Assembly (NCBI RefSeq): GCF_964355755.1
Contig: NC_092676.1
Coordinates: 11,204,288 to 11,268,287, forward strand
Source of the DNA: Antedon mediterranea
Lineage: Eukaryota > Echinodermata > Crinoidea > Comatulida > Antedonidae
Direction: 5' to 3'
Length of the DNA stretch: 64,000 nt
Shown here: in pieces, positions 1 to 64,000 of the stretch
Numbering within the stretch: position 1 is the first letter of the stretch
How the letters are laid out: the number at the start of each line of letters is the position of its first letter
The notes under the pieces: model-generated
What the model saw: only the letters and a program-made list of their open reading frames with translations
Databases searched by the model: none
What the model was told of the DNA's origin: nothing
Translations under genes and position numbers: made by a program

Positions 1-984
1 AGAAATATTCATAGACAAAATCCAGGTTTGACACTAGAGTCCGATGCTAGTGGATTAGGATGGGGTGGTTCTAATGGAATTACTCATATTGGAGGTCGTT
101 GGGGACCAGTTGATATTGACCAGGACTCTATATTTAATATAAATCAATTGGAACTAAAAGCAGCGTTCTTAACGCTACAATCATTTTGTAATTCAAAAAG
201 AGATATTCATGTAAGATTAAAACTAGATAACACTACAGCAATTGCATATATTAATAACATGGGAGGCACTAAATCGAAAAAATGTAATGATTTAGCAAAA
301 AATCTATTGGAATGGTGTATTCAACGTAACATATGGGTAAGTGCTGTGCACTTACCTGGCCTGCAGAATATTGTGGCAGATAAAATGTCCCGACAGTTTG
401 AAGATGAATTGGAGTGGAAACTTGATCCAAAAATATTCCTGAAACTGAATGAATTACAGGGACAGGCTGATATTGACCTGTTTGCCTCTCGCTTGAATAC
501 ACAATTACCAAAATATGTGTCTTGGTACCCTGACCCAGGGGCAATAGAAGTGGATGCATTCTCATTGAATTGGAATAGACTTAACTTTTATGCCTTTCCT
601 CCATTTTGTGTCGTAGGAAGGTGTATTCAAAAAATTATCAAAGATAAAGCAGAGGGAATTTTAATTGTCCCTAACTGGCCAACCCAGGCATGGTTTGCTA
701 AACTACTGAAGATTTTAATTGATAATCCTATTGTAGTACCAAAATCAAAGAACCTCCTTACATTATTTGGTGTGAACAAAACCTATCCTTTATCACACAA
801 ATTACAACTATTATTTTGTAGATTATCAGGGGATCATTCAAAAGCAGAGGCGTACCGGATGCAGCAGTCAACATCTTACTGGCATCTTGGCGGACAGCAA
901 CCAAATCACAATATGGATCCTACATTAATAGATGGTGTGACTTTTGTAGTGAACAACAGAGTAATCCGTTGCAACCAGATTTAA
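1..984 (+). pseudogene. DIRS RNase H domain and C-terminal part of RT/RH polyprotein (partial)
   Basis: The frame is open from base 1, so the protein continues to the left. The first residues hold the RNase H entry motif (ESDASGLGWGG), then LKAAFLTLQ, LKLDNTTAIAYINNMGGTKS and the closing HLPGLQNIVADKMSRQ. The second DIRS copy at 25272-26510 has matching motifs (DASRKGWGGGI, SDNATAVSYINCMGGTKS, HTPGIKNVEADVLSR). The later part (DLFASRLNTQLPKYVSWYPDP) is the tail usual after RNase H in DIRS polyproteins. In the retrotransposon cycle this domain degrades template RNA in RNA:DNA hybrids. The recombinase frame overlaps its end by about 16 bases. Confidence 0.8.
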
Positions 985-1754
985 ATAATGTATTACTATT
1001 TCTCACAAATCTTTTTGAAAGTGGGATAGGTTATAGTGCACTCAATACAGCAAGGAGTGCATTATCATCTTTTGTTACTCTTGAGGGGAATATCCCAATT
1101 AGTAATAATCCATTAGTGTCTCGATTCATGAAAGGCGTATTTAATCTTAAACCACCCCAACCAAGATATAATGATATATGGAATGCAGGTGATTTGCTGA
1201 AATATCTTCGAACATTACAGCCTACTTGTGAGCTCAGGTTACGGGACTTAACTTATAAACTTGTAGCATTAATAACACTGATTACAGCTAGCCGAATCCA
1301 GACAGTTCATTTACTACGTATAGATAATATGATTATTGAGAATGATTATGTTGAATTTAAAATAAATGAGTTAATCAAACAAAGTAGACCAGGCTACCAT
1401 GGCCAAAGGATTCGTTTAGATGCTTATCAGGCTGAGGATAATTTGTGCATAGTAAATGTGTTGCAATGTTATTTAAGGCCGGTGCACACCAAACGCGAAG
1501 CCGCGAATTTCGCGTTAAAAAGTGACGCACGCGGCAGGCAAGGACGCTTCCAGTGTGAACATACAAGCGAACAGTGTAACGATAGTCGAATTTCAACTTC
1601 AACGCGTTGAAAACGACAGCAGCGAAGGCTTCGCACGCGAATTTTCAAAAGTTGAACCGTGGTCAACTTTTTGAGGCGTCGCGAGCGCGGTTCGCGTTCG
1701 TCAACCAATCAGAAGTCAGGAATATCTCTCATCGACGACACCGACGGCTAAAAA

Positions 1755-2667
1755 ATGGTGGCTGACGAGCGAGGTCTTTATGGAAATACTTTGTCATTAC
1801 CCTTCTTGTCTTAACGATAAGGGAAGTAAGTCATACACAGACAGAAACGTAAGGATTACTGCATGAAGACAATAATTTCAGACAAACATAACATCTGTGT
1901 AGAAGAATGCCAGGAAAACTAGGCCTAAAACGCGTCAGAGATCAATTTGTAAAGTGAGTTGGCAAGCCTTCTATTCTATTTCTAGCCTACATAGGCCTAG
2001 CTTTAGGCCATACTAGCGCCTAGCTATGCCTACCTAGGCTAGGCTACATATACCCTAGTAGGCTAGGCCGTGCCAAGTAGTACTTATAGGCCTACATAAT
2101 ACTTACTAATCCCTACTAGTCTACTATGTGCTAGGCCAGGCCTAGCCTAGGCCTAGGTTAAGCCTACTACTAAATATGAGTACAGTACTAGGCTAGGCTA
2201 GCCTAACTAGGCCTAGCCTACTTATTATTATTAATTAATATTTATAGGCCTAATATTTAGTTGATTTAGTGTTGTAAGGCTAGGATAGGCCTAGTGGTAA
2301 TATTAATACATAAATACTGTTGTTTTTATTTCTTTTAGGCCAATTAGATGAACATTGATAAATGGGATCCTTCAGGCTATTACCAGTGTTACAAACTCCA
2401 CCAATGACCAAGCTAGTAGTTTAAGCGGCCAGTATATTATTGCCATGGAATTAAGAGCAATTGCTCCTCAAAAACGTGGACTGGCAATTATGAGGCTGAT
2501 ACAGGTTTGTATAGACTTTTTTCAAATGGGTATGTCAGTTGGTGACATACATTGGCCAGAAAAAAATTATTTGAGCAATATGCCTTACTATAGCAATTTT
2601 TTAATACTTATTTCATTTTTTTTTTTAGAAAATGGAAGAGATTAAGGAGGAGTTGGACTGTAACTAG
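1755..2667 (+). pseudogene. MADF-BESS DNA-binding protein gene carried by the TIR element
   Basis: A MADF-like N-terminal part is seen near 1755-1860 (VFMEILCHYPSC, SYTDRNVR), but it crosses a frameshift after MVADERG and hits a stop. A second MADF piece (GLKRVRDQFVK) ends near 1956 at a GTGAGT donor. A BESS-like exon (2339-2504, YIIAMELRAIAPQKRGLAIMRLIQ split over two lines of codons) follows a polypyrimidine tract and AG, and ends CAG|GTTTGT. The last exon (2629-2667) follows TTTTTTAG and reads KMEEIKEELDCN-stop, joining in phase. MADF domains bind DNA and BESS domains mediate protein contacts. In Harbinger transposons such a protein helps transposase reach nucleus and target. The exon chain is my inference, and the MADF part is broken. 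Confidence 0.5.
1921..2350. repeat. TAGGCCTA/CCTAGGCTAG-rich low-complexity block
   Basis: This stretch is dominated by overlapping copies of AGGCCTAGGCTA-type words and the palindromic octamer TAGGCCTA. It sits in the presumed intron between the MADF and BESS exons. The same motif recurs across the window, strongly at 32995-33340. Confidence 0.75.
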
Positions 2668-4345
2668 TATTTATTAAGTGGTTATAGAAGGAAAGCTGAA
2701 CTGAATGTCTTTTTTTAGCAACAGAGAACACATGGAAATATATGTTTTGTTATACTCCAATACTAAAAAAATAGTCAAATTGGCTGCCAGCTAAAACTAC
2801 AAAATGTCCTATTCAAATTTGATTTTAATCATCTTCATTTTTCATGATTCTATGGGACAATACATCTTTAAGTTTAGTGTCATTTTTTGGACAAGATATA
2901 TTGTCTTCCTGAAAATATAATTTAAAACATTTTCGTTGTGTGTAATACAGTATAACACTTTAGGGTTAGTTTCACTTTTAACAATAATAATATTTCTTCA
3001 ATTTTCATTTTTTTTTTGGATGATACATTTTAAATTTATTATTTTGCGAAAGTATTCAGGAGTAGTAAAAAAGAAAATCTGGTTGATATTTAATGATACC
3101 TTTAAAAACAATGATTCACTATTTAAATAAGTGTATTTATTTGAAAAAAAAGTCATAAGATAATATACAGTGTAAATATGAGTTTGGGATATTTATTACA
3201 TTTAAATGAGAAAAAAACTGTATGTTTTGTCATGAATAATATAATATTTAATAATAATTAGAAAATGAATGTGAAAACTTTACATTAATATATAGGCCTA
3301 TAGTTTATATTCGAAAGTGACAAACTCATGAAGATTCCCAGTTCGTGTTTATATGAAATCTTTTATATGGTTATAATAACCTCTGTTGAAAGATATTTGT
3401 AACACCACTAATAAATACAGTCAGCAGATCACATGTACGTGTAGTCAACATGAAATAAATGCTTTAATTCTTGTAACTGTATTGATATTGGATACATCTT
3501 CTTTCCTTCTGATATATACATACAATCATGCACATTTCAGGCTTTTGAAAAGAATAACATTTTCCCACCAAAACCAAACACTGTGATTGGTGTAACCAGG
3601 GAAGAGTTAAATTACATTTTAATTTAACTCTTCTCTGGTTAAACTTACATAGGAAATACTTCAGAGTCATCTTCTCTGATTATTTTAAATGTAGCATTGT
3701 ATTGGCCAACCCACTATCTCCTAGGCCTAGCAATCGCGACGAATCAGCACATCGTGACGCGTTTAGTGGGAACCGACAAGAAAAACTAATAGACGCATGA
3801 CAATTCAACTTTCAAAGCGATCCGTCGAATGACGCGTGACGCATGACGCTTCGCGGCTTCGCGTTCGGTGTGCACCGGCCTTAAGCAAAGACCGCAATGT
3901 TACGCAAAGATGAACAGCAGTTACTTATTAGTTATAGAAAACCTCATGATAAGGTTTCAAAAGATACCATAGCAAGGTGGATAAAAACAATTTTATTAAA
4001 CTCTGGAATTGATAGTAAATACAAACCACATTCAGTAAGGGCAGCGGCGGCGTCCGCCGCTAATACTAAGAATGTGCCAGTTACCCAAATTATGCTAATG
4101 CGGGCTGGACAAGTCAACACACGTTTCGTAAATTTTATAATAAACCAGTTTTGGTAGAAAATGCATAGTTTCAGGAGGCTATTCTTAAGATGTAGTTTAG
4201 TCACTTGGTTTTGCATACAGATTTCTGTTGAAGCATGTTTTAGTGTTGTTTTGAATTGGTTGATCTTTGATGAATAAATTGAAATGGACATTCATTAAAA
4301 AACGAAAAGTTGTATATAGTGCTTTTCTATTACGGGTTATTGTTG

Positions 4346-4708
4346 GTGAGATGACCACAGAGTAGCTTTCAATATCTCACAATAATCTCGTAACCACGTA
4401 TTACGAGATGAAATGGAAATATTAAACGAGTACTTACCTAAGTATGAAGTTTGGTCTTCATTTCATGAAGTAATGGTAGTGGGTAGAGATTATGTGCCCG
4501 TCCTCGCCCACCCTTTACTTTTGCATAAAATATTTTATTAAATGTCATCGTTTAATTGGTGTTTATTACTCTGTGGTAATCTCAATTTCAAGTCTGCTCT
4601 ACGCATGCGCTAGGCTCGTATCTCACATAATCTCTACCCACTACCAGTACTTCATGAAATGAAGACCAAACTTCATACTTAAGTAAGTACTCGTTTAATC
4701 TTTCCATT
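4346..4708. repeat. DIRS copy 1 internal complementary region and right terminal repeat
   Basis: The block at 4412-4490 (ATTAAACGAGTACTTACC and onward) is the reverse complement of 4625-4707. A shorter pair (GAGATNACCACAGAGTA) lies near 4350 and 4567-4585. The order a-b-a'-b' gives two interleaved inverted pairs. DIRS elements use such complementary sequences to circularise their cDNA. The motif CTCGTTTAAT near the right end recurs at the right end of DIRS copy 2 (28031-28040). Confidence 0.7.
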
Positions 4709-5394
4709 ATGTTCGCCCAGATTCTTCCGTGTTTGAAAGTTTGAAGGTGAATGGTATTCATAGAAATAAGCGAAGGAGAGGCTGTCGTGGTGGTAAACAT
4801 GTTTTTAAACAACGTAATTCCACAACTGTTTTCAATTCTACACTGTCTCCAAATGATAATACTGGGCCGGCTGGTGTTAATATTAGGCCTATAGTTAATA
4901 ATAGATCCCTAGTTGAATTCTGTTTAGAATGCAAGGTCTCTTAGAAATAAAACCTAAGAGTTTGTTGACTTTGTTGCTTCCAATACACTCGATCTTGTTG
5001 CAGTCACAGAGACATGGGTAAAACCAGACGAAGACATTGCCACTGGTGAACTTACTACAAATGGTTTTGAATTCAAGAATGTTCCAAGGCTAGGAAGAGA
5101 AGGAGGCGGAGTTGGCGTTTTGCATCGATCCTCTCTAATTGTAAAAGGAATGAGATGTCTCCAGTTTTCAACTTATTCGAGGCCATTCATTCAACTGTCA
5201 AGTCTGATTCGCAATCAGTGCATATAGTCAACATTTACCGTCCTCTTGGTTTTTCTCATTTAGACTTTTTCAATAATTTTCATATGTTATTGACAGATGT
5301 TATGCTACTACCATCTGATGTAATTATATGTGGTGATCTTAACATTCATGTTGATGATCCACATCCACGTCAAACAGCAAAAATGGGACATTAA
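4709..5394 (+). pseudogene. LINE endonuclease fragment, truncated
   Basis: Across two frames this fragment reads as the N-terminal APE-type endonuclease of a LINE ORF2. It shows LVAVTETWVKPDEDIATG with the catalytic Glu, then REGGGVGVLHRSS, and in another frame VNIYRPLGFSHLDFF and CGDLNIHVDDP. Stops and frameshifts lie near 4940-5155. No SDH box or reverse transcriptase follows, so it is 3'-truncated at about 5394. DIRS copy 1 ends directly before it and probably inserted into this LINE. Confidence 0.65.
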
Positions 5395-5936
5395 GTGTTC
5401 CGAGAGCCGTTTTCATTGTTTAAGTTAGCCGGAGCCTTTTTCGATTGGCTATAAATAGAAAGTTACCGAGCATTTCGAGCGACGCGAGTTCTGACTTCCG
5501 TGTTTTATAGGCTGTCTAAATTTCCCTTTCAACGGGTTTATATTAAATTATATTGTTGTTTGATTTATTTCTGTTTATAAAGAACATTTATATTAAACAC
5601 AAACCACAACAATAGCAATTTTAGTTGATTATGGATTAATTTATTCGAATTCTAAGATAAACGTCTAAGCCAAGTGTAAACGTAAACAAAGCGAGTTATA
5701 CGGCGAAAACAAAAAAGTGAAAACTAACTAATTTGTTAAAATAGCTAACATTAATTTGCAATTTTTAAATGAAAAACGCTATAATATAGTCTTATATGCA
5801 TTTTCAAAGATTTCCAAATATAAGCTTGGGGTTATTTTTCAACATTTCCTTTGGTAGTGTGGAATCCCTATTGTTCACAGCACTGTGTGAGCTGTCTGGC
5901 CAGGACATTATCCTATTAGTAGGCCCCCAATCCATA
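5395..5936. other. Non-coding spacer with a TATA-box-like site
   Basis: I see no coding region here. It contains an inverted CCAAT (5444-5448, ATTGG) next to TATAAATAG (5450-5458), a plausible promoter of unknown owner. The rest is AT-rich unique-looking DNA. Confidence 0.4.
5444..5458 (+). promoter_or_regulatory. Possible core promoter (inverted CCAAT plus TATAAATAG)
   Basis: ATTGG is followed one base later by a good TATA consensus. No ORF with recognisable content begins downstream on the plus strand, so this may be a leftover transposon promoter or chance. Confidence 0.2.
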
Positions 5937-6131
5937 TTCAATTCAATTCATCGACATTTTTATTCCATAATCAAAATAAAAACATATACAAATACAATAC
6001 AAATAATAAGATAATGGAATGGGATACAAAATAAGCACAAGTGCTTTAAGCATGTAACCCTAACAAAAAGATCAAACAATTAGTACAAACAAAAAGAACA
6101 AACCAAAATAACATAATGTGATTTACTTAAC

Positions 6132-9098
6132 TTAAATATTTCTATTGTTATAATATTGCTTTAATCTCTGTTTAAACAAACTTAAAGTGGGGGATTGTTT
6201 TATATAGTCTGTTAAATTGTTCCAAATATGTGTTCCTTGGTAGGAAATACATTGCTGTCCGACTTTGGTGCGTTTTAGTTGTGGACAGTAGTTTGACCTG
6301 TTTCTAGTTGAGTAATTATGGAATGAGGCAGATGTACTAAATAAGTTATTAAATGATTCAGGTAATAGATTATGTTTATATTGATACATAAATATAGCAG
6401 TGTGTTTCGTATAAAGGTCAAAAATATTTAATGTTTGGGTTGAAATAAAAAGTGGATGAGAAGGATGCATAAAATGAACATGACAAATATTTCTAAGTGC
6501 TTTTTTCTGGAGAATATGTATACGGTTTAAGTTTGTAGCAGAAGTAGCACCCCATACTGTGATGGCATACGTTATTCTAGGTAATATAAGTGCATTGTAT
6601 ACCGTTAACAAGATTTTACTTGATAACATAGACTTCACTTTGTTTAAGACACCAATTATTCTAGAAATACTGTTTGCTACCTCATTTACATGATAATTAA
6701 ACGATAAAGTTTCATCCAGAAATAAGCCTAGAAATTTAACTTCAGTAGCTTTTACTATACATTCATTTCCCATCCTCAATTCTAGTGAGGTAGTGTCAGC
6801 AGACTTATTTCTAGCCTTAAATATAACATATTTTGATTTGTTTACATTTAGCGTTAATTTGTTAGCAATAAACCAGTCCGAAAGTATAGATAACTCCTGG
6901 TTCATTGTATCAAAAGCTTGAGTAATATCATTGTGACTATAAAACACATTTGTGTCATCTGCATACATAATCATGTCTACATGGTTACATGCTAGACTAA
7001 TATCATTAATGAATATGAGAAATAATAATGGACCCAATATGGATCCCTGAGGAACTCCAGTGTTTACTGTCATTTTACTAGATGCAGTATTAACAATAAA
7101 TGTGTATTGTAGTCTTTTTTTAAGATAGTTTGAGAACCAGTTTAGCGGAACTCCTCTTATACCATAAAATCTTAACTTATCTAATAATATATCATGATCG
7201 ATTGTATCAAACGCTTTTGATAAATCAAGGAAAACTCCTAGTGTGAACTCTTTATTCTCAATAGCGTTTGTGATTTTTTCAATCGATTGTATTAAAGCAT
7301 GACTAGTTGAATGGTGTTGTCTAAATCCATACTGTGTTTTACTCAGTACGTTATATTTTGAGAGGTAACAAATCGTTTGATCATACACAATCCTCTCAAA
7401 TATTTTGGAAAAAAAGGGTAAAATGGAAATAGGCCGATAATTATTTATATCGGAGATGTCACCATTCTTAAATACCGGGATAACTTTAGCAATTTTTATA
7501 TCAGCCGGGACACAGCCCGATGATAATGACGTATTAATAATATGCAATAAAGGTTTTAAAATAAACGGGGAAGCAGATTTTATGAGTTGGGCACTTGTAC
7601 CATCATGGCCAGGAGAAGTATTCTTTGTGTTTTTAATATAGTGGTTAAGTTCATGTTCAGTAACAGGCTTAAAAAACATTGAAGAGGTAAAATTTCCCTT
7701 TAAGAAAGTTCTGTGGGTGATTTCTTCATTTTGAGATTCATGCCTAAATTTATTATTTAGTTTTTCTCCAATATTAATAAAAAAAGAGTTGAATGCATCA
7801 GCTTTCTCATCATTATCAGAGAAAGTCTCAGTACCCAATTTTATTTTTGTAGGCAAATTGGTAGTCTTTTTCCTACCCATTATATCATTTAGGATTGTCC
7901 ACGTTTTTTTAATATCTTGTTTATTTCGTTCAAACTGGACCATATAATATTCTTTTTTCCGATTTCTAATAGTAGTGGTTAACTTGTTTCTAAAATGTAT
8001 GTACGTACTTTTATTAGTAGTGGTGTTATTTTGTTTGTACTTTTTATATAATTTATGTTTTTGAGAGATAGCTCTGGCAATTTCAGCTGTGATCCAAGGA
8101 GATTTTAACTTGTTCGCCTTATTTCTAATTCGTTTTAAAGGGAAACAATTATCAATTGTTTTATTTAAAGTGTTTGTAAAATTTTGATAAGCAACATTCG
8201 CATTATTTGAGAATAGCACATCATTCCACTGATTACTTTGTAATTCTTGCAAAAAATACTCCGTTTGTTGAGGAGAGTATTGTCGTTTATATACAAATCG
8301 AGGATATTGCTTATTATGTTTTTCCAAAGTATCTACACAGAATATTGGGAAGTGATCAGAAATATCAGTAATAAGTATTCCACTTTTAAGGGACGTAGTA
8401 AAAGAATCGATGTTGCAATAAATGTTATCAATTATTGAAGCACAATTATCGGATATTCTAGTAGGACTTTTTATGATTGGCTGAAATGACTGAGAAAATA
8501 TTGTGTCTAAGTGTGATTGGATAGTGTTGTCGGTAGATTGTTGGAGTAAGTTTATGTTATAGTCTCCCACAAGGTAAGCTTTCTTTTTTTCTAGATTAAT
8601 CATTTGCATTACACATGTTAATTCATCATCAAACTTTTGCAAGGAACGTGAGGGTGGTCTATAAACTATACCACAAATAACATTATTTCCTGATTCTAAC
8701 TCAATCTCAATAAAAATAGTCTCTGCTTCAGTCATACAAGATGACAGATCATTTCTAATAATATATGTTAGTTTGTTGGTAACATAGAACGCTACCCCAC
8801 CACCTCTCTTATCTTTCCTATCATTGTGAATCAAACTGTAGCCTGGTAACTGGTATAGATTAATATTATCTTTTTCGGTTAACCAGGTTTCACTGAAGGC
8901 AATGACGGAGAAGGCATGTACGAGTGAGTCTAAATAGTTTGAGATTAAGTCAAACTTATTAACAACACTACGACAGTTTAGTCCAAATATAGAAAAGTTT
9001 GATGATAAATTAGAATGTTCAAGTGAAGAAATTAAGTTATCTTCGTTAAAATATTCTGTGCTCACATTTACATTATCAAAAAGGTCACATTCAAACAT
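6132..9098 (-). CDS. LINE ORF2: endonuclease and reverse transcriptase, intact
   Basis: The protein has 988 residues. The APE-type endonuclease fills roughly residues 30-250: GLNCRSVVNKFD, FSETWLTE with catalytic Glu, KRGGGVAFYV, YRPPSRS, VGDYNINLL and DISDHFPIF with the catalytic Asp-His. The reverse transcriptase follows: PISILPFFSKIFE, LDLSKAFDTIDHDIL, TGVPQGSILGPLLF and MYADDTNVF near residue 713 with the catalytic Asp pair. The C-terminal tail (HNYSTRNRSNYCPQ, WNNLTDYIKQ, LFKQRLKQYY) is typical of CR1/Jockey-group LINEs. Its role is nicking target DNA and priming reverse transcription there. A related but decayed ORF2 lies at 55893-59146. The full length without a stop suggests competence. 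Confidence 0.92.
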   Translation of the reverse strand: MFECDLFDNVNVSTEYFNEDNLISSLEHSNLSSNFSIFGLNCRSVVNKFDLISNYLDSLVHAFSVIAFSETWLTEKDNINLYQLPGYSLIHNDRKDKRGGGVAFYVTNKLTYIIRNDLSSCMTEAETIFIEIELESGNNVICGIVYRPPSRSLQKFDDELTCVMQMINLEKKKAYLVGDYNINLLQQSTDNTIQSHLDTIFSQSFQPIIKSPTRISDNCASIIDNIYCNIDSFTTSLKSGILITDISDHFPIFCVDTLEKHNKQYPRFVYKRQYSPQQTEYFLQELQSNQWNDVLFSNNANVAYQNFTNTLNKTIDNCFPLKRIRNKANKLKSPWITAEIARAISQKHKLYKKYKQNNTTTNKSTYIHFRNKLTTTIRNRKKEYYMVQFERNKQDIKKTWTILNDIMGRKKTTNLPTKIKLGTETFSDNDEKADAFNSFFINIGEKLNNKFRHESQNEEITHRTFLKGNFTSSMFFKPVTEHELNHYIKNTKNTSPGHDGTSAQLIKSASPFILKPLLHIINTSLSSGCVPADIKIAKVIPVFKNGDISDINNYRPISILPFFSKIFERIVYDQTICYLSKYNVLSKTQYGFRQHHSTSHALIQSIEKITNAIENKEFTLGVFLDLSKAFDTIDHDILLDKLRFYGIRGVPLNWFSNYLKKRLQYTFIVNTASSKMTVNTGVPQGSILGPLLFLIFINDISLACNHVDMIMYADDTNVFYSHNDITQAFDTMNQELSILSDWFIANKLTLNVNKSKYVIFKARNKSADTTSLELRMGNECIVKATEVKFLGLFLDETLSFNYHVNEVANSISRIIGVLNKVKSMLSSKILLTVYNALILPRITYAITVWGATSATNLNRIHILQKKALRNICHVHFMHPSHPLFISTQTLNIFDLYTKHTAIFMYQYKHNLLPESFNNLFSTSASFHNYSTRNRSNYCPQLKRTKVGQQCISYQGTHIWNNLTDYIKQSPTLSLFKQRLKQYYNNRNI

Positions 9099-9993
9099 TT
9101 AAATTAGACAGAAAAGGAAATGACAAATGAATAAAATTGAGCAAGCTGCTTACAGCAGAGAATAGTTAACACTATATAGCCTAAGTTAACAAGTATGTAC
9201 AATAAATTACAATATATACAATGTAATATGAATTGTTTTATCATGACATACCAACAACAACTAAACGACAGGCAGCGAAACAATAATGATGATCATGGAC
9301 GCCAATTAAGTATTTGGTTAACTTAAAAGATTTTGATCAATCTAACTCACCGATGTCCAGAATGTATTATTATGGCAAGTTATCGTTACTCACTGGTAAG
9401 TCAAACATCGCCGGTAAACAAACAGCTACGTTGAAACGGTCTAGAACATGATGTCTCAATAACGGCGCTCACTTATTAATCACATCAGCCACTTAATGTT
9501 GTTATAATTTGTCATTATACATCACTAGTAAAGTACGGATAGTATAACTTAAATACATTTAGTTGTGTTGTGTTTCATTAAAACGATGTGTTTAACGTTT
9601 ACGAGTTTGATCAACCCAGTAACTCATCGATGAATTACCGGTAAACAACTACGTTGAAACTTACATCGTCAACAGCCACTTAATTGTTGTTGGTATTTCT
9701 CATTATGTAACACTATCGTCGCACACCTGCCGTGGGTCACATGAATTAAAGTTTGAATGGACAGAGATATCCAGAACATAACACTAACAGCCAGGTGCGC
9801 GACATAAACAAACAAACTTCGTTTATTTACAATTTATAACGGTAGAAATACTACTACAATCACATAATTAGTCTACGTTCTACAAGACAATGATAGACTC
9901 TGCGGTAATGTAGGTATGAAATATAATTCATAAACATTAATTAATTGTGTTCAATTGAACATTAATTAATTTGGCTTAATGACTTAATTATAG
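9099..9993. other. Long non-coding spacer between LINE ORF1 and ORF2, with direct repeats
   Basis: No coding sequence is visible. A segment around 9405-9530 (CCGGTAAACAAACAGCTACGTTG, then CAGCCACTTAATGTTGTT) recurs with changes at 9635-9715 (CCGGTAAACAACTACGTTG, CAGCCACTTAATTGTTGTT). This is a degenerate direct repeat with a period of about 200-230 bases. It could be an internal promoter or insertion; in most two-ORF LINEs this gap is short or absent. Confidence 0.5.
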
Positions 9994-10815
9994 TTATTTT
10001 AGTGGCTTGTATGGCTTACCGTCGATAAACAGTTGTCCATTTCTGAATACGGGCTTACGTTTTTCGGCATATGCCTGCGCCATAATTGTAGATAATTCTC
10101 TCTTTTTCTTCATGTCCGCGTCAGGTAAATCTTCAGTAATAAATACGTTTTGTGATTTACTTTTTAATTTTACTTTTCCTAGTTTTAGGACTTGGTTTCT
10201 TTGTGGACGGTACAGAAATTTAGCTATTATATGCCTCGGTTTGTTATCTAAACGGCGTTTCCCGGTGCGATGGCAATTTTCAATTTCGATGTCCTCGAGT
10301 CCGAGTTCTTCGCGTAGTACTTTTTGCAATAAGTCCTGGGTGTTTTCTGTAGCATTTTCTATAACTCCTCCAAACCTTAGATTAAAACTCCTACTGTATC
10401 TTTCTTGTTTTAGGATTGAATTTTCCATGTCCGCCATTTTATCCTGATAAGCCGCCATTTTGTTTTCATACTCCTCCATTTTCTTGATTTCATTTCCAAT
10501 TTTTTTTATTTCTTCCTTCGTTTTGTTAGTTGAATCATGCGCATATTCCACACTTTTTTCTAGATCTTTGACAGTTGTTTCCAGTTTGGTAAGCCTTTTG
10601 TTGTAGTTTTTTTGATTTTCTAGGACTTTATCTAGTTTACCATTAAGTTGTTCTGATAGCCTACCTAGTTGATCGGCGAGCGTTTGAGTTTCCCCCTGTC
10701 GATCGCCGGAGGCTTCGATTGGATCATCTGCTTCTAGACTTTCGGAGGGTCTAGCTTTTCTTGTTAAGTCAATTGATTTAGTATTTGCCCTAGTAGGCCT
10801 ATTAGTCGCCATCAT
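9994..10815 (-). CDS. LINE ORF1 protein (coiled coil plus RNA-binding domain)
   Basis: The protein has 273 residues. The charged N-terminus is followed by a long coiled coil at about residues 45-130, with heptads in LADQLGRLSEQLNGKL and repeated KKIGNEIKKMEEYENKM. An L1-ORF1p-like RNA-binding region follows: RYSRSFNLRFGGV, ELGLEDIEIENCHRTGKR, RHIIAKFL and VFITEDLPDADMKKKREL. The tail FRNGQLFIDGKPY matches the ending common in such proteins. It would trimerise and coat the element RNA. It lies on the same strand as ORF2, 895 bases upstream, and is probably its partner. An alternative is that ORF1 belongs to a separate copy, since the gap is unusual. Confidence 0.85.
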   Translation of the reverse strand: MMATNRPTRANTKSIDLTRKARPSESLEADDPIEASGDRQGETQTLADQLGRLSEQLNGKLDKVLENQKNYNKRLTKLETTVKDLEKSVEYAHDSTNKTKEEIKKIGNEIKKMEEYENKMAAYQDKMADMENSILKQERYSRSFNLRFGGVIENATENTQDLLQKVLREELGLEDIEIENCHRTGKRRLDNKPRHIIAKFLYRPQRNQVLKLGKVKLKSKSQNVFITEDLPDADMKKKRELSTIMAQAYAEKRKPVFRNGQLFIDGKPYKPLK

Positions 10816-10859
10816 GCAGTCTTCTTTTAGTTAGTGTATACAACTTTTAAAAATAGTAG

Positions 10860-11243
10860 AGTTTGTTGGCTATATATTACCTTTAGTCTGAATTTAAGAT
10901 CTTTTTCCCTGCGTGTAAAAGTTAGGTGTTGTCTCTACTCGCGCATGCTCGATACTATGCTATGCTAGATACAGTTCTTCAATAGGGCTTATTTAAACTC
11001 TCCCTTATACAGGTTAATTTTAATACATTGTAAATATAATAAACTTGATTAAATTTAATTAAATTGTGTACATAGATAGTTTTCTTAATCCTTGTAAATA
11101 AATAAATAATATTAATAATAATAATAATTAAATGTATATATTTTATCTGAATTTTAGGTAATCATTTACTATATCGAATTGTTAAACAGGACATAGGCCT
11201 TTCTAATTTATTGACTGAATTTATTAATTTCTTAACATAAATT
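10860..11243. other. AT-rich non-coding spacer with (AAT)n microsatellite
   Basis: No gene is seen. It contains an AAT/TAA-rich run at about 11096-11130 and simple AT-rich DNA leading into the next LINE. Confidence 0.4.
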
Positions 11244-11982
11244 ATGGTCTATTATTCACAGATATTTATTGTTTTGATTAGTTTAGCTTTTTGCCGTTAT
11301 TGTCTTGTAGTTCCTGATTCAAATTGTTTAAAGAATGGTACAGAGTTTATTAATAAAGTTTATTCTAGAGTTTATATTGGGATACCTAAGTACAAGTCAG
11401 TATATCGTAGGTCTATGCTACAACATAGGCATTTTTCAAAGAGCAGGGTGGCCCATGATACCAGTTCAGTGTCCACATTTAATATAGATCTTCTATCATT
11501 ATGCGTCGATATCCACCCTAACCCGGGGCCTGATTCCACTTCTAGGTCGACTGATGCTCTAAAACGTTCTGAATCTAGTATTGTAGGTAGGTCTGGTGTG
11601 ACAGGCTCTATTATATGTGGTACTTGCGCTAGTAACATTTTTCGGAACCGTCAGCAGGTTACTTGCTGCAACTGTCAAATGGTTTTCCATGCTAGTTGTG
11701 TCTCGATTTCTCAGGTTAATTATAGACGGTTTTATAAAGGTAGGAATTACACCTGGACATGTTTTGTATGTGCATTGCCGCGGTTGAATGACTCTTTTTT
11801 TAGTGATGACTTCTCACTCAACTCCACTTTGGACTCTATCCAAGATAATCAATCGGATGCTAGTGTTCACAGAAACAATCCATGTCTGACTGGAGTATGT
11901 ATGAATGCCCGCAGTTTGAAGAACAAACTTTCCTGCTTTGACAATCTGGTTCATCAAATGGACTTAAGTCTGATTGGATATC
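11244..11982 (+). pseudogene. LINE N-terminal region: hydrophobic leader, 2A-like motif, PHD finger, start of endonuclease
   Basis: Residues 1-22 are hydrophobic (MVYYSQIFIVLISLAFC). Near residues 86-97 stands LCVDIHPNPGP (nt about 11499-11528), a 2A-like ribosome-skipping motif; the consensus is D-x-E/H-x-N-P-G-P with the skip before the last Pro. A C4HC3 PHD-type zinc finger follows (CGTC, CCNC, FHASC, CFVC), then the first endonuclease strand (GVCMNARSLKNKL). In CR1-like LINEs of echinoderms and other invertebrates such 2A motifs are known to separate the N-terminal peptide from the polyprotein. The frame runs into the inserted LINE at 11983, so the protein is broken. Whether this 2A variant is active is not shown. 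Confidence 0.78.
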
Positions 11983-13106
11983 CATAATGCCTCAAATATG
12001 TTTTCTTTTCTGTTGTATGCTGATGACACAACCCTTATTTACACTGATAAAAATATAGATTCCCTTTTTAAAATATCAACCGAAAATCTACCCAAAATTT
12101 TAACATACTTTTCTGCAAACAAACTTTCTGTTAATCTAAAAAAGTGCTGTTGTATGGTGTTCAAAAATTCACAAATACCACTAAATACTAGTACTTTTAA
12201 ACTAAAAATTAAAGATCAATTAATACCTATTGTTGAGAAAACTAAATTTCTTGGTGTTTATCTGGACTGTAAGCTAAATTGAAAACATCAGATTACTCAA
12301 GTCGAAAACAAAATATCCAAAAGTTCTGGTATCATATTATATAGATTATCATCTTTCATCCCTCAAAACATACTCCGGATTCTTTACTGTTCACTAATCC
12401 TCCCTTACCTCACTTACTGTAATATTATTTGGGGTAATACATACCCGTCCTACTTAAACAAACTGTTATTGATCCAAAAGGAAACCGTAAGATACATAGC
12501 AAATGCTCCTCCTTTATCCCATTCCAATCCTTTATTTTCTTCATTTGGTCTTCTTAAAATTCAGGATATTAACCATCTTCAACAAAGTGTTTTCCTCTAT
12601 TCATGGCTAAACTCGATCCTGCCATCACACTTTAATGATTTATTTAGTTTCAATCTTAATTTTCATAACCACAGTACTCGGAGCGCAAATCAAATACGTA
12701 TTCCTTTTTTTAAAACTACTTCTTTTAAACATAGCATTAAGTTCACTGGTCCTAAACTTTGGGATAACGTACCAGTTAATATAAAAAGTGCTTTGTCTAA
12801 GAAGAGTTTTTCTTTTAAATTGAAACGGCACCTCTTATCTAGTTATGTTTAATTATCCTTTCACTCATTGTAGTTTTGATATTTAGTCTTTTCGGTACCC
12901 TGAATCTAAAAGTCTTCATTACTGTTTTTGTCCTGTTTCCGGTTCCCGTGTTGTCCTGTTTTTTTTTTTTCATTTTCTATGGGCTGCCTTATACAAGCTT
13001 TGCTTTTTAGGAATGTTGCCCCTCTTATTTTAATAATTTTTACTGTTAATTTTTATTTTCTATGAAAGACAAGAGAAATAAATGTTACTTTGATTGATTG
13101 ATTGAG
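11983..13106 (+). mobile_element. 5'-truncated LINE insertion with (TTGA)n tail
   Basis: It begins inside the reverse transcriptase just before LLYADDTTLIYT (about 12004) and continues through the C-terminal tail (HNHSTRSANQIRI, LWDNVPVNIKSA) to a stop at 12852. One in-frame stop sits at 12280-12282. The 3' UTR contains a poly-T run near 12957-12971 and ends in TTGATTGATTGA at about 13094-13106. Flanks match the host LINE on both sides (CTGATTGG left, GAGTCACAG right). 5' truncation with a short tandem tail is the normal product of target-primed reverse transcription. Confidence 0.8.
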
Positions 13107-14290
13107 TCACAGAGAGTTGGCTTGATGACACAATCCTGGATGGCACTATCTCATCTCAACATGTCATCTTTAGAAAGGATCGTGCTACCCGTGGTGGTGG
13201 AGTCTTACTGGCAATAAAACCAGAGTTGGACCCTAAACGCATTTTACATCCCTCTATGGCCGATATCGAATGTGTTTGGGCTGAATTCAGTTTAAAAGAC
13301 GGAAAGTGGCTATGTGGTATATATTACAGGCCACCTGGTGATGCCAATTCTGCCATTCATCTGGAAGAAGTACTGCTGAACTTAAACATCCAACAGTTCA
13401 AAGGAGTTGTCCTAATGGGGGACTTTAATATCAACTGGTTGGAAGCTGGTTGTAATCCGGCTAACCAGCTACTTACTAAAGTCTCCGAGTGGACTTCATC
13501 CTTAGGCCTTCGTCAGATGATTGAGGAGCCAACGAGAATTGCAACCAGTTTAGATCGAAATAGCACTCTCATTGACCTACTATTTACCAACTGTGATCAA
13601 CAAGTGTGTGAAATACGTGTTATGGAACCATTCTCAACCTCTGATCACTGCATGATTTCCTTTCGGATTCGCGGTGAGCCTAGGGTCATGGCCCTTCCGA
13701 TAAGGACAAAATACCTGTATAATAAGACTGACATAGAATTACTTAACAATAGTGTCAGAAGAATCACATGGGACTCAATTTATGATGACAAATCTGTTAA
13801 CAAAACATGGGAAAAGTTCCAATCATTATTTATGGACTGTATCAATGCTACAATCCCTAACAGAAGACAGAAAAAGAAAACCAAACCGTGGATTTCTCCG
13901 GATATTAAGCGTCTTGTAACATTAAAACGTCGACTATTTAAACGTGCAAAGTCTTCAGGCACTGTTGAACACTGGAATAGTTACAAGAAAATTCGTAATA
14001 AAGTAAAATATGATATAGGTCGATGTAAAAGTCAATTTTTAAATGACCTAATGTCTAAGCCGCACAACACAAAGCAGTTCTGGTCTTATGTAAAATCTAA
14101 AAGACAGTCAGTTCAGTGTTCCATCTTTGAGGTCAATGGTATAGCATGTTCCGATCCTATCATTATTGCAGATTCATTTAATTCCTTATTTTCGTCATAT
14201 TTTACTGAGCCTCCAAGTGACGAAAATTATACTATATTCCAACTCTGGAAAACATATATATTCACCCTGTCACTGTATATAAAAAATTGA
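13107..14290 (+). pseudogene. LINE endonuclease (continuation of the split LINE)
   Basis: It resumes with TESWLDDTILDG and RGGGVLLAIKPEL, then CGIYYRPPGDANS, LMGDFNINWLEAG and FSTSDHCMISF carrying the Ser-Asp-His catalytic box, and a linker (KKTKPWISPDIKRL). The frame slips near 14240: the correct continuation (HPVTVYKKLRNLKNGKAPGPD) is in another frame, which then carries the reverse transcriptase. Joined to 11244-11982, this gives a complete APE endonuclease. Confidence 0.82.
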
Positions 14291-15786
14291 GAAACTTAAA
14301 AAATGGAAAAGCACCTGGTCCTGACTGTCTGACATCGTCTATGCTGAAGCTATGTGCTGCTAGTCTGTCACCGTTGCTGACAGACATATACAATTATAGC
14401 TTGTCTAGTGGCGAAGTACCTTCGGCCTGGAAAGATGCAAATATTGCTCCCATTCACAAAAAGGGCAAGAAAGGCGAATTGAAAAACTACAGACCGGTAG
14501 CCTTAACTTCGCTATTTTGCAAAGTATTGGAGAGCATAGTTGCTGATGAACTTCGTATCCACCTAAACGAGTTCGGCCTTCTGTATGATGCGCAGCATGG
14601 ATTTACTCCTGGTAAATCTTGTTCAAGCTTGCTAGCCGAGGCGACAACATCATGGACAACCTTACTTGACAAAGGTTTCCCACGCATTGATATTGTTGCA
14701 CTAGACTATAGTCGTGCATTTGATTCAATTTCGCACTCTACAATGATTTCCAAACTAAAAAGAACCTATGGAATTGGTGGTTCCATGTTGCCTTGGTTGG
14801 AATCATTTTTAACTGGACGTAAGCAACAAGTTGTTTTTAATGGAAAGATGTCCGGCAAGAGTTGCGTAAGATCAGGGGTTCCTCAGGGGTCTGTGCTTGG
14901 ACCCCTGTTATTTAATATATATGTTAATGATCTACATATGCACCTACATGCAAAACCATATCAATATGCAGACGACACTTGCATTGCTAAATGTATAATG
15001 ACGGAGGAAGATAGTTTATCTCTGCAACAGGACATTGACACGATCTCCTGGTGGTCAGCACTTAATTCACTTTCCCTTAACCCTAATAAATGTCAAGTGT
15101 TGTCATTGTCCAGAAAACGAGATCCCGTTGTTCCATCTTACAATCTAAATGGACATGAACTCATGAACGTTAATGACATTACGTTACTTGGTGTGGTAAT
15201 ATCCCATAATTTGTCATGGGCACATCAGGTAGATAATGTAACTTTGAAATGCAATAGGATGTTAGGTTTTATACGGTCAATTGCCACAGGTTGTTCTACA
15301 TCTGTTTTACTTAAACTTTATAAATGTCTTGTTCTTCCCCATATTCAATATTGCTCCCCTGTTTGGTATCCTTATCGTCAATGTCATATTAATAAGATAG
15401 AGAAAATTCAAAGAAGGGCAAGTCGATTTATCCTTCATCAACGAATCTTAGATCAGCCATATTCTGACCAATTAACTAGATTGAATTTGATGACAGCCGA
15501 ATCAAATCGAGATTATTTTACCGTTATTTTTGTTACAAATATATTATATAAATTACAGAATAGTTTTATTTTAAATATGTTGATTATCAATTGTAGGCAT
15601 TTGGATGTTCTGACTTTTAAACATCTTGCATCCAAAACTGATAGTGGAAAGTATTGTATCCCAACCAGATTTATTCGTCTGTGGAATGCACTACCGGTCA
15701 ATATTACAGACGCCTTTGTTTGCGGAAGTTGGGTACAATTTAAAAACATGTTAATGGACCACTTTAAAAACACTATGCCTCTTTAA
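14237..15786 (+). pseudogene. LINE reverse transcriptase and C-terminal domain
   Basis: It covers NGKAPGPDCLTSSM, YRPVALTSLFCKVLE, HGFTPGKSCSS, ALDYSRAFDSISH, SGVPQGSVLGPLLF and QYADDTCIAK with the catalytic Asp pair near 14969-14980. Thumb motifs follow (LNPNKCQVLS, LLGVVISHNLSW), then the C-terminal IQRRASRFIL and RFIRLWNALPVNITD. The domain itself is uninterrupted from 14287 to the stop at 15786; only the single frameshift upstream separates it from the endonuclease. It copies element RNA at the nicked target. Confidence 0.85.
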
Positions 15787-15960
15787 TGTATATAATCATA
15801 GTATTTATATTACTTATTTACATTGTTTTATGTTTTATTGTATGCTTTGAGTGCTGGTGTGGTACGCCTTATGGCGACAGTGGTCCTTCGACCTCTTTTG
15901 CCACTCCTTGGCACACTCAAAGTCTATGTATTGTTTTAATTGCTAAAATTAATAAATTAA

Positions 15961-17629
15961 AATTAATTAAATTAAAACAAATTCTATAAGGAGTTGAAGA
16001 TAGTGTATTTTGAGCGAAAGTGCGGTGCGCGTAGGCCTATGAAGAAGCGGCAGGGCTGGAATACTCGTTTCCTTTGGCGACGAGAACGACGGAAGATGCG
16101 CTCCATCACTGTGCTCTCAATTTTAGTTCTTGTTAAGTGTATGATGCAGAATCTTATAATATGGGCTTATAAATTTTAAAATAAAGTGCTCAACTTTCAT
16201 TTTTTCAAGATTAGTGTGAAGTGGTGACTGTCTGCATGCCTGAACGGCTGACTTGGTAAAATACTGAAAAATCAGTCAATTAGTTAGGCCTAGGCTAATT
16301 AATTAATGTACAGTATATAATGTCATATTTTTATGAATAGAGCTAAACCTACTAGTAGGCTTACTAGTAATCTCATAATAAATCTGTTAATGTCACCTGT
16401 CACTAACATATGATTGATTTAAATATATGCTGAAAATGTTTGCTTTTTATCGGAGCTAAAATGAAATTTCACGGTTCCCTGCTTTTTATTATAATAATGG
16501 AGCAATAAATGAAATACAAATACACACCAATTAACATTTTAACTTTTAATATTATCACAAATTTCACCTTAAAAATCAGACAACAAGTTTTTTAGATCAA
16601 CTTAGCTAACATTTTTTGAACTAAGCCTAATCTTCAAAAGATTTACTATTACTGTAGTAGGCCTATTACCATTATTTATTTGCCGATTTGAAATGTACAT
16701 TTAAACTTTATTAAACTAAACAACCAACCGCCACTTGAACCTAAATAAGTAAATTAGGATAAGTTAAAGTTTTTAAAAAATACATGTCTTTGTGGAAATA
16801 CATCTATAGATATCCATAATTACAGTATTAATAGTGCTTTTTCACATTATATGCCAGAAGTAAATTAATATGACTCATAAGAAATTGTTGTTGATTTAAT
16901 GCTATTTGTATTGAAGTATGTAGAACAATCCTATGTGGTCTGTAAAAAAAAAACAACATTCAATTAATAATAATCATTATTTAATTATATTTGTATATTT
17001 ATTCCTATTTTCTTAGGCCTATAAACAACGCGCGCCTGACAATGAACACGCGCCAATAATGCACGCACTACTAAAGCCTGGCTCTCCTACTGTACTACTA
17101 GGCCTAGACTATATTGATTTATAAATAAAACAAAGAGGCTTTGTAGAGTTTTATGATTTAAAACAGCTTTCCTATATATTATATGTTGCCCTTATTAATT
17201 TACAAAACCACATTTTTTATCTTATGGCGTAAAAAATGATTTTAGCTACAACCATGTGTTCCATTTTCAATAGTGAAATACCTAAAAGGCACATGTTTTA
17301 GCAGCCATTAAAAAAAAATAAAAAATAACCCCAACGAGATTTTTTTATTAACTACTATTGAAAAATCAAATATTCAGAAACTATAAAACCCACCTTCTCA
17401 AAAAATTGCGTTGTTTTATTACAGCCTCAACAAATTAGACGAAATTTTAACATTCGAATAGCCTAAAATTGTTTAAAAAACATCGGTGTAATTCACCCTT
17501 GTTTCACACAAATATAATGGGTTCGTAGATGCCTTGTCAAAGGTTTTCATGAATTATTCATTAGTAAATAAAACCAAAAGTTCCAATTGGCAAGTTTGCA
17601 AAAACCTAAGATTTACTTTTCAAAACAAA
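15961..17629. other. AT-rich intergenic stretch, no gene seen
   Basis: Only short chance ORFs without recognisable motifs occur. Scattered TAGGCCTA words (16034, 16286, 16659, 17014, 17099) and A/T runs are present. Confidence 0.4.
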
Positions 17630-17630
17630 G

Positions 17631-20092
17631 TTGCTTCCGGGTAATTGTCAACGCTGTCTCGTGTGCAAAAACGATTCGCTGTCAATAGAGGGCTCACTAC
17701 TTTTTGTCCCTGGTGAATCGAGTGTGGATCCTCGTAATCCTATTATTATCATGTTTTTGGACATTCTTCGTCCAGTCAGCCTTCATCAACATGTGCATGA
17801 AACCACGCATATTGCTGGACATTGTTTGGATCTTGTTGTTACCTGTGATGATTTTAGTGGTATCAGTGACTTGAGAATTCATCCTGGTCTTTCTGATCAT
17901 TTTGCGATTTTCTTCAAGTTGAACCTTAAAAAACATCCTCTTCCATGTATGTTAATTAAGCGACGCAATTTTAAAAATATTGATATGACTGATCTCTGAT
18001 GATATTAAGTCAGGATTAGCAATTATTGAAGATGGTGGTCTAGGCCTTGGGGTAATCTGTTGAGATGTTTGAGAAGGTACTGCAGTCAGCTGTCGATCGT
18101 CATGCTCCTTTGAAGAGCAAGTTGGTTCTCAAATGAGATTAGATCAGAACGGAAAAGACGTCGTCAGTTTGAACGTAAATGGATCCGTAGCAGGAGTACA
18201 GAAGATCGGAAGAACTACTGTAAGCAAAGGCTGGTTGTTAACACCACGATTGAAGAGTCAAAGGTGGCTTACTACTCTACTAAGATCTCTGATTGTAGTG
18301 GTCATCAGAAGAAACTGTTTGGAGTTGTCAACGAACTAATGCAGAGAAGAAATGCGGCCATATTACCAAGCCATGGCTGTGATAAAGTACTTGCCAATAG
18401 CTATGCAGACTTCTTTAAGAACAAAATCCAGACATTCGTGATGAACTGCACGGTGATAGCAGCAACATCCATGATGTCTCTGTTCATGATGATCTTCTCT
18501 CTCCAGTTGAGAGTCTATCATTAGCAGTTCATCCTGTAAATCTTCAATTGACCTCGATCCAATTCCAAAATCGCTTTCGAAGAAATGTCTTGATGTCGTG
18601 TTACCATCTATAACTAACAGAAGTATTGCAGAGGGATTTTTCCCTGATTCTCTAAAGATATCGAACATTCGACTTTTAATCAAGAAACCTAACTTGGATA
18701 CTGATGAGTTAAAAAATTATAGGCCTGTGTCCAACTTGAAGTTTCTCGGAAAGACCATTGAATGCTTTGTCTCAATACGTCTTGCTCAACATACTGACGT
18801 ACACAGTTTGCCTGACTCATTTCAATCGGCGTACCGACCACATCATAGTGTTGAAACTGCACTACTGCGTGTCTCCAATGATGTCCTACAAGAAATGGAC
18901 AAGGGAAATCTCATCGTACTTATTTTACTCGATCTCAGTGCAGCTTGACACAGTTGACCACACTGTTCTATTGGCGCGACTCAAGCATTACATAGGGCTG
19001 GATGCCAAGGTTCTTGATTGGTGTTCCTCATACCTTTTTGGCCGTCCACAAAGAGTGTGTGTAGGGAATTCAAAGTCCGATTCTTTTGTACTGGACTATT
19101 CTATTCCACAAGGGTCAATTTTAGGACCCCAGTTATTTAGCATATATTTACTTCCAATTCATGAAATCGTCTTAAGGTTTAAAAGGTCTTACCATATATG
19201 TGCCGATGACACCCAGGTTTACATTTCATTTAAGTCAACTGGGGATGTAGAGGTTAAGACCTCAGCTTCAGCATCGGAGAGTGCCATATTGCTTGACTCA
19301 TCAATGACCATGAGTAGACAAATTTCCAGAATAACCAGTAGATCAACCTATCATCTTTGAAATATTAGAAGGATAAGGAGGTATATTTCAAGGGAGGCAA
19401 CTGAGCAAGTCATACATGCATTTGTGACGTCGTGCCTTGATTTTGGAAATTCTCCTATTTATGGTATTCCTAAGGAATCCATACATCGCCTTCAACTGTT
19501 ACAGAATACATCTGCTCAAATCATAACTGGAACAAGGAAATTTGATCACATCACTCCGATTTTGAAAGATCTTCTTCACTGGCTGCCGGTCTCCTATAGA
19601 ATAATTTTCAAGATTTTACTTATAACGTTCAAGACATTAAATGGTGAAGGTCCACGGTACCTCCGTGATTTTCTGGTCAGGCATGCGCCAGCTCGAAATC
19701 TTAGGTCTAGTAGTCTGCAACAACTTATTGTGCCTAGGTCCAGGCATTCATGGGGTGATAGGTCATTTGCTGTTGCAGCACCTCGTCTCTGGAATGCATT
19801 ACCATCCCATATTAGATCTAGCAAGTCTACTGATGTGTTCAAGAGTGCGCTTAATACACATCTGCTGTCGGCTGCCTTTGGAAATTTGTAAGGTTATTGT
19901 TTAGCTAGATACCCACATTACTGAGAACACATGTGAGTAATGTACTGGCAGGTCTGTGCACCTTAAATTGCCGGTAAACGGAAGCAGTGATGTGGGTTCG
20001 ATTGGTCTGCTTTTAAGTTTTTGTTGTTTTTAGTTAGTATTTTTCATGATTTTCACAAGCGCCTTGAGCACTTTGTGGATATGTGCGCTCAA
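17631..20092 (+). pseudogene. Degenerate CR1/L2-like LINE (endonuclease, RT, 3' tail)
   Basis: The endonuclease C-terminus is visible at 17700-17999 (VHETTHIAGHCLDLVV, HPGLSDHFAIFF). Reverse transcriptase pieces follow in shifting frames: LKNYRPVSNLKFLGKTIE and DSFQSAYRPHHSVETALLR (18598-18948), then IPQGSILGPQLFSIYL and HICADDTQVYISF (about 19100-19225). The C-terminal domain is at 19424-19891 (RLWNALPSHIRSS). The end at about 20055-20092 (AAGCGCCTTGAGCACTTTG) is a LINE 3' end of the same kind as at 32915-32960. Many stops and frameshifts show it is old. It abuts the start of recognisable copy A sequence at 20093. Confidence 0.8.
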
Positions 20093-20787
20093 GTAGAGGG
20101 TCTTTACAAAGAGATATTAAAAGAGTATGGAATTGATGTAAAACTTAGCCGTGAAACACTTAAAACGAATATTCTCAGAAATATTGAAAATGCTGTCATC
20201 ACGCCTTCCTTTGGCAATAAACAGTAGCATTTACATTCACAATTAGCTGGGAAAGTTGCAATTAATAGATCAGCTGATGATCAGAAGACACAAACAAAGA
20301 AATTGTACAACTGTGCGAAAGGCCTGGAAACACTTATACGGGATAACAGACCTCATCAATGAAAGTTTAACGGTTATCTGGTGGGTTCATTAACAGAAGG
20401 AATTCCAGAGCTCCTTGGGATAATCCTGCAATGGATTATACAGGGACCACGTAATGCAAAATCACAAGAGAGGAATGCTACCTTGAAACTAAATGCAAAT
20501 CTGATATTCCAACAAATTCTTTACAGTTATGTTTCTGATCGGCAAGTAATTATATGCAAAGCAAAATCGCAAATCTATCGAACAATTGAAACCCCACCAG
20601 CAATCGGAATAGCTTTTCACTGCCATAAAGCACATAGAAGCCGCAGAGCTGTTAGTTTTTTAAATGCTGCTAATGTTGGTGCACCATACCACCGTGTCAA
20701 CGAGATCAACAATCAAATTGCATGCAGTGTCCTACAGATAATGAACACCGACGATGGGATTTATGTTCCTCCAGGCCTCCCGAATTG
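20093..20787 (+). pseudogene. Copy A of an uncharacterised multi-domain family, segment 1
   Basis: After the LINE tail the sequence reads VEGLYKEILKEYGIDV, then in shifted frames KLYNCAKGLETLI, VGSLTEGIPELLGIILQWI and IGIAFHCHKAHRSRRAVSFLN, and ends GIYVPPGLPN. I recognise this as a long protein of unknown function that occurs in many copies in cnidarians, molluscs and other invertebrates; this is recall, not a search. Stops at 20225 and about 20360 show decay. The family order continues at 21241, after a minisatellite. Confidence 0.5.
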
Positions 20788-20790
20788 ATT

Positions 20791-21236
20791 GCTAGACAGA
20801 CAGGCTAGACAGACATACAGGCTAGACAGACAGACAGGCCAGACAGACAGGCTAGACAGACAGGCCAGACCAGACAGGCTAGACAGACAGACAGACAGGC
20901 TAGACGGACAGGCCAGACGGGCTAGACAGACAGGCTAGACAGAAAGGTTAGACAGACAGGTTAGACAGACAGGCTAGACAGACAGGCCAGACAGACAGGC
21001 TAGACAGACAGGCTAGACAGACAGGCTAGACAGACAGGCCAGACAGACAGCCTAGACAGGCTAGACAGACAGGTTAGACAGACAGACAACCTAGACAGAC
21101 AACCCAGACAGACAGGCCAGACAGGCTAGACAGACAAACAGACATGCTAGACAGACAGACAGACATGCTAGACACGACAGACAGGCAGGCTAGATAGACA
21201 GACAGGCTAGACAGACAGACATGCTAGACAGACAGA
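20791..21236. repeat. Minisatellite, unit about 13 bp (GCTAGACAGACAG)
   Basis: About 445 bases are made of GACAGACAGGCTA-type units with frequent small variations (GACAGACAGACAGG, GCCAGACAGACAG). It interrupts pseudogene copy A immediately after the VPPGLPN motif. A GACA core is prone to slippage, which fits the length variation within the array. Confidence 0.95.
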
Positions 21237-21240
21237 GTCA

Positions 21241-23045
21241 TTGTCACAGCCTTTTGTATTAGAGCATCAACCAACAAATGCTAACCAGATGAAAAATACA
21301 CCTGTAACTGTTGTTAAGATGAAATCATGTAGAATTATTGGAACACCCGAACTGACACAGCATGGTTACTTGCACGTTACCTACAACGACAGGAACCACT
21401 AGTGGCTTCAACAAGCTCAGATGATCAGCCTCAAACCATACCAGTATGACGAGCGTATAATTTAGCAATATCGTCTTTAACAACCAGGCCACTAGATAAG
21501 TCACATATAACACCGATCATTAACGCACCAGCTCATGAATGGCAGACAATTGTAACAGCAATGGATGGTGTATACAAGTTAAATCAGTTAGCTGGCTTGA
21601 TGCGAAACTATACAGTTCAGTTGTAGTCAATCAAATAACAAAAAAGGAAGTCACTATAGGCGTGCAGTAGCAGAACATGAAACCACACTACAAGCTTTAT
21701 CAGATCTTTGGTTTGATTCGTTTTTTACAGAGAAGTCAGAGGTTTTGAATGTTCTTACTGATGGCATCAGTAAACTATCTGATGTGTGTGAAACCGAGGA
21801 CAACACATTAATTAGGAAAGCACACCAGGAACTTCTTTCTTATTCAGTTTGAGAGCATTAATCTTGAGGTGCAATTTAAGGCGTATCATGAGAGTCATAT
21901 GCAATATCCTTTGTATAAGCGGCTCCGTATATATAAGCAACAGGTCGAAATTCTATTGCAGTTCCATATATCCGTACGTCAGCCGAACTTCTTCCTCTAT
22001 TTGGCATCTCTTGAAGATATGTCTACATACTTCTTTGCTTATCGAATGGAATATGCTCAAAATATCATGGAGTTTTAGGCACGTGCATCTGAATCAAGAG
22101 AAGTGCAGAGTAATATCTGGGATAGGTTAGTTTCTGCAAAATGTTCAGTAACCAAGAGCAACATTCCATTCACAACAATTGGAGCAGACCATGCCCAAGA
22201 ACAGATAACCAGAGAACTCAAAGGCGAAGGTGGATTGCAGGGTATCACAAATAAACCAGCAACTTTGCTAAGATATTGCCTTGCTGTCCCTGTGTTAACG
22301 TCGCATTGCAAAAGAAACAGAAGATATGTTGGGAGTTTTGACATCAAAGAGAAGCACCACCTGCCGAGAGCTAGAATCAATAAACAAGAGGAAGCAGTGA
22401 GGGCGATGAAAGAGATGCTTGCTCCAATGAAAATATTCAATGATGAGAACAGTAAACTACATCATATATTAATCAAACAGGTATTGACTGAAGATGCTCA
22501 GGAGAGTATCTTGAATCTTGTTGACAGAGGGCAAACGGCCAAAACTAGCTTTGTATAAGAGCGTATTGTTGGTGAAAGACATTTTTGGGATCGGATGTGA
22601 AAGTGAAATATCTAAATTGGGATACGTTAAATAAAAAGAACAAAGAACTTTCAACTCAGAGCTACAACTAACTTATTCAGCAGGCTTTTGCTAATAGTCA
22701 CGTCTGGACATGACCTAAATTTACAGCAAGCAATATCAGAGTACGAATTTAGTAATGTAAATCCTTTACTTATGAAGCCTGATGGTACATTAAACCCTTG
22801 TGTTAACAAAAGTCACATAATCTATGCCCTGGAAGGTCTTGTGGAACCTGAAATTAACCAAGAAACACCACAGCATGCTGATGCATACTAAACTGTTACA
22901 GAATTAGAAGGTCGGGAAATCACATCACCTCATCCTGTGAATCGCTACCTCATCATCGATGGAATGGCATTTGTTCAAACTCTTATGAATGTTCAGACTT
23001 TTAACACCTGCAAAGATTTTGCGGAGGCATTTGTAGTCTATATAG
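21241..23045 (+). pseudogene. Copy A, segment 2 (up to the DIRS insertion)
   Basis: Family motifs appear in order on the plus strand in several frames: ITPIINAPAHEWQTI (about 21505), LYLASLEDMSTYFFAYRMEYAQNI (near 21995-22070), SNIPFTTIGADHAQEQITRE and GGLQGITNKPATLLRYCL (22158-22275), LNLQQAISEYEFSNVNPLL (22713-22770) and RYLIIDGMAFVQTL then FNTCKDFAEAFVVYIDS (22942-23045). IIDGMA resembles the first acidic motif of PIN-like nucleases. The coding frame stops exactly where the DIRS left repeat begins and resumes at 28051. The copy carries many stops, so it is a pseudogene. Confidence 0.6.
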
Positions 23046-23125
23046 ATTCTACCATATCAACAGTGACGCAACTTCCGGGTTCCCATGAGAGGCACGACCA
23101 GTGTCCGCTAAGATCATTTTGTACT
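23046..23125 (+). repeat. DIRS copy 2 left inverted terminal repeat
   Basis: 23046-23094 is reverse-complemented at 27731-27774 in the ICR. 23088-23120 (CATGAGAGGCACGACC and onward) is reverse-complemented at 27937-27966 in the right ITR. The left repeat lacks the terminal stretch (TTGAAAATTAAACGAGGC-type) present at the right end, an asymmetry known in DIRS elements. Confidence 0.85.
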
Positions 23126-23900
23126 TCCAGAACCGCGACAGGTCAGACGTGTGCGCTAGTTGGATATTGTTTCTTTAGATACATACGGCGTGAGGATCAT
23201 CGCAGTTGTGGGCTTCATAAAAGGTAACGTTAAAATTTTGCTTTAGGTGTAGTTGTAGTTGTAGTTGTAGTAGTTGTTAGGAGGACTGGGCGGAGTGTAT
23301 TACCGTACGGACACCCTTAATTTAGCCTATAATGTCTTTATTTCTATCTCCTTATCTTATGATGAATTCGGAGTAGGCTATTATAAATTGGGAATGATGG
23401 CGTGCTAGTGAGGCTATATGCGTGGCCGCCATCTTTAATGTGGCATGCCGCATATGTTTGTTAAAGGGAAAGTAAGTTACTCGTTTCCGTAATGCAGTGT
23501 TTTGTTTTACACCTGCACAATGGAGAGTAAGCTGATAGTCTCCGTTCACTCAATTAACCAATGCGTTAAAAAGGCTATAATTTATAAATTCATTGCTATA
23601 TCAGGCGGTTGTTGGGCCTTCTACTATACTACTAGGCCTAGAGCTATTACCATAGAGATATTATAATTTCTCTATGCTATTACTAATTAATAGTAGGTAT
23701 TGCTAGCTAGGCCTTGACTGGCAAATGTGCATGTATGCGAGTATACTAAGCAGGTCATGACCTTAATGGTATGTCTGTTGCATACAGGTGTTATAACAAG
23801 CCAAGCGATGAGATTTCTTGGGTTGATGTACAGTGACTAAGCTATATAGTACTGTTATTCTAGTGCAGCTTCTAGTGTTAGTGATAAATTAAAGGAGGAG

Positions 23901-24835
23901 TTGATTAACTCCATGTCGTCAATGGTGGCCAGCATGAAGCAAGATTTGGTTCAACAAGTCAAAGATATGGTTGGCTTCACAGAGGAGCCTGATGAGGGTC
24001 AGTCCTATATGCCTGTGTGGTCGGATGATGAGCTCCCCGCTGCAAAAACAGCACAACGCATTGATGAGTACACAAGTGGGCCAGCGGAGGTAGCTACAGC
24101 TAGTCAAACCAGTGATTTTGCTGACTTAGCAGCTGCATTTAGTACAGCCACACTTACAGGGCCAGCTGTGGATGATAAATGGGCTACAATTGTAAGTGAC
24201 CTAATTAGTGGAAGGATACCCCCTGCAAGATGACTGAGCTTACGGGAAAATATCTTCGACCACTCAACTGTGAAATGCTAATCACACCCAAGGTGAACTT
24301 ACCTGTGTGGGGCCAGTTGAAACCTTCTACCAGGACCAATGATGTTGGGTTGCAGAAAGTGCAGGCACTGTTCGTAAACTCTATGTATGCTGTGCTCCAA
24401 GCATGTCACAAGGCCTCAGGTGATTTGAAAACTACATTGACGCATGCACTGGTTATAGCGCTGACTGCAAACCGGGAGTTTAACCTGAAGCGAAGGGACA
24501 TGTTAAAACCAGACCTTAACGCACGATTTGTTGCACTCTGTGGGGTTACGACTCCCATAACCACAGAGCTCTTTGGAGATGATGTTACCAAACAGATAGA
24601 CGATCTCTTCAAATCAAACAAACTTGGCGAGAAATTATCAGGTGCTAGAAGAGGTCGGGGTCGTGGATACAACCCATATGCAGGAGCCAGACGAGTTGGT
24701 TTCCGCAGCCGAGGTGGAAGTCGCTCAGGGTTCCAGAGGTACCAGTCAAACAAGTCTTTTTTAGAAGGAAAGGGCTCCTACCAACGCAGACAGGGAGCCC
24801 GGCTGGCTGCTCAACCAAAGGGAAATCGAGAGTAG
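23901..24835 (+). pseudogene. DIRS gag-like protein (two overlapping frames)
   Basis: The first part (23901-24233) is acidic: MVGFTEEPDEGQSYMPVW and DDKWATIVSDLISGRIPPAR. The second (24230-24835) reads TGKYLRPLNCEMLITPKVN and NREFNLKRRDMLKPDLNARF, then a basic Gly/Arg-rich tail (RRGRGRGYNPYAGARR, FRSRGGSRSGFQR). The two overlap by four bases (ATGA) in different frames. In related elements this is one continuous gag-like protein, so a frameshift is the simplest reading; programmed recoding is possible but unsupported. The RG-rich tail would bind RNA. Confidence 0.65.
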
Positions 24836-25084
24836 AGGTCAGTTTTGTTAATCAGATTGATAAAATTCTTAATAATCATGGTAGTTTTATTGCAGGTCAA
24901 TTAAGGTTCTGCGTGGACCGTTGGAAAGAGATCACTACGAATCCCTTTGTTCTGTCATGTGTTACCAATTGTGAAATTGAATTTGAAGCTATGCCTGTGC
25001 AGGCTGGCTATAATCAACAATTAGAGTCGCAATTTTCTGTTGCTGAGCAACGAGCTATTGACTCAGAACTTTCATCTTTTTAGG

Positions 25085-26510
25085 CCAAAAGGGTTATTGA
25101 CATTTCCAAACTATGTAAAGGAGATTTTGTTTCGCCTATCTTTATCCGTCCCAAAAAAGAACCGGGTAAATATAGAGTTATTTTCAACCTTAAGGAACTT
25201 AATGAGTATGTCACTTATAGGCATTTTAAAATGGACACGATAGATTCGGCAATAAAGCTTATGAAGCCGGGGTGTTTATGTCATCCATCGACCTCCGGGA
25301 CGCTTATTATTCGGTGCCTATTGCAGCAAAGTATAGACGGTTTCTTAAATGTTGTTGGAAAGGTGTATTTTACCAATTTAATGCGCTACCTATGGGCTTA
25401 TCTTGTAGCCCTCGCGTTTTTACAAAGCTGCTGAAGCCAGTTTTTTCTACTCTAAGGAGTAGCTTTGGTATCTCATGCCTTGGTTATATTGATGACTCGT
25501 TTTACACTGACGACACATTGGCGGGGTGTCAAGAGGCTACTTTGCAAGCTACAATGCTGCTAACAAAATTAGGTTTTTCAGTGCATCGGGAAAAATCTGT
25601 ACTTAGACCCACTCAGCAGTTAGAATACCTAGGATTTCAATTAAACTCGGTGTCTATGTCTGTTTCGGTTACCAAAGCAAAGATATCAAGCATTGTTGGC
25701 CTTTGCAGAGAGTTTGTATTTAAGAAATCTGGTAGCATCCGGGCCTACAGACATCTTGTCCGAGACAAAGACTTGGCATTGCGGCATTCAGCCGGTAATT
25801 TTGAGGTGATGATGATCCTCTCGGAGGAGAGTATAATTGAACTTGAATGGTGGATAACATTTCTCCCAACAGCCTCAAAACTGATTAATCATGGCCCTAT
25901 TAACTATACGATCTTCGTAGATGCTTCCCGCAAGGGCTGGGGGGGGGGCATAGTTGACGAGAGCAGAACGCAGGGGCTGTGGTCCCTAGAGGAAGCTGTT
26001 CACGACATAAACATTCTAGAAATGCTTGCAGCGCTATTTGGCTTACAGGCACTTTGTGGCCATTTGCACAAAGTGCATATTCGTATTATGTCGGACAACG
26101 CGACCGCTGTCTCATATATAAATTGTATGGGAGGTACGAAATCGTGGTCATGTAATTCGGTTGCCTACAAGATTTGGTACTGGGCAATAGAGCGAAATAT
26201 TTGGCTTACCGCTGCTCATACTCCGGGCATAAAAAATGTAGAGGCAGATGTTCTGTCTAGAAATTTTGTATCTGGGTTAGAATGGCAAATGAATGCAGGT
26301 ATTTTTTCTAAGATTGTTGACTGTTTTGGAGTGCCGGATATTTACTTATTTGCTAGTCGAATTAATCATAGGGTACCGGCATATGCGTCTTGGAAACCAG
26401 ATCCAAACGCTGTTATCATTGATGCTTTTACCAGTGATTGGTCAACATTTAAACAATTTTATGTTTTTCCCCCTTTTTGTCTGATAGCTAGATGCCTACA
26501 GAAAATTTGA
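25085..26510 (+). pseudogene. DIRS reverse transcriptase / RNase H
   Basis: RT fingers lie at 25085-25265 (KRVIDISKLCKGDFVSPIFI, YRVIFNLKELNEYV). A one-base slip near 25266 moves the frame to 25272-26510: SSIDLRDAYYSVPI, YQFNALPMGLSCSPRVF and GYIDDSFYTD (about 25482-25511) with the catalytic Asp pair. RNase H follows (TIFVDASRKGWGGG, RIMSDNATAVSYI, HTPGIKNVEADVLSR). A stop at 26508 ends the frame just before the recombinase start. This enzyme makes the cDNA. Confidence 0.85.
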
Positions 26511-26523
26511 CTGGAACACCATC

Positions 26524-27651
26524 ATGGTGGTGCCACTGTGGAGAACACAAGCATGGTTTACGAGAGTTCTCGACTTACTCATTGACACACCACGCTGGGT
26601 GAGGGTCAACAAGTCAGTGTTAGAACACCCACTTATTCATCACCATCCACTAAGCTCACAGTTATGTCTACTAATTTGCAAGTTGTCAGGGAAATCATCG
26701 CTGACGTCAGCCTACCGGCAGAAAATGAGGACGTCATCTTATGTTCTTGGCGACAGAGCACAAGGAAGCAGTATGACGTACACATCAGAAAGTGGCGTCA
26801 ATTTTTGTTTTCAAAGGAAAATTGATTTCTTGCACCCCGTTGTAGGAGATGTCTTAAAGTTTTTACATAACCTTTTTAAAGAAGGTCTTTCTTACTCCTC
26901 GCTTAACACGGCTAGGTCAGCGTTAGCATGTTGCTTCACTGACTATCAGGGCAGGGAGGACCGACCCCTTACACATCATGTACTAGTGTCCAAATATATG
27001 AAAGGGGTTTTTAATTGCCGGCCTCCGGCTCCAAGGTACGCAGTTACCTGGGACGCTAACATTGTTCTAGATTACTTAGCTCTAATGCAGCCATTAGATA
27101 AGTTGTCACTTAGGGATTTATCGTATAAACTAGTCATGTTGATGGCTCTAACGTCAGGGCAGAGATGCAATATGCTGGCGGGACTAGACACTAAGAGTAT
27201 GATAAAGTCGGAAAACAGCTTTGATTTTTCAATTACTGTACTTGCTAAACAGGACCGGCCCAATAAACTGTTTTCATCCCTAAGATTTAAGAAATATTCA
27301 AAACAGGAATTGTGTGTGTTTAATACTCTTGAATCATATTTGGACCGTACACAGCCACTGAGAAGCGAGTCAAAACTGTTGATCTCGTATGTTAGACCAT
27401 TTAAATCCGTTGGGGTTAGCACCATTGGCAGATGACTTAAAACACTACTGGGCCTAGCAGGAATTGATACAGCTACGTTTACTGCGCATAGTACAAAGGC
27501 AGCTAGTGCTTCTAAAGCCAGTAGGTCCATCCCGGTGGATGAAATTTTAAAACACATAGGTTGGGCCTCTGCTACTACGTTTAACAGGTATTATAATAAG
27601 CCAATTGATAATAGTAACAAAAATGCATATGATGTTGCAGTATTACAATAG
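26524..27651 (+). pseudogene. DIRS tyrosine recombinase with one nonsense codon and a changed active-site residue
   Basis: 376 codons are open except TGA at 27433-27435, where copy 1 has Trp (TIARW). Core-binding motifs are FLHNLFKEGLSYSSLNTARSAL and YMKGVFNCRPPAPRY. The first catalytic Arg is in SGQRCNMLAGL. The HxxR box reads HSTK, so the second catalytic Arg is Lys; copy 1 has HSVR. The closing box is GWASATTFNRYYNKP with the nucleophilic Tyr. Both changes predict a dead recombinase, although the rest is well preserved. Confidence 0.82.
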
Positions 27652-27730
27652 AGCAATAAAAATAACGTTGGCATGGCAACAAGTATTCTGTGTTGGATAA
27701 TTTGTCCTTGTGTTCACTCTGCTTTAAAGT

Positions 27731-27857
27731 CTCATGGGAACCCGGAAGTTGCGTCACTGTTGATATGGTAGAATTGAAAATTAAACGAGGCTTACCTGTA
27801 AGGTGAAGTTTGATGTAAATTCTACCATATCAGCAGTGGCACTTCTGGGTTAACATG
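27731..27857. repeat. DIRS copy 2 internal complementary region
   Basis: 27731-27774 is the reverse complement of the left ITR start (GGGAACCCGGAAGTTGCGTC). 27775-27857 is the reverse complement of 27963-28050 (AAACGAGGCTTACCTGTAAGG pairs with its mirror near 28020). The ICR is thought to splint the two element ends during circularisation. Confidence 0.85.
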
Positions 27858-27936
27858 CCCTTCCCTATTAGCTACCCGCCCTTATCGGTTTTTTTCTTAC
27901 CACGTCGGATCGTGCACACAAGGATTTGAAGTCTGA

Positions 27937-28050
27937 TCTTAGCGGACACTGGTCGTGCCTCTCATGTTAACCCAGAAGTGCCACTGCTGATATTGTAGAA
28001 TTTACATCAAACTTCACCTTACAGGTAAGCCTCGTTTAATTTTCAATTCT
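27937..28050. repeat. DIRS copy 2 right inverted terminal repeat
   Basis: It starts GATCTTAGCGGACACTGG, the inverse of the left ITR, and ends with CTCGTTTAATTTTCAATTCT at 28050. The end resembles that of DIRS copy 1 near 4690-4708. Copy A resumes immediately after. Confidence 0.82.
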
Positions 28051-28152
28051 CCAATTAACAAATAAATTGATGTTGGTGGACGTGTCATCTTTGACAACTA
28101 TGAGAAGACACTTTCGCTTAAAGACGATATCCGATATCAAACATCTTCTGTA
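28051..28152 (+). pseudogene. Copy A, segment 3 (between DIRS and long-TIR element)
   Basis: One frame, broken by a stop, reads GGRVIFDNYEKTLSLKDD then IRYQTSSVAG. Family members have a (V/I)(F/W)DxYxxxSLKxxTR motif here; copy B has IVWDTYRTDSLKQST. It continues the family order from segment 2 (DGMA, CKDFAEAF) and shows that the DIRS element split the copy. The next insertion begins at 28153. Confidence 0.55.
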
Positions 28153-28890
28153 GCAGGGTAACTTAGCACTTTTTTTGTGCACTTTGTGACAAAAGCACCA
28201 AATTTGGCACAAACCTTCTTTAGGGTATATCTAACAATCCTAGAAGGGGTGCCCAAAAATCGGAACAATTTAACGACGTCATTTGGACCACACCCCTTTT
28301 TTTAGTATTACGTAATTAGGTGAAAACTTAAATCTTCGTATATACATACCAAGTTTGGTATCAAATTAAAACTCATGACATGTACATTGCAATACACACA
28401 TAAAAAATATATGATTTCTCTTTCTCGGAATATATAGGTCAAATAATGTAATTTTCTGTCATATTGAAGGGGATTTCAATCAAAACGCGCCAATATTGGC
28501 CTATGTTATGAACATTGTAGTTATCAACAACATTCATTTTTGTAATAGAACAACTAATATATATTTATCCTGTACCAGTTACTTTCCTTTAACATAATAT
28601 TAGGAACCACTGAAAAAAGTATATAAAACATATACTGTATCAAACTTGGCTCAATAACCACTGGACTATTAGTAAACCGACAAAAGACCATTTGACTGAC
28701 AATTATGGCGTTAGCATCCATAACAATATATGGAGGTGATTATCAACTTTACTTTATGAAATTATTTATCTGGAAACAAACACTTATAATGGTACAGAGT
28801 TGCTAGATGACGAACAAGTTCCACGGCATGGATAACAACGACCAGTGCACTGCTGAACGGCACTTGCAGTTCCCTGAGCAAAAAGGCAAC
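28153..28890 (+). repeat. Left long inverted repeat
   Basis: It pairs with 30810-31567 with few mismatches: for example 28807-28830 (ATGACGAACAAGTTCCACGG) is mirrored at 30884-30903. The outermost 50 bases differ more than the interior. Confidence 0.85.
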
Positions 28891-29087
28891 ATTTTGCAGC
28901 CACACTTTAGCAATTCCCTACATGCCTTGGATGCTTCAGGTAGTATTGTCCAGACTGGTGTCCATGTACTGCCGGTTTTAGTCCAACCAAAGTCTTCTGG
29001 TGATGGAGCATTCTGCTGTGGCTGTAGACTGGTGGTCCAAATGCATGCTTGGTATATGGATCCGTTGGAATGCTGTAAAAGTGCATC
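28803..29087 (-). pseudogene. Copy B, last exon (Cys-rich C-terminus)
   Basis: It begins after the acceptor TTTATTGCAG and joins the preceding exon in phase (IPPTQ|DALLQHS). It reads APSPEDFGWTKTGSTWTPVW and ILPEASKACRELLKCGCK, then CSGNCKCR, and ends in the left inverted repeat with WNLFVI-stop. The CxC and CxxxCxC cysteines resemble the Cys-rich tail that I recall at the C-terminus of this family, probably zinc-binding. Copy A has the same region at 31859-32161 (RPVLSENQAAPEAVVE), without the cysteines. Confidence 0.65.
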
Positions 29088-29196
29088 CTGCAATAAACAA
29101 TTTAAAGATTGGTGTTACCTTTTAATGAAAGAAAAACATGAACCTGATAATAAATTATTAAACGACAATTGACAATTATATGGAAGCTCCCCTTAC

Positions 29197-29830
29197 CTGT
29201 GTAGGAGGAATGTTGTCCATTGTCCGTGCCTTTCTTGAAAAAAGATCTTGTCTTAGCTTAGTAACACTTCTTAAAGTACTTGTCTTGTCGTATAGATGAC
29301 ATGTAAACTCCTCTAGCAACTGGAATTGAGATGAGTTGACTCATGGAGGTTTAATACCTCCATGGTTGACTCCTAGAGATTTGAAAGGGTGATGTGCCAT
29401 GGAAAGAAAGGCTTCGGTGACTTCTGGAAATGAGTTCCACGTCTACCATGCGGAGTGTTTTGCTTTTCCGAAGAACTGGGATGTAGTATCGGACACAGTA
29501 AATGCATGAAAAACTGGCAGCCCTCTTGACTTATCCTCTCCTAGGTTATGGCAGATAGTATTTATATTAAAATATTGGAAGTGCTTACCCATGCCAAATG
29601 CGACCCAGATACACGTACCAGGATAACAGGCTATTAGATTGCAGAAAATACCAAGCAGGATAACAATGACATCAGTATCAACTGTATACGCACCAAAATA
29701 ACCCTGCTACCTTTCTTTAAGGCATGATGAATGTGAATGCACATCCTGGAGTCGGCCTCTTCATGGTCGCATATTGACATAGGTTGAGTAGATGTCAACA
29801 TACAACAGACTCGCCTTCAGGACATATATC
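29197..29830 (-). pseudogene. Copy B, third exon (acidic PIN-like motifs)
   Basis: On the minus strand: ICDHEEADSRMCIHIHHALKK (plus about 29710-29775), VDTDVIVILLG (about 29660-29690), CIWVAFGMGKHFQY, GLPVFHAFTVSDTTSQFF and FQLLEEFTCHLYDKTST, ending NIPPTQ at a GTAAGG donor (29197). A frameshift lies just before VDTDV, and a stop (29442-29444) replaces a codon in SAW-TW. HEEAD and DTDV are spaced like the conserved acidic motifs of PIN/FEN1/Asteroid-type nucleases. The upstream exon boundary is not clear. Confidence 0.6.
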
Positions 29831-29951
29831 AAGAATTACTTACTAATTTAATATGCCTTTTTTAATTAATGGTATGAAACTGTAGGCTATAAGTAAATTA
29901 ATCGTTTGGTTACCAACAAAATAAATTAGTATGTATCATAATAAAACTTAC

Positions 29952-30142
29952 CTAATGTAATGTAAACTTCTTTGCAGTCAGAGTAATAATGGGTAGACAC
30001 CTTTGTAGTTAAAAAGTTAAATAACTCCTCTTTATTTACTGGAATCTTTCCTCCTGATCCCTTTTCCTCTTTTTTCTCCTGTAGACTGCTTAAGACTATC
30101 TGTTCTGTAAGTGTCCCACACTATATCAATTCTGTTACTATT
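29952..30142 (-). pseudogene. Copy B, second exon
   Basis: Acceptor CTGCAG precedes 30142 and donor GTAAGT follows 29952. It starts NSNRIDIVWDTYRTDSLKQS and EKRGKGIRRK, then shifts frame into NKEELFNFLTTKV and CKEVYITL. The WDTYxxDSLKxxTxxKR motif is the most diagnostic part of the family. It joins exon 1 in phase (YGDK|NSNRID). Confidence 0.65.
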
Positions 30143-30279
30143 CTGCAGCTGCTGTCTGGTCCACGGTAGAAAGACCTATCATACAAATGATACAAGAATA
30201 ACGATCCGCATATAGAAGTGACCAATTATGTGGTGGTTAAACAATAGATACAATCCTGAATGCAAAGAAATGTACTCAC

Positions 30280-30903
30280 CTTATCACCGTAGTCATCAAA
30301 TGTAAATGCATGGTTGCTGGAAAGAGCATGGACAATAGCAGCTCCGTCGAACACCTTTACGTCAACATATGTAGGAGGTTCAGGCTGGCCTTCAGTCTCC
30401 AAATGCTGTAGCAACTCAGACTTATTAGTTGGTAGTCGAAGCTTTCCATTTACTGCCAAAGAGGGTGGCCATGGCTGGTTTTCATGCATGAAGAAGTCTT
30501 CCAAATCTCCATCACGAGATTGACTTGCAATATACAGTCGACTGAATAGGCTGCCGTCACTTTTTAAACTCTTAACTTGTTGCTTTGTTTTGGACACTGA
30601 TTTTGACCATGGTGTGTTGAACAACGACATCTTATTCTGTTTGATGGCTTGTTGAATTGCAACACTTCTGTCGAGAATAACTTCCTTGAAATATTTTTGG
30701 TACTGGGTAGTACCTACATCCTGAATTGTACGAACTGTAACTACTGCACTTTCATTGGCACAATCTCGAGCATCCAAGACCAGAAGTTCTGAACAATTAT
30801 CGAGGAATGGGTTGCCTGCATTGCTCAGGGAACTGCAAGTGCCGTTTAGCAGGTCTTTCTTGCACTGGTCTTTGTTACCCATGCCGTGGAACTTGTTCGT
30901 CAT
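30280..30903 (-). pseudogene. Copy B, first exon (N-terminally truncated family member)
   Basis: An open frame starts at ATG 30903 inside the right inverted repeat (MTNKFHGMGNKDQC) and runs to GATAAG|GTGAGT at 30280. Family motifs are NPFLDNCSELLVLDARDC, VRTIQDVGTTQYQKYFKEVI, GSLFSRLYIASQSRDGDLED, PWPPSLAVNGKLRLPTNKSE and VKVFDGAAIVHALS with FDDYGDKV. VFDGAAIV is a candidate first acidic PIN motif. Compared with copy A it lacks the whole part up to about GADHAQEQ, so the element captured only the 3' two thirds or has lost the start. The first exon is intact, while later exons are damaged. Confidence 0.65.
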
Positions 30904-31567
30904 CTAGCAACTCTGTACCATTATAAGTGTTTGTTTCCAGATAAATAATTTCATAAAAGTAAAGTTGATAATCACCTCCATGTATTGTTATGGATGCTAA
31001 CGCCATAATTGTCAGTCAAATGGCCTTTTGTCTGTTTACTTATTCCAGTGATTATTGAGCCAAGTTTGATACAGTATATGTTTTATATACTTTTTTCAGT
31101 GGTTCCTAATATTATGTTAAAGGAAAGTAACTGATACAGGATAAATATATATTAGTAGTTCTATTACAAAAATGAATGTTGTTGTTCTTATAACTACAAT
31201 GTTCATAACATAGCCCAAAATTGGCGCGTTTTGATTGAAATCCCCTTCAATATGACAGAAAATTACATTATTTGACCTATATATTCCGAGAAAGAGAAAT
31301 CATATATATGTGTGTATTGCAATGTACATGTCATGAGTTTTAATTTGATACCAAACTTGGTATGTATATACAAAGATTTAAGTTTTCACCTAATTACGTA
31401 ATACTAAAAAAAAGGGCATGGTCCAAATGACGTCGTTAAATTGTTCTGATTTTTGGGCACCCCTTCTAGGATTGTTAGATATACCCTAAAGAAGGTTTGT
31501 GCCAAATTTGGTGCTTTTGTCACAAAATGCACAATCTTCATAAAAAAATGGAAGTTAGCAACCCTGC
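30810..31567 (-). repeat. Right long inverted repeat
   Basis: Partner of 28153-28890. It ends ACCCTGC at 31567, followed by TA. Copy A resumes just after. Confidence 0.85.
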
Positions 31568-32161
31568 TACTGCTAACATTGTGGAAGTTATTGTGGAAGA
31601 TTCCACACCGATTAAAAACAAAAAAATATTCTTGTCAAGCAACAAGACAAAAGATCAACTCACAGTTTATCTTGTCGATCGACAAAACAGTACGAAATTG
31701 TAAACATCCTATTGTAACAGTCACGCGTCAACACCTGTGAGCACCCAAGAAGAGGAAGATACCTCCTCACGCTTTAGTCAAACTCGTAGAAGACAATATG
31801 CCATCTTTCAATATGAAGGCAGGATGCGAGGAGTTTCTGTCTTCTTGGAACGAAAAGGGTGTCAGCCAAAGATTCAATAACCCTGAGATGGAAACGGTTC
31901 AAAACACTGCCAAATAATCAAGGTGTGGAAAAATTGCCACCAACTTCTGGAGCGTTGCACATACTACGTGCACATCTCCAGGCTAATTTATGGAGCCAAT
32001 ATATCACTATTGACCCAAAAATTCCCGATAACGGCAAACTAAGACCAGTATTATCTGAAAACCAGGCTGCTCCAGAAGCAGTTGTGGAGTCAAACATACG
32101 AACATTGTTGTCTACATCCGATTCAGACAATGATAGTGATGACGAAAGTAACGACGAATAA
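31568..32161 (+). pseudogene. Copy A, segment 4 (C-terminal part)
   Basis: It resumes with ANIVEVIVEDSTPIKN and SSNKTKDQLTVYLVD, matching copy B NKEELFNFLTTKV. Then come VSTQEEEDTSSRFS (compare HEEADSR) and, after an apparent internal deletion, TLRWKRFKTLPNNQGV, KLPPTSGALHILRAHLQANL and LRPVLSENQAAPEAVVE, ending in an acidic tail (DSDNDSDDESNDE) at 32161. The order across 20093-32161 shows one ancestral gene on the plus strand split by three insertions. Confidence 0.55.
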
Positions 32162-32575
32162 GTAAAGTAATACACAAATATTATTATGTTGTTATGTTGG
32201 TACTGTTATATTATGTATTTAATCAAAGTTAAAGAAAAAACAATTTGATTATGTGGCCATTTCAGATTTGTGTTCATCATGGACCAGGCATTGCCAAGCC
32301 ACTTTGTTATAACTAGATGGTACGCTGGCTTCGCTCGCGTACCATCTAGGTCGTGCCCACAGATGGTTCTCGAATACATAATAATTTCAGCGTTAAAAAA
32401 CTGGCGATTTCAAATGTACGTACCGCAGGACAATAATACATGTCGTTTACAGCCTACAGGAACGAATAAATAGATACTGTGATTTATTTACTCAACTAAA
32501 ATTAGCACCATGGGAATTACTTCCGAAAGAGAAACCAATTGTTTAAGTCAAATTTAAACAAACTTAATTTGTGTT

Positions 32576-32995
32576 TTGTATGTAACATTAGGGTTGAGGG
32601 ATGGGGAAGAGGATGGGTGCAAAAAGGAACAATTTTTAAATATTATTCTTTATCCATTTAGTAACGAAATATTAATTGAACTTATTCAACCTTATGTTCC
32701 TAAGCGGTCTCTGAGATCTAGATCTGAGTCTCTTCTTGCCCATATATTTCATCCTTCCACTAAGTTTTATGGAAATCGTTCATTTTCTTCGGTATCCGTT
32801 TCTCTATGGAATGCGTTGCCTATTGAAATCCGTCAGGCTACTTCCACCAGTGTCTTCAAATCTCTCCTCAAAACCCACTTTTTAATTTGTAAATTTCTAA
32901 ATTGTTCTGTCTTTGTAAAGCGCATTGAGGCTTTCAGCATAATGCGCTATATCAAATACCAGTTATTATTATTATTATTATTACTACTATTCTAG
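32576..32995 (+). pseudogene. LINE 3' end fragment with (ATT)n tail
   Basis: Only the C-terminal tail of a CR1/L2-like ORF2 remains: LIQPYVPKRSLRSRSESL, FHPSTKFYGNRSFSSVSV, SLWNALPIEIRQATSTSVF. It is followed by GTAAAGCGCATTGAGG and GCGCTATATCAAATACCAG and an ATT repeat at 32966-32988. This 3' end is close to the tail of the SINE at 36595-36885. It is a 5'-truncated insertion. Confidence 0.8.
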
Positions 32996-33340
32996 GCCTA
33001 CCTAGGCCTAGGCTAGCTAGCTAGAGGCCTAGTTAGGCTTCCTAGGGCCAAGCCTAAGATAAGCTAAATATAGGCCTAGCTAGGCCCCTAGACTAGGCCT
33101 AGGCTAGTTATTTAATCTTGGCCCTAATTAATAGCGATATACCGTACTATGCGGCGACTATAATAGTCCGGCTAGGCCTAACTTTTAGCTTAGCTGACTA
33201 GGCCTATGCAACTAGTTTTTAAAATTGGTACCAACTCACCTCACGCCCAGCCAGGCGGCAAAAGCCGCATCACTTAGTTAGACGTACCTAGGCTAGGCCT
33301 AGAATAGAAGACACTGACAGAAAATTAAAATACATGCCTC
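32995..33340. repeat. TAGGCCTA/CTAGGC-rich block
   Basis: Dense AGGCCTAGGCTAGCTAG-type sequence like that at 1921-2350, following the LINE tail. Confidence 0.7.
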
Positions 33341-34884
33341 TAGGACCTAGAATTATTTATAAATTTGGTGAAACAGAATTTAACCATTTAATTATTTGTT
33401 CTATATAAATTGTAGCCTTAAGGATTGACACTCAAAATAAACATAGATCGGGTCAGTCGGTTGATTTTACTTCCCCCTTTTTAGTGTAAAATGGCTTTAA
33501 GGGTAATATAATAAATTCCCCTTAAGGCATCGATTGTGGTATGAAAACGTTAAGGGGAAAGGCCAAAAAGGTTATATCTGCCATTTTACCTACAAAATGA
33601 AAACAAACGATTGTATCGTAATTAGAATCATTAAAATATATGTTAAAACGCAAAAAAGATTATATTTAGCCGATATTTTGGTTTAAAACGGTTGTTTTCC
33701 TTATTTTCCCCTTAAGGTCAGCATTTACACACTTTCCCCTTAAGGTGCCTACTAATGTACGTGTTATTATTATTATTATTGTTTTCATGTTTTACAAATA
33801 ATATACCACTAAACACAGTAAAACATTGCGATGTAATACTTTGTTGAAACTATCACCGTCCTAGTCGATTGAAATAGTACAGTAGGCCCTACATGTAACG
33901 ATACATCACTACGACGTGTATATGTTTATATAATGTAAAACAATTTGTGAAAACCACCTATTCGGGAAAATCATAAATTCGATTTAATCGTCAATAAATA
34001 TTAAATTATCTAACTCAACTTAATTAGTAGGCCTAATGGTTTTCAATTGTTTCTTAGAGCCAATTCATACTTAAGTTGGTTCCTACCCTACCCACCAAAG
34101 TTGTTCTGCGTTTAGGGCATTTGATGTACTGTAGGCCTATCCTCTACTGGTTTTACAACGCTACTCATGCCAGTGAGGGAAGGGTGATGATGTGGGTGGT
34201 TTAACTGCAATAATAAAGACTTATACATAATATACGGCGAGTGAAAACGCTAGCTCTTTATCCGTTTAAAAATTTATATCCAACCTCTGCAGCACAGATT
34301 GAAAAAAAAAATGGATCGAATTTCTGTTATGAGTATACAGTACTTGCCTTTACGACGCCTGAGGGAATAGACACTTGTGGAACAGAGATTGGAATCTTCC
34401 ATTCATCGCAAATCAATACATTTGTATAAACGTATATTAAATCTATCAAAATAGTATTTTTTAAAGAAAATCGGCCTGTCTTCAACATTATGATGCTGTA
34501 CTCGAGCTGTTCAACCGGTTTTCAGCCATTAAAAACAATTATCGTAGGAGGAGATAGGAAAATGCGAAGCATCCTCGTATTATCGTCTGCGGGTATTTTT
34601 CAAGACGGACATCCATTAGACAGGTGTATACCACGATCGAAAAACACCCCTATTTGGGGCAAATCGTTGAACCTAAATTCGTTTTAATCGTCAATAACTA
34701 ATTATCGAACTCAATTTAATTAGTAAACAGGGTTACATCAGGCGGTTAAAATCAATACCGAAAGTACGAACCAACTTTATATACCATCGAGTAAACATTC
34801 TAGAAATAACGCGTGATTTACCGAATTTTGCCCTTACGTAAATTTATATATAGATAATTCGCCTATCGCTTGCGCATATCTTAC
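33341..34884. other. Non-coding stretch with repeated CCCCTTAAGG palindromes
   Basis: No supported gene; the small ORFs at 34241 and 34490 have no recognisable content. TTCCCCTTAAGG or its inverse occurs near 33519, 33569, 33707 and 33738. Confidence 0.4.
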
Positions 34885-35690
34885 CCATCACATAGTCATC
34901 GAGCTTTAGGTTGAATTCCACCCCGACTCTCCTGTCCCATTGACTCTGAAAATGGAAGTACATTTTTAAGCATTTATTATAGTCTAAATTTTATTGGATT
35001 GCTAGTGAAAGTTATAATTATTATTAAAAATCAGTTTTCACTATAATATCGGTATTTTAACTGACCTTTTCTTTTTGTGAAATTCTTAATCCCATTCCTC
35101 TAAATATGACCATCGGCCGTACCCTAGGGATTCCATCTGCAAATATAGTCAACTGAACCGTACACTGTCGTTTCTCGAGACCAGATGAGCCACTCGCCAC
35201 CCATATCTCTTTCTTTCCTTCTACGTCATACGTCCTTCCATCGGACATAATAAATGGCAGTGGTGTTTGATCCATGTTAGTTATCTCACTATCTGCGAAG
35301 TCTCGCATTAAACGTTGTCTTCGGACGGCTTGGTGGAAGAAAGTAATGGCTGGACCCAAAGCTGTCGGTGGCTTTTGTGCTTGGTACGTTTTCCTTCGAT
35401 GGCTTAGTTTATTCCTCTTCTTGAAATTCATAAACCATCCATTTGAGGTTTTAAAGCCAACTGCTCCCTCTTCTACTGCGATTTGCTTAGCTCTAGACTC
35501 TATCCACCATCGTTTCACTTCAATACCATTATTCCGATTTTCTTTGAACTCTTGAAGAAGCTTTTGCTCAAGTGTCTCATATGGTGTCTTTCTTCCTCGC
35601 ACGCCAACGAACGAACAGTTCTTTGAATGTATTGCAGCAATTGCGTCCTTTCTCTTTTTACACTCTCGCACCAGCTTACGATCAATACTA
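34885..35690 (-). CDS. Pogo/Tigger-type (CENP-B HTH) transposase-derived gene, two exons visible
   Basis: The first visible exon (about 35690-35066) follows a TTTAG acceptor. It carries a CENP-B/Tc5-type helix-turn-helix (WIESRAKQIAVEEG, GFKTSNGWFMNFKKRNKL), then the DDE-1 start NMDQTPLPFIM with the first catalytic Asp (plus about 35262-35275). TVQLTIFADGIPRVRPMVIF and GMGLRISQKEK follow, ending at GTCAGT. The next exon (34945-34885) starts after TTTTCAG and joins in phase as EK|SQWDRRVGVEF, ending at GTAAGAT. WDxRVxVxF is the expected continuation of such transposases. The second and third catalytic Asp exons are not found to the left. Introns in a pogo-type gene point to domestication or to a cellular multi-copy gene; a decayed copy is the alternative. 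Confidence 0.65.
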
Positions 35691-35699
35691 AATTATTTT

Positions 35700-36539
35700 G
35701 GAGTCTTTGCGACACAATTGCCATTAGTGCTATGCCACTGCAAAACATTAAAGACACCTTCCCTACAATTGTGACGTTTTGTAAAAATAATACATATATA
35801 TTACTTTAAAAACATTAAACCAGGTCATTCCTTGTCTTAAATGTACGTTTTACGGTAAATTATAATAAAAAGTGAGAAACAATGCAGTATCTAAGTAGCT
35901 CGCGGCGAGTGACCTCTCGTGGACGGTCTTTAGGCCTAGTTTTGTAGGCCTAGCTGGTAAACATCGGTAACGTACGAACATCGTACGCTAGCTATACCTG
36001 ACGTTGTATAGTTACTGCATTAATTGTCTTTCTATTTTTGCCAGACTCCGTTGATACAGATTGTTTTGGCCTCACGATCGATCGAAAAGTGGGTAAATTA
36101 CAGAAAAAAAAAATATCAATCCGCGCGCAATGCATTTTGGGATTTATAGCGGGACGCTATAATTATTAGAATCGACTTATTTTTCACATTTTTAACCATT
36201 TAAAGACGAAAAAAGTTATCGCAATAGGACCATATAGTATTATTTTTACATTAAATATAGTTTGTGATCTTAAATTATATCTAAAAAACGTAGGAAGGTG
36301 TCTTTAAGCGTATAGTCTCGCGTATACACTTTCCTCGTCTTTACCATTTTGCAAAAGCAAAGAAAAATAGCGAATACACACACAACGTGTTGTTTACTGT
36401 CACGTTTGACAAACTACGCAGTGCAGGCACGTCACTATTCGCTGTGCGTACCGCGTATTGTCTAGGCTCAGACATTTTTTACTGGGGTCTTATACTTTTG
36501 CTTTAGCTTGTACATAATATATAAACAAATAATACAGTA
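35700..36539. other. Intergenic stretch upstream of the pogo-type gene
   Basis: No coding region. It holds GCAATGCATTTTGGGATTTATAG (about 36127-36150, quoted in part: AATGCATTTTGGGA), a promoter-like word, and a TCGATCGATCG palindrome near 36078. The divergent arrangement, with the pogo-type gene to the left and the HIRAN-like ORF to the right, makes a shared promoter possible. Confidence 0.3.
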
Positions 36540-36540
36540 A

Positions 36541-37199
36541 ACGAAAATGGCTACACCAAGTGCTATCCACAAAGTGGCAATTGTTTCATTACGAGTAAGG
36601 GCGTGTGGCGCAGTGTGTTGGACGTTGGACTACCGATCGTCAGACCTAGGTTCGAATCCAACTCTCGCCGCATTGCTTGTATCCGTAGGCAAGATACTTT
36701 ACTTATGTTGCCTCTCTCCACCCAGGTGTATAAATGGGTACCCAGTTAGATCTAGACACAACTTTGCGCTGGTTACCGGCTGCATTATGGGAATACTGGG
36801 GTAATAATGCTTGTAAAGCGCATTTGAGCATGATTACTCATGAAAAGGGCGCTATATAAATGTGGTATTATTATTATTATTATATATTACGAAATAAACG
36901 AAGAAATGATATGTAAACTGGAACCTGAAAAGAAAAGTCTAGCCAGAAATGCAATCGAGGTATGTTCGTTGAATGGTGCAGATGTTGGACATGTTCCTGA
37001 ATGTTTGGCTCAGATAATAGCTCCGTTGATGAAAGATAGGACAGTAGTGCAGCTAGCCAAGATAACTGGAATGGAACGAACGGCCCCAGAAGGAAAATGT
37101 GTACTTGGTGGAGGTGTGGAAATTCCCTGCCGATTTTACATATTTGCCAACGAAGCAGACAAGAAAAAGATACAAGATGCGATCAAAGGGCTTAGGTGA
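36541..37199 (+). pseudogene. HIRAN-like domain ORF interrupted by a SINE
   Basis: Left of the SINE one frame reads WLHQVLSTKWQLF. Right of it (36886 on) it continues HYEINEEMICKLEPEKKS, NAIEVCSLNGADVGHVPE and GGGVEIPCRFYIFANE, with the stop at 37197-37199. VGHVP, followed about 50 residues later by GGxEIPC, is the pattern of HIRAN-type domains in multicopy invertebrate proteins I recall; HIRAN domains bind single-stranded DNA ends in HLTF. Removing the SINE with one 7-bp duplication rejoins the frame. It is the C-terminal part of a longer gene or an exon, and its start is not seen. Confidence 0.5.
36595..36885 (+). mobile_element. tRNA-derived SINE with LINE-like tail
   Basis: Length is 291 bp. 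The head has an A box (TGGCGCAGTGTG, about 36606-36617) and a B box (GGTTCGAATCC, 36649-36659). The body (CACCCAGGTGTATAAATGGG) resembles widespread invertebrate/V-SINE-like sequences. The tail (TGTAAAGCGCATTTGAGC, GGGCGCTATATAAATG, then ATT repeats) matches the 3' end of the LINE fragment at 32910-32990. The target duplication is ATTACGA at 36588-36594 and 36886-36892. It is mobilised by the LINE whose 3' end it shares. Confidence 0.88.
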
Positions 37200-37840
37200 A
37201 TTTATTAATTAGTAGAGGCCTACATGTAGAATACGTGCGTATGCGCTGCATTAAATTTTAATTACTCACAATACAAGCATCGGTGGCGTGCCATACAATT
37301 CGGCTTTTTAATCCGGCGGCCGAGATTGTCGGCGGCCGAGATGGATCTAACCCGATCAAAGCACCATTTGGACGACAATAAACTATAAAATAAATGTATG
37401 ATAAACACAATCATACATATTAATTATTATCATCAGTCTGCATCACAAGTATCTGGAATTAAATTATCCTACTACAGTAACTCTTAATCACGTGTTTGTA
37501 TTGTTTATTTCTGTTCCTTTGACGTTCAGTAATAATAAACCTACATTCTTAATACAGTATAGTAGTCTATCTCGAAAAGAAGCCCATACTATCTTGAAAA
37601 GAAGCCCAGGGGGCTTCATTTCGAAATGGGCTTCTTTTCGAGAGTACTTTTGCAAACTGTAGAGGGGGGCTTCTTTTCGAGATGGGCTTCTTTTCGAGGT
37701 TTTACGGTAGGCCTATATGTAAATCAAAGTTTTAAAAAAACTATTTAATTGATATATGTGTCCATTTTAGATAAAATGCCGGTCATCTTGGATAAAATGG
37801 CGGCCATTTTGACTTGTTCCGTTAAAAAAATGATGTTAGA
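37200..37840. other. Non-coding stretch
   Basis: No gene is seen apart from the hairpin repeat block at 37565-37705. GGCGGCCGAGAT is directly repeated near 37316 and 37333, and a GATAAAATG repeat lies at 37770-37800. Confidence 0.4.
37565..37705. repeat. Direct and inverted GGGCTTCTTTTCGAG repeats (MITE-like)
   Basis: TCGAAAAGAAGCCC and its complement occur at least five times within 140 bases, with GGTTTTACGGTA at the right edge. The layout (dense short hairpins of one 15-mer next to TTTTACGGTA) resembles the end at 63972-64000 (CCGTATTTATCCGAATAAACG). These look like termini of one class of DNA transposon. Confidence 0.6.
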
Positions 37841-38951
37841 TGAATGAATAAGTTAGACATTTGTAAGTCTCCTGGTCCAGACAAAATAAACTCTCGAGTT
37901 TTATAGGAAACAAGTCTACAATTGGCTGATCTTTTGAAGCATTTGTTCACTAAACTGATGAAGCAAGGAGCTATCCCCCTATCTTGGGGCCTCGCAGACG
38001 TTATACCTATATTCAAAAAAGGAAATAAGTCTATACCTTTGAATTATAGACCAGTGAGCCTGACTTCACTAGTATGTAAAACTATGGAAACATTCATTAG
38101 GAATAATATAATGGATCATATGGAAAGCAACAATGTGTTTACCAAAAGTCAACATGGTTTTCGGCCAGGTAGGTTATGTAATACAGCACTACTAGAAGCG
38201 ATTAATCAGTGGACCAAATGGTTAGATGAAGGTTCGAGTTTCGATTGCGTTTTCTTGGACTTTTGATAGCGTTCCACACAAAAGATTAATTAAAAAGCTG
38301 AAAACATATGGTATATAGGAGGAAACTTTTAGTGCAGTGGATAGAGGCGTTCCTTACTAATAGATCACAAGTAGTTGTAGTCCTCAAGGAAGTGTTCTAG
38401 GACCACTGCTTTTCAACTTGTATATCAACGACCTTCCTTATCAAATTGATTTCGAGATAACAATTTTTGCAGATGACACCAAGATTTTTAGACAAATAAA
38501 TAATTTAGATGATGCCAAAAAGTTACAAGATGACATTGACAAGCTGTTTAAATGGTCTATAAAATGGCAACTACCGTTTAACTTAGAAAAATGTAGTGTC
38601 ATGCATTTTGGTAGGAAGATCATTAAATTTCAATACAAGATGGGCTATGCATAAAACAAGAAACTACTACAATGGGTCTCCAAAATGACAGATCTCGGGG
38701 TCGTAATTGATGATAACTTAACTTTCGAATCACATGTTTCTCAAGTTGCTATGAAAGCGAACCAAAAGCTGGGAATCATAAATACGTCTTTTAATTATTT
38801 ATCCTGTCACTCCTTATCTCTTCTGTATAAATCGATTGTAAGACCATCCATGGAATATTGCAGTACTGTTTAGCTGCATGCTTTTTTTAAAGGAATCTGA
38901 TAAGTTGGAAAAGGTTCAACAGCGTGCATCAAGAATGATAACAGATTTACG

Positions 38952-39300
38952 CAATAGGGTTGGTGAACATCAGTCCAAAATACGCAGAATTTTTTCCAAA
39001 ATACGTCAAGTTGAGGGCGCTATACTAATCCAAAATACGCGAGTCTTTCCAAAATACGTCAAGTTGAGGGCGCTTTTCATTTTCCAAAATACGCGAATTG
39101 TCCAAAATACGTCAACTTGAGGGCGCTATTCATTTTCCAAAATACGCGATTTGTCCAAAATAAGTCAAATTTTGGGGTGCTAGTAACTTTCCAAAATACG
39201 TCAACTTGAGGGCGCTATTTATTTTCATAAATACGCAATTTCTCCAAAATAATTTTTGGGGCACTTGTTCCAAAATACCTCATACCTAGGCTACTATTAA
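38952..39300 (+). repeat. Left terminal inverted repeat made of CCAAAATACG units
   Basis: TCCAAAATACG or close variants recur about ten times, separated by (C/G)AAGTTGAGGGCGCT. The array is the mirror of 46478-46743. Reiterated short motifs within TIRs usually serve as multiple transposase-binding sites. Confidence 0.88.
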
Positions 39301-39475
39301 TTTTCTAAAAATAGGAAAATTATCCAACTTAAAACAACTTTTGTAGCGCTATTAATTTTCTACAATAGAAAGTTATCCGACATACCCCCCAACTTGAAGA
39401 CACAGTTTTCTCAAATACGCGAATTTTCCACAAAATATTCGAACCTTCAAAACGCGAGGCTGTTTTCAAAAATAC

Positions 39476-39483
39476 TATAAAGG
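39476..39483 (+). promoter_or_regulatory. TATA-box-like promoter of the KDZ-like transposon
   Basis: TATAAAGG lies just inside the left TIR. It is followed by a short putative first exon ending at a GTAAGT donor (39520), and a TTTCAG acceptor at 41184-41189 precedes the coding start at 41306. This fits a capped 5' leader with an intron of about 1.7 kb. Confidence 0.4.
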
Positions 39484-39519
39484 ATTGTATCTTCAACATT
39501 GAAAAGGAGAACCATTTTG

Positions 39520-41189
39520 GTAAGTTTTAAGTTCAGTTTGTATCATATAAGATATCGATAATACAGTAGGTACGGTCTTGTAGTAGTCTCATTGGCTATA
39601 ATATATATCAATATTTGTTGTATGTTAGGCCTATATCTATATTGTCCCAAAAAGCAATAGCTTAAGTATACGTGTAGGCATATAGTTTAATTGGTATACT
39701 TAACTACCTTAGTAGGACAATGCAAGTTATGTTATTTTGTAATAAATGAATGAAATAATAAAAAGAAACAAGAATAAAAATACTCTAGATGATTATACTA
39801 GGTTATATCATTTGGTAGTGGTGGTCCTGTAGCCATACATTTTTTTTCTGAAAACAACCAAAGTTATACAAAGTTTTCAACCTACAAAAATACGATAACC
39901 AGTTACTATTTTTGATGAAAATATTTTCTCAAATCAACTAAATTACGTTGTGATAATAATTGAAATAAATTAAAATCATACATACGATATAACGATTTCA
40001 TTTTGAATCATTTAAAATTTTATAAAATCAGTTTCATCTAAGGCAGTATAAATGCTTGTAATAGTTCTAGGATACACATTTTTTCAATACATTTTTGTTT
40101 TCTGTATAAATATATAAGTTTATTTATTGTCGACGATGTCGCCCACAGTTAATAGCATTCAACATAAGTATACCACAACTGACCAGTTGCTCTAACCACG
40201 CACGATACGTAGCCTCCCAGGAATAAAGTTGATATAACCTCATGACCTTTTCCATCGTAAAATAGTTACAAGTGGCAGTTTTAAGCGATTTTTGACAGCA
40301 TTATTAATCAGCCCCTAAAATGTGCAGACAACTTAGGATGAAGCAAATGTATATGAATATCAATTTCAATTCATTGGTGGGTAGATGTTTGATTTTAGTG
40401 GTATAGGGCGAGAGAGTCCTCGTAAATTGAGGCTGAGGTGAGAGACCTTTTAGATGAACCTTTAGTTGGTCGGAAATCACTCACAAAATCACAAAAATAA
40501 AAAGAATAAATATTCAAATGTTTCAAACAGCATTTAATATACCTGTCGATGTACAGTAAAAAATCTATAATTTTATTGAAATTTAAAATGGTATAATTAA
40601 GCCTATGACTGATTTTGACTCCTGAAAATTTAATTGGTGGGGAGGGTACAATCCCGCCGTTCATTCTCAAGGCTGCACAATTTTTCATGGTACCCATAAC
40701 CAGGGCTTTGTATCTGCCCGCCCCAATCCATGTAATTCTAGATAGAACCAGGTAAAATGAAACAAAAATAAATTAGCCTATTGCATTCATTATTATTATT
40801 ATATTATCATATTATATATTATTATGTTTATGTCTTCTTTCCTAATGTAATTATTTGTTTGTATTTTTAAAGGATACTGTCAATACATATCGACACATCG
40901 ATTCCTAAGTATAATGTTTAATAGGCAAACCAAGATGAAGATGTAACAAAGGTATGCTACAAGATATAATAATATGTGTGCAATGCATCGTTTTATCGAG
41001 TTAATAAAAACTAGATTTATTTATGGTACTGTATCTAGATTTCTCCAGTATAGGAATATTCACATGTATCTATCAAAAACCTAACCCTTAGCCTAACCTT
41101 ACTTGGTACAGACTCCAAATGTGATACACACTACTGAGAAGAATCGGGTAAAATAAGTATTAATACTAACTTATTTTCCTTAATTTCAG
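39520..41189 (+). other. Probable 5' UTR intron of the transposon gene; no ORF
   Basis: Donor TTTTG|GTAAGT at 39520, polypyrimidine tract and acceptor CCTTAATTTCAG ending 41189. The stretch has no recognisable coding sequence. Confidence 0.4.
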
Positions 41190-41305
41190 AGTTTGTTGCT
41201 GTTTAATTAAAGAAGATTTTACATAAAGTACCACTCTGAGAATTTCTAGCAGAGAGACAAACACAACTGTATATAACTATATATATATATAGGTTTTAGA
41301 AAAAA

Positions 41306-44300
41306 ATGAAGTGCCCATATTGTCAAAAAACCTGGTCAAACAACTCTGAATTAAAAAGACACATTTCTTGTCACGAAAAACGATCGGTATTTATCCCAGC
41401 CACAAACAAATTAGCACAAGTACATGTGCTTGCTTGTAAATGTGAGGAATATTTGTATAAATGTGAGGATAGGTACCATTACCATTGTCCACATTGTAAA
41501 CTAATAATACGAAGGAAGAATGAAGTTATTCCGCACATAAACTCACATCATGATAATAATGCTGAAGTTCCAAGTACTCCAAAAGACGCACAAGCTATCA
41601 AACAGGACAAACGGAAAGCCATCGATGACGAGGGAAAGCTTAATAAACGACCCAGATTTCAGCCAGGTGTATGTGTTGACATGGTAGAGGGTATTTTTCT
41701 TGTGAGGAAATGCATGCATGGTGGTGTGGCATATCCATGCCATGTTCAGAAGTGTAACATAAACAGCAAGATATCTATGTGTGAAGTATCAGAATGCCGC
41801 ATAGTGATGGATGTTGCTAACAACAGTGGTATTCCGGTGTATGAGTGCTCTCATTTACAAGAAGCATCCAGGGTTTCGTATGGCACGTTTACTGGTCTTG
41901 AAGAACATGTACTTACAAGTCTGTCCGAAGATGGATCTTACAAGATGTTTAGCAAGACAACGACAGAGCGATGTACTGTTCTTCGGGATGCTGCTTTAAT
42001 TGGTGGAAAAGTTCCAGTGGCCTATTATAGAGATGGTCGATACACCCATCTATCAGTTTATGATGGTGAAACCGGATATTACAAAAGGTTTAAGAGAGTT
42101 GCGTGCACATTTGATGCAAAGACGAATAATATATCTTGTGGTTGCTGCAAACTCAAGTTTACTTGTGTTCATAAGGCCATGTGTTTTTGGCGCATGGTCC
42201 AAGACAACATTATCCCAAAAGCAACACCAATCAAGAACGTAAATGACCAGGAAAGCGAAAAGAACGACAATTGTAAAAAAATGGATCTAGGAGTGAAGAC
42301 AACACCGAAAGATTCAGTTGCTAAAGATACGGTATTATATATATACACTAATAAACAAATTCCAGAACCATTCAATCAGTTTCTCCCAGAAAATAATGAC
42401 TGGCCAACTGAATTAATACCATCTGAAAATATTTGTCATAAATGCAATGCCAAATTGGGGCAACCTATACGTATTCTAAGGAAGTCTAGTCTGCTTACAA
42501 TGACAGGAACGCACTTTGTACAAGTATATGTAAAGAAATGCACTGAGTGTAAATTAACAACCTATTATAAGGAACATCAACAAGGTGTCTTCAACTTTAA
42601 CGACTCATTTATTCTTGGTTTTGACGTTTGTGCCTGGTTGAGAGCGGGAGTAAATCATCATGTAGCAATAGGGAGTGTTGTAAAACAGATAAAAGACATT
42701 CTTTCAATTGATCTTGACGAACATCTTGTTATCAACGCTTACCTAGCATTTGAAGCCTTAACAGAAAAAGAACATCCAATGAATTGTGTCGTGTGTGGCT
42801 ATTATCCTACTATTATAATCATGGACGTTGATCGAAAAATACATTTTAGAATTCCAGTTTCAGATCTTCGTAGACCACAACATGATGATCATATTAACGA
42901 GACAGTAGATTGTGAGACCTTTTACAGAAAGGTGGATCTCCACATAATTTCACGAGGCCTCATAAATGTAGCACACGAGAATCCATTTCCTATAGAGGTG
43001 AGCTTTGATAACTGGGCACCCTACATGGGAGAACATACAAGAGGATCAATTGAGCTATTTAATACTGAAATAAGGAAAGTAACATCGGATGGAAGTCTAT
43101 CTAGCGATTGCCGGGAGATGAGCGAAGAACGTCTGCTTGAGATGTTAACACAGTCTAACCTGAAAGAGGTTAAAAAAATTGCAAAGATTCTAAATTTGAA
43201 AAAAAAAGGAGCAAAAATTGACATTATTTGCGCAATAAGAGAGTCATTAGCAAAAAACTCTGAAAATTTTAACAAAGTTATGAAGAAAGTATGGGGATGT
43301 TCAGGAGGAATTTTGACCGCTCACTGTCCCCACGGAATTATCTATGGTTTCAAATATATCGTTAAAGCAGAGAGCCCACGAGACTATGTTGACATTATTC
43401 GGTCTATGAAACACAAGCCCAACATAGTTGTAGTGGATATGTCCCATATTGTTGTAAAATTTGCAAACAATTTCCACTACACTGATCAAACAGACCCAGT
43501 TTTTTTTCCAAATGATGGTAGATTGGCTGAGCCGACAAAAGAAAACATTGATCTTGCAAAGTCCAATAATCTTCAGGTACCCATGACATGGCTTAACTCC
43601 TCGTCGAAAGTGTTTGACAAAGGTCATCCTGTAACCGGAAGAAACGAGACCTTTGCACTGTTTGACAAGTTTCACGAGAAAAATGCTAAGGGTGCAGAAG
43701 AAATAATCAGGAGAGTTGATTTGGTTCCACAATTAAAGGGGATACTTAACACACAAGTCGCTGAACAGTTTTATTCAGATCTCAACAAATCCAAGCATTT
43801 CCTCAACTCAATGTCGATTCCAAACCACATATTTACAGCAAGGATGATCATTGACATGTCAAACCAAGTTCTCAACAGAAAACACATTAAAAAAATTCAG
43901 AAATCAGTAAACGTTCAAGTAACAAGTGACCTCATTGGTAGGATTAAAATGACTATTGGTTGTGCTGATGCAAGAAATATACACCATATCCCAGACGATG
44001 ATGCATCATGTTCTTCCCACAAATTCACAGACGTACCAACATTAATCCCAAAGGCAACTAACCCAGCCTCAGATTGGTGGATAAAAGATCTTGGTTTGAA
44101 ATTGGAAGACAGGAATCGGATTGCGCAATGGGGTTCCGAATTAAACGATCGCGTAATAAATGCTGCCAGTTCTGTACTTAAAGACAACTTTCCAGATAAG
44201 CTTGGACAGCTACATAACATTGTGTGTCACTTCCTTGCAACTGAGAATGACGAGATCGTCTTAGTCAGAGAACGAGTTCAACAACAGTCTGGAAATAATA

Positions 44301-45142
44301 CATGTGGTTTCTATGCAATAGCATTTGCAAGTGCCATATGCGACGGTCTAAACCCCAGTTTATTACAATTCAATACAGATGAAGCAACGATAAGAGAAAC
44401 TCTCATAAAAGGTATGGAAGAAAGAAACTTAAGGAAGTTTATGAGGACAGGTTACAATATCGTTACCAAAGAGAGTGTTAAATATGATGATTCATGGAAA
44501 GTAAGTGTTGTTTGCAGTTGTCGTATGCCACCAGATGAAGATACCACCATGTGTTCATTGTGTGGTAAGCATTTACACAGGAAATGCATACAGAATAAGG
44601 CTGCTGGATGGTGCGATGAATGCGCCATCAAAAGAAGAAGAGAAGAGGAAGAGCGACAAAGGAAACCAGAAGAAATGAATCAAAAGGTGAGAGAACAAAT
44701 ATCATCCAAGAGTCCACACAAACTCCTTGAAGAAATCCATCATCTATACTCAACCATAAACGGTCTAGTATACTTCGGAAAACTTCCAAATCCAGATGGC
44801 CATGTATTCATCCATGAATTAACACGAGATATATGCGTACATAGATGCTTTGGCCAGACTTTGTTTTTGGGCAAGTCGTCCAGCTTTATAGTACTGGACC
44901 CAGGAGTAAATAAATGTCTCAAAGATTACTACGAGACACTCATACACGAAATGGGGCATATGTATATTTTCAGTGTTAATGTAAATGAGCAGCCTCATGG
45001 ACCAAAGTTTACAAGCCAGGTTAAGAAGTCTGTTTCCATTTTAAACAAGCACAGGAATTCACTACCAGGGCAATTTAAAGATATGATTGCAAATAAAGAC
45101 AAGGTAGCTAAAGCAAAAACATCCTCAAGTAGTATTATCTAG
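41306..45142 (+). CDS. KDZ/HMGXB3-like transposase fused to Ulp1-like remnant, PHD finger and SprT-like metalloprotease
   Basis: 1278 residues, uninterrupted. Two C2H2 fingers (C3/C6...H19/H23 and C61/C64...H77/H81). SWIM-type zinc site at 278-289 (CxC...CxH). The RNase-H-like transposase core has candidate acids D507 (IIIMDVDRK), D711 (VVVDMSH) and E820 (QVAEQFYSDL), with a SAP-like insert near 608-650 and the signature CPHGIIYGFKYIVKAESPRDY (674 on). A C48/Ulp1-like end spans 933-1040 (LNDRVINAASSVL, QQQSGNNTCGFYAIAFAS) with the catalytic Cys1000. The segment that should carry its His and Asp appears deleted. A C4HC3 PHD finger spans 1070-1106. A SprT-like domain has H1214-E-M-G-H1218 and H1231 in HGPKF. 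SprT proteases cut DNA-crosslinked proteins; here a role at transposase-DNA complexes is speculation. KDZ assignment rests on recalled HMGXB3-type motifs. Confidence 0.8.
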   Translation: MKCPYCQKTWSNNSELKRHISCHEKRSVFIPATNKLAQVHVLACKCEEYLYKCEDRYHYHCPHCKLIIRRKNEVIPHINSHHDNNAEVPSTPKDAQAIKQDKRKAIDDEGKLNKRPRFQPGVCVDMVEGIFLVRKCMHGGVAYPCHVQKCNINSKISMCEVSECRIVMDVANNSGIPVYECSHLQEASRVSYGTFTGLEEHVLTSLSEDGSYKMFSKTTTERCTVLRDAALIGGKVPVAYYRDGRYTHLSVYDGETGYYKRFKRVACTFDAKTNNISCGCCKLKFTCVHKAMCFWRMVQDNIIPKATPIKNVNDQESEKNDNCKKMDLGVKTTPKDSVAKDTVLYIYTNKQIPEPFNQFLPENNDWPTELIPSENICHKCNAKLGQPIRILRKSSLLTMTGTHFVQVYVKKCTECKLTTYYKEHQQGVFNFNDSFILGFDVCAWLRAGVNHHVAIGSVVKQIKDILSIDLDEHLVINAYLAFEALTEKEHPMNCVVCGYYPTIIIMDVDRKIHFRIPVSDLRRPQHDDHINETVDCETFYRKVDLHIISRGLINVAHENPFPIEVSFDNWAPYMGEHTRGSIELFNTEIRKVTSDGSLSSDCREMSEERLLEMLTQSNLKEVKKIAKILNLKKKGAKIDIICAIRESLAKNSENFNKVMKKVWGCSGGILTAHCPHGIIYGFKYIVKAESPRDYVDIIRSMKHKPNIVVVDMSHIVVKFANNFHYTDQTDPVFFPNDGRLAEPTKENIDLAKSNNLQVPMTWLNSSSKVFDKGHPVTGRNETFALFDKFHEKNAKGAEEIIRRVDLVPQLKGILNTQVAEQFYSDLNKSKHFLNSMSIPNHIFTARMIIDMSNQVLNRKHIKKIQKSVNVQVTSDLIGRIKMTIGCADARNIHHIPDDDASCSSHKFTDVPTLIPKATNPASDWWIKDLGLKLEDRNRIAQWGSELNDRVINAASSVLKDNFPDKLGQLHNIVCHFLATENDEIVLVRERVQQQSGNNTCGFYAIAFASAICDGLNPSLLQFNTDEATIRETLIKGMEERNLRKFMRTGYNIVTKESVKYDDSWKVSVVCSCRMPPDEDTTMCSLCGKHLHRKCIQNKAAGWCDECAIKRRREEEERQRKPEEMNQKVREQISSKSPHKLLEEIHHLYSTINGLVYFGKLPNPDGHVFIHELTRDICVHRCFGQTLFLGKSSSFIVLDPGVNKCLKDYYETLIHEMGHMYIFSVNVNEQPHGPKFTSQVKKSVSILNKHRNSLPGQFKDMIANKDKVAKAKTSSSSII

Positions 45143-46477
45143 TTAAAAAGAATGTTTAGACATTGTGTCGGGCCAATTTAGAGCGTTTACTTTTCATAAA
45201 AATTTAAGATAATTATTATAGTTCTATTTGAGTATCATAATAATGTTACATTTTAGCATCACAGGCATAGAATAACTCAAAACCGCCCGGTGATATACTG
45301 AAATTTAATTAATTAATCTGAAACGATAACGACGAGGAAATCTGTGAGAATAAGAAAAAGTCATTAGACCACTGGGGCTTTCATTGGATTAGTTCAAACT
45401 CGATTGGATAGCGACTCTTTATATTATCGGCGTTGTACGGCGGAAAAGCACTAGTCCCTTAATTGTACGCACGCGCACCAGGATCAAATTGATACGCCCT
45501 CATCTTATATATATAATTATATATATATATATATATATATATTTATTTCGAAAAATAACTCCAAACTAGTCACCTCATTTTTCCCCTTCTCGTATTAATC
45601 ATTTCATTTCAGGTATTTTTTAACAATAAAACACCCTAAAGTAAATGTAATCATATGTATATAATATACATATACATATATATATATATATATATTTTGC
45701 CGTTTTTGCGTAAAAAACAATTACTTACTACTTATATAACCAAATATTAATATTATTTGAAAAGTTTTAACAATAATGGTTTTTAATTATTACTTACTTT
45801 TCATAAGGATTGAAGATGATATTATAGTTCAGTTTGAGGATCATAACAATGTTATATTTAGATCTCTCTCACTCAACCGAACCATTTTGAACTTTAACTA
45901 ACTGTTTTAACTATGGGTATTTTGCCGACGTTTTCGTGTAAAAAATAATTACTTTAATTTTTCCAACCAATTATTGATATTATTTTAATTACAATACCAT
46001 ATGCTTTTTAATTATATAAAATATGAAATAACTATTATGTTAAGTTTTCAGATTAGGTAACTTGTATTAGACCATAAGTACATTAAATTGAAAGCGATGT
46101 TGGTCTGTCGAGCTCGGAAAAAATATCAATTTTGTAGATCACCAAATATATAACACATACCTATGACTATACTTGTACATGCTGTTTTTGTAGCCGGTTT
46201 ATGCCTCATTTAAACAAGCTACGTCTGGCAATGAAATCGTACATCGTTCAGACATTATTAATGTATATTATAGGCACTGTCTATTGACTGATGTTAGCAC
46301 ATATTTGTTTTTATTCAGTAATAAATAATAATTGGCTACTCTATGGCATTTTATTTACAAAAAAATCTGCCTTCCAATAATTTCATTTATAACTAAAATG
46401 TCCTTGTTTGTTTTAGTCTAAGAAACTTTTTTTTATTACATTAAACTCTCAATATGATATGGTATTTTGGAAGAAAG
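45143..46477. other. 3' non-coding part of the transposon with (AT)n tracts
   Basis: No ORF. AT microsatellites lie at 45508-45542 and 45664-45696. A segment near 45190-45260 (TTTTCATAA, ATTATAGTTC, GAGTATCATAATAATGTTA) recurs with changes at 45797-45860, an internal degenerate duplication. Confidence 0.45.
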
Positions 46478-46743
46478 TTTGCCGCCCTCAAGTTGACGTA
46501 TTTTGGAAAATTACTAGCAGTCTCAAATTGACGTATTTTGGACAAATCGCGTATTTTGGAAAATGAATAGCGCCCTCAATTTGACGTATTTTGGACAATC
46601 ACGTATTTTGGAAAATGAAAAGCGCCCTCAAGTCTACGTATTTTGGAAAGACTCGCGTATTTTGGATTAGTATAGCGCCCTCAACTTGACGTATTTTGGA
46701 AAAAATTCTGCGTATTTTGGACTGATGTTCACCAACCCGACCC
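46478..46743 (-). repeat. Right terminal inverted repeat made of CGTATTTTGG units
   Basis: Mirror of 38952-39300 with GCGCCCTCAAGTTGACG spacers, ending ACATCAGTCC-type sequence in reverse (GGACTGATGTTCACCAACCC) and GACCC, then the target duplication. Confidence 0.88.
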
Positions 46744-47270
46744 GATTTACGTCAGCTTTTCAAAATGCACCTTCCTACTCTAGAATACAGAAGATTGAGA
46801 CCCGCAATGATTGAAGTATTAAAAATGTTCTACGGTTTTATTAAATGTAACAATGAGGATTTTTTAGGTTAAACATCGAATCTAGAACCAGAGGACACTT
46901 TTTGAAAATTAGTAAACCTCGTACTCATTCAAGGATCCGGCAGAAATGTTTTACCAACTCTGTTATCAACAAATTGAACAACTTTCCTCAGGATGTAATA
47001 GAAGCTGCAAATGTTAATCAATTTAAAAACCGATTAGAAAAGTTTTGGAAACACCACCCACTAAAGTTTTTCCCACATGATAGGACATGTAATAGAATAT
47101 ACCAGAGGGACACACAAGCATTGCTTTAGATGTCCAAGATCAAGGTAAATTCAAGGTAAATAATAGAAGATGAATTCCATATAAATTATTCCACCTTTTT
47201 CTATCTGAGAGTGTGAATAAAGTTATTCTTTATTCCTTGTTGGTTATTCCTTGTTGGTTGTTATTTGTTA

Positions 47271-47292
47271 TTATTATTATTATTATTATTAA
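47271..47292. repeat. (ATT)n microsatellite
   Basis: Seven ATT units at the 3' end of the split LINE, probably part of its tail. Confidence 0.7.
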
Positions 47293-47387
47293 GCTTTGAG
47301 TGCAATTCTGCCTATTGCTTTACTTTACTCCAACAATATATTTGTACTGTATTAATAAACATTTAATTTCAGTTATGATATTTACTC

Positions 47388-47925
47388 TTGAAAGGGTACA
47401 TTTGAAATGTTAAGGGCAAATCATTCCAAGTTTAAATTCTAAATGCTCCAGTATCTGTAAGAACGTCTCCTATAACTAAATCTGGTACTTACATTGTGTG
47501 TATTAAAGTATTCCATAGGTTGATGCAGTGTTTTGTAATTAAATTAGGTTATGAACAAATTTAACTATACTTAATTAAGCCATCAAAATAAAAAAAATTA
47601 ATAGATCTCTGACATTTTTGGATAAGAAAAATGTAGCCAATGCAATATAACTTTCTACTTTACTCTTGAAAGGGTACATTTTAAAGTTAAGGGCAAATCA
47701 TTCCAAGTTTAAATTCTAAATGCTCTCCTATAACTAAATCTGGTACTTACATTGTGTGTATTAAAGTATTCCATAGGTTGATGCAGTGTTTTGTAATTAA
47801 ATTAGGTTATGAACAAATTTAACTATACTTAATTAAGCCATCAAAATAAAAAAAAGTAATAGATCTAAGACATTTTTGGATAAGAAAAATGTAGCCAATG
47901 CAATACAACTTTCTACTACACTTCA
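47388..47925. repeat. Tandem direct duplication, unit about 265 bp
   Basis: ACTCTTGAAAGGGTACATTT through AATGCAATA-AACTTTCTAC occurs twice (47388-47658 and 47662-47925) with high identity. The second unit lacks about 17 bases after AATGCTC. It lies in the 3' flank of the TRMT2 gene and holds no ORF. Confidence 0.85.
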
Positions 47926-47997
47926 TTTAACATTTCAGTTTACATCTGTATGTCATACACCAAATGGCATCTAGATACTTTTCGTTTTTCCACCAAA

Positions 47998-48124
47998 TTA
48001 CTTTCTTTTAAACTCGATCACCAGCTCACAATGTAATGTCTGGGGAAACATATCAACTGGAACAGCGTTAATTGGATACCAGGCTTTTCTACTAGCAGTC
48101 CCTTCTCCCTCTGGTTGACATAAT
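47998..48124 (-). CDS. TRMT2 last exon
   Basis: Starts after AATTTCAG and reads LCQPEGEGTASRKAWYPIN and VPVDMFPQTLHCELVIEF, ending at TAA (47998-48000). It joins the previous exon across a 6.5-kb intron containing the Gypsy insertion. Confidence 0.88.
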
Positions 48125-51100
48125 CTGAAATTTCAAGACAGAATAATAATACAGTAACAATAATTATTTATTAATATAAAGTACCCTGTTTATGGTCTCA
48201 AAGAAAATATATTTAGGTATAACAGACTCATTAACTAGCAGTAACCTGCGCTCCGCACAGTCTTTTTTTGCCTTAATATGTGGTTCATGGGCAAGTATAA
48301 TATAAAAGCGCACTCTGATAAGTACTTTGACAAATTATCAAAATAAAAACAAATTGTATCAAGAATAAAATTCTAAACTATTTACGGCCATTGATTTTTC
48401 TATACACTATACCTTCACTTTGAAATATATGTAAGCTAAAAAATGAAAGCAATACTGGATATGGAACTTTAGACTTTACTTTTGACTGTCAGACTTTATG
48501 AAAATAAAAGATGCTACAGAAAAATTGTGCTGTGTGAATTAGTGCTCGCAAACACATAACGAAAGTATAAAATGCCAAACTATATTATTGTGGGTGTTTT
48601 TCATGGTGTATTCATTATTTGATACATATAGGTAAAATAAAAAAGTGGACTGTTGTATACTAAAGATGTTTGTGGATTACAATTGATTGTTTATAGACCT
48701 CATGACTTAAACACAGTGTAAACAATCGTCCATTTTGTAAATCAGTATTATTTCAACATAGGTGGCGCTATACTAATATTTAGGAGTATCTGAGAATACT
48801 ATAGCTATACATAATACATTACAATTCTCCCAGAAATAATTTAAAGGTGGGTTAAACATTTGGGCGTGTGAACAATATGAGTTAAAGTTATTTGTAAGAA
48901 TCTTTTTTCTGTTTTATATTTTTTTATATATATTTTTTTTTTTTTTTAAAGTTTTATAATACGATATATACAAAAGAACATTCAATAATTGTATGCTATA
49001 ATACAAACATATTTAAAATTATGAATCTGTAAAGTGAATATATCTTAAGGTCCCTTAATAATGATAATTGATAGTGAACAGTTTAGTGTTCATCCATTAC
49101 ATATATATTGTTGTACAAGGTGAAAGAGAATAATTGAGATTTATATATGAATTAAAAATCAATGTTCAGTTCAAAAGTCTTGTGTATTTTATTGGAAGAC
49201 AATGAGTTCATTATATTTCAGCTATAAGCCTTTTAGGGCTTTTGACCACTCTCTTGGATCGTCTTGGTATTTTAGCATTCATGATTTCTTTATTTACTGC
49301 TTCTTCGCTTTGCTGATTGTTTGCAATTGAAGGTGGTGTTTCCTTTGTTGGTGTTGGTGTCGCTTCCGGTATGTACTGTGGTGTCAATGTCGGTGAGGTG
49401 ATTTCTGTAGTTTTCAATAGCGTTTCGCGCAATTGTTCGACATGTCTATTCCACAGTCCTCCTTGTTGTGTTTTCACTTCGTATGACAGTGGGCCATTTA
49501 CTGCTATAATTTCAGCTGTTACCCATTTATCCTCATTTCTGTAATCTCTAGCTAACACTTTTTGTCCAATTTTGAATTCACGTTGTTTTCCTGGGTTTAC
49601 TCTTTGCTTGTTTTGATTCTCGAACACTTTCCGCTTTAGATCAGGTTTAATTAGGTCAAGTCTTGTTCTCAAATTTCTATTTAGGAATAACTGTGCTGGA
49701 CTTACACCGGTTGTAGCATGTAGTGAATTCCTGTAGTGTACTAAGAAATTGTCTAACTTTAGCTGTTTACTTCCTTTGTCCAGTTTTGCCGTTTTCAAGG
49801 CATTTTTAAATGTTTGGACTATGCGCTCTGCGAGACCATTAGTCGCAGGATGATAAGGTGCAGAAGTAATGTGAGTGATACCATTGCTTTTCAAGAACAT
49901 TTCGAACTCACTTGACTTAAATTGCGGTCCGTTGTCTGACACAAGTATCTTGCATAGGCCGTATCGTGCGAATAGACTTCTCAGCATGGTAATGGTTTTA
50001 CTCGAAGAGGTATCTCTAGTCGCTAATACTTCTGGCCATTTGGAGTGCGCGTCTACAACTACTAAGTACATAATGCCGTCGATAGGACCTGCGTAATCGA
50101 TATGGATGCGGTCGTATACGTTTTCAGGCCACTCCCACGGGTGTAATGGTGCTTTTGGTGGCTCTTTCATGTTAAGTTGCCAACCTGGACATGCTTTCGC
50201 TAATGTCTCAATATCGTGGTCCATTCTGGGCCACCAACAGTAGCTTCTCGCGATAGATTTCATTTTTACTACCCCGAGATGTCCCTGGTGGAGTTCGTCG
50301 CTTACTTCTTTTTGTAGCTTGGGAGGAATAATTATTCGGTTCCCCCATAATAAACATTCATAGATTAGATTTAATTCGTCCTTTCTACGGTAAAATGCTT
50401 CAAGTTCGTCGTCTCGTTGGCTGGGCCAATCGTTTTTCGTGTACTCTAGTACTCTAGATAATATTGGATCACGTCTGGTATGTTCCTTAATTTGTTTAAA
50501 CGTGACAGGCAGTGCTTCAAAGCAATCCGCGTAAAATAACTCTATGTCGTCAGGTTTGTTTGACTTTTCGCTTTGCATGTGTAGTGGTAGTCTCGACAAT
50601 GCGTCAGCATTCATGTTATCTGCGCTTGGACGGTAGACGATTTCATAGTCAAATCCTGAAAGAAAAATTGCTTGTCGCGTTAACCTGGCTGCTGCCGTAG
50701 CTGGAATTGCTTTCGTTGGGCTAAACAGTCTTGTGAGTGGTTGGTTATCGGTTAACAATGTGAACTTTCTTCCTAACAGGTATGCTGTAAATTTCTTTAC
50801 TCCATAAACGATACCTAGTGCTTCTTTGTCTATTTGCGAGTAATTCTTTTCCGCAATTGTAAGGCTTCTCGAAGCAAATGCTATTGGGCGTTCTTCACCG
50901 TTTACGACGTGTGATAATACGGCACCAAGACCGTATGGGGATGCATCAGTTGCTAATCTCACAGGTAGCTTTGGATCGTAGTGCGCGAGTACACACTCTT
51001 CCGCTATCATGTTTTTTACTTTAACAGATGCTTTCCATTCGCTAGACCATTTCCATTTTTTTTCTTTCTGTAGTAGCTGATGTAATGGGTAGAGAGTAGA

Positions 51101-54100
51101 TGACAAGTTGGGTAAGAAACGATGGTAATAATTGATTAAACCAATAAACGATCGTAGCGTTGATACGTCTGTGGGTGCTGGGGCATTTACCACCGCGTCA
51201 ATCTTGTCCAACGACTTATGAAGACCTTGTTTGTCTATCACATGACCTAAGAAGGTTACCTTTGTTTTCAGAAATTGACATTTGTTCTTATTCAGAATTA
51301 GACCACTTTCCTTTAGTCTTTCTAAAACTTGTTTTAGGCGCTCCAAATGAACGTCGTCATTTTGACCAGTTATAATCATATCATCTAGTATGCAGGCAAC
51401 TCCTGGGATACCTTGGAGTACTTGCTCCATAATCCGCTGCCATATGCCGGTCGCTGGGGTTATACCGTAGGGTAGTCTATTTACCTGGTATAGCCCTTTT
51501 TGTGTGTTAATGGTGAGTATTCGTTTTGCTTCCTCACTCATTTCCAAGTGTAAGTATGCGTTTTTTAGGTCTAACTTTGAGAATTTCTCTCCTCCAGCTA
51601 GTGTTGCAAATATGTCCTCAATTTTTGGCATTGGGTGTTTGTCAGGTTTTATTGCCGGGTTGACAGTGACCTTGTAGTCACCACATAATCTAATAGACTT
51701 ATCAGGTTTTACAATGGGAACTATAGGTGTAGCCCATTCGCTGAATTTGATCTGTGTGATAATGCCTTCTTTCTCGAGTCTGTCGAGTTCCTTGTCTACT
51801 GCTGGTCGCAGTGCGTAAGGTACTTCCCTGCTTTTGCAGAATTTTGGTGTAGCGTTCTCTTCCATGTGAAGGTTTGCTTTTTGTCCTTTCAGTAGACCCA
51901 CTCTTCCTGAAAAGAGTTCAGCGTATGTTTCTATCAGCTGAGTAACTTTTGTATGAGCTTGGCTGTTTGTATTTACGTTGAAGATTTCATGCCATGGCAG
52001 CTTAATCTTGTTCAACCACGCTCTTCCAAATAATGGAGGTCCACCATTTTCTACAATAAACAATTTGCTATCTACTGTTTGTCCATTGTAACTCACGTGA
52101 GCATTACAAGCACCAATGCATGTGATTGGTTCGCCGGAGTATGTTTTGAATTTTTCTAGAACCGTATCTAACCTCGTGTTCGGGAAATACTTGCGAAAAT
52201 CATTGTGGTTCATAATTGAGTAAGTAGCACCAGTGTCTAGCTCCATATTTACTTTCACTCCGTTTATGTATGGTTGGATCCAAATTGGAGTCGTATCAGA
52301 TTCAATATTGTCAATTGTCACTGTAATTTGATCGAGTCCCTTTAATTCAACGTCATCGTCCGACTCTCCCTCGACATTGTGAAATTGTTTAAATTTATGA
52401 CGGTTCGTACCTTTGTATGCAGGTTTCGCCTTTGAACCCGCTTGACTTTTCTTCTTTTTGAAGCAAGCTTTTTCAATGTGACCTTTGCCCTTACAGAAAT
52501 TGCATATCGTGTCGATAAATTTGCATTTGTCAGATCGGTGCGTGTTGCTATCGCATCGGTGGCATATTGACTTAGGCTTAGTGTGCTGTGCTTTGTAAGT
52601 TTTGCGTGCGACGTAATCAGTGCTGGCGGTTGGTTTACCACTTATTTCTGTGGCGTCTTTTTGAGCAGATTCCATTCCTAAGGCTAACTCGGTTGCTTTT
52701 GTAAGTGTTAAGTTGCTTTCTGTTAGGAGGCGTTTTTGTATGGCTGTTGACTGCAATCCTACAACTAGTTTATCCCTGATGGATTCGCTTAGCTTGTCAC
52801 CGAAATCACAGTGTTTAGTCAGATGCCGGAGTTCAGCTAGAAAGTCCTTAATTGACTCTCCTGGTTTCTGATTTCGTTTGTAAAATCGGAACCTCTCCGC
52901 TATAACTAAAGGCTTGGGTGAGTAATGCGTGTTTAGTAAATCGCATAGCTCTTTAAACGTTTTGGTTTTTGGTAATTCTGGTGTGCATAGGTCTTTTAAC
53001 AGGCCATATGTTTTGGGTCCTATCACTGTCAGTAGTGTTGCTACCCGTTTATCATCCGCTATACCATTAGCGTCAACATAGGATTCCAGTCTTTCCGCAT
53101 ATGCGGTCCAATCTCCCGAATCGCCTTCGTAAACTTCTATGTTTACAAAATTGTAGGCATTTTTGGTTATAATTGTTCTATAACGTTACCTTATTTTAAT
53201 CTTCGTCGCCAATTTGTTGTATACTAAAGATGTTTGTGGATTACAATTGATTGTTTATAGACCTCATGACTTAAACACAGTGTAAACAATCGTCCATTTT
53301 GTAAATCAGTTTTATTTCAACATAGGTGGCGCTATACTAATATTTAGGAGTATCTGAGAATACTATAGCTATACATAATACATTACATGGACATCGAATG
53401 AAAAACACGAAACTGCGGAAACACGAACTGTTAAGTTGTTTTCATGTTCAACGATATATCAAACGATTTGGAATCATTTTGTTTGTGTGTGTTCATTTTT
53501 ATTCATTTACATTTTTTTTCAATGGCTTTGATATTTTGCAATTTTTTTTGTGTGGGAGATTTGTTACCTATTTGCTACTTTTATAATTAAATTGTTGTCT
53601 AGCCATGTGACGTGTGAATATTAATCTAGGGTGCGCATCAGAAAGTGACAATGCACATTAAGTCCGTCAATCAGTTAAAAACCTTTTAATGATAAAATAT
53701 GAATTGGTAATTAGTTATAAGAATTAAGATGGAATATAAAAAAATCAACACAAAGTGTGTGGTAGTTGAAATTAGATCGGACACAAACTGTAAAATTTTG
53801 GAATATTTTGTGGAAACACGACACCCATTTGGATTCTTTTATTTTTTATTTTGTTATTGTTCATTTACATTTTTTTTATTTCAATGGTTTTTTTATATTT
53901 TGCAATTTCTTAGTATGAGGTTTGGCATCTTTTTTGCTATTTTTGTAATTACATTGTGGTCTAGATTTGATTTTTTGCTTTAAGCGGTGAGACTTATTAT
54001 TTACAATTAAATCGCGGATTCAAATTCGAACGTACTAAGCAATGGCCACAGCATTTTACTCACTGAGCCACACAGTGATTTACAAAAATCCTTCTGTTCA

Positions 54101-57100
54101 AAGGACAGGTGTAATTAATTTCGAGAGACTTGGTGGCCCGGCATGGTATTTGAGATCCAGCTATGGCGATACACAACAAAGTAGGTTGCATAGTTTATAC
54201 AGTGACGTAACATGGTCGCTTAGACGTCAAATTACTGTTATTTTTTCGCTTTTTTTTGTTTATCCTTAAAATTCAGAAAAGTGACATAGCCTAGCGTGTG
54301 CGGCCCCTCAATAAACATCAGTATGCCACATTTGAGCACGGTACGTTCGGTGGTTTCGGAGGAGATACGTAACATTACGCAAACAATTTAGTAGCATTAA
54401 TATATAGATAATTACACCATTATAAGAGATTGATTTCTAAGCCAACAATTTTATCTAAAAAGTATTGAAAAGATTTTTCTTATTACATGTTGAGTGACAG
54501 TCTGTTATCATGCTCATCAGACAATGCTTTTGTACAGTACATCCAGGCAGCTCATCATTAATTTTGTTAATGTATATACATTATGTAAAATATTATTGTA
54601 AAATATGTGTGAGATACAAGACATACTTGATAAAATCTTTGAATGAATTGCCGTCTGGTTTACAAGAAACATAGATCAACTTGCTAACTGATTCACAATT
54701 ACGTAATGATTTCACAACATTTGAATCTATAAAAAATAAATTAAATTAAAAGATAACATTATACAAATAATGAATGTTTATGATGGTAAAGACCTATAAA
54801 TAATTTCAACCAGTTGATAGTTTTCTGTAGGCAAGGTCGATTTCTTGGTAAACAGTCACAAACTGTATAGCAATCACAAATATGTTCCGGGTACTTTAAA
54901 ATATATTTCAACCAAATTTGTACTGCCATTTATATTGCCAAAATTACAGCATCTTCATAATTTACTTACGAAGTCCATTGCGGGATGGATCAACCACAGC
55001 TACAACTTGTTGGTTTGGTTGTAGAGATGCAAGTATCTGTGGCAATACTTTCTCAACTGATCCACACAGGAATTCTGCATTTGTAATACCTTCAATAATA
55101 AATGCATACTGTATAGATATATTCATAAATCTACAGATATACTGTAGTAAATAGTTTATCACTTATCAATGATTGTAAATCACTGCATGTTTATCATTCA
55201 GCATCAATTCTTTTCATTTTCTTTTTAAAATCATTCATTTCATTTGATTTCATCTATTCATGGTCAACACAGTAAAATATAGTAAGTATAGAAATTATTT
55301 TCATTTGTTCAAAGTTAAAAATTCACTTAAATATATAAAAATTTGTTAAAAAGGTTAACATTTGGTAAAATACAGATAAAATACATTGGTGTGTGTAAGG
55401 ATATAGCATAAAATAATTAACGTTTCTATGTTTCACTTAATTGCCTCATTGCAGTAGGGAGAAACAAGTTCCTCATCCTATTGATTTTCCACCTTGGATA
55501 CACTAAACGCCCTGACTTTCTAGAGACATCCAGCATAATTATTTTTAATTTATATTAGTGTTCTTACTATCTTTCTATTATTCTGTAAGCTGTTTTACTG
55601 ATTTTCTCTACTCTTTTCATACTATGTAATATCGAGGCTGTAAAACAAAGTTATTGCACAGAATGTTAAAACTGATAAAATTACTGATTCATAAAACAAC
55701 ACCAAGACTCTATTGCAATACAGCCTAAAATGCACAAGACATGACAAACAGGGGTGGGGAAGGGTGTTGGCACAGACGAAATAGTTGTTGAAGACGGAGA
55801 GGCGAGACCTAATGCTTATGAAACCGCCATAAAGAAGCTTGATGCTTATTTTTTAACATCAAGTGAACTCACCGTTTGAGTGATCACGAACATATTCAAA
55901 TTCAAATATTCTTTATTCATCATCAATCATGAAAATATACAACAATATATGAGAACATAAAAAAAAAAGATGAAAAGGAAACACATAAAAACTCAAAAGA
56001 GCTTGATTAATTGTGTCCTCCTACATCCCTAACTAGCCTAAAAACTAAAACATAAATAATAAAAAAAGCTAAATCCTGCAACAAGTATTATTTTAAAATT
56101 ATTTGTAAAATGATAATAAATGTTCTTTAAACAATGATTTAAATATAAATATTGATTTGGTACTTTGTAGTTCATAATTCAAGTCATTCCACAATTTAGG
56201 TCCCACACATGACACAGTAAAACTAGTAGAAGTACGATTACGTTTTCTGAGTCTCATTTTGTCTTTAGATCTTGTATTATAATAATGGTAAGAACCATTT
56301 TTAATAAAGAGCGATGAAAAACGCACGTCCTGATTAGTAGTAACATTATACATGAAAAGCCCAATTTGGTACCTATTGATATCCGCAATTTTAAGAAGTT
56401 TAAATTTATAGAAACATTCAGTCATTGAATCATTAAACTTTGACTATGTTATAGCTCGTAATGCCCTTTTCTGGAGTTTAAATAAATCATCTAGATAACT
56501 TGGAAATGTACTACACCATATTATGTTGCAATAATTTAATACTGGTTCAATGAGTGATTTGTATATTGTCCAGAGAGCATAGGTTGGTAAAAAATGTTTT
56601 ACTTTATATAGTATGCCTACATATCGAGATATTTTCCTAGCTGTAACATTGATGTGATTTTTATATGTGAGAAATTCATCAATATGTACTCCAAGAAATT
56701 TAGTCGATTTAACTCTATCTATTCTTTTATTGTTGACATAAATATTTACATTCTCTAATTTACTTGGATTTCGCTGATTGCGGAAAATTACGTAATTAGT
56801 TTTTTTAACGTTGATTGATAGTTTATTGCACATGAACCAATCCGAAACATTTTTTAGTTCACTATTAACTAGATATATGAGCGTATCCAAGTTTTTGTGA
56901 GATGCAGATATGTTTGTGTCGTCAGCAAATAAAACAAAAGATAACGAGTTTGAGCAATTAAATACATCGTTAATGTACAAAATAAAAAGTAGAGGCCCCA
57001 GAATTGAACCCTGTGGTACACCGCAATTTATATCCATCAAACACGAACTTGTGTTATCAATAGACGTAAATTGTTTCCTTTCACTAATATAGTTTCTAAA

Positions 57101-60100
57101 CCATTTAAGTGCCGTACCTCTTATGCCTTAGTGTTCCAATTTTTTTAGAAGTATATCATGGTTGATGGTGTCAAACGCTTTTGACAAATCAATAAATATA
57201 CCGATGGTATTTTTTTTCTTATCAAGCGCATCGGTTATTCGTTCAACCAGATCTATAACGGCCATAAAAGTAGAACTGTTTTTTCTGAAACCATATTGTG
57301 CATTATTAAGGATGTTAAACTTTGTGATATAATTATTCACTCTAATTTGAACAATTTTTTAAAGAATTTTTGAAGCGGTAGGCAGAATAGAGATTGGCCT
57401 ATAATTACTGACGTCACTTTTATTGCCAGATTTAAAAATTGGAACTACTCTAGCTACTTTCATACTATCAGGGACCATGCCTGTCTCAAGAGAGAGGTTA
57501 AAGATATGTACAAGAGGAGATGCCACAGCAGCAATAATATGTTTTAGAATGCGATTACTTAAGTTATCAACACCTTCTGAATTTGAATTTTTGATTTGAA
57601 TAACTATTTCAATAACCTCTTCTTCATTCGTAGGATTGAAAAATATAGATTGGGATTGACTCTCTTTCATATATTGTTTAAAGTCAGAATTGTTTACATT
57701 TGGTATTTTGTTTGCTAATTCATTTCCAATGTTGGAGAAGAAGTCATTAAAAGCGTCAGACATACCTTTTGGATCACATACCAAAGTTTTATTACTATGG
57801 TTAATTACCTCGTTTGGCCTAACACTCGATTTTTTTCTATTTAGAACTTCATTTAAAACTTTCCATGTTTGCTTTGAATCGTGTCGAGCCGCATCCAGTT
57901 TTTTGGAATAATATTGTTTTTTCCGAATTCTAATTAAATGAGTTAATTTGTTTTTATACTTTTTATATATTTGTTTTAATAATTGTGTTGGGTTTTTAAG
58001 GTATTTTTTATAAAGTTTATTTTTCTTTTTTATTGAAATCAAAATTCCTGTTGTGATCCATGGGTTTTTCTTTGTATTACCATTTGGCTTATTACTTTTT
58101 TTAGGTATGTTATTATCTATGAGATTGGATAGTTTTTTTAATAAATAGGTTATATGATGTATTGGTATCTGTGCATAAATATAGTTCACCCCAAACCTCA
58201 TTAGAAATAGCAATAAGCAAGTTATTTAATGTTGTATCATTAATTATTTTTTGTTTTGTAATTGGAGCTTGTGTGTTAGTATTTAATGACAGGTGTGTTG
58301 TCATGAAAATGGGCAGATGATCGGTCTCCACAATGCGAAATGTTATCATCATTTGTAATAATATTATCTAAAATTGTAGCAGAAGACGATGTTATTCTGG
58401 TGGGTAAGTTAATTAATGGATTAAAAGATGTTGAGTAAATAATGTTTGTGAATTCCTGTGTTGTTTTTTGAATGTCATATTTTAATAAGTCTTGATTAAA
58501 ATCTCCTAAGATATAGCAGTTTTTGTTTTCGCGATTAAGTTTATGTAAGATTTCTTCCAGATCAGAGTTAAATGAGTTGACGTTTGAATTTGGTGGTCGA
58601 TACAACATACCTACAATAGTATTTTTGCCGTTTGTGTTTATTATTTCTAGAAAAATTGAATCAATGGAGTTATCATTAAATACAAAATCATTACGTGTTA
58701 AGGTGTTGATTTGTTCTTTTAAATATAGACAAACTCCACCACCGACTCTACCTTCTCTATTACAGGTGTACATATTGTATCCATTGATATTTAATAAGTC
58801 AATTGGCCTGTTCTTATTTATCCAGGTTTCCGAGAAACCAAGTACATCAAACGCACGACCTATGGTATCTAACAGAATGCTAATTTCGTCGGAAGTGTTT
58901 TGGAAGACTACGTGCATTCATGTGTAACGTTGTAAAGATACCATTGTTATCAATTTCCGTCTGTAGCTCATTAAGTTGTGTTGGAGTGAAATATTTGCAT
59001 AAACCAGCCTCGTCACTTTCAAAGCAATCTATGGAATGTGTAGGACTCAATTTATTTTCATATTGAGTCGTGCTCATAAAGTAGTATTGGAAAAAAGAAC
59101 AAAATACAATCAATTCACCAAAGCTTTTAAGCAAAATGGCGTTCAACTAAATGACTAAAAACCAGCAGGTTAGCAATACAATAATTAAAAAAAAACACAC
59201 ACCAAACAATTAATGCAGTCTATAATTTATACAATAGTTAAAATTCTGGTTTCAGGGCAAAAACAAGAAATCTCACAATTTCACATTCAATGTAATACCA
59301 CACGGTAAGTTAGGTGGAATGCAGTTTGTTGAGATCGGAAAATTTTGTTACGACAATCTTCTTATTATTCTTAGTTAGTACATGTATGCGTCCATCTTGG
59401 GTCCAGACTGCGGTCAAGGCGGAATTATGCTGGGTTTTGATGGTTCATCATCAACATAATTGAAGCACTTTGACAAATATTTAGTCAATGGGGTCTTCCA
59501 CAAATCGTAGTTTCGGATAATGGAAGTCAGTTTACGGGTTCAGAATTTAAGGATTTTATGAAAGCATAAGTATTCATAATTATTCATGTCCAGGTCATCC
59601 GGCTACTATGGTCAGGCTGAGAGATTCGTTCAAACAATGAAACAAGGTTTGAAAGCCGCAATTGATGATAAATGTTCGATTCAAACATGATTAAGTAAAT
59701 TTCTTTTAGCATACAGAAACGCTGAACACAGTGTAACAAAACAATCACCTGCTCAATTGTTTGTAAAGAGACAGCTGAGAACAAGATTAGATTTACTTAG
59801 ACCTAATGTTAATATAACAGTTAGAGATCACCTACATAAAGAGATGGAAAAATCTAATAAGAAAATGAGAAGTTTTGTTGTAAATGATAAAGTATATGTA
59901 AGAGATTTAAGAAAGGAAGGGAGTCACAAAATTAAAGGGCTCCAGGAATCATAGTTTAGAAGAAAGGTCCATTAAAATATATTGTTAAAGTGGGATCATA
60001 CACATGGAAAAGGCATACAAATCAAATCAGATCTAGAATGGCTGATGTTTCAGAAACCGAGACCGGTAATCTGGAGGATTTGTTAGACCAATTGCTTGAT

Positions 60101-61915
60101 GATGTTATTTCAGAAAGTAAAGTAATAAATGACAAAGTTACGGTAGTACCGGAAAAGTCCACAAGGACCCTAGCACCAGTGCGAAGGTCAAATAGAATTA
60201 GAAAAGAAAGAATGAGATTAATTGAAGAATGTTATCTAGGAAACGGGTAGAAGAATTAGTAGTGAAGAAAGAAACAGTCACAGTATAAGATAGGAGAATT
60301 AACAGAATGATGTTTTATGGAATGATGAAAAGATTGTTTAAAACATTCTGAAAATGTTTTTGTTGAAATAGTTAAAACAAAAAAACATAACTCGTGCAAA
60401 TTTATTTCAGAAGATAACTTTTAATTAACAAGGGAGAATGACAAGTATTTACACTTGATTATAATATTGTAATGTGATCTTTGACACAAAACCGAATAAA
60501 CGGCCTCACGAACCCGAACGAGCATGTATGACTTGAATGATATGATATTCTAAAGTCTCAAAACATGTCACTACACTAGCATTTAAATGCTAGTGGGTGA
60601 ATGCTACACTAGCATTCGAATGATAGTGGGAGAATGCTACACTAATACTATGCAAACTAGTGAGCAAATTACATGTTAGCAGGAAAATGCTACATAGCAT
60701 TATGCTACAGTATTGTAATAGGAATTCAGGGTTGCAACAAATCAAGTTAAAACTCTCATCAGACTACAGTATGTTATGATGTTAAACTAGGACCTAAAAT
60801 AAAAGGCAATTCAACACAATATTCAGACATTTTAAGTACAAGGCCTTTTTACTTTAATTGTTTTGATATATTAATAAGATGCTTCATTTATCATCTAATG
60901 GGGTAAGGACGTTACCTCGCTAAGGTCTTATGTCCCACATAACTTACAAGTTATATTATAACAATTATAAAAGAGCTTTATATTTTTGAATGTATACTTA
61001 AGAGTATGTTTTAGTAAAGAAAAAAGATTTTCCATTTTATTTTATTAGCAATCTATCATTTTCATATTTTACAACAATTGATTACTGATATAATTTTATC
61101 TTTGAATTATGTAAATGTTTTGAAATTTAAAGCATGCTCCATGGATATTTATCAGTTCCAATACAAGAAACAACCACCCTCTTTGGTATTAATAAAATAA
61201 ACACAAAACTAATTACCATTTATGCTTGAATTTACAATAGCATCTTGTACAGCTTGAGGCACAATCTCAATTCCAATCACTTTCTGAACACTCTTAGAAA
61301 GATATAAACCAATAGTCCCTGTCCCACAATACAAGTCCAGTAGCAATATTTCCTTTTCACTATTTGCAATGGCAAGTTCTTGAATCGTTGAATATAAAAC
61401 CTCAGCACATTTTGTATTTGGCTGGAAGAATGCGAGTGGTGAGATCCGGAAAGTAAGATCATGGAGTTTCTCATGTATGTATTGTTCACCAAATAGCAGC
61501 TCAATAGAATCATCATCATATGTCTTTGTTTTTGAACTGAAATTAATGGAATTAAGGAAGATCACTGATCACAACAAATTCTGATAATAATGTGATGCAA
61601 GGCCTACTGTAATGAGTTTCTTTTTCTTATTACTGGCAAGAAATACCTTTTTGTTGATGGTGATATCATTTCTACTAACCTGCATTGTAAATACAGTGAT
61701 GATAAACTGCCTGGGTTGAATTTCAGAAAGAAGTTCTTAAGATCTTCCTTATAAGCATTTAACTGAAAAGTGTTCAAGCCTTTTGGATTAAGTTGTGCAA
61801 TGGCCATTGTGTTTCCTGCTACATTAGTCCGAACAGCACACCCTCCTAAGTGGCCATCACCATAAAAATCCCTCATCACATCAAGAGAACATTGTCTTAT
61901 AAATTCCTGATACAA
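47998..61915 (-). CDS. TRMT2A/B homologue: TRMT2-type tRNA (uracil-5-)-methyltransferase, five 3' exons
   Basis: Host gene on the minus strand. Exons: 61915-61680, 61536-61217, 55089-54970, 54726-54627 and 48124-47998. All have GT-AG borders and every junction is in phase. The product methylates U54 (or an equivalent uridine) of tRNA to 5-methyluridine using SAM. Visible motifs are ISPLAFFQPNTKCAEVLY, SAM motif I LDLYCGTGTIGL, GIEIVPQAVQDA, motif IV DPSRNGL, catalytic-Cys motif YVSCKPDG and the C-terminal VDMFPQTLHCELVIEFKR. Family members usually have SCNP; here Asn is Lys. Exons for the N-terminal RNA-binding part lie beyond the window or were not found. Introns of about 6 kb hold the Gypsy element, a LINE and an integrase fragment, all apparently tolerated. 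Choice between TRMT2A and TRMT2B is not settled. Confidence 0.85.
48125..48650. other. TRMT2 intron sequence before the Gypsy element
   Basis: AT-rich, with no coding or repeat signal that I can name. Confidence 0.4.
48651..48823 (-). repeat. Gypsy 3' LTR
   Basis: 172 of 173 bases are identical to the 5' LTR. TG...CA ends. Confidence 0.93.
49211..53026 (-). CDS. Gypsy gag-pol polyprotein
   Basis: 1271 residues from the first Met; the same frame is open without a Met back to about 53185. Gag (HYSPKPLVIAERFRFYKR) comes first, then two CCHC knuckles (C155-C158-H163-C168 and C175-C178-H183-C188). The protease has DTG at about 264 (MELDTGATYSIM). RT has FSKLDLKNAYLHLEM and CILDDMIITG (547-550; the usual Tyr before LDD is Ile). 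RNase H starts at LATDASPYGLGAVL. The integrase has HH at 913/916 and a CC site where the second Cys is Trp949 (ACPGWQL). The DDE set is D977, D1031 (VSDNGPQF) and E1067. No env is seen. Gag and pol share one frame. The translation start upstream is unclear, possibly a lost ATG or a non-AUG start. Confidence 0.93.
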   Translation of the reverse strand: MIGPKTYGLLKDLCTPELPKTKTFKELCDLLNTHYSPKPLVIAERFRFYKRNQKPGESIKDFLAELRHLTKHCDFGDKLSESIRDKLVVGLQSTAIQKRLLTESNLTLTKATELALGMESAQKDATEISGKPTASTDYVARKTYKAQHTKPKSICHRCDSNTHRSDKCKFIDTICNFCKGKGHIEKACFKKKKSQAGSKAKPAYKGTNRHKFKQFHNVEGESDDDVELKGLDQITVTIDNIESDTTPIWIQPYINGVKVNMELDTGATYSIMNHNDFRKYFPNTRLDTVLEKFKTYSGEPITCIGACNAHVSYNGQTVDSKLFIVENGGPPLFGRAWLNKIKLPWHEIFNVNTNSQAHTKVTQLIETYAELFSGRVGLLKGQKANLHMEENATPKFCKSREVPYALRPAVDKELDRLEKEGIITQIKFSEWATPIVPIVKPDKSIRLCGDYKVTVNPAIKPDKHPMPKIEDIFATLAGGEKFSKLDLKNAYLHLEMSEEAKRILTINTQKGLYQVNRLPYGITPATGIWQRIMEQVLQGIPGVACILDDMIITGQNDDVHLERLKQVLERLKESGLILNKNKCQFLKTKVTFLGHVIDKQGLHKSLDKIDAVVNAPAPTDVSTLRSFIGLINYYHRFLPNLSSTLYPLHQLLQKEKKWKWSSEWKASVKVKNMIAEECVLAHYDPKLPVRLATDASPYGLGAVLSHVVNGEERPIAFASRSLTIAEKNYSQIDKEALGIVYGVKKFTAYLLGRKFTLLTDNQPLTRLFSPTKAIPATAAARLTRQAIFLSGFDYEIVYRPSADNMNADALSRLPLHMQSEKSNKPDDIELFYADCFEALPVTFKQIKEHTRRDPILSRVLEYTKNDWPSQRDDELEAFYRRKDELNLIYECLLWGNRIIIPPKLQKEVSDELHQGHLGVVKMKSIARSYCWWPRMDHDIETLAKACPGWQLNMKEPPKAPLHPWEWPENVYDRIHIDYAGPIDGIMYLVVVDAHSKWPEVLATRDTSSSKTITMLRSLFARYGLCKILVSDNGPQFKSSEFEMFLKSNGITHITSAPYHPATNGLAERIVQTFKNALKTAKLDKGSKQLKLDNFLVHYRNSLHATTGVSPAQLFLNRNLRTRLDLIKPDLKRKVFENQNKQRVNPGKQREFKIGQKVLARDYRNEDKWVTAEIIAVNGPLSYEVKTQQGGLWNRHVEQLRETLLKTTEITSPTLTPQYIPEATPTPTKETPPSIANNQQSEEAVNKEIMNAKIPRRSKRVVKSPKRLIAEI
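53215..53387 (-). repeat. Gypsy 5' LTR
   Basis: Partner of 48651-48823; gag begins to its left on the minus strand. Confidence 0.93.
53393..54626. other. TRMT2 intron sequence with a degenerate direct repeat
   Basis: 53470-53600 and 53830-53965 share GTTCATTTACATTTTTTT, TTTTGCAATTT and ATTAAATTG/ATTACATTG TNGTCTAG in the same order, a diverged duplication of about 130 bp. No gene is supported. Confidence 0.4.
54627..54726 (-). CDS. TRMT2 exon with catalytic-Cys motif
   Basis: Bordered by TTTTATAG and GTATGT. Reads SNVVKSLRNCESVSKLIYVS then CKPDGNSFKDFI. The Cys after YVS is the predicted nucleophile; the following Asn of the family's SCNP is Lys. Confidence 0.88.
54970..55089 (-). CDS. TRMT2 exon with motif IV
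   Basis: Bordered by TTGAAG and GTAAGT. Reads ITNAEFLCGSVEKVLPQILA and QQVVAVVDPSRNGL, the DP-x-R-x-GL motif of the methyltransferase core. Confidence 0.88.
55090..55892. other. TRMT2 intron sequence, no feature seen
   Basis: AT-rich, with no recognisable coding or repeat unit. Confidence 0.35.
55893..59146 (-). pseudogene. Degenerate LINE ORF2 (endonuclease to C-terminus) in a TRMT2 intron
   Basis: On the minus strand: endonuclease pieces (FDVLGFSETWINKN, VGGGVCLYLKEQI, GMLYRPPNSNVNSF, LGDFNQDLLKYD; 58917-58276), linker (KSNKPNGNTKKNPWITTGIL, 58213-57359), RT (YRPISILPTASKI, AQYGFRKNSSTF, IDLSKAFDTINHDILL, CGVPQGSILGPLLF, LFADDTNISAS; about 57400-56890) and C-terminal tail (YYNTRSKDKMRLRKRN, LWNDLNYELQS; 56425-56099). 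It ends in a TTCAAATTCAAATATT-like tail at about 55893. At least five frameshifts or stops break it. It is of the same type as the intact LINE at 5937-10850, but clearly a different lineage. Confidence 0.85.
59147..59430. other. TRMT2 intron sequence between two retroelement fragments
   Basis: No coding sequence recognised; an A-run lies near 59187-59195. Confidence 0.35.
59431..60250 (+). pseudogene. Gypsy-type integrase fragment
   Basis: Across frames: IIEAL, SQWGLPQIVVSDNGSQFTGS with the second catalytic Asp, EFKDFMKA, then a frameshifted CPGHPATM, AYRNAEHSVTKQSPAQLFVK, RQLRTRLDLLRPNVN and, at the end, RRSNRIRKERMRLIEECYL. It is the C-terminal half of an integrase plus tail, on the plus strand, opposite to the gene. 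Several stops mark it as dead. No LTRs were found around it. It differs from the intact Gypsy at 49211-53026. Confidence 0.75.
60251..61216. other. TRMT2 intron sequence with short palindromic repeats
   Basis: 60570-60715 contains repeats of AATGCTACACTAGCATT and ATGCTAGTGGG, each near-palindromic. The rest is unremarkable AT-rich DNA. Confidence 0.4.
60570..60715. repeat. Short tandem palindromic repeats (AATGCTACACTAGCATT)
   Basis: CACTAGCATTTAAATGCTAGTG and a diverged second unit (CACTAGCATTCGAATGATAGTG, quoted in part here) follow each other at about 34-bp spacing, then weaker units to 60715. Each can form a hairpin. Confidence 0.6.
61217..61536 (-). CDS. TRMT2 exon with SAM-binding motif I
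   Basis: Bordered by ATTTCAG and GTAATT. Reads DDDSIELLFGEQYIHEKL, LTFRISPLAFFQPNTKCAEV, LLLDLYCGTGTIGLYLSKSV and VIGIEIVPQAVQDAIVN. It joins the neighbours in phase (QC|SSKTKT and NG|ITNAE). Confidence 0.9.
61680..61915 (-). CDS. TRMT2 exon, most upstream found
   Basis: Bordered by GTTGTCTAG and GTTAGT. Reads YQEFIRQCSLDVMRDFYGDG, GGCAVRTNVAGNTMAIAQL and FNPGSLSSLYLQC. It matches the TRAM-less central segment that precedes the methyltransferase core in metazoan TRMT2 proteins. Confidence 0.85.
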
Positions 61916-62116
61916 CTAGACAACATTTTTTTAATTAGTGAACCGAATAATTGGTTATAAGAATAAATATTAAAATTTTAAATGCTAATAGTCTCTTTAT
62001 TAATACTGATGGAATAAAAACAACCCACTGACAACAATTACCTACAGTAATTCTCTGTAGGTATATAGATTGTTCATATTCATTGTTCAGATTATATATG
62101 TTTTTGAACATAGTAT

Positions 62117-62483
62117 TATTCAGCTTAAAGGGGACCTGAAGTGAAAACCTAATCTGAATATGCTTATCATGTTGGAGACATTGATTATCGTAATGCGACC
62201 ACACTTTTATTTAAGACAATTAAGAAAATGTTTTATTTCTTGATTATATGCCAGAATACTGCATGTCTTTGCGATTAAGATTGTATTGAATTGTGAGGGC
62301 CTTTTCGTGATGTCATAAAATCATTGTCCAATCAGATGTCTTCTTTGTTAATTACCTAATAACTGTTTATTAATTAATGAAAGCTCATTTTGTACAAAAA
62401 CAAGTTACAATCTTTAATTTATATATGTTTACAGTACGTAATTCAAAAATTTATTAATTCAAGTCTCCCTTTAAGTTGAATAA
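62117..62483. mobile_element. MITE with CTTAAAGGG-type inverted repeats
   Basis: Left TTATTCAGCTTAAAGGGGAC and right complement TTATTCAACTTAAAGGGAGAC are imperfect inverted repeats around about 360 bp of non-coding DNA. Confidence 0.55.
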
Positions 62484-62508
62484 AGTGGTACAAAATGTAA
62501 AGAATTTT

Positions 62509-62672
62509 AGGCCGTGTTTCTGCAGCCAAAAAATAATCGTAATTAAATCATTCAAATCAGATAATTTGGTTGTTCGGTAATGTCTGATGAAGCGCACTTT
62601 ATTTTTTTAATTATCTGATTGGTAAAAAAATATCAACAGATAATTTTGTTATGATTGCTGAAACATGGCCCT
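62509..62672. mobile_element. Small MITE (164 bp)
   Basis: Left AGGCCGTGTTTCTGCAGCC and right complement AGGGCCATGTTTCAGCAATC form the TIRs. Inside, TCAGATAATT and AATTATCTGA form a second inverted pair. No coding capacity. Confidence 0.6.
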
Positions 62673-63030
62673 AGAAAGTTGCTTTGGTTTCTAGAAATGG
62701 ATATGGTTGGTAAAATTTAATTTATTTATAAAATTGATCCAACGATTGTACAGTATTGGTAGTATACAAAAGCATTTCAAAGCTTAAGGTTGGCAGCAGC
62801 AACCGCAGGACAGGACGCAAAAAAGCTCTAAAACCACACAAATGATAATTCAAATTAACAATTTTCTTTGTGCTAAGGATAGAAATAATGTAGTTTGCAG
62901 ATTTTATAACATGTTTTGTTTCATTCTTTAAGTTGTTGAATCATAGAGCTATTCAATTATGTTTGGTGCCCCCATTTATCTCGCTCTCTCTGCCAAGCCA
63001 AAAGCAGCTGAATGCAAATTTCCAGAAACT
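62673..63030. other. Intergenic or intronic DNA, no feature seen
   Basis: No ORF or repeat that I can support. Confidence 0.35.
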
Positions 63031-63387
63031 TAAGCCTGGTTTCCATTAAATCGCTACACTGTCGCTATGACAATCGCTACGTCGTAACGCTGTACCCGAT
63101 GCAATTGGGAAGGCTCCCCAATTCATAGCATTCAAATCGGCAAAGTTCAACCAGGTTCAACCTTGCCGATTTGTCGGGGACAAATCATAACTATTAGCCA
63201 ACACACGCTGAATATCAGTCGACGTCACTCACAGCGGGAATCTGATTGGCTGTTTTTTCCATCATCATACACGATCCACACAACATCGCGATGATGATGG
63301 CAGAGACAAACAATTTCGACCTGTCTCTTCTTAATGAAGTCAGGGAATTTCGTCAAAAGAACTACGACAAGTTTGACTTTAGTAGCT
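63031..63387 (+). mobile_element. Possible left end of a second MADF-bearing TIR transposon
   Basis: TTAAGCCTGGTTTCCATTAAATC (63028 on, in part) resembles the GCCTGGTTTCC-type termini of Harbinger-like elements. Downstream an ATG at 63289 opens MMMAETNNFDLSLLNEVREF and a stop at 63387. The start resembles the LLNEVREYPxLYD opening of MADF domains. The matching right end is not in the window, so this stays tentative. Confidence 0.3.
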
Positions 63388-63971
63388 AGATCCACTTTCG
63401 TATGCACTTTGAGGTCCAAAGAATTTGACTTCAGAAATTGGTTTAGGATGGTCAAACAATCATTTTTGACTTGGTTACACATTTTGAAAATGTCAAAAGG
63501 TGCGAAAGGTCAAAAGTTCAGGGTGAAAGATAACACCAAACACCAATAGGTCCTTAAGACTCGACAACCACTGGTCACAGCAAGGTAATTTTAGTCTCAA
63601 AATGTTGAGAAGACATGCATTCATATTCAGTCTAATACCCACATACCAGGGCATCTTTATATCTATGTATAAGTACTGGTCATAGAAAGTTAAATTTGGT
63701 ATCAAATTGTTATAAATATACATATTTACATTCATTCTAACAGAAAATTTGGTTAAAAGATGATCAGAAATACTATTAATTACTAATGTTTCAAACAAAA
63801 AACATATCTCTACACAACTTATTCTTAGACAGTATAAATGTTAAATAACTGATGCTTTAAATGGTTTCATTATAGGAATTACAAATCCTCTACTGTTTGT
63901 AATTGTACTTTTGCCGATCAAACATTGATAGAAACGTCGAACTCAACAGTTCTTTTCAGAATGCGAGAAAT
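63388..63971. other. Non-coding or unrecognised DNA
   Basis: Short ORFs on both strands lack recognisable motifs. Confidence 0.3.
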
Positions 63972-64000
63972 AACCGTATTTATCCGAATAAACGCCCCGG
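63972..64000. repeat. Partial transposon terminus at window edge
   Basis: ACCGTATTTATCCGAATAAACG followed by CCCC is cut by the window end. It resembles the terminal hairpin repeats of a common class of TIR elements and the block at 37565-37705. Confidence 0.35.

Follow-up and report, generated by a model that had tools for sequence, protein, structure and literature searches.

Why should a reading frame of a terminal inverted repeat (TIR) transposon in the crinoid Antedon mediterranea end in a domain of the SprT family, and what could such a domain do for a mobile element? SprT/SPRTN proteases digest proteins covalently or tightly bound to DNA. An earlier note on this locus, which lies in a 64,000-nucleotide stretch of DNA (hereafter the window), had described a transposase-like protein fused to such a protease and had proposed that it clears proteins from the element's ends after cutting. 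Our analyses confirm the fusion as a whole and give partial support to that first interpretation.

The frame is uninterrupted, as first described, and far exceeds chance expectation: among 200 versions of the element shuffled by mononucleotide, no stop-free frame was longer than 153 codons. Its features in the window are as follows, L009 being a second intact element of the same genome.

41306-45142, forward strand: single open reading frame of 1278 residues, from ATG to TAG
41306-41560, forward strand: C2H2-like zinc fingers, residues 1-85, below the Pfam cut-off
42137-42172, forward strand: SWIM-like CxC..CxH, residues 278-289, motif only, kept in L009
42392-42652, forward strand: CxC4 cluster, KDZ-associated, 35.9 to 39.0 bits (cut-off 26.9)
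42605-43951, forward strand: putative transposase core, residues 434-882, pN/pS 0.31
43118-43255, forward strand: SAP-like stretch, residues 605-650, 72% identical to L009, Pfam not significant
44201-44455, forward strand: truncated Ulp1/C48-like motif, motif only, no Pfam match
44513-44623, forward strand: PHD-like C4HC3 finger, residues 1070-1106, below the Pfam cut-off
44717-45079, forward strand: SprT-like metalloprotease domain, residues 1138-1258 (Pfam stretch 1179-1241)
44945-44959, forward strand: HEMGH catalytic motif, residues 1214-1218
44996-44998, forward strand: third zinc histidine, H1231

The C-terminal piece, which follows a charged linker (residues 1109-1135), matches Pfam PF10263 with 34.5 bits for a curated cut-off of 25.6, and its best solved relative is human Spartan (6mdx, E 6.8e-5), so that the SprT-like assignment is borne out at the sequence level. 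H1214, E1215, H1218 and H1231 are found at the positions first given for them, with the HExxH and the third histidine intact. These data support a SprT-like domain with intact catalytic residues, its proteolytic activity and its substrate being putative. The resemblance to SPRTN (Spartan) extends to the aligned patterns ETL.HEM.H....F and HGP.F, whereas the window domain is fused to a putative transposase and has no SPRTN-type zinc-binding subdomain after the protease, and we do not class it as a SPRTN orthologue. The last cysteine of the protein is residue 1204, upstream of HEMGH, and DNA-dependent activation can thus not be assumed.

The upstream assignments of the earlier note held as patterns and fell short in Pfam. 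The C2H2 fingers scored 22.6 for a cut-off of 27, the C4HC3 pattern of the PHD finger is present below its cut-off, and the SWIM finger, whose C278, C280, C287 and H289 are conserved in L009, has no Pfam match. We further recognize, on our own reading, two putative features absent from that note, the SAP-like stretch and the truncated Ulp1-like (C48) motif. The latter keeps its Q and C in the window protein, where the stretch bearing HW and D in L009 is missing; HW, D, Q and C are all present by motif in L009, and neither protein gives a Pfam C48 match.

A KDZ/HMGXB3-like core had also been claimed. The CxC4 cluster scored 39.0 bits in the window protein and 33.5 bits in L009 (cut-off 26.9), these being two of 11 candidates scored in the genome; in L009 it was unlisted in the whole-protein scan, and the core piece alone gave 28.8 bits. 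For the window core, Pfam returned no transposase model at E up to 5, and at E up to 10 it returned none for that core or the L009 one. The KDZ part of the claim is supported only through the CxC4 cluster and the 8-bp target-site duplication described below, and not through a match of the core itself, so that a KDZ affiliation is suggested through these two features. Within the core, D507, D711 and E820, all identical in L009, form a candidate acidic triad. Dileera produces an 8-bp target duplication, and Zisupton has terminal inverted repeats. Zisupton makes 8-bp target duplications, and Kyakuja makes 7-bp duplications and is devoid of TIRs (PMC12730594, excerpt). The window element is therefore like Zisupton/KDZ elements in its TIRs, its 8-bp duplication and its KDZ-associated CxC4 cluster, and differs from them in its C-terminal SprT domain and in a core unmatched in Pfam.

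The boundaries of the transposon were defined from its repeats.

38952-46743, forward strand: whole transposon, 7792 bp, delimited by TIRs and target-site duplication
38944-38951, no strand: left 8-bp target-site duplication GATTTACG, exact repeat at 46744-46751
46744-46751, no strand: right 8-bp target-site duplication GATTTACG, exact repeat of 38944-38951
38957-39214, forward strand: left TIR, with subterminal repeats of about 53 bp, CCAAAATACG eight times
46483-46738, reverse strand: right TIR, CCAAAATACG nine times (reverse)

The TIRs, of about 259 bp, are 95% identical to each other with their outer 103 nt identical, and CCAAAATACG does not occur in the window outside them. Both copies of GATTTACG sit 10 nt outside GGTGAAC. 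The TIR element of the earlier note is thus real, and it extends beyond the coordinates given there. In the genome, 38 more near-full-length TIR arms were found (91-95% identity). Of 15 distinct two-ended short copies, 13 show the 8-bp duplication at a constant offset, which indicates that the TIRs have been mobile. The duplication is seen at this offset in six of eight two-ended long copies as well (the window element and five of the seven others); it is absent at the long copies L015 and L025 and at the short copies L030 and L045. An element without target duplication had been considered, since the TIR edge does not directly abut a repeat and the retroelement frame on its flanks is readable, as judged by eye, across the junction with nothing removed. 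This reading was dropped because of the constant offset of the 8-bp repeat in these short and long copies.

The earlier note had left room for the fusion to be a local accident, should all other copies lack the domain, a case now excluded by L009. This element, with its own TIRs and target duplication, encodes 1338 residues that are 48% identical to the window protein and ends in the same SprT domain, where HEMIH and HG keep all the catalytic residues (25.8 bits, cut-off 25.6). Since a distantly related transposon of the same genome shares the fusion, the SprT domain gives the impression of a tool that was kept rather than of an accident. Between the two elements its pN/pS is 0.53 (bootstrap 0.41-0.68) at a pS of 0.77, near saturation, pointing to a domain under constraint while they diverged. 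Raw pN/pS with bootstrap was used because no dS could be estimated for 11 of the 12 regions; for the 28-codon SprT core, dN was 0.63 and dS 2.2. The pN/pS of the putative transposase core is the lowest among the four regions counted. SprT is one of the less conserved regions, with 39% identity as compared with 60% for the core's second half.

Related loci were searched with tblastn (44 matches; 95 candidates, of which 36 were scored), and 18 of the matched stretches, each 10 kb long, were examined. The match ran past residue 1200 in seven of the 18 loci, mostly decayed (L009, L010, L011, L012, L015, L016, L025), ended at 1188-1198 in three (L013, L017, L023), and nothing was found by tblastn past residue 880 in the other eight (L014, L018-L022, L024, L026). 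L011 and L012 gave identical match scores, and L020 and L021 have identical stretches in common. In a decayed subfamily the third histidine is replaced by asparagine in six loci, two of them also devoid of HExxH, and six related loci have a stop codon in common. This subfamily, together with the eight loci without a match beyond residue 880, indicates that not all relatives need the protease in cis. OTU domains (30.2 and 28.8 bits) and an ALKBH2-like domain (E 8.9e-6) lie near related loci, which suggests exchangeable modules. Host genes may account for the OTU loci, and the AlkB-like domain seems to have lost its ligands.

We propose, tentatively and with a confidence just short of even, that the transposon brings along a SPRTN-type protease of its own, which would clear transposase or chromatin protein bound to DNA around insertion. 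In this reading, a cut-and-paste transposon makes a single protein that joins zinc fingers, a putative transposase core, an Ulp1-like module, a PHD-like finger and a SPRTN-type SprT domain. After strand transfer, a tight transposase-DNA complex would stand in the way of repair at the 8-nt gaps; by cutting this complex, or crowded host chromatin proteins, the tethered SprT domain could then allow repair to be completed. The PHD-like finger could serve chromatin targeting, and the Ulp1-like module, where intact, could strip SUMO. SPRTN activity is coupled to the recognition of ssDNA-dsDNA junctions (PMC12279946, excerpt), such as the 8-nt gaps would create. The domain could be a counterpart of ClpX, rendering the service that ClpX is thought to give other elements: in human cells, CAST integration with wild-type TnsB was on average 4.0-fold higher when ClpX was supplied, and ClpX is hypothesised to assist in taking the post-transposition complex apart (PMC12326709, excerpt). 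The proposed job, transposase removal after strand transfer, is alike for ClpX acting on CAST or Mu complexes; ClpX is however a separate host unfoldase, whereas the protease of the window element would be tethered to the transposase. The clearance reading is weakened by the lower conservation of SprT, by the missing zinc-binding subdomain, by the missing His and Asp of the Ulp1-like motif, by the decayed subfamily and by the relatives without a match to the protease.

Several other explanations could be considered: (i) the protease targets the host, removing, with the Ulp1-like and PHD-like modules (OTU and AlkB-like in relatives), silencing proteins or SUMO/ubiquitin marks in favor of expression or insertion. 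This we consider possible, if rather unlikely. The Ulp1-like, OTU and ALKBH2-like modules are of kinds acting on modified proteins or nucleic acid, and the TET/JBP genes that ride in fungal KDZ elements offer an earlier example of cargo acting on the epigenome (PMC12730594, excerpt), similar in bringing a host-type DNA or chromatin enzyme aboard a DNA transposon and different in that the enzyme is another one and that of the window element lies within the transposase chain. SPRTN, however, degrades DNA-crosslinked proteins independently of their amino acid sequence (PMC7826251, excerpt), so that some other means of targeting a silencing factor would be required, none being identified in these sequences, and the doubts on the OTU loci and AlkB-like ligands also weigh against it. 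(ii) The protease could cut its own or sister chains, releasing or switching off the transposase in a self-limiting manner; SPRTN undergoes autocatalytic inactivation (PMC7826251, excerpt) and the domain is placed C-terminally after the charged linker, but neither a cleavage site nor a second protein is apparent, which leaves this improbable. (iii) A captured passenger, or a non-catalytic binding domain, in decay would agree with the degenerate subfamily and its common stop, and we judge it more improbable still, as no catalytic residue is lost in the two intact elements, whose scores exceed the Pfam cut-off, and the pN/pS of SprT is well below 1. (iv) That a host gene with a SprT fusion lies between inverted repeats by chance, or that the assembly was wrongly joined, is very improbable despite the lack of a second copy of the exact window frame in the assembly among the matches listed, given the TIRs, the 8-bp duplication, the further TIR arms and the independent second element.

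Among known proteins, ACRC/GCNA bears a SprT-like domain, with HExxH and a third histidine, within a larger protein (PMC13092972, excerpt). The window protein shares this arrangement, but GCNA is without transposase, and by eye the motif of the element is nearer to SPRTN. Exons reading HELCHG..DGHGKFW occur at another locus of this genome (L047), which we read as ACRC/GCNA. The accessory domains named for KDZ elements are TET/JBP in the excerpt of PMC12730594 and F-box in that of PMC12062965, whose text does not contain 'SprT'. In agreement with the earlier note, we found no report of a transposon with a transposase-SprT fusion in the open papers searched, a scope outside which the KDZ papers Iyer 2014 and Boehne 2012 fall. 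Relatives outside this genome gave no match in the protein database (3623 / 5 / 2626 candidates), in phage records or in viral contigs; the searched collections may, at a guess, be poor in animal genomes, and these negatives thus say little on distribution.

A broader reading, which we consider speculative and rather doubtful, is that of an animal transposon lineage with an accessory slot behind the core, where host genome-maintenance enzymes are exchanged (a SprT protease in two or more intact elements, an AlkB-like domain at a further locus and OTU in relatives); its SprT version would be the first transposon-encoded protease of the DNA-protein-crosslink type, and the element would need no outside help to take its own transposition complex apart. 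To our knowledge, the removal of eukaryotic transposases after strand transfer is poorly understood. With a protease naturally tethered to a transposase, this question could be tested directly by one active-site substitution, and SprT enzymes would extend from host repair to the biology of mobile elements.

The frame at 41306-45142 (+) runs through 1278 aa with no internal stop and is flanked by inverted arms of about 259 bp that are 95% identical, confirming the single uninterrupted frame inside a TIR element described in the earlier note; in 200 mononucleotide shuffles of the element, no frame exceeded 153 codons. When the window protein was scanned in pieces against Pfam, the CxC4 piece scored 37.4 bits and the SprT-like piece 34.5 bits. 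Among solved structures, human Spartan (6mdx) matched the C-terminal piece best (E 6.8e-5), with HEMGH opposite HEMIH and HGPKF opposite HGPEF, and the same chain was matched again by a profile built from the window, L009 and L016 proteins (E 1.8e-4). These scores bear out the predicted C-terminal SprT-like domain, from which the zinc-binding subdomain of the SPRTN type is absent. The other proposed modules fared less evenly: C2H2 (22.6 bits, cut-off 27) and the PHD/RING-like finger fall below their Pfam cut-offs, SWIM, like the Ulp1-like module, is recognised from its motif alone, and the SAP-like stretch gave no significant Pfam score. The suggested KDZ/HMGXB3-like core is at most a candidate KDZ core, through the CxC4 match and the 8-bp target duplication, and we describe the element on these terms as a KDZ-like transposon with an SprT fusion. 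In line with the earlier note, whose author knew of no described transposon of this kind, none was found among the open papers listed, as judged by titles; the accessible portions of papers on fungal TET/JBP transposons (PMC12730594) and F-box/Zisupton (PMC12062965) name other cargo.

A tblastn search of the 354-Mb, 18-contig genome with the window protein gave at least 44 matches. Since the best of them after the window itself reach just 51-58% identity over parts, no further ORF-bearing copy of its exact family is present among the matches listed. L009 carries another open frame (1338 aa counted from its first Met) within TIRs of its own and with a target duplication, GAATTACC; the encoded protein is 48% identical to the window protein in global alignment (41% by tblastn). 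Its SprT domain scores 25.8 bits against a cut-off of 25.6 and retains HEMIH and the third His, which excludes that all other copies lack the fusion. CxC4 exceeds its cut-off at two places in the genome, the window and L009 (2 of 11 candidates scored), the latter unlisted in the whole-protein scan and reaching 28.8 bits from the core piece. Between the two proteins SprT is among the more variable parts (39% identity), with pN 0.407, pS 0.768 and a ratio of 0.53 over 115 codons (bootstrap 0.41-0.68); the true ratio should be lower because pS is near saturation. The core, Ulp1-PHD and linker ratios are 0.31, 0.46 and 0.44, and SprT is thus constrained, though no more than neighbouring regions.

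Scoring of 13 candidates gave six SprT matches in the genome, three in elements (window, L009 and L016, the last at 24.2 bits, below the cut-off) and three in translated exons of two host-like loci, which by eye resemble SPRTN (L048) and GCNA (L047) exon pairs. Taken with the non-LTR and Ty3-type elements nearby, these exon pairs suggest an animal genome. Among the 18 fetched loci, the tblastn match passes residue 1200 in seven, ends at residues 1188-1198 in three and does not pass residue 880 in eight. Decayed relatives of L009 keep HEM(I/V)H with the third His changed to Asn (L010, L015, L016, L025) or have lost HExxH as well (L011, L012); in L013 the match stops short of the third-His position, and L017, read by eye, retains just the part before HExxH, followed by retroelement-like sequence. 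A stop after KLP is common to L010, L011, L012, L013, L015 and L025. Because four of these six lie in different flanks, each with its own 8-bp duplication, this subfamily may have spread while already defective; L015 and L025 have their left flank in common. These patterns speak against every relative requiring the protease in cis.

The outermost 103 nt of the element's inverted arms are identical, and the arms contain tandem repeats of about 53 bp. The left arm holds 8 occurrences of CCAAAATACG and the right arm 9 in reverse orientation. Elsewhere in the window this sequence is absent, and it may therefore be a transposase binding site. The element is bordered by a direct repeat:

38944-38951 and 46744-46751: 8-bp repeat GATTTACG, each copy 10 nt outside GGTGAAC

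A repeat at constant offset was found in six of the eight long copies with both ends (window, L009 to L013; for L012 and L013 the printed 10-mer includes two element bases), and none in the other two, L015 and L025. Searching the genome with the window TIR gave at least 44 matches (40 of 201 candidates scored), 40 of them near full length, the window's own two arms included. Of 19 further TIR loci that were cut out, 16 had both ends; as two of these represent a single copy, 15 distinct short elements remain, each about 1.1-1.3 kb long. In 13 of them the 8-bp duplication is exact and lies at offset 10,10 (L030 and L045 lack one), and the TIRs have therefore been mobilised in the past, which does not imply mobilisation by the window protein itself.

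Reverse-transcriptase coding sequence adjoins the transposon, which, from a reading of its flanks (37922-38263 and from 46752 onwards), appears to have broken up the terminal part of a non-LTR retrotransposon. The window also holds a short ORF with a HIRAN domain (36840-37199, +; 31.5 bits, cut-off 24.7), a Ty3/gypsy-type polyprotein (49211-53026, -; RT, RNase H and integrase in a 1271-aa open frame) and a 34-copy tandem array of the 13-bp unit GCTAGACAGACAG (20791-21218).

Other accessory modules accompany related cores:

Window 44201-44455: Ulp1-like module without the stretch holding HW and D
L023, 4223-5344 (+): PHD-like finger, then ALKBH2-like 2OG dioxygenase stretch, where the window has SprT
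L018, 7482-8168 (+): OTU cysteine-protease exons downstream of window-related core exons
L021, 7650-8435 (+): OTU cysteine-protease exons, likewise placed

The two intact elements differ in peptidase content: the L009 Ulp1-like motif has HW, D, Q and C, whereas the window peptidase, missing the stretch with HW and D, is probably dead. At L023 the match to the window protein extends to residue 1188; its finger scores 23.0 bits (cut-off 24), and the stretch that follows matches ALKBH2 (E 8.9e-6; Pfam 17.9 bits, under the cut-off of 31.2) with metal ligands (HxD..H) that look replaced. The second OTU exons score 30.2 (L018) and 28.8 bits (L021) and the first exons 18.7 and 18.3, against a cut-off of 23.3. 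Since no TIRs were found within these 10-kb loci, both may be host genes; L020 and L021 have identical stretches in common. An exchangeable accessory slot behind the core is suggested by this arrangement.

SPRTN activity is coupled to ssDNA-dsDNA junctions, according to the accessible part of PMC12279946. As an 8-bp duplication implies 8-nt gaps, such junctions would arise beside the bound transposase. In the accessible part of a CAST study, ClpX increased wild-type integration 4.0-fold on average at three sites and was hypothesised to take apart the post-transposition complex (PMC12326709), and a tethered protease could stand in for help of this type. Unlike SPRTN, the element's domain has no zinc-binding subdomain, so that its activation would differ. 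A protease role directed at the host seems to us rather unlikely. We favour, tentatively and at somewhat short of even chances, that a protease tethered to the transposase replaces ClpX-like disassembly help.
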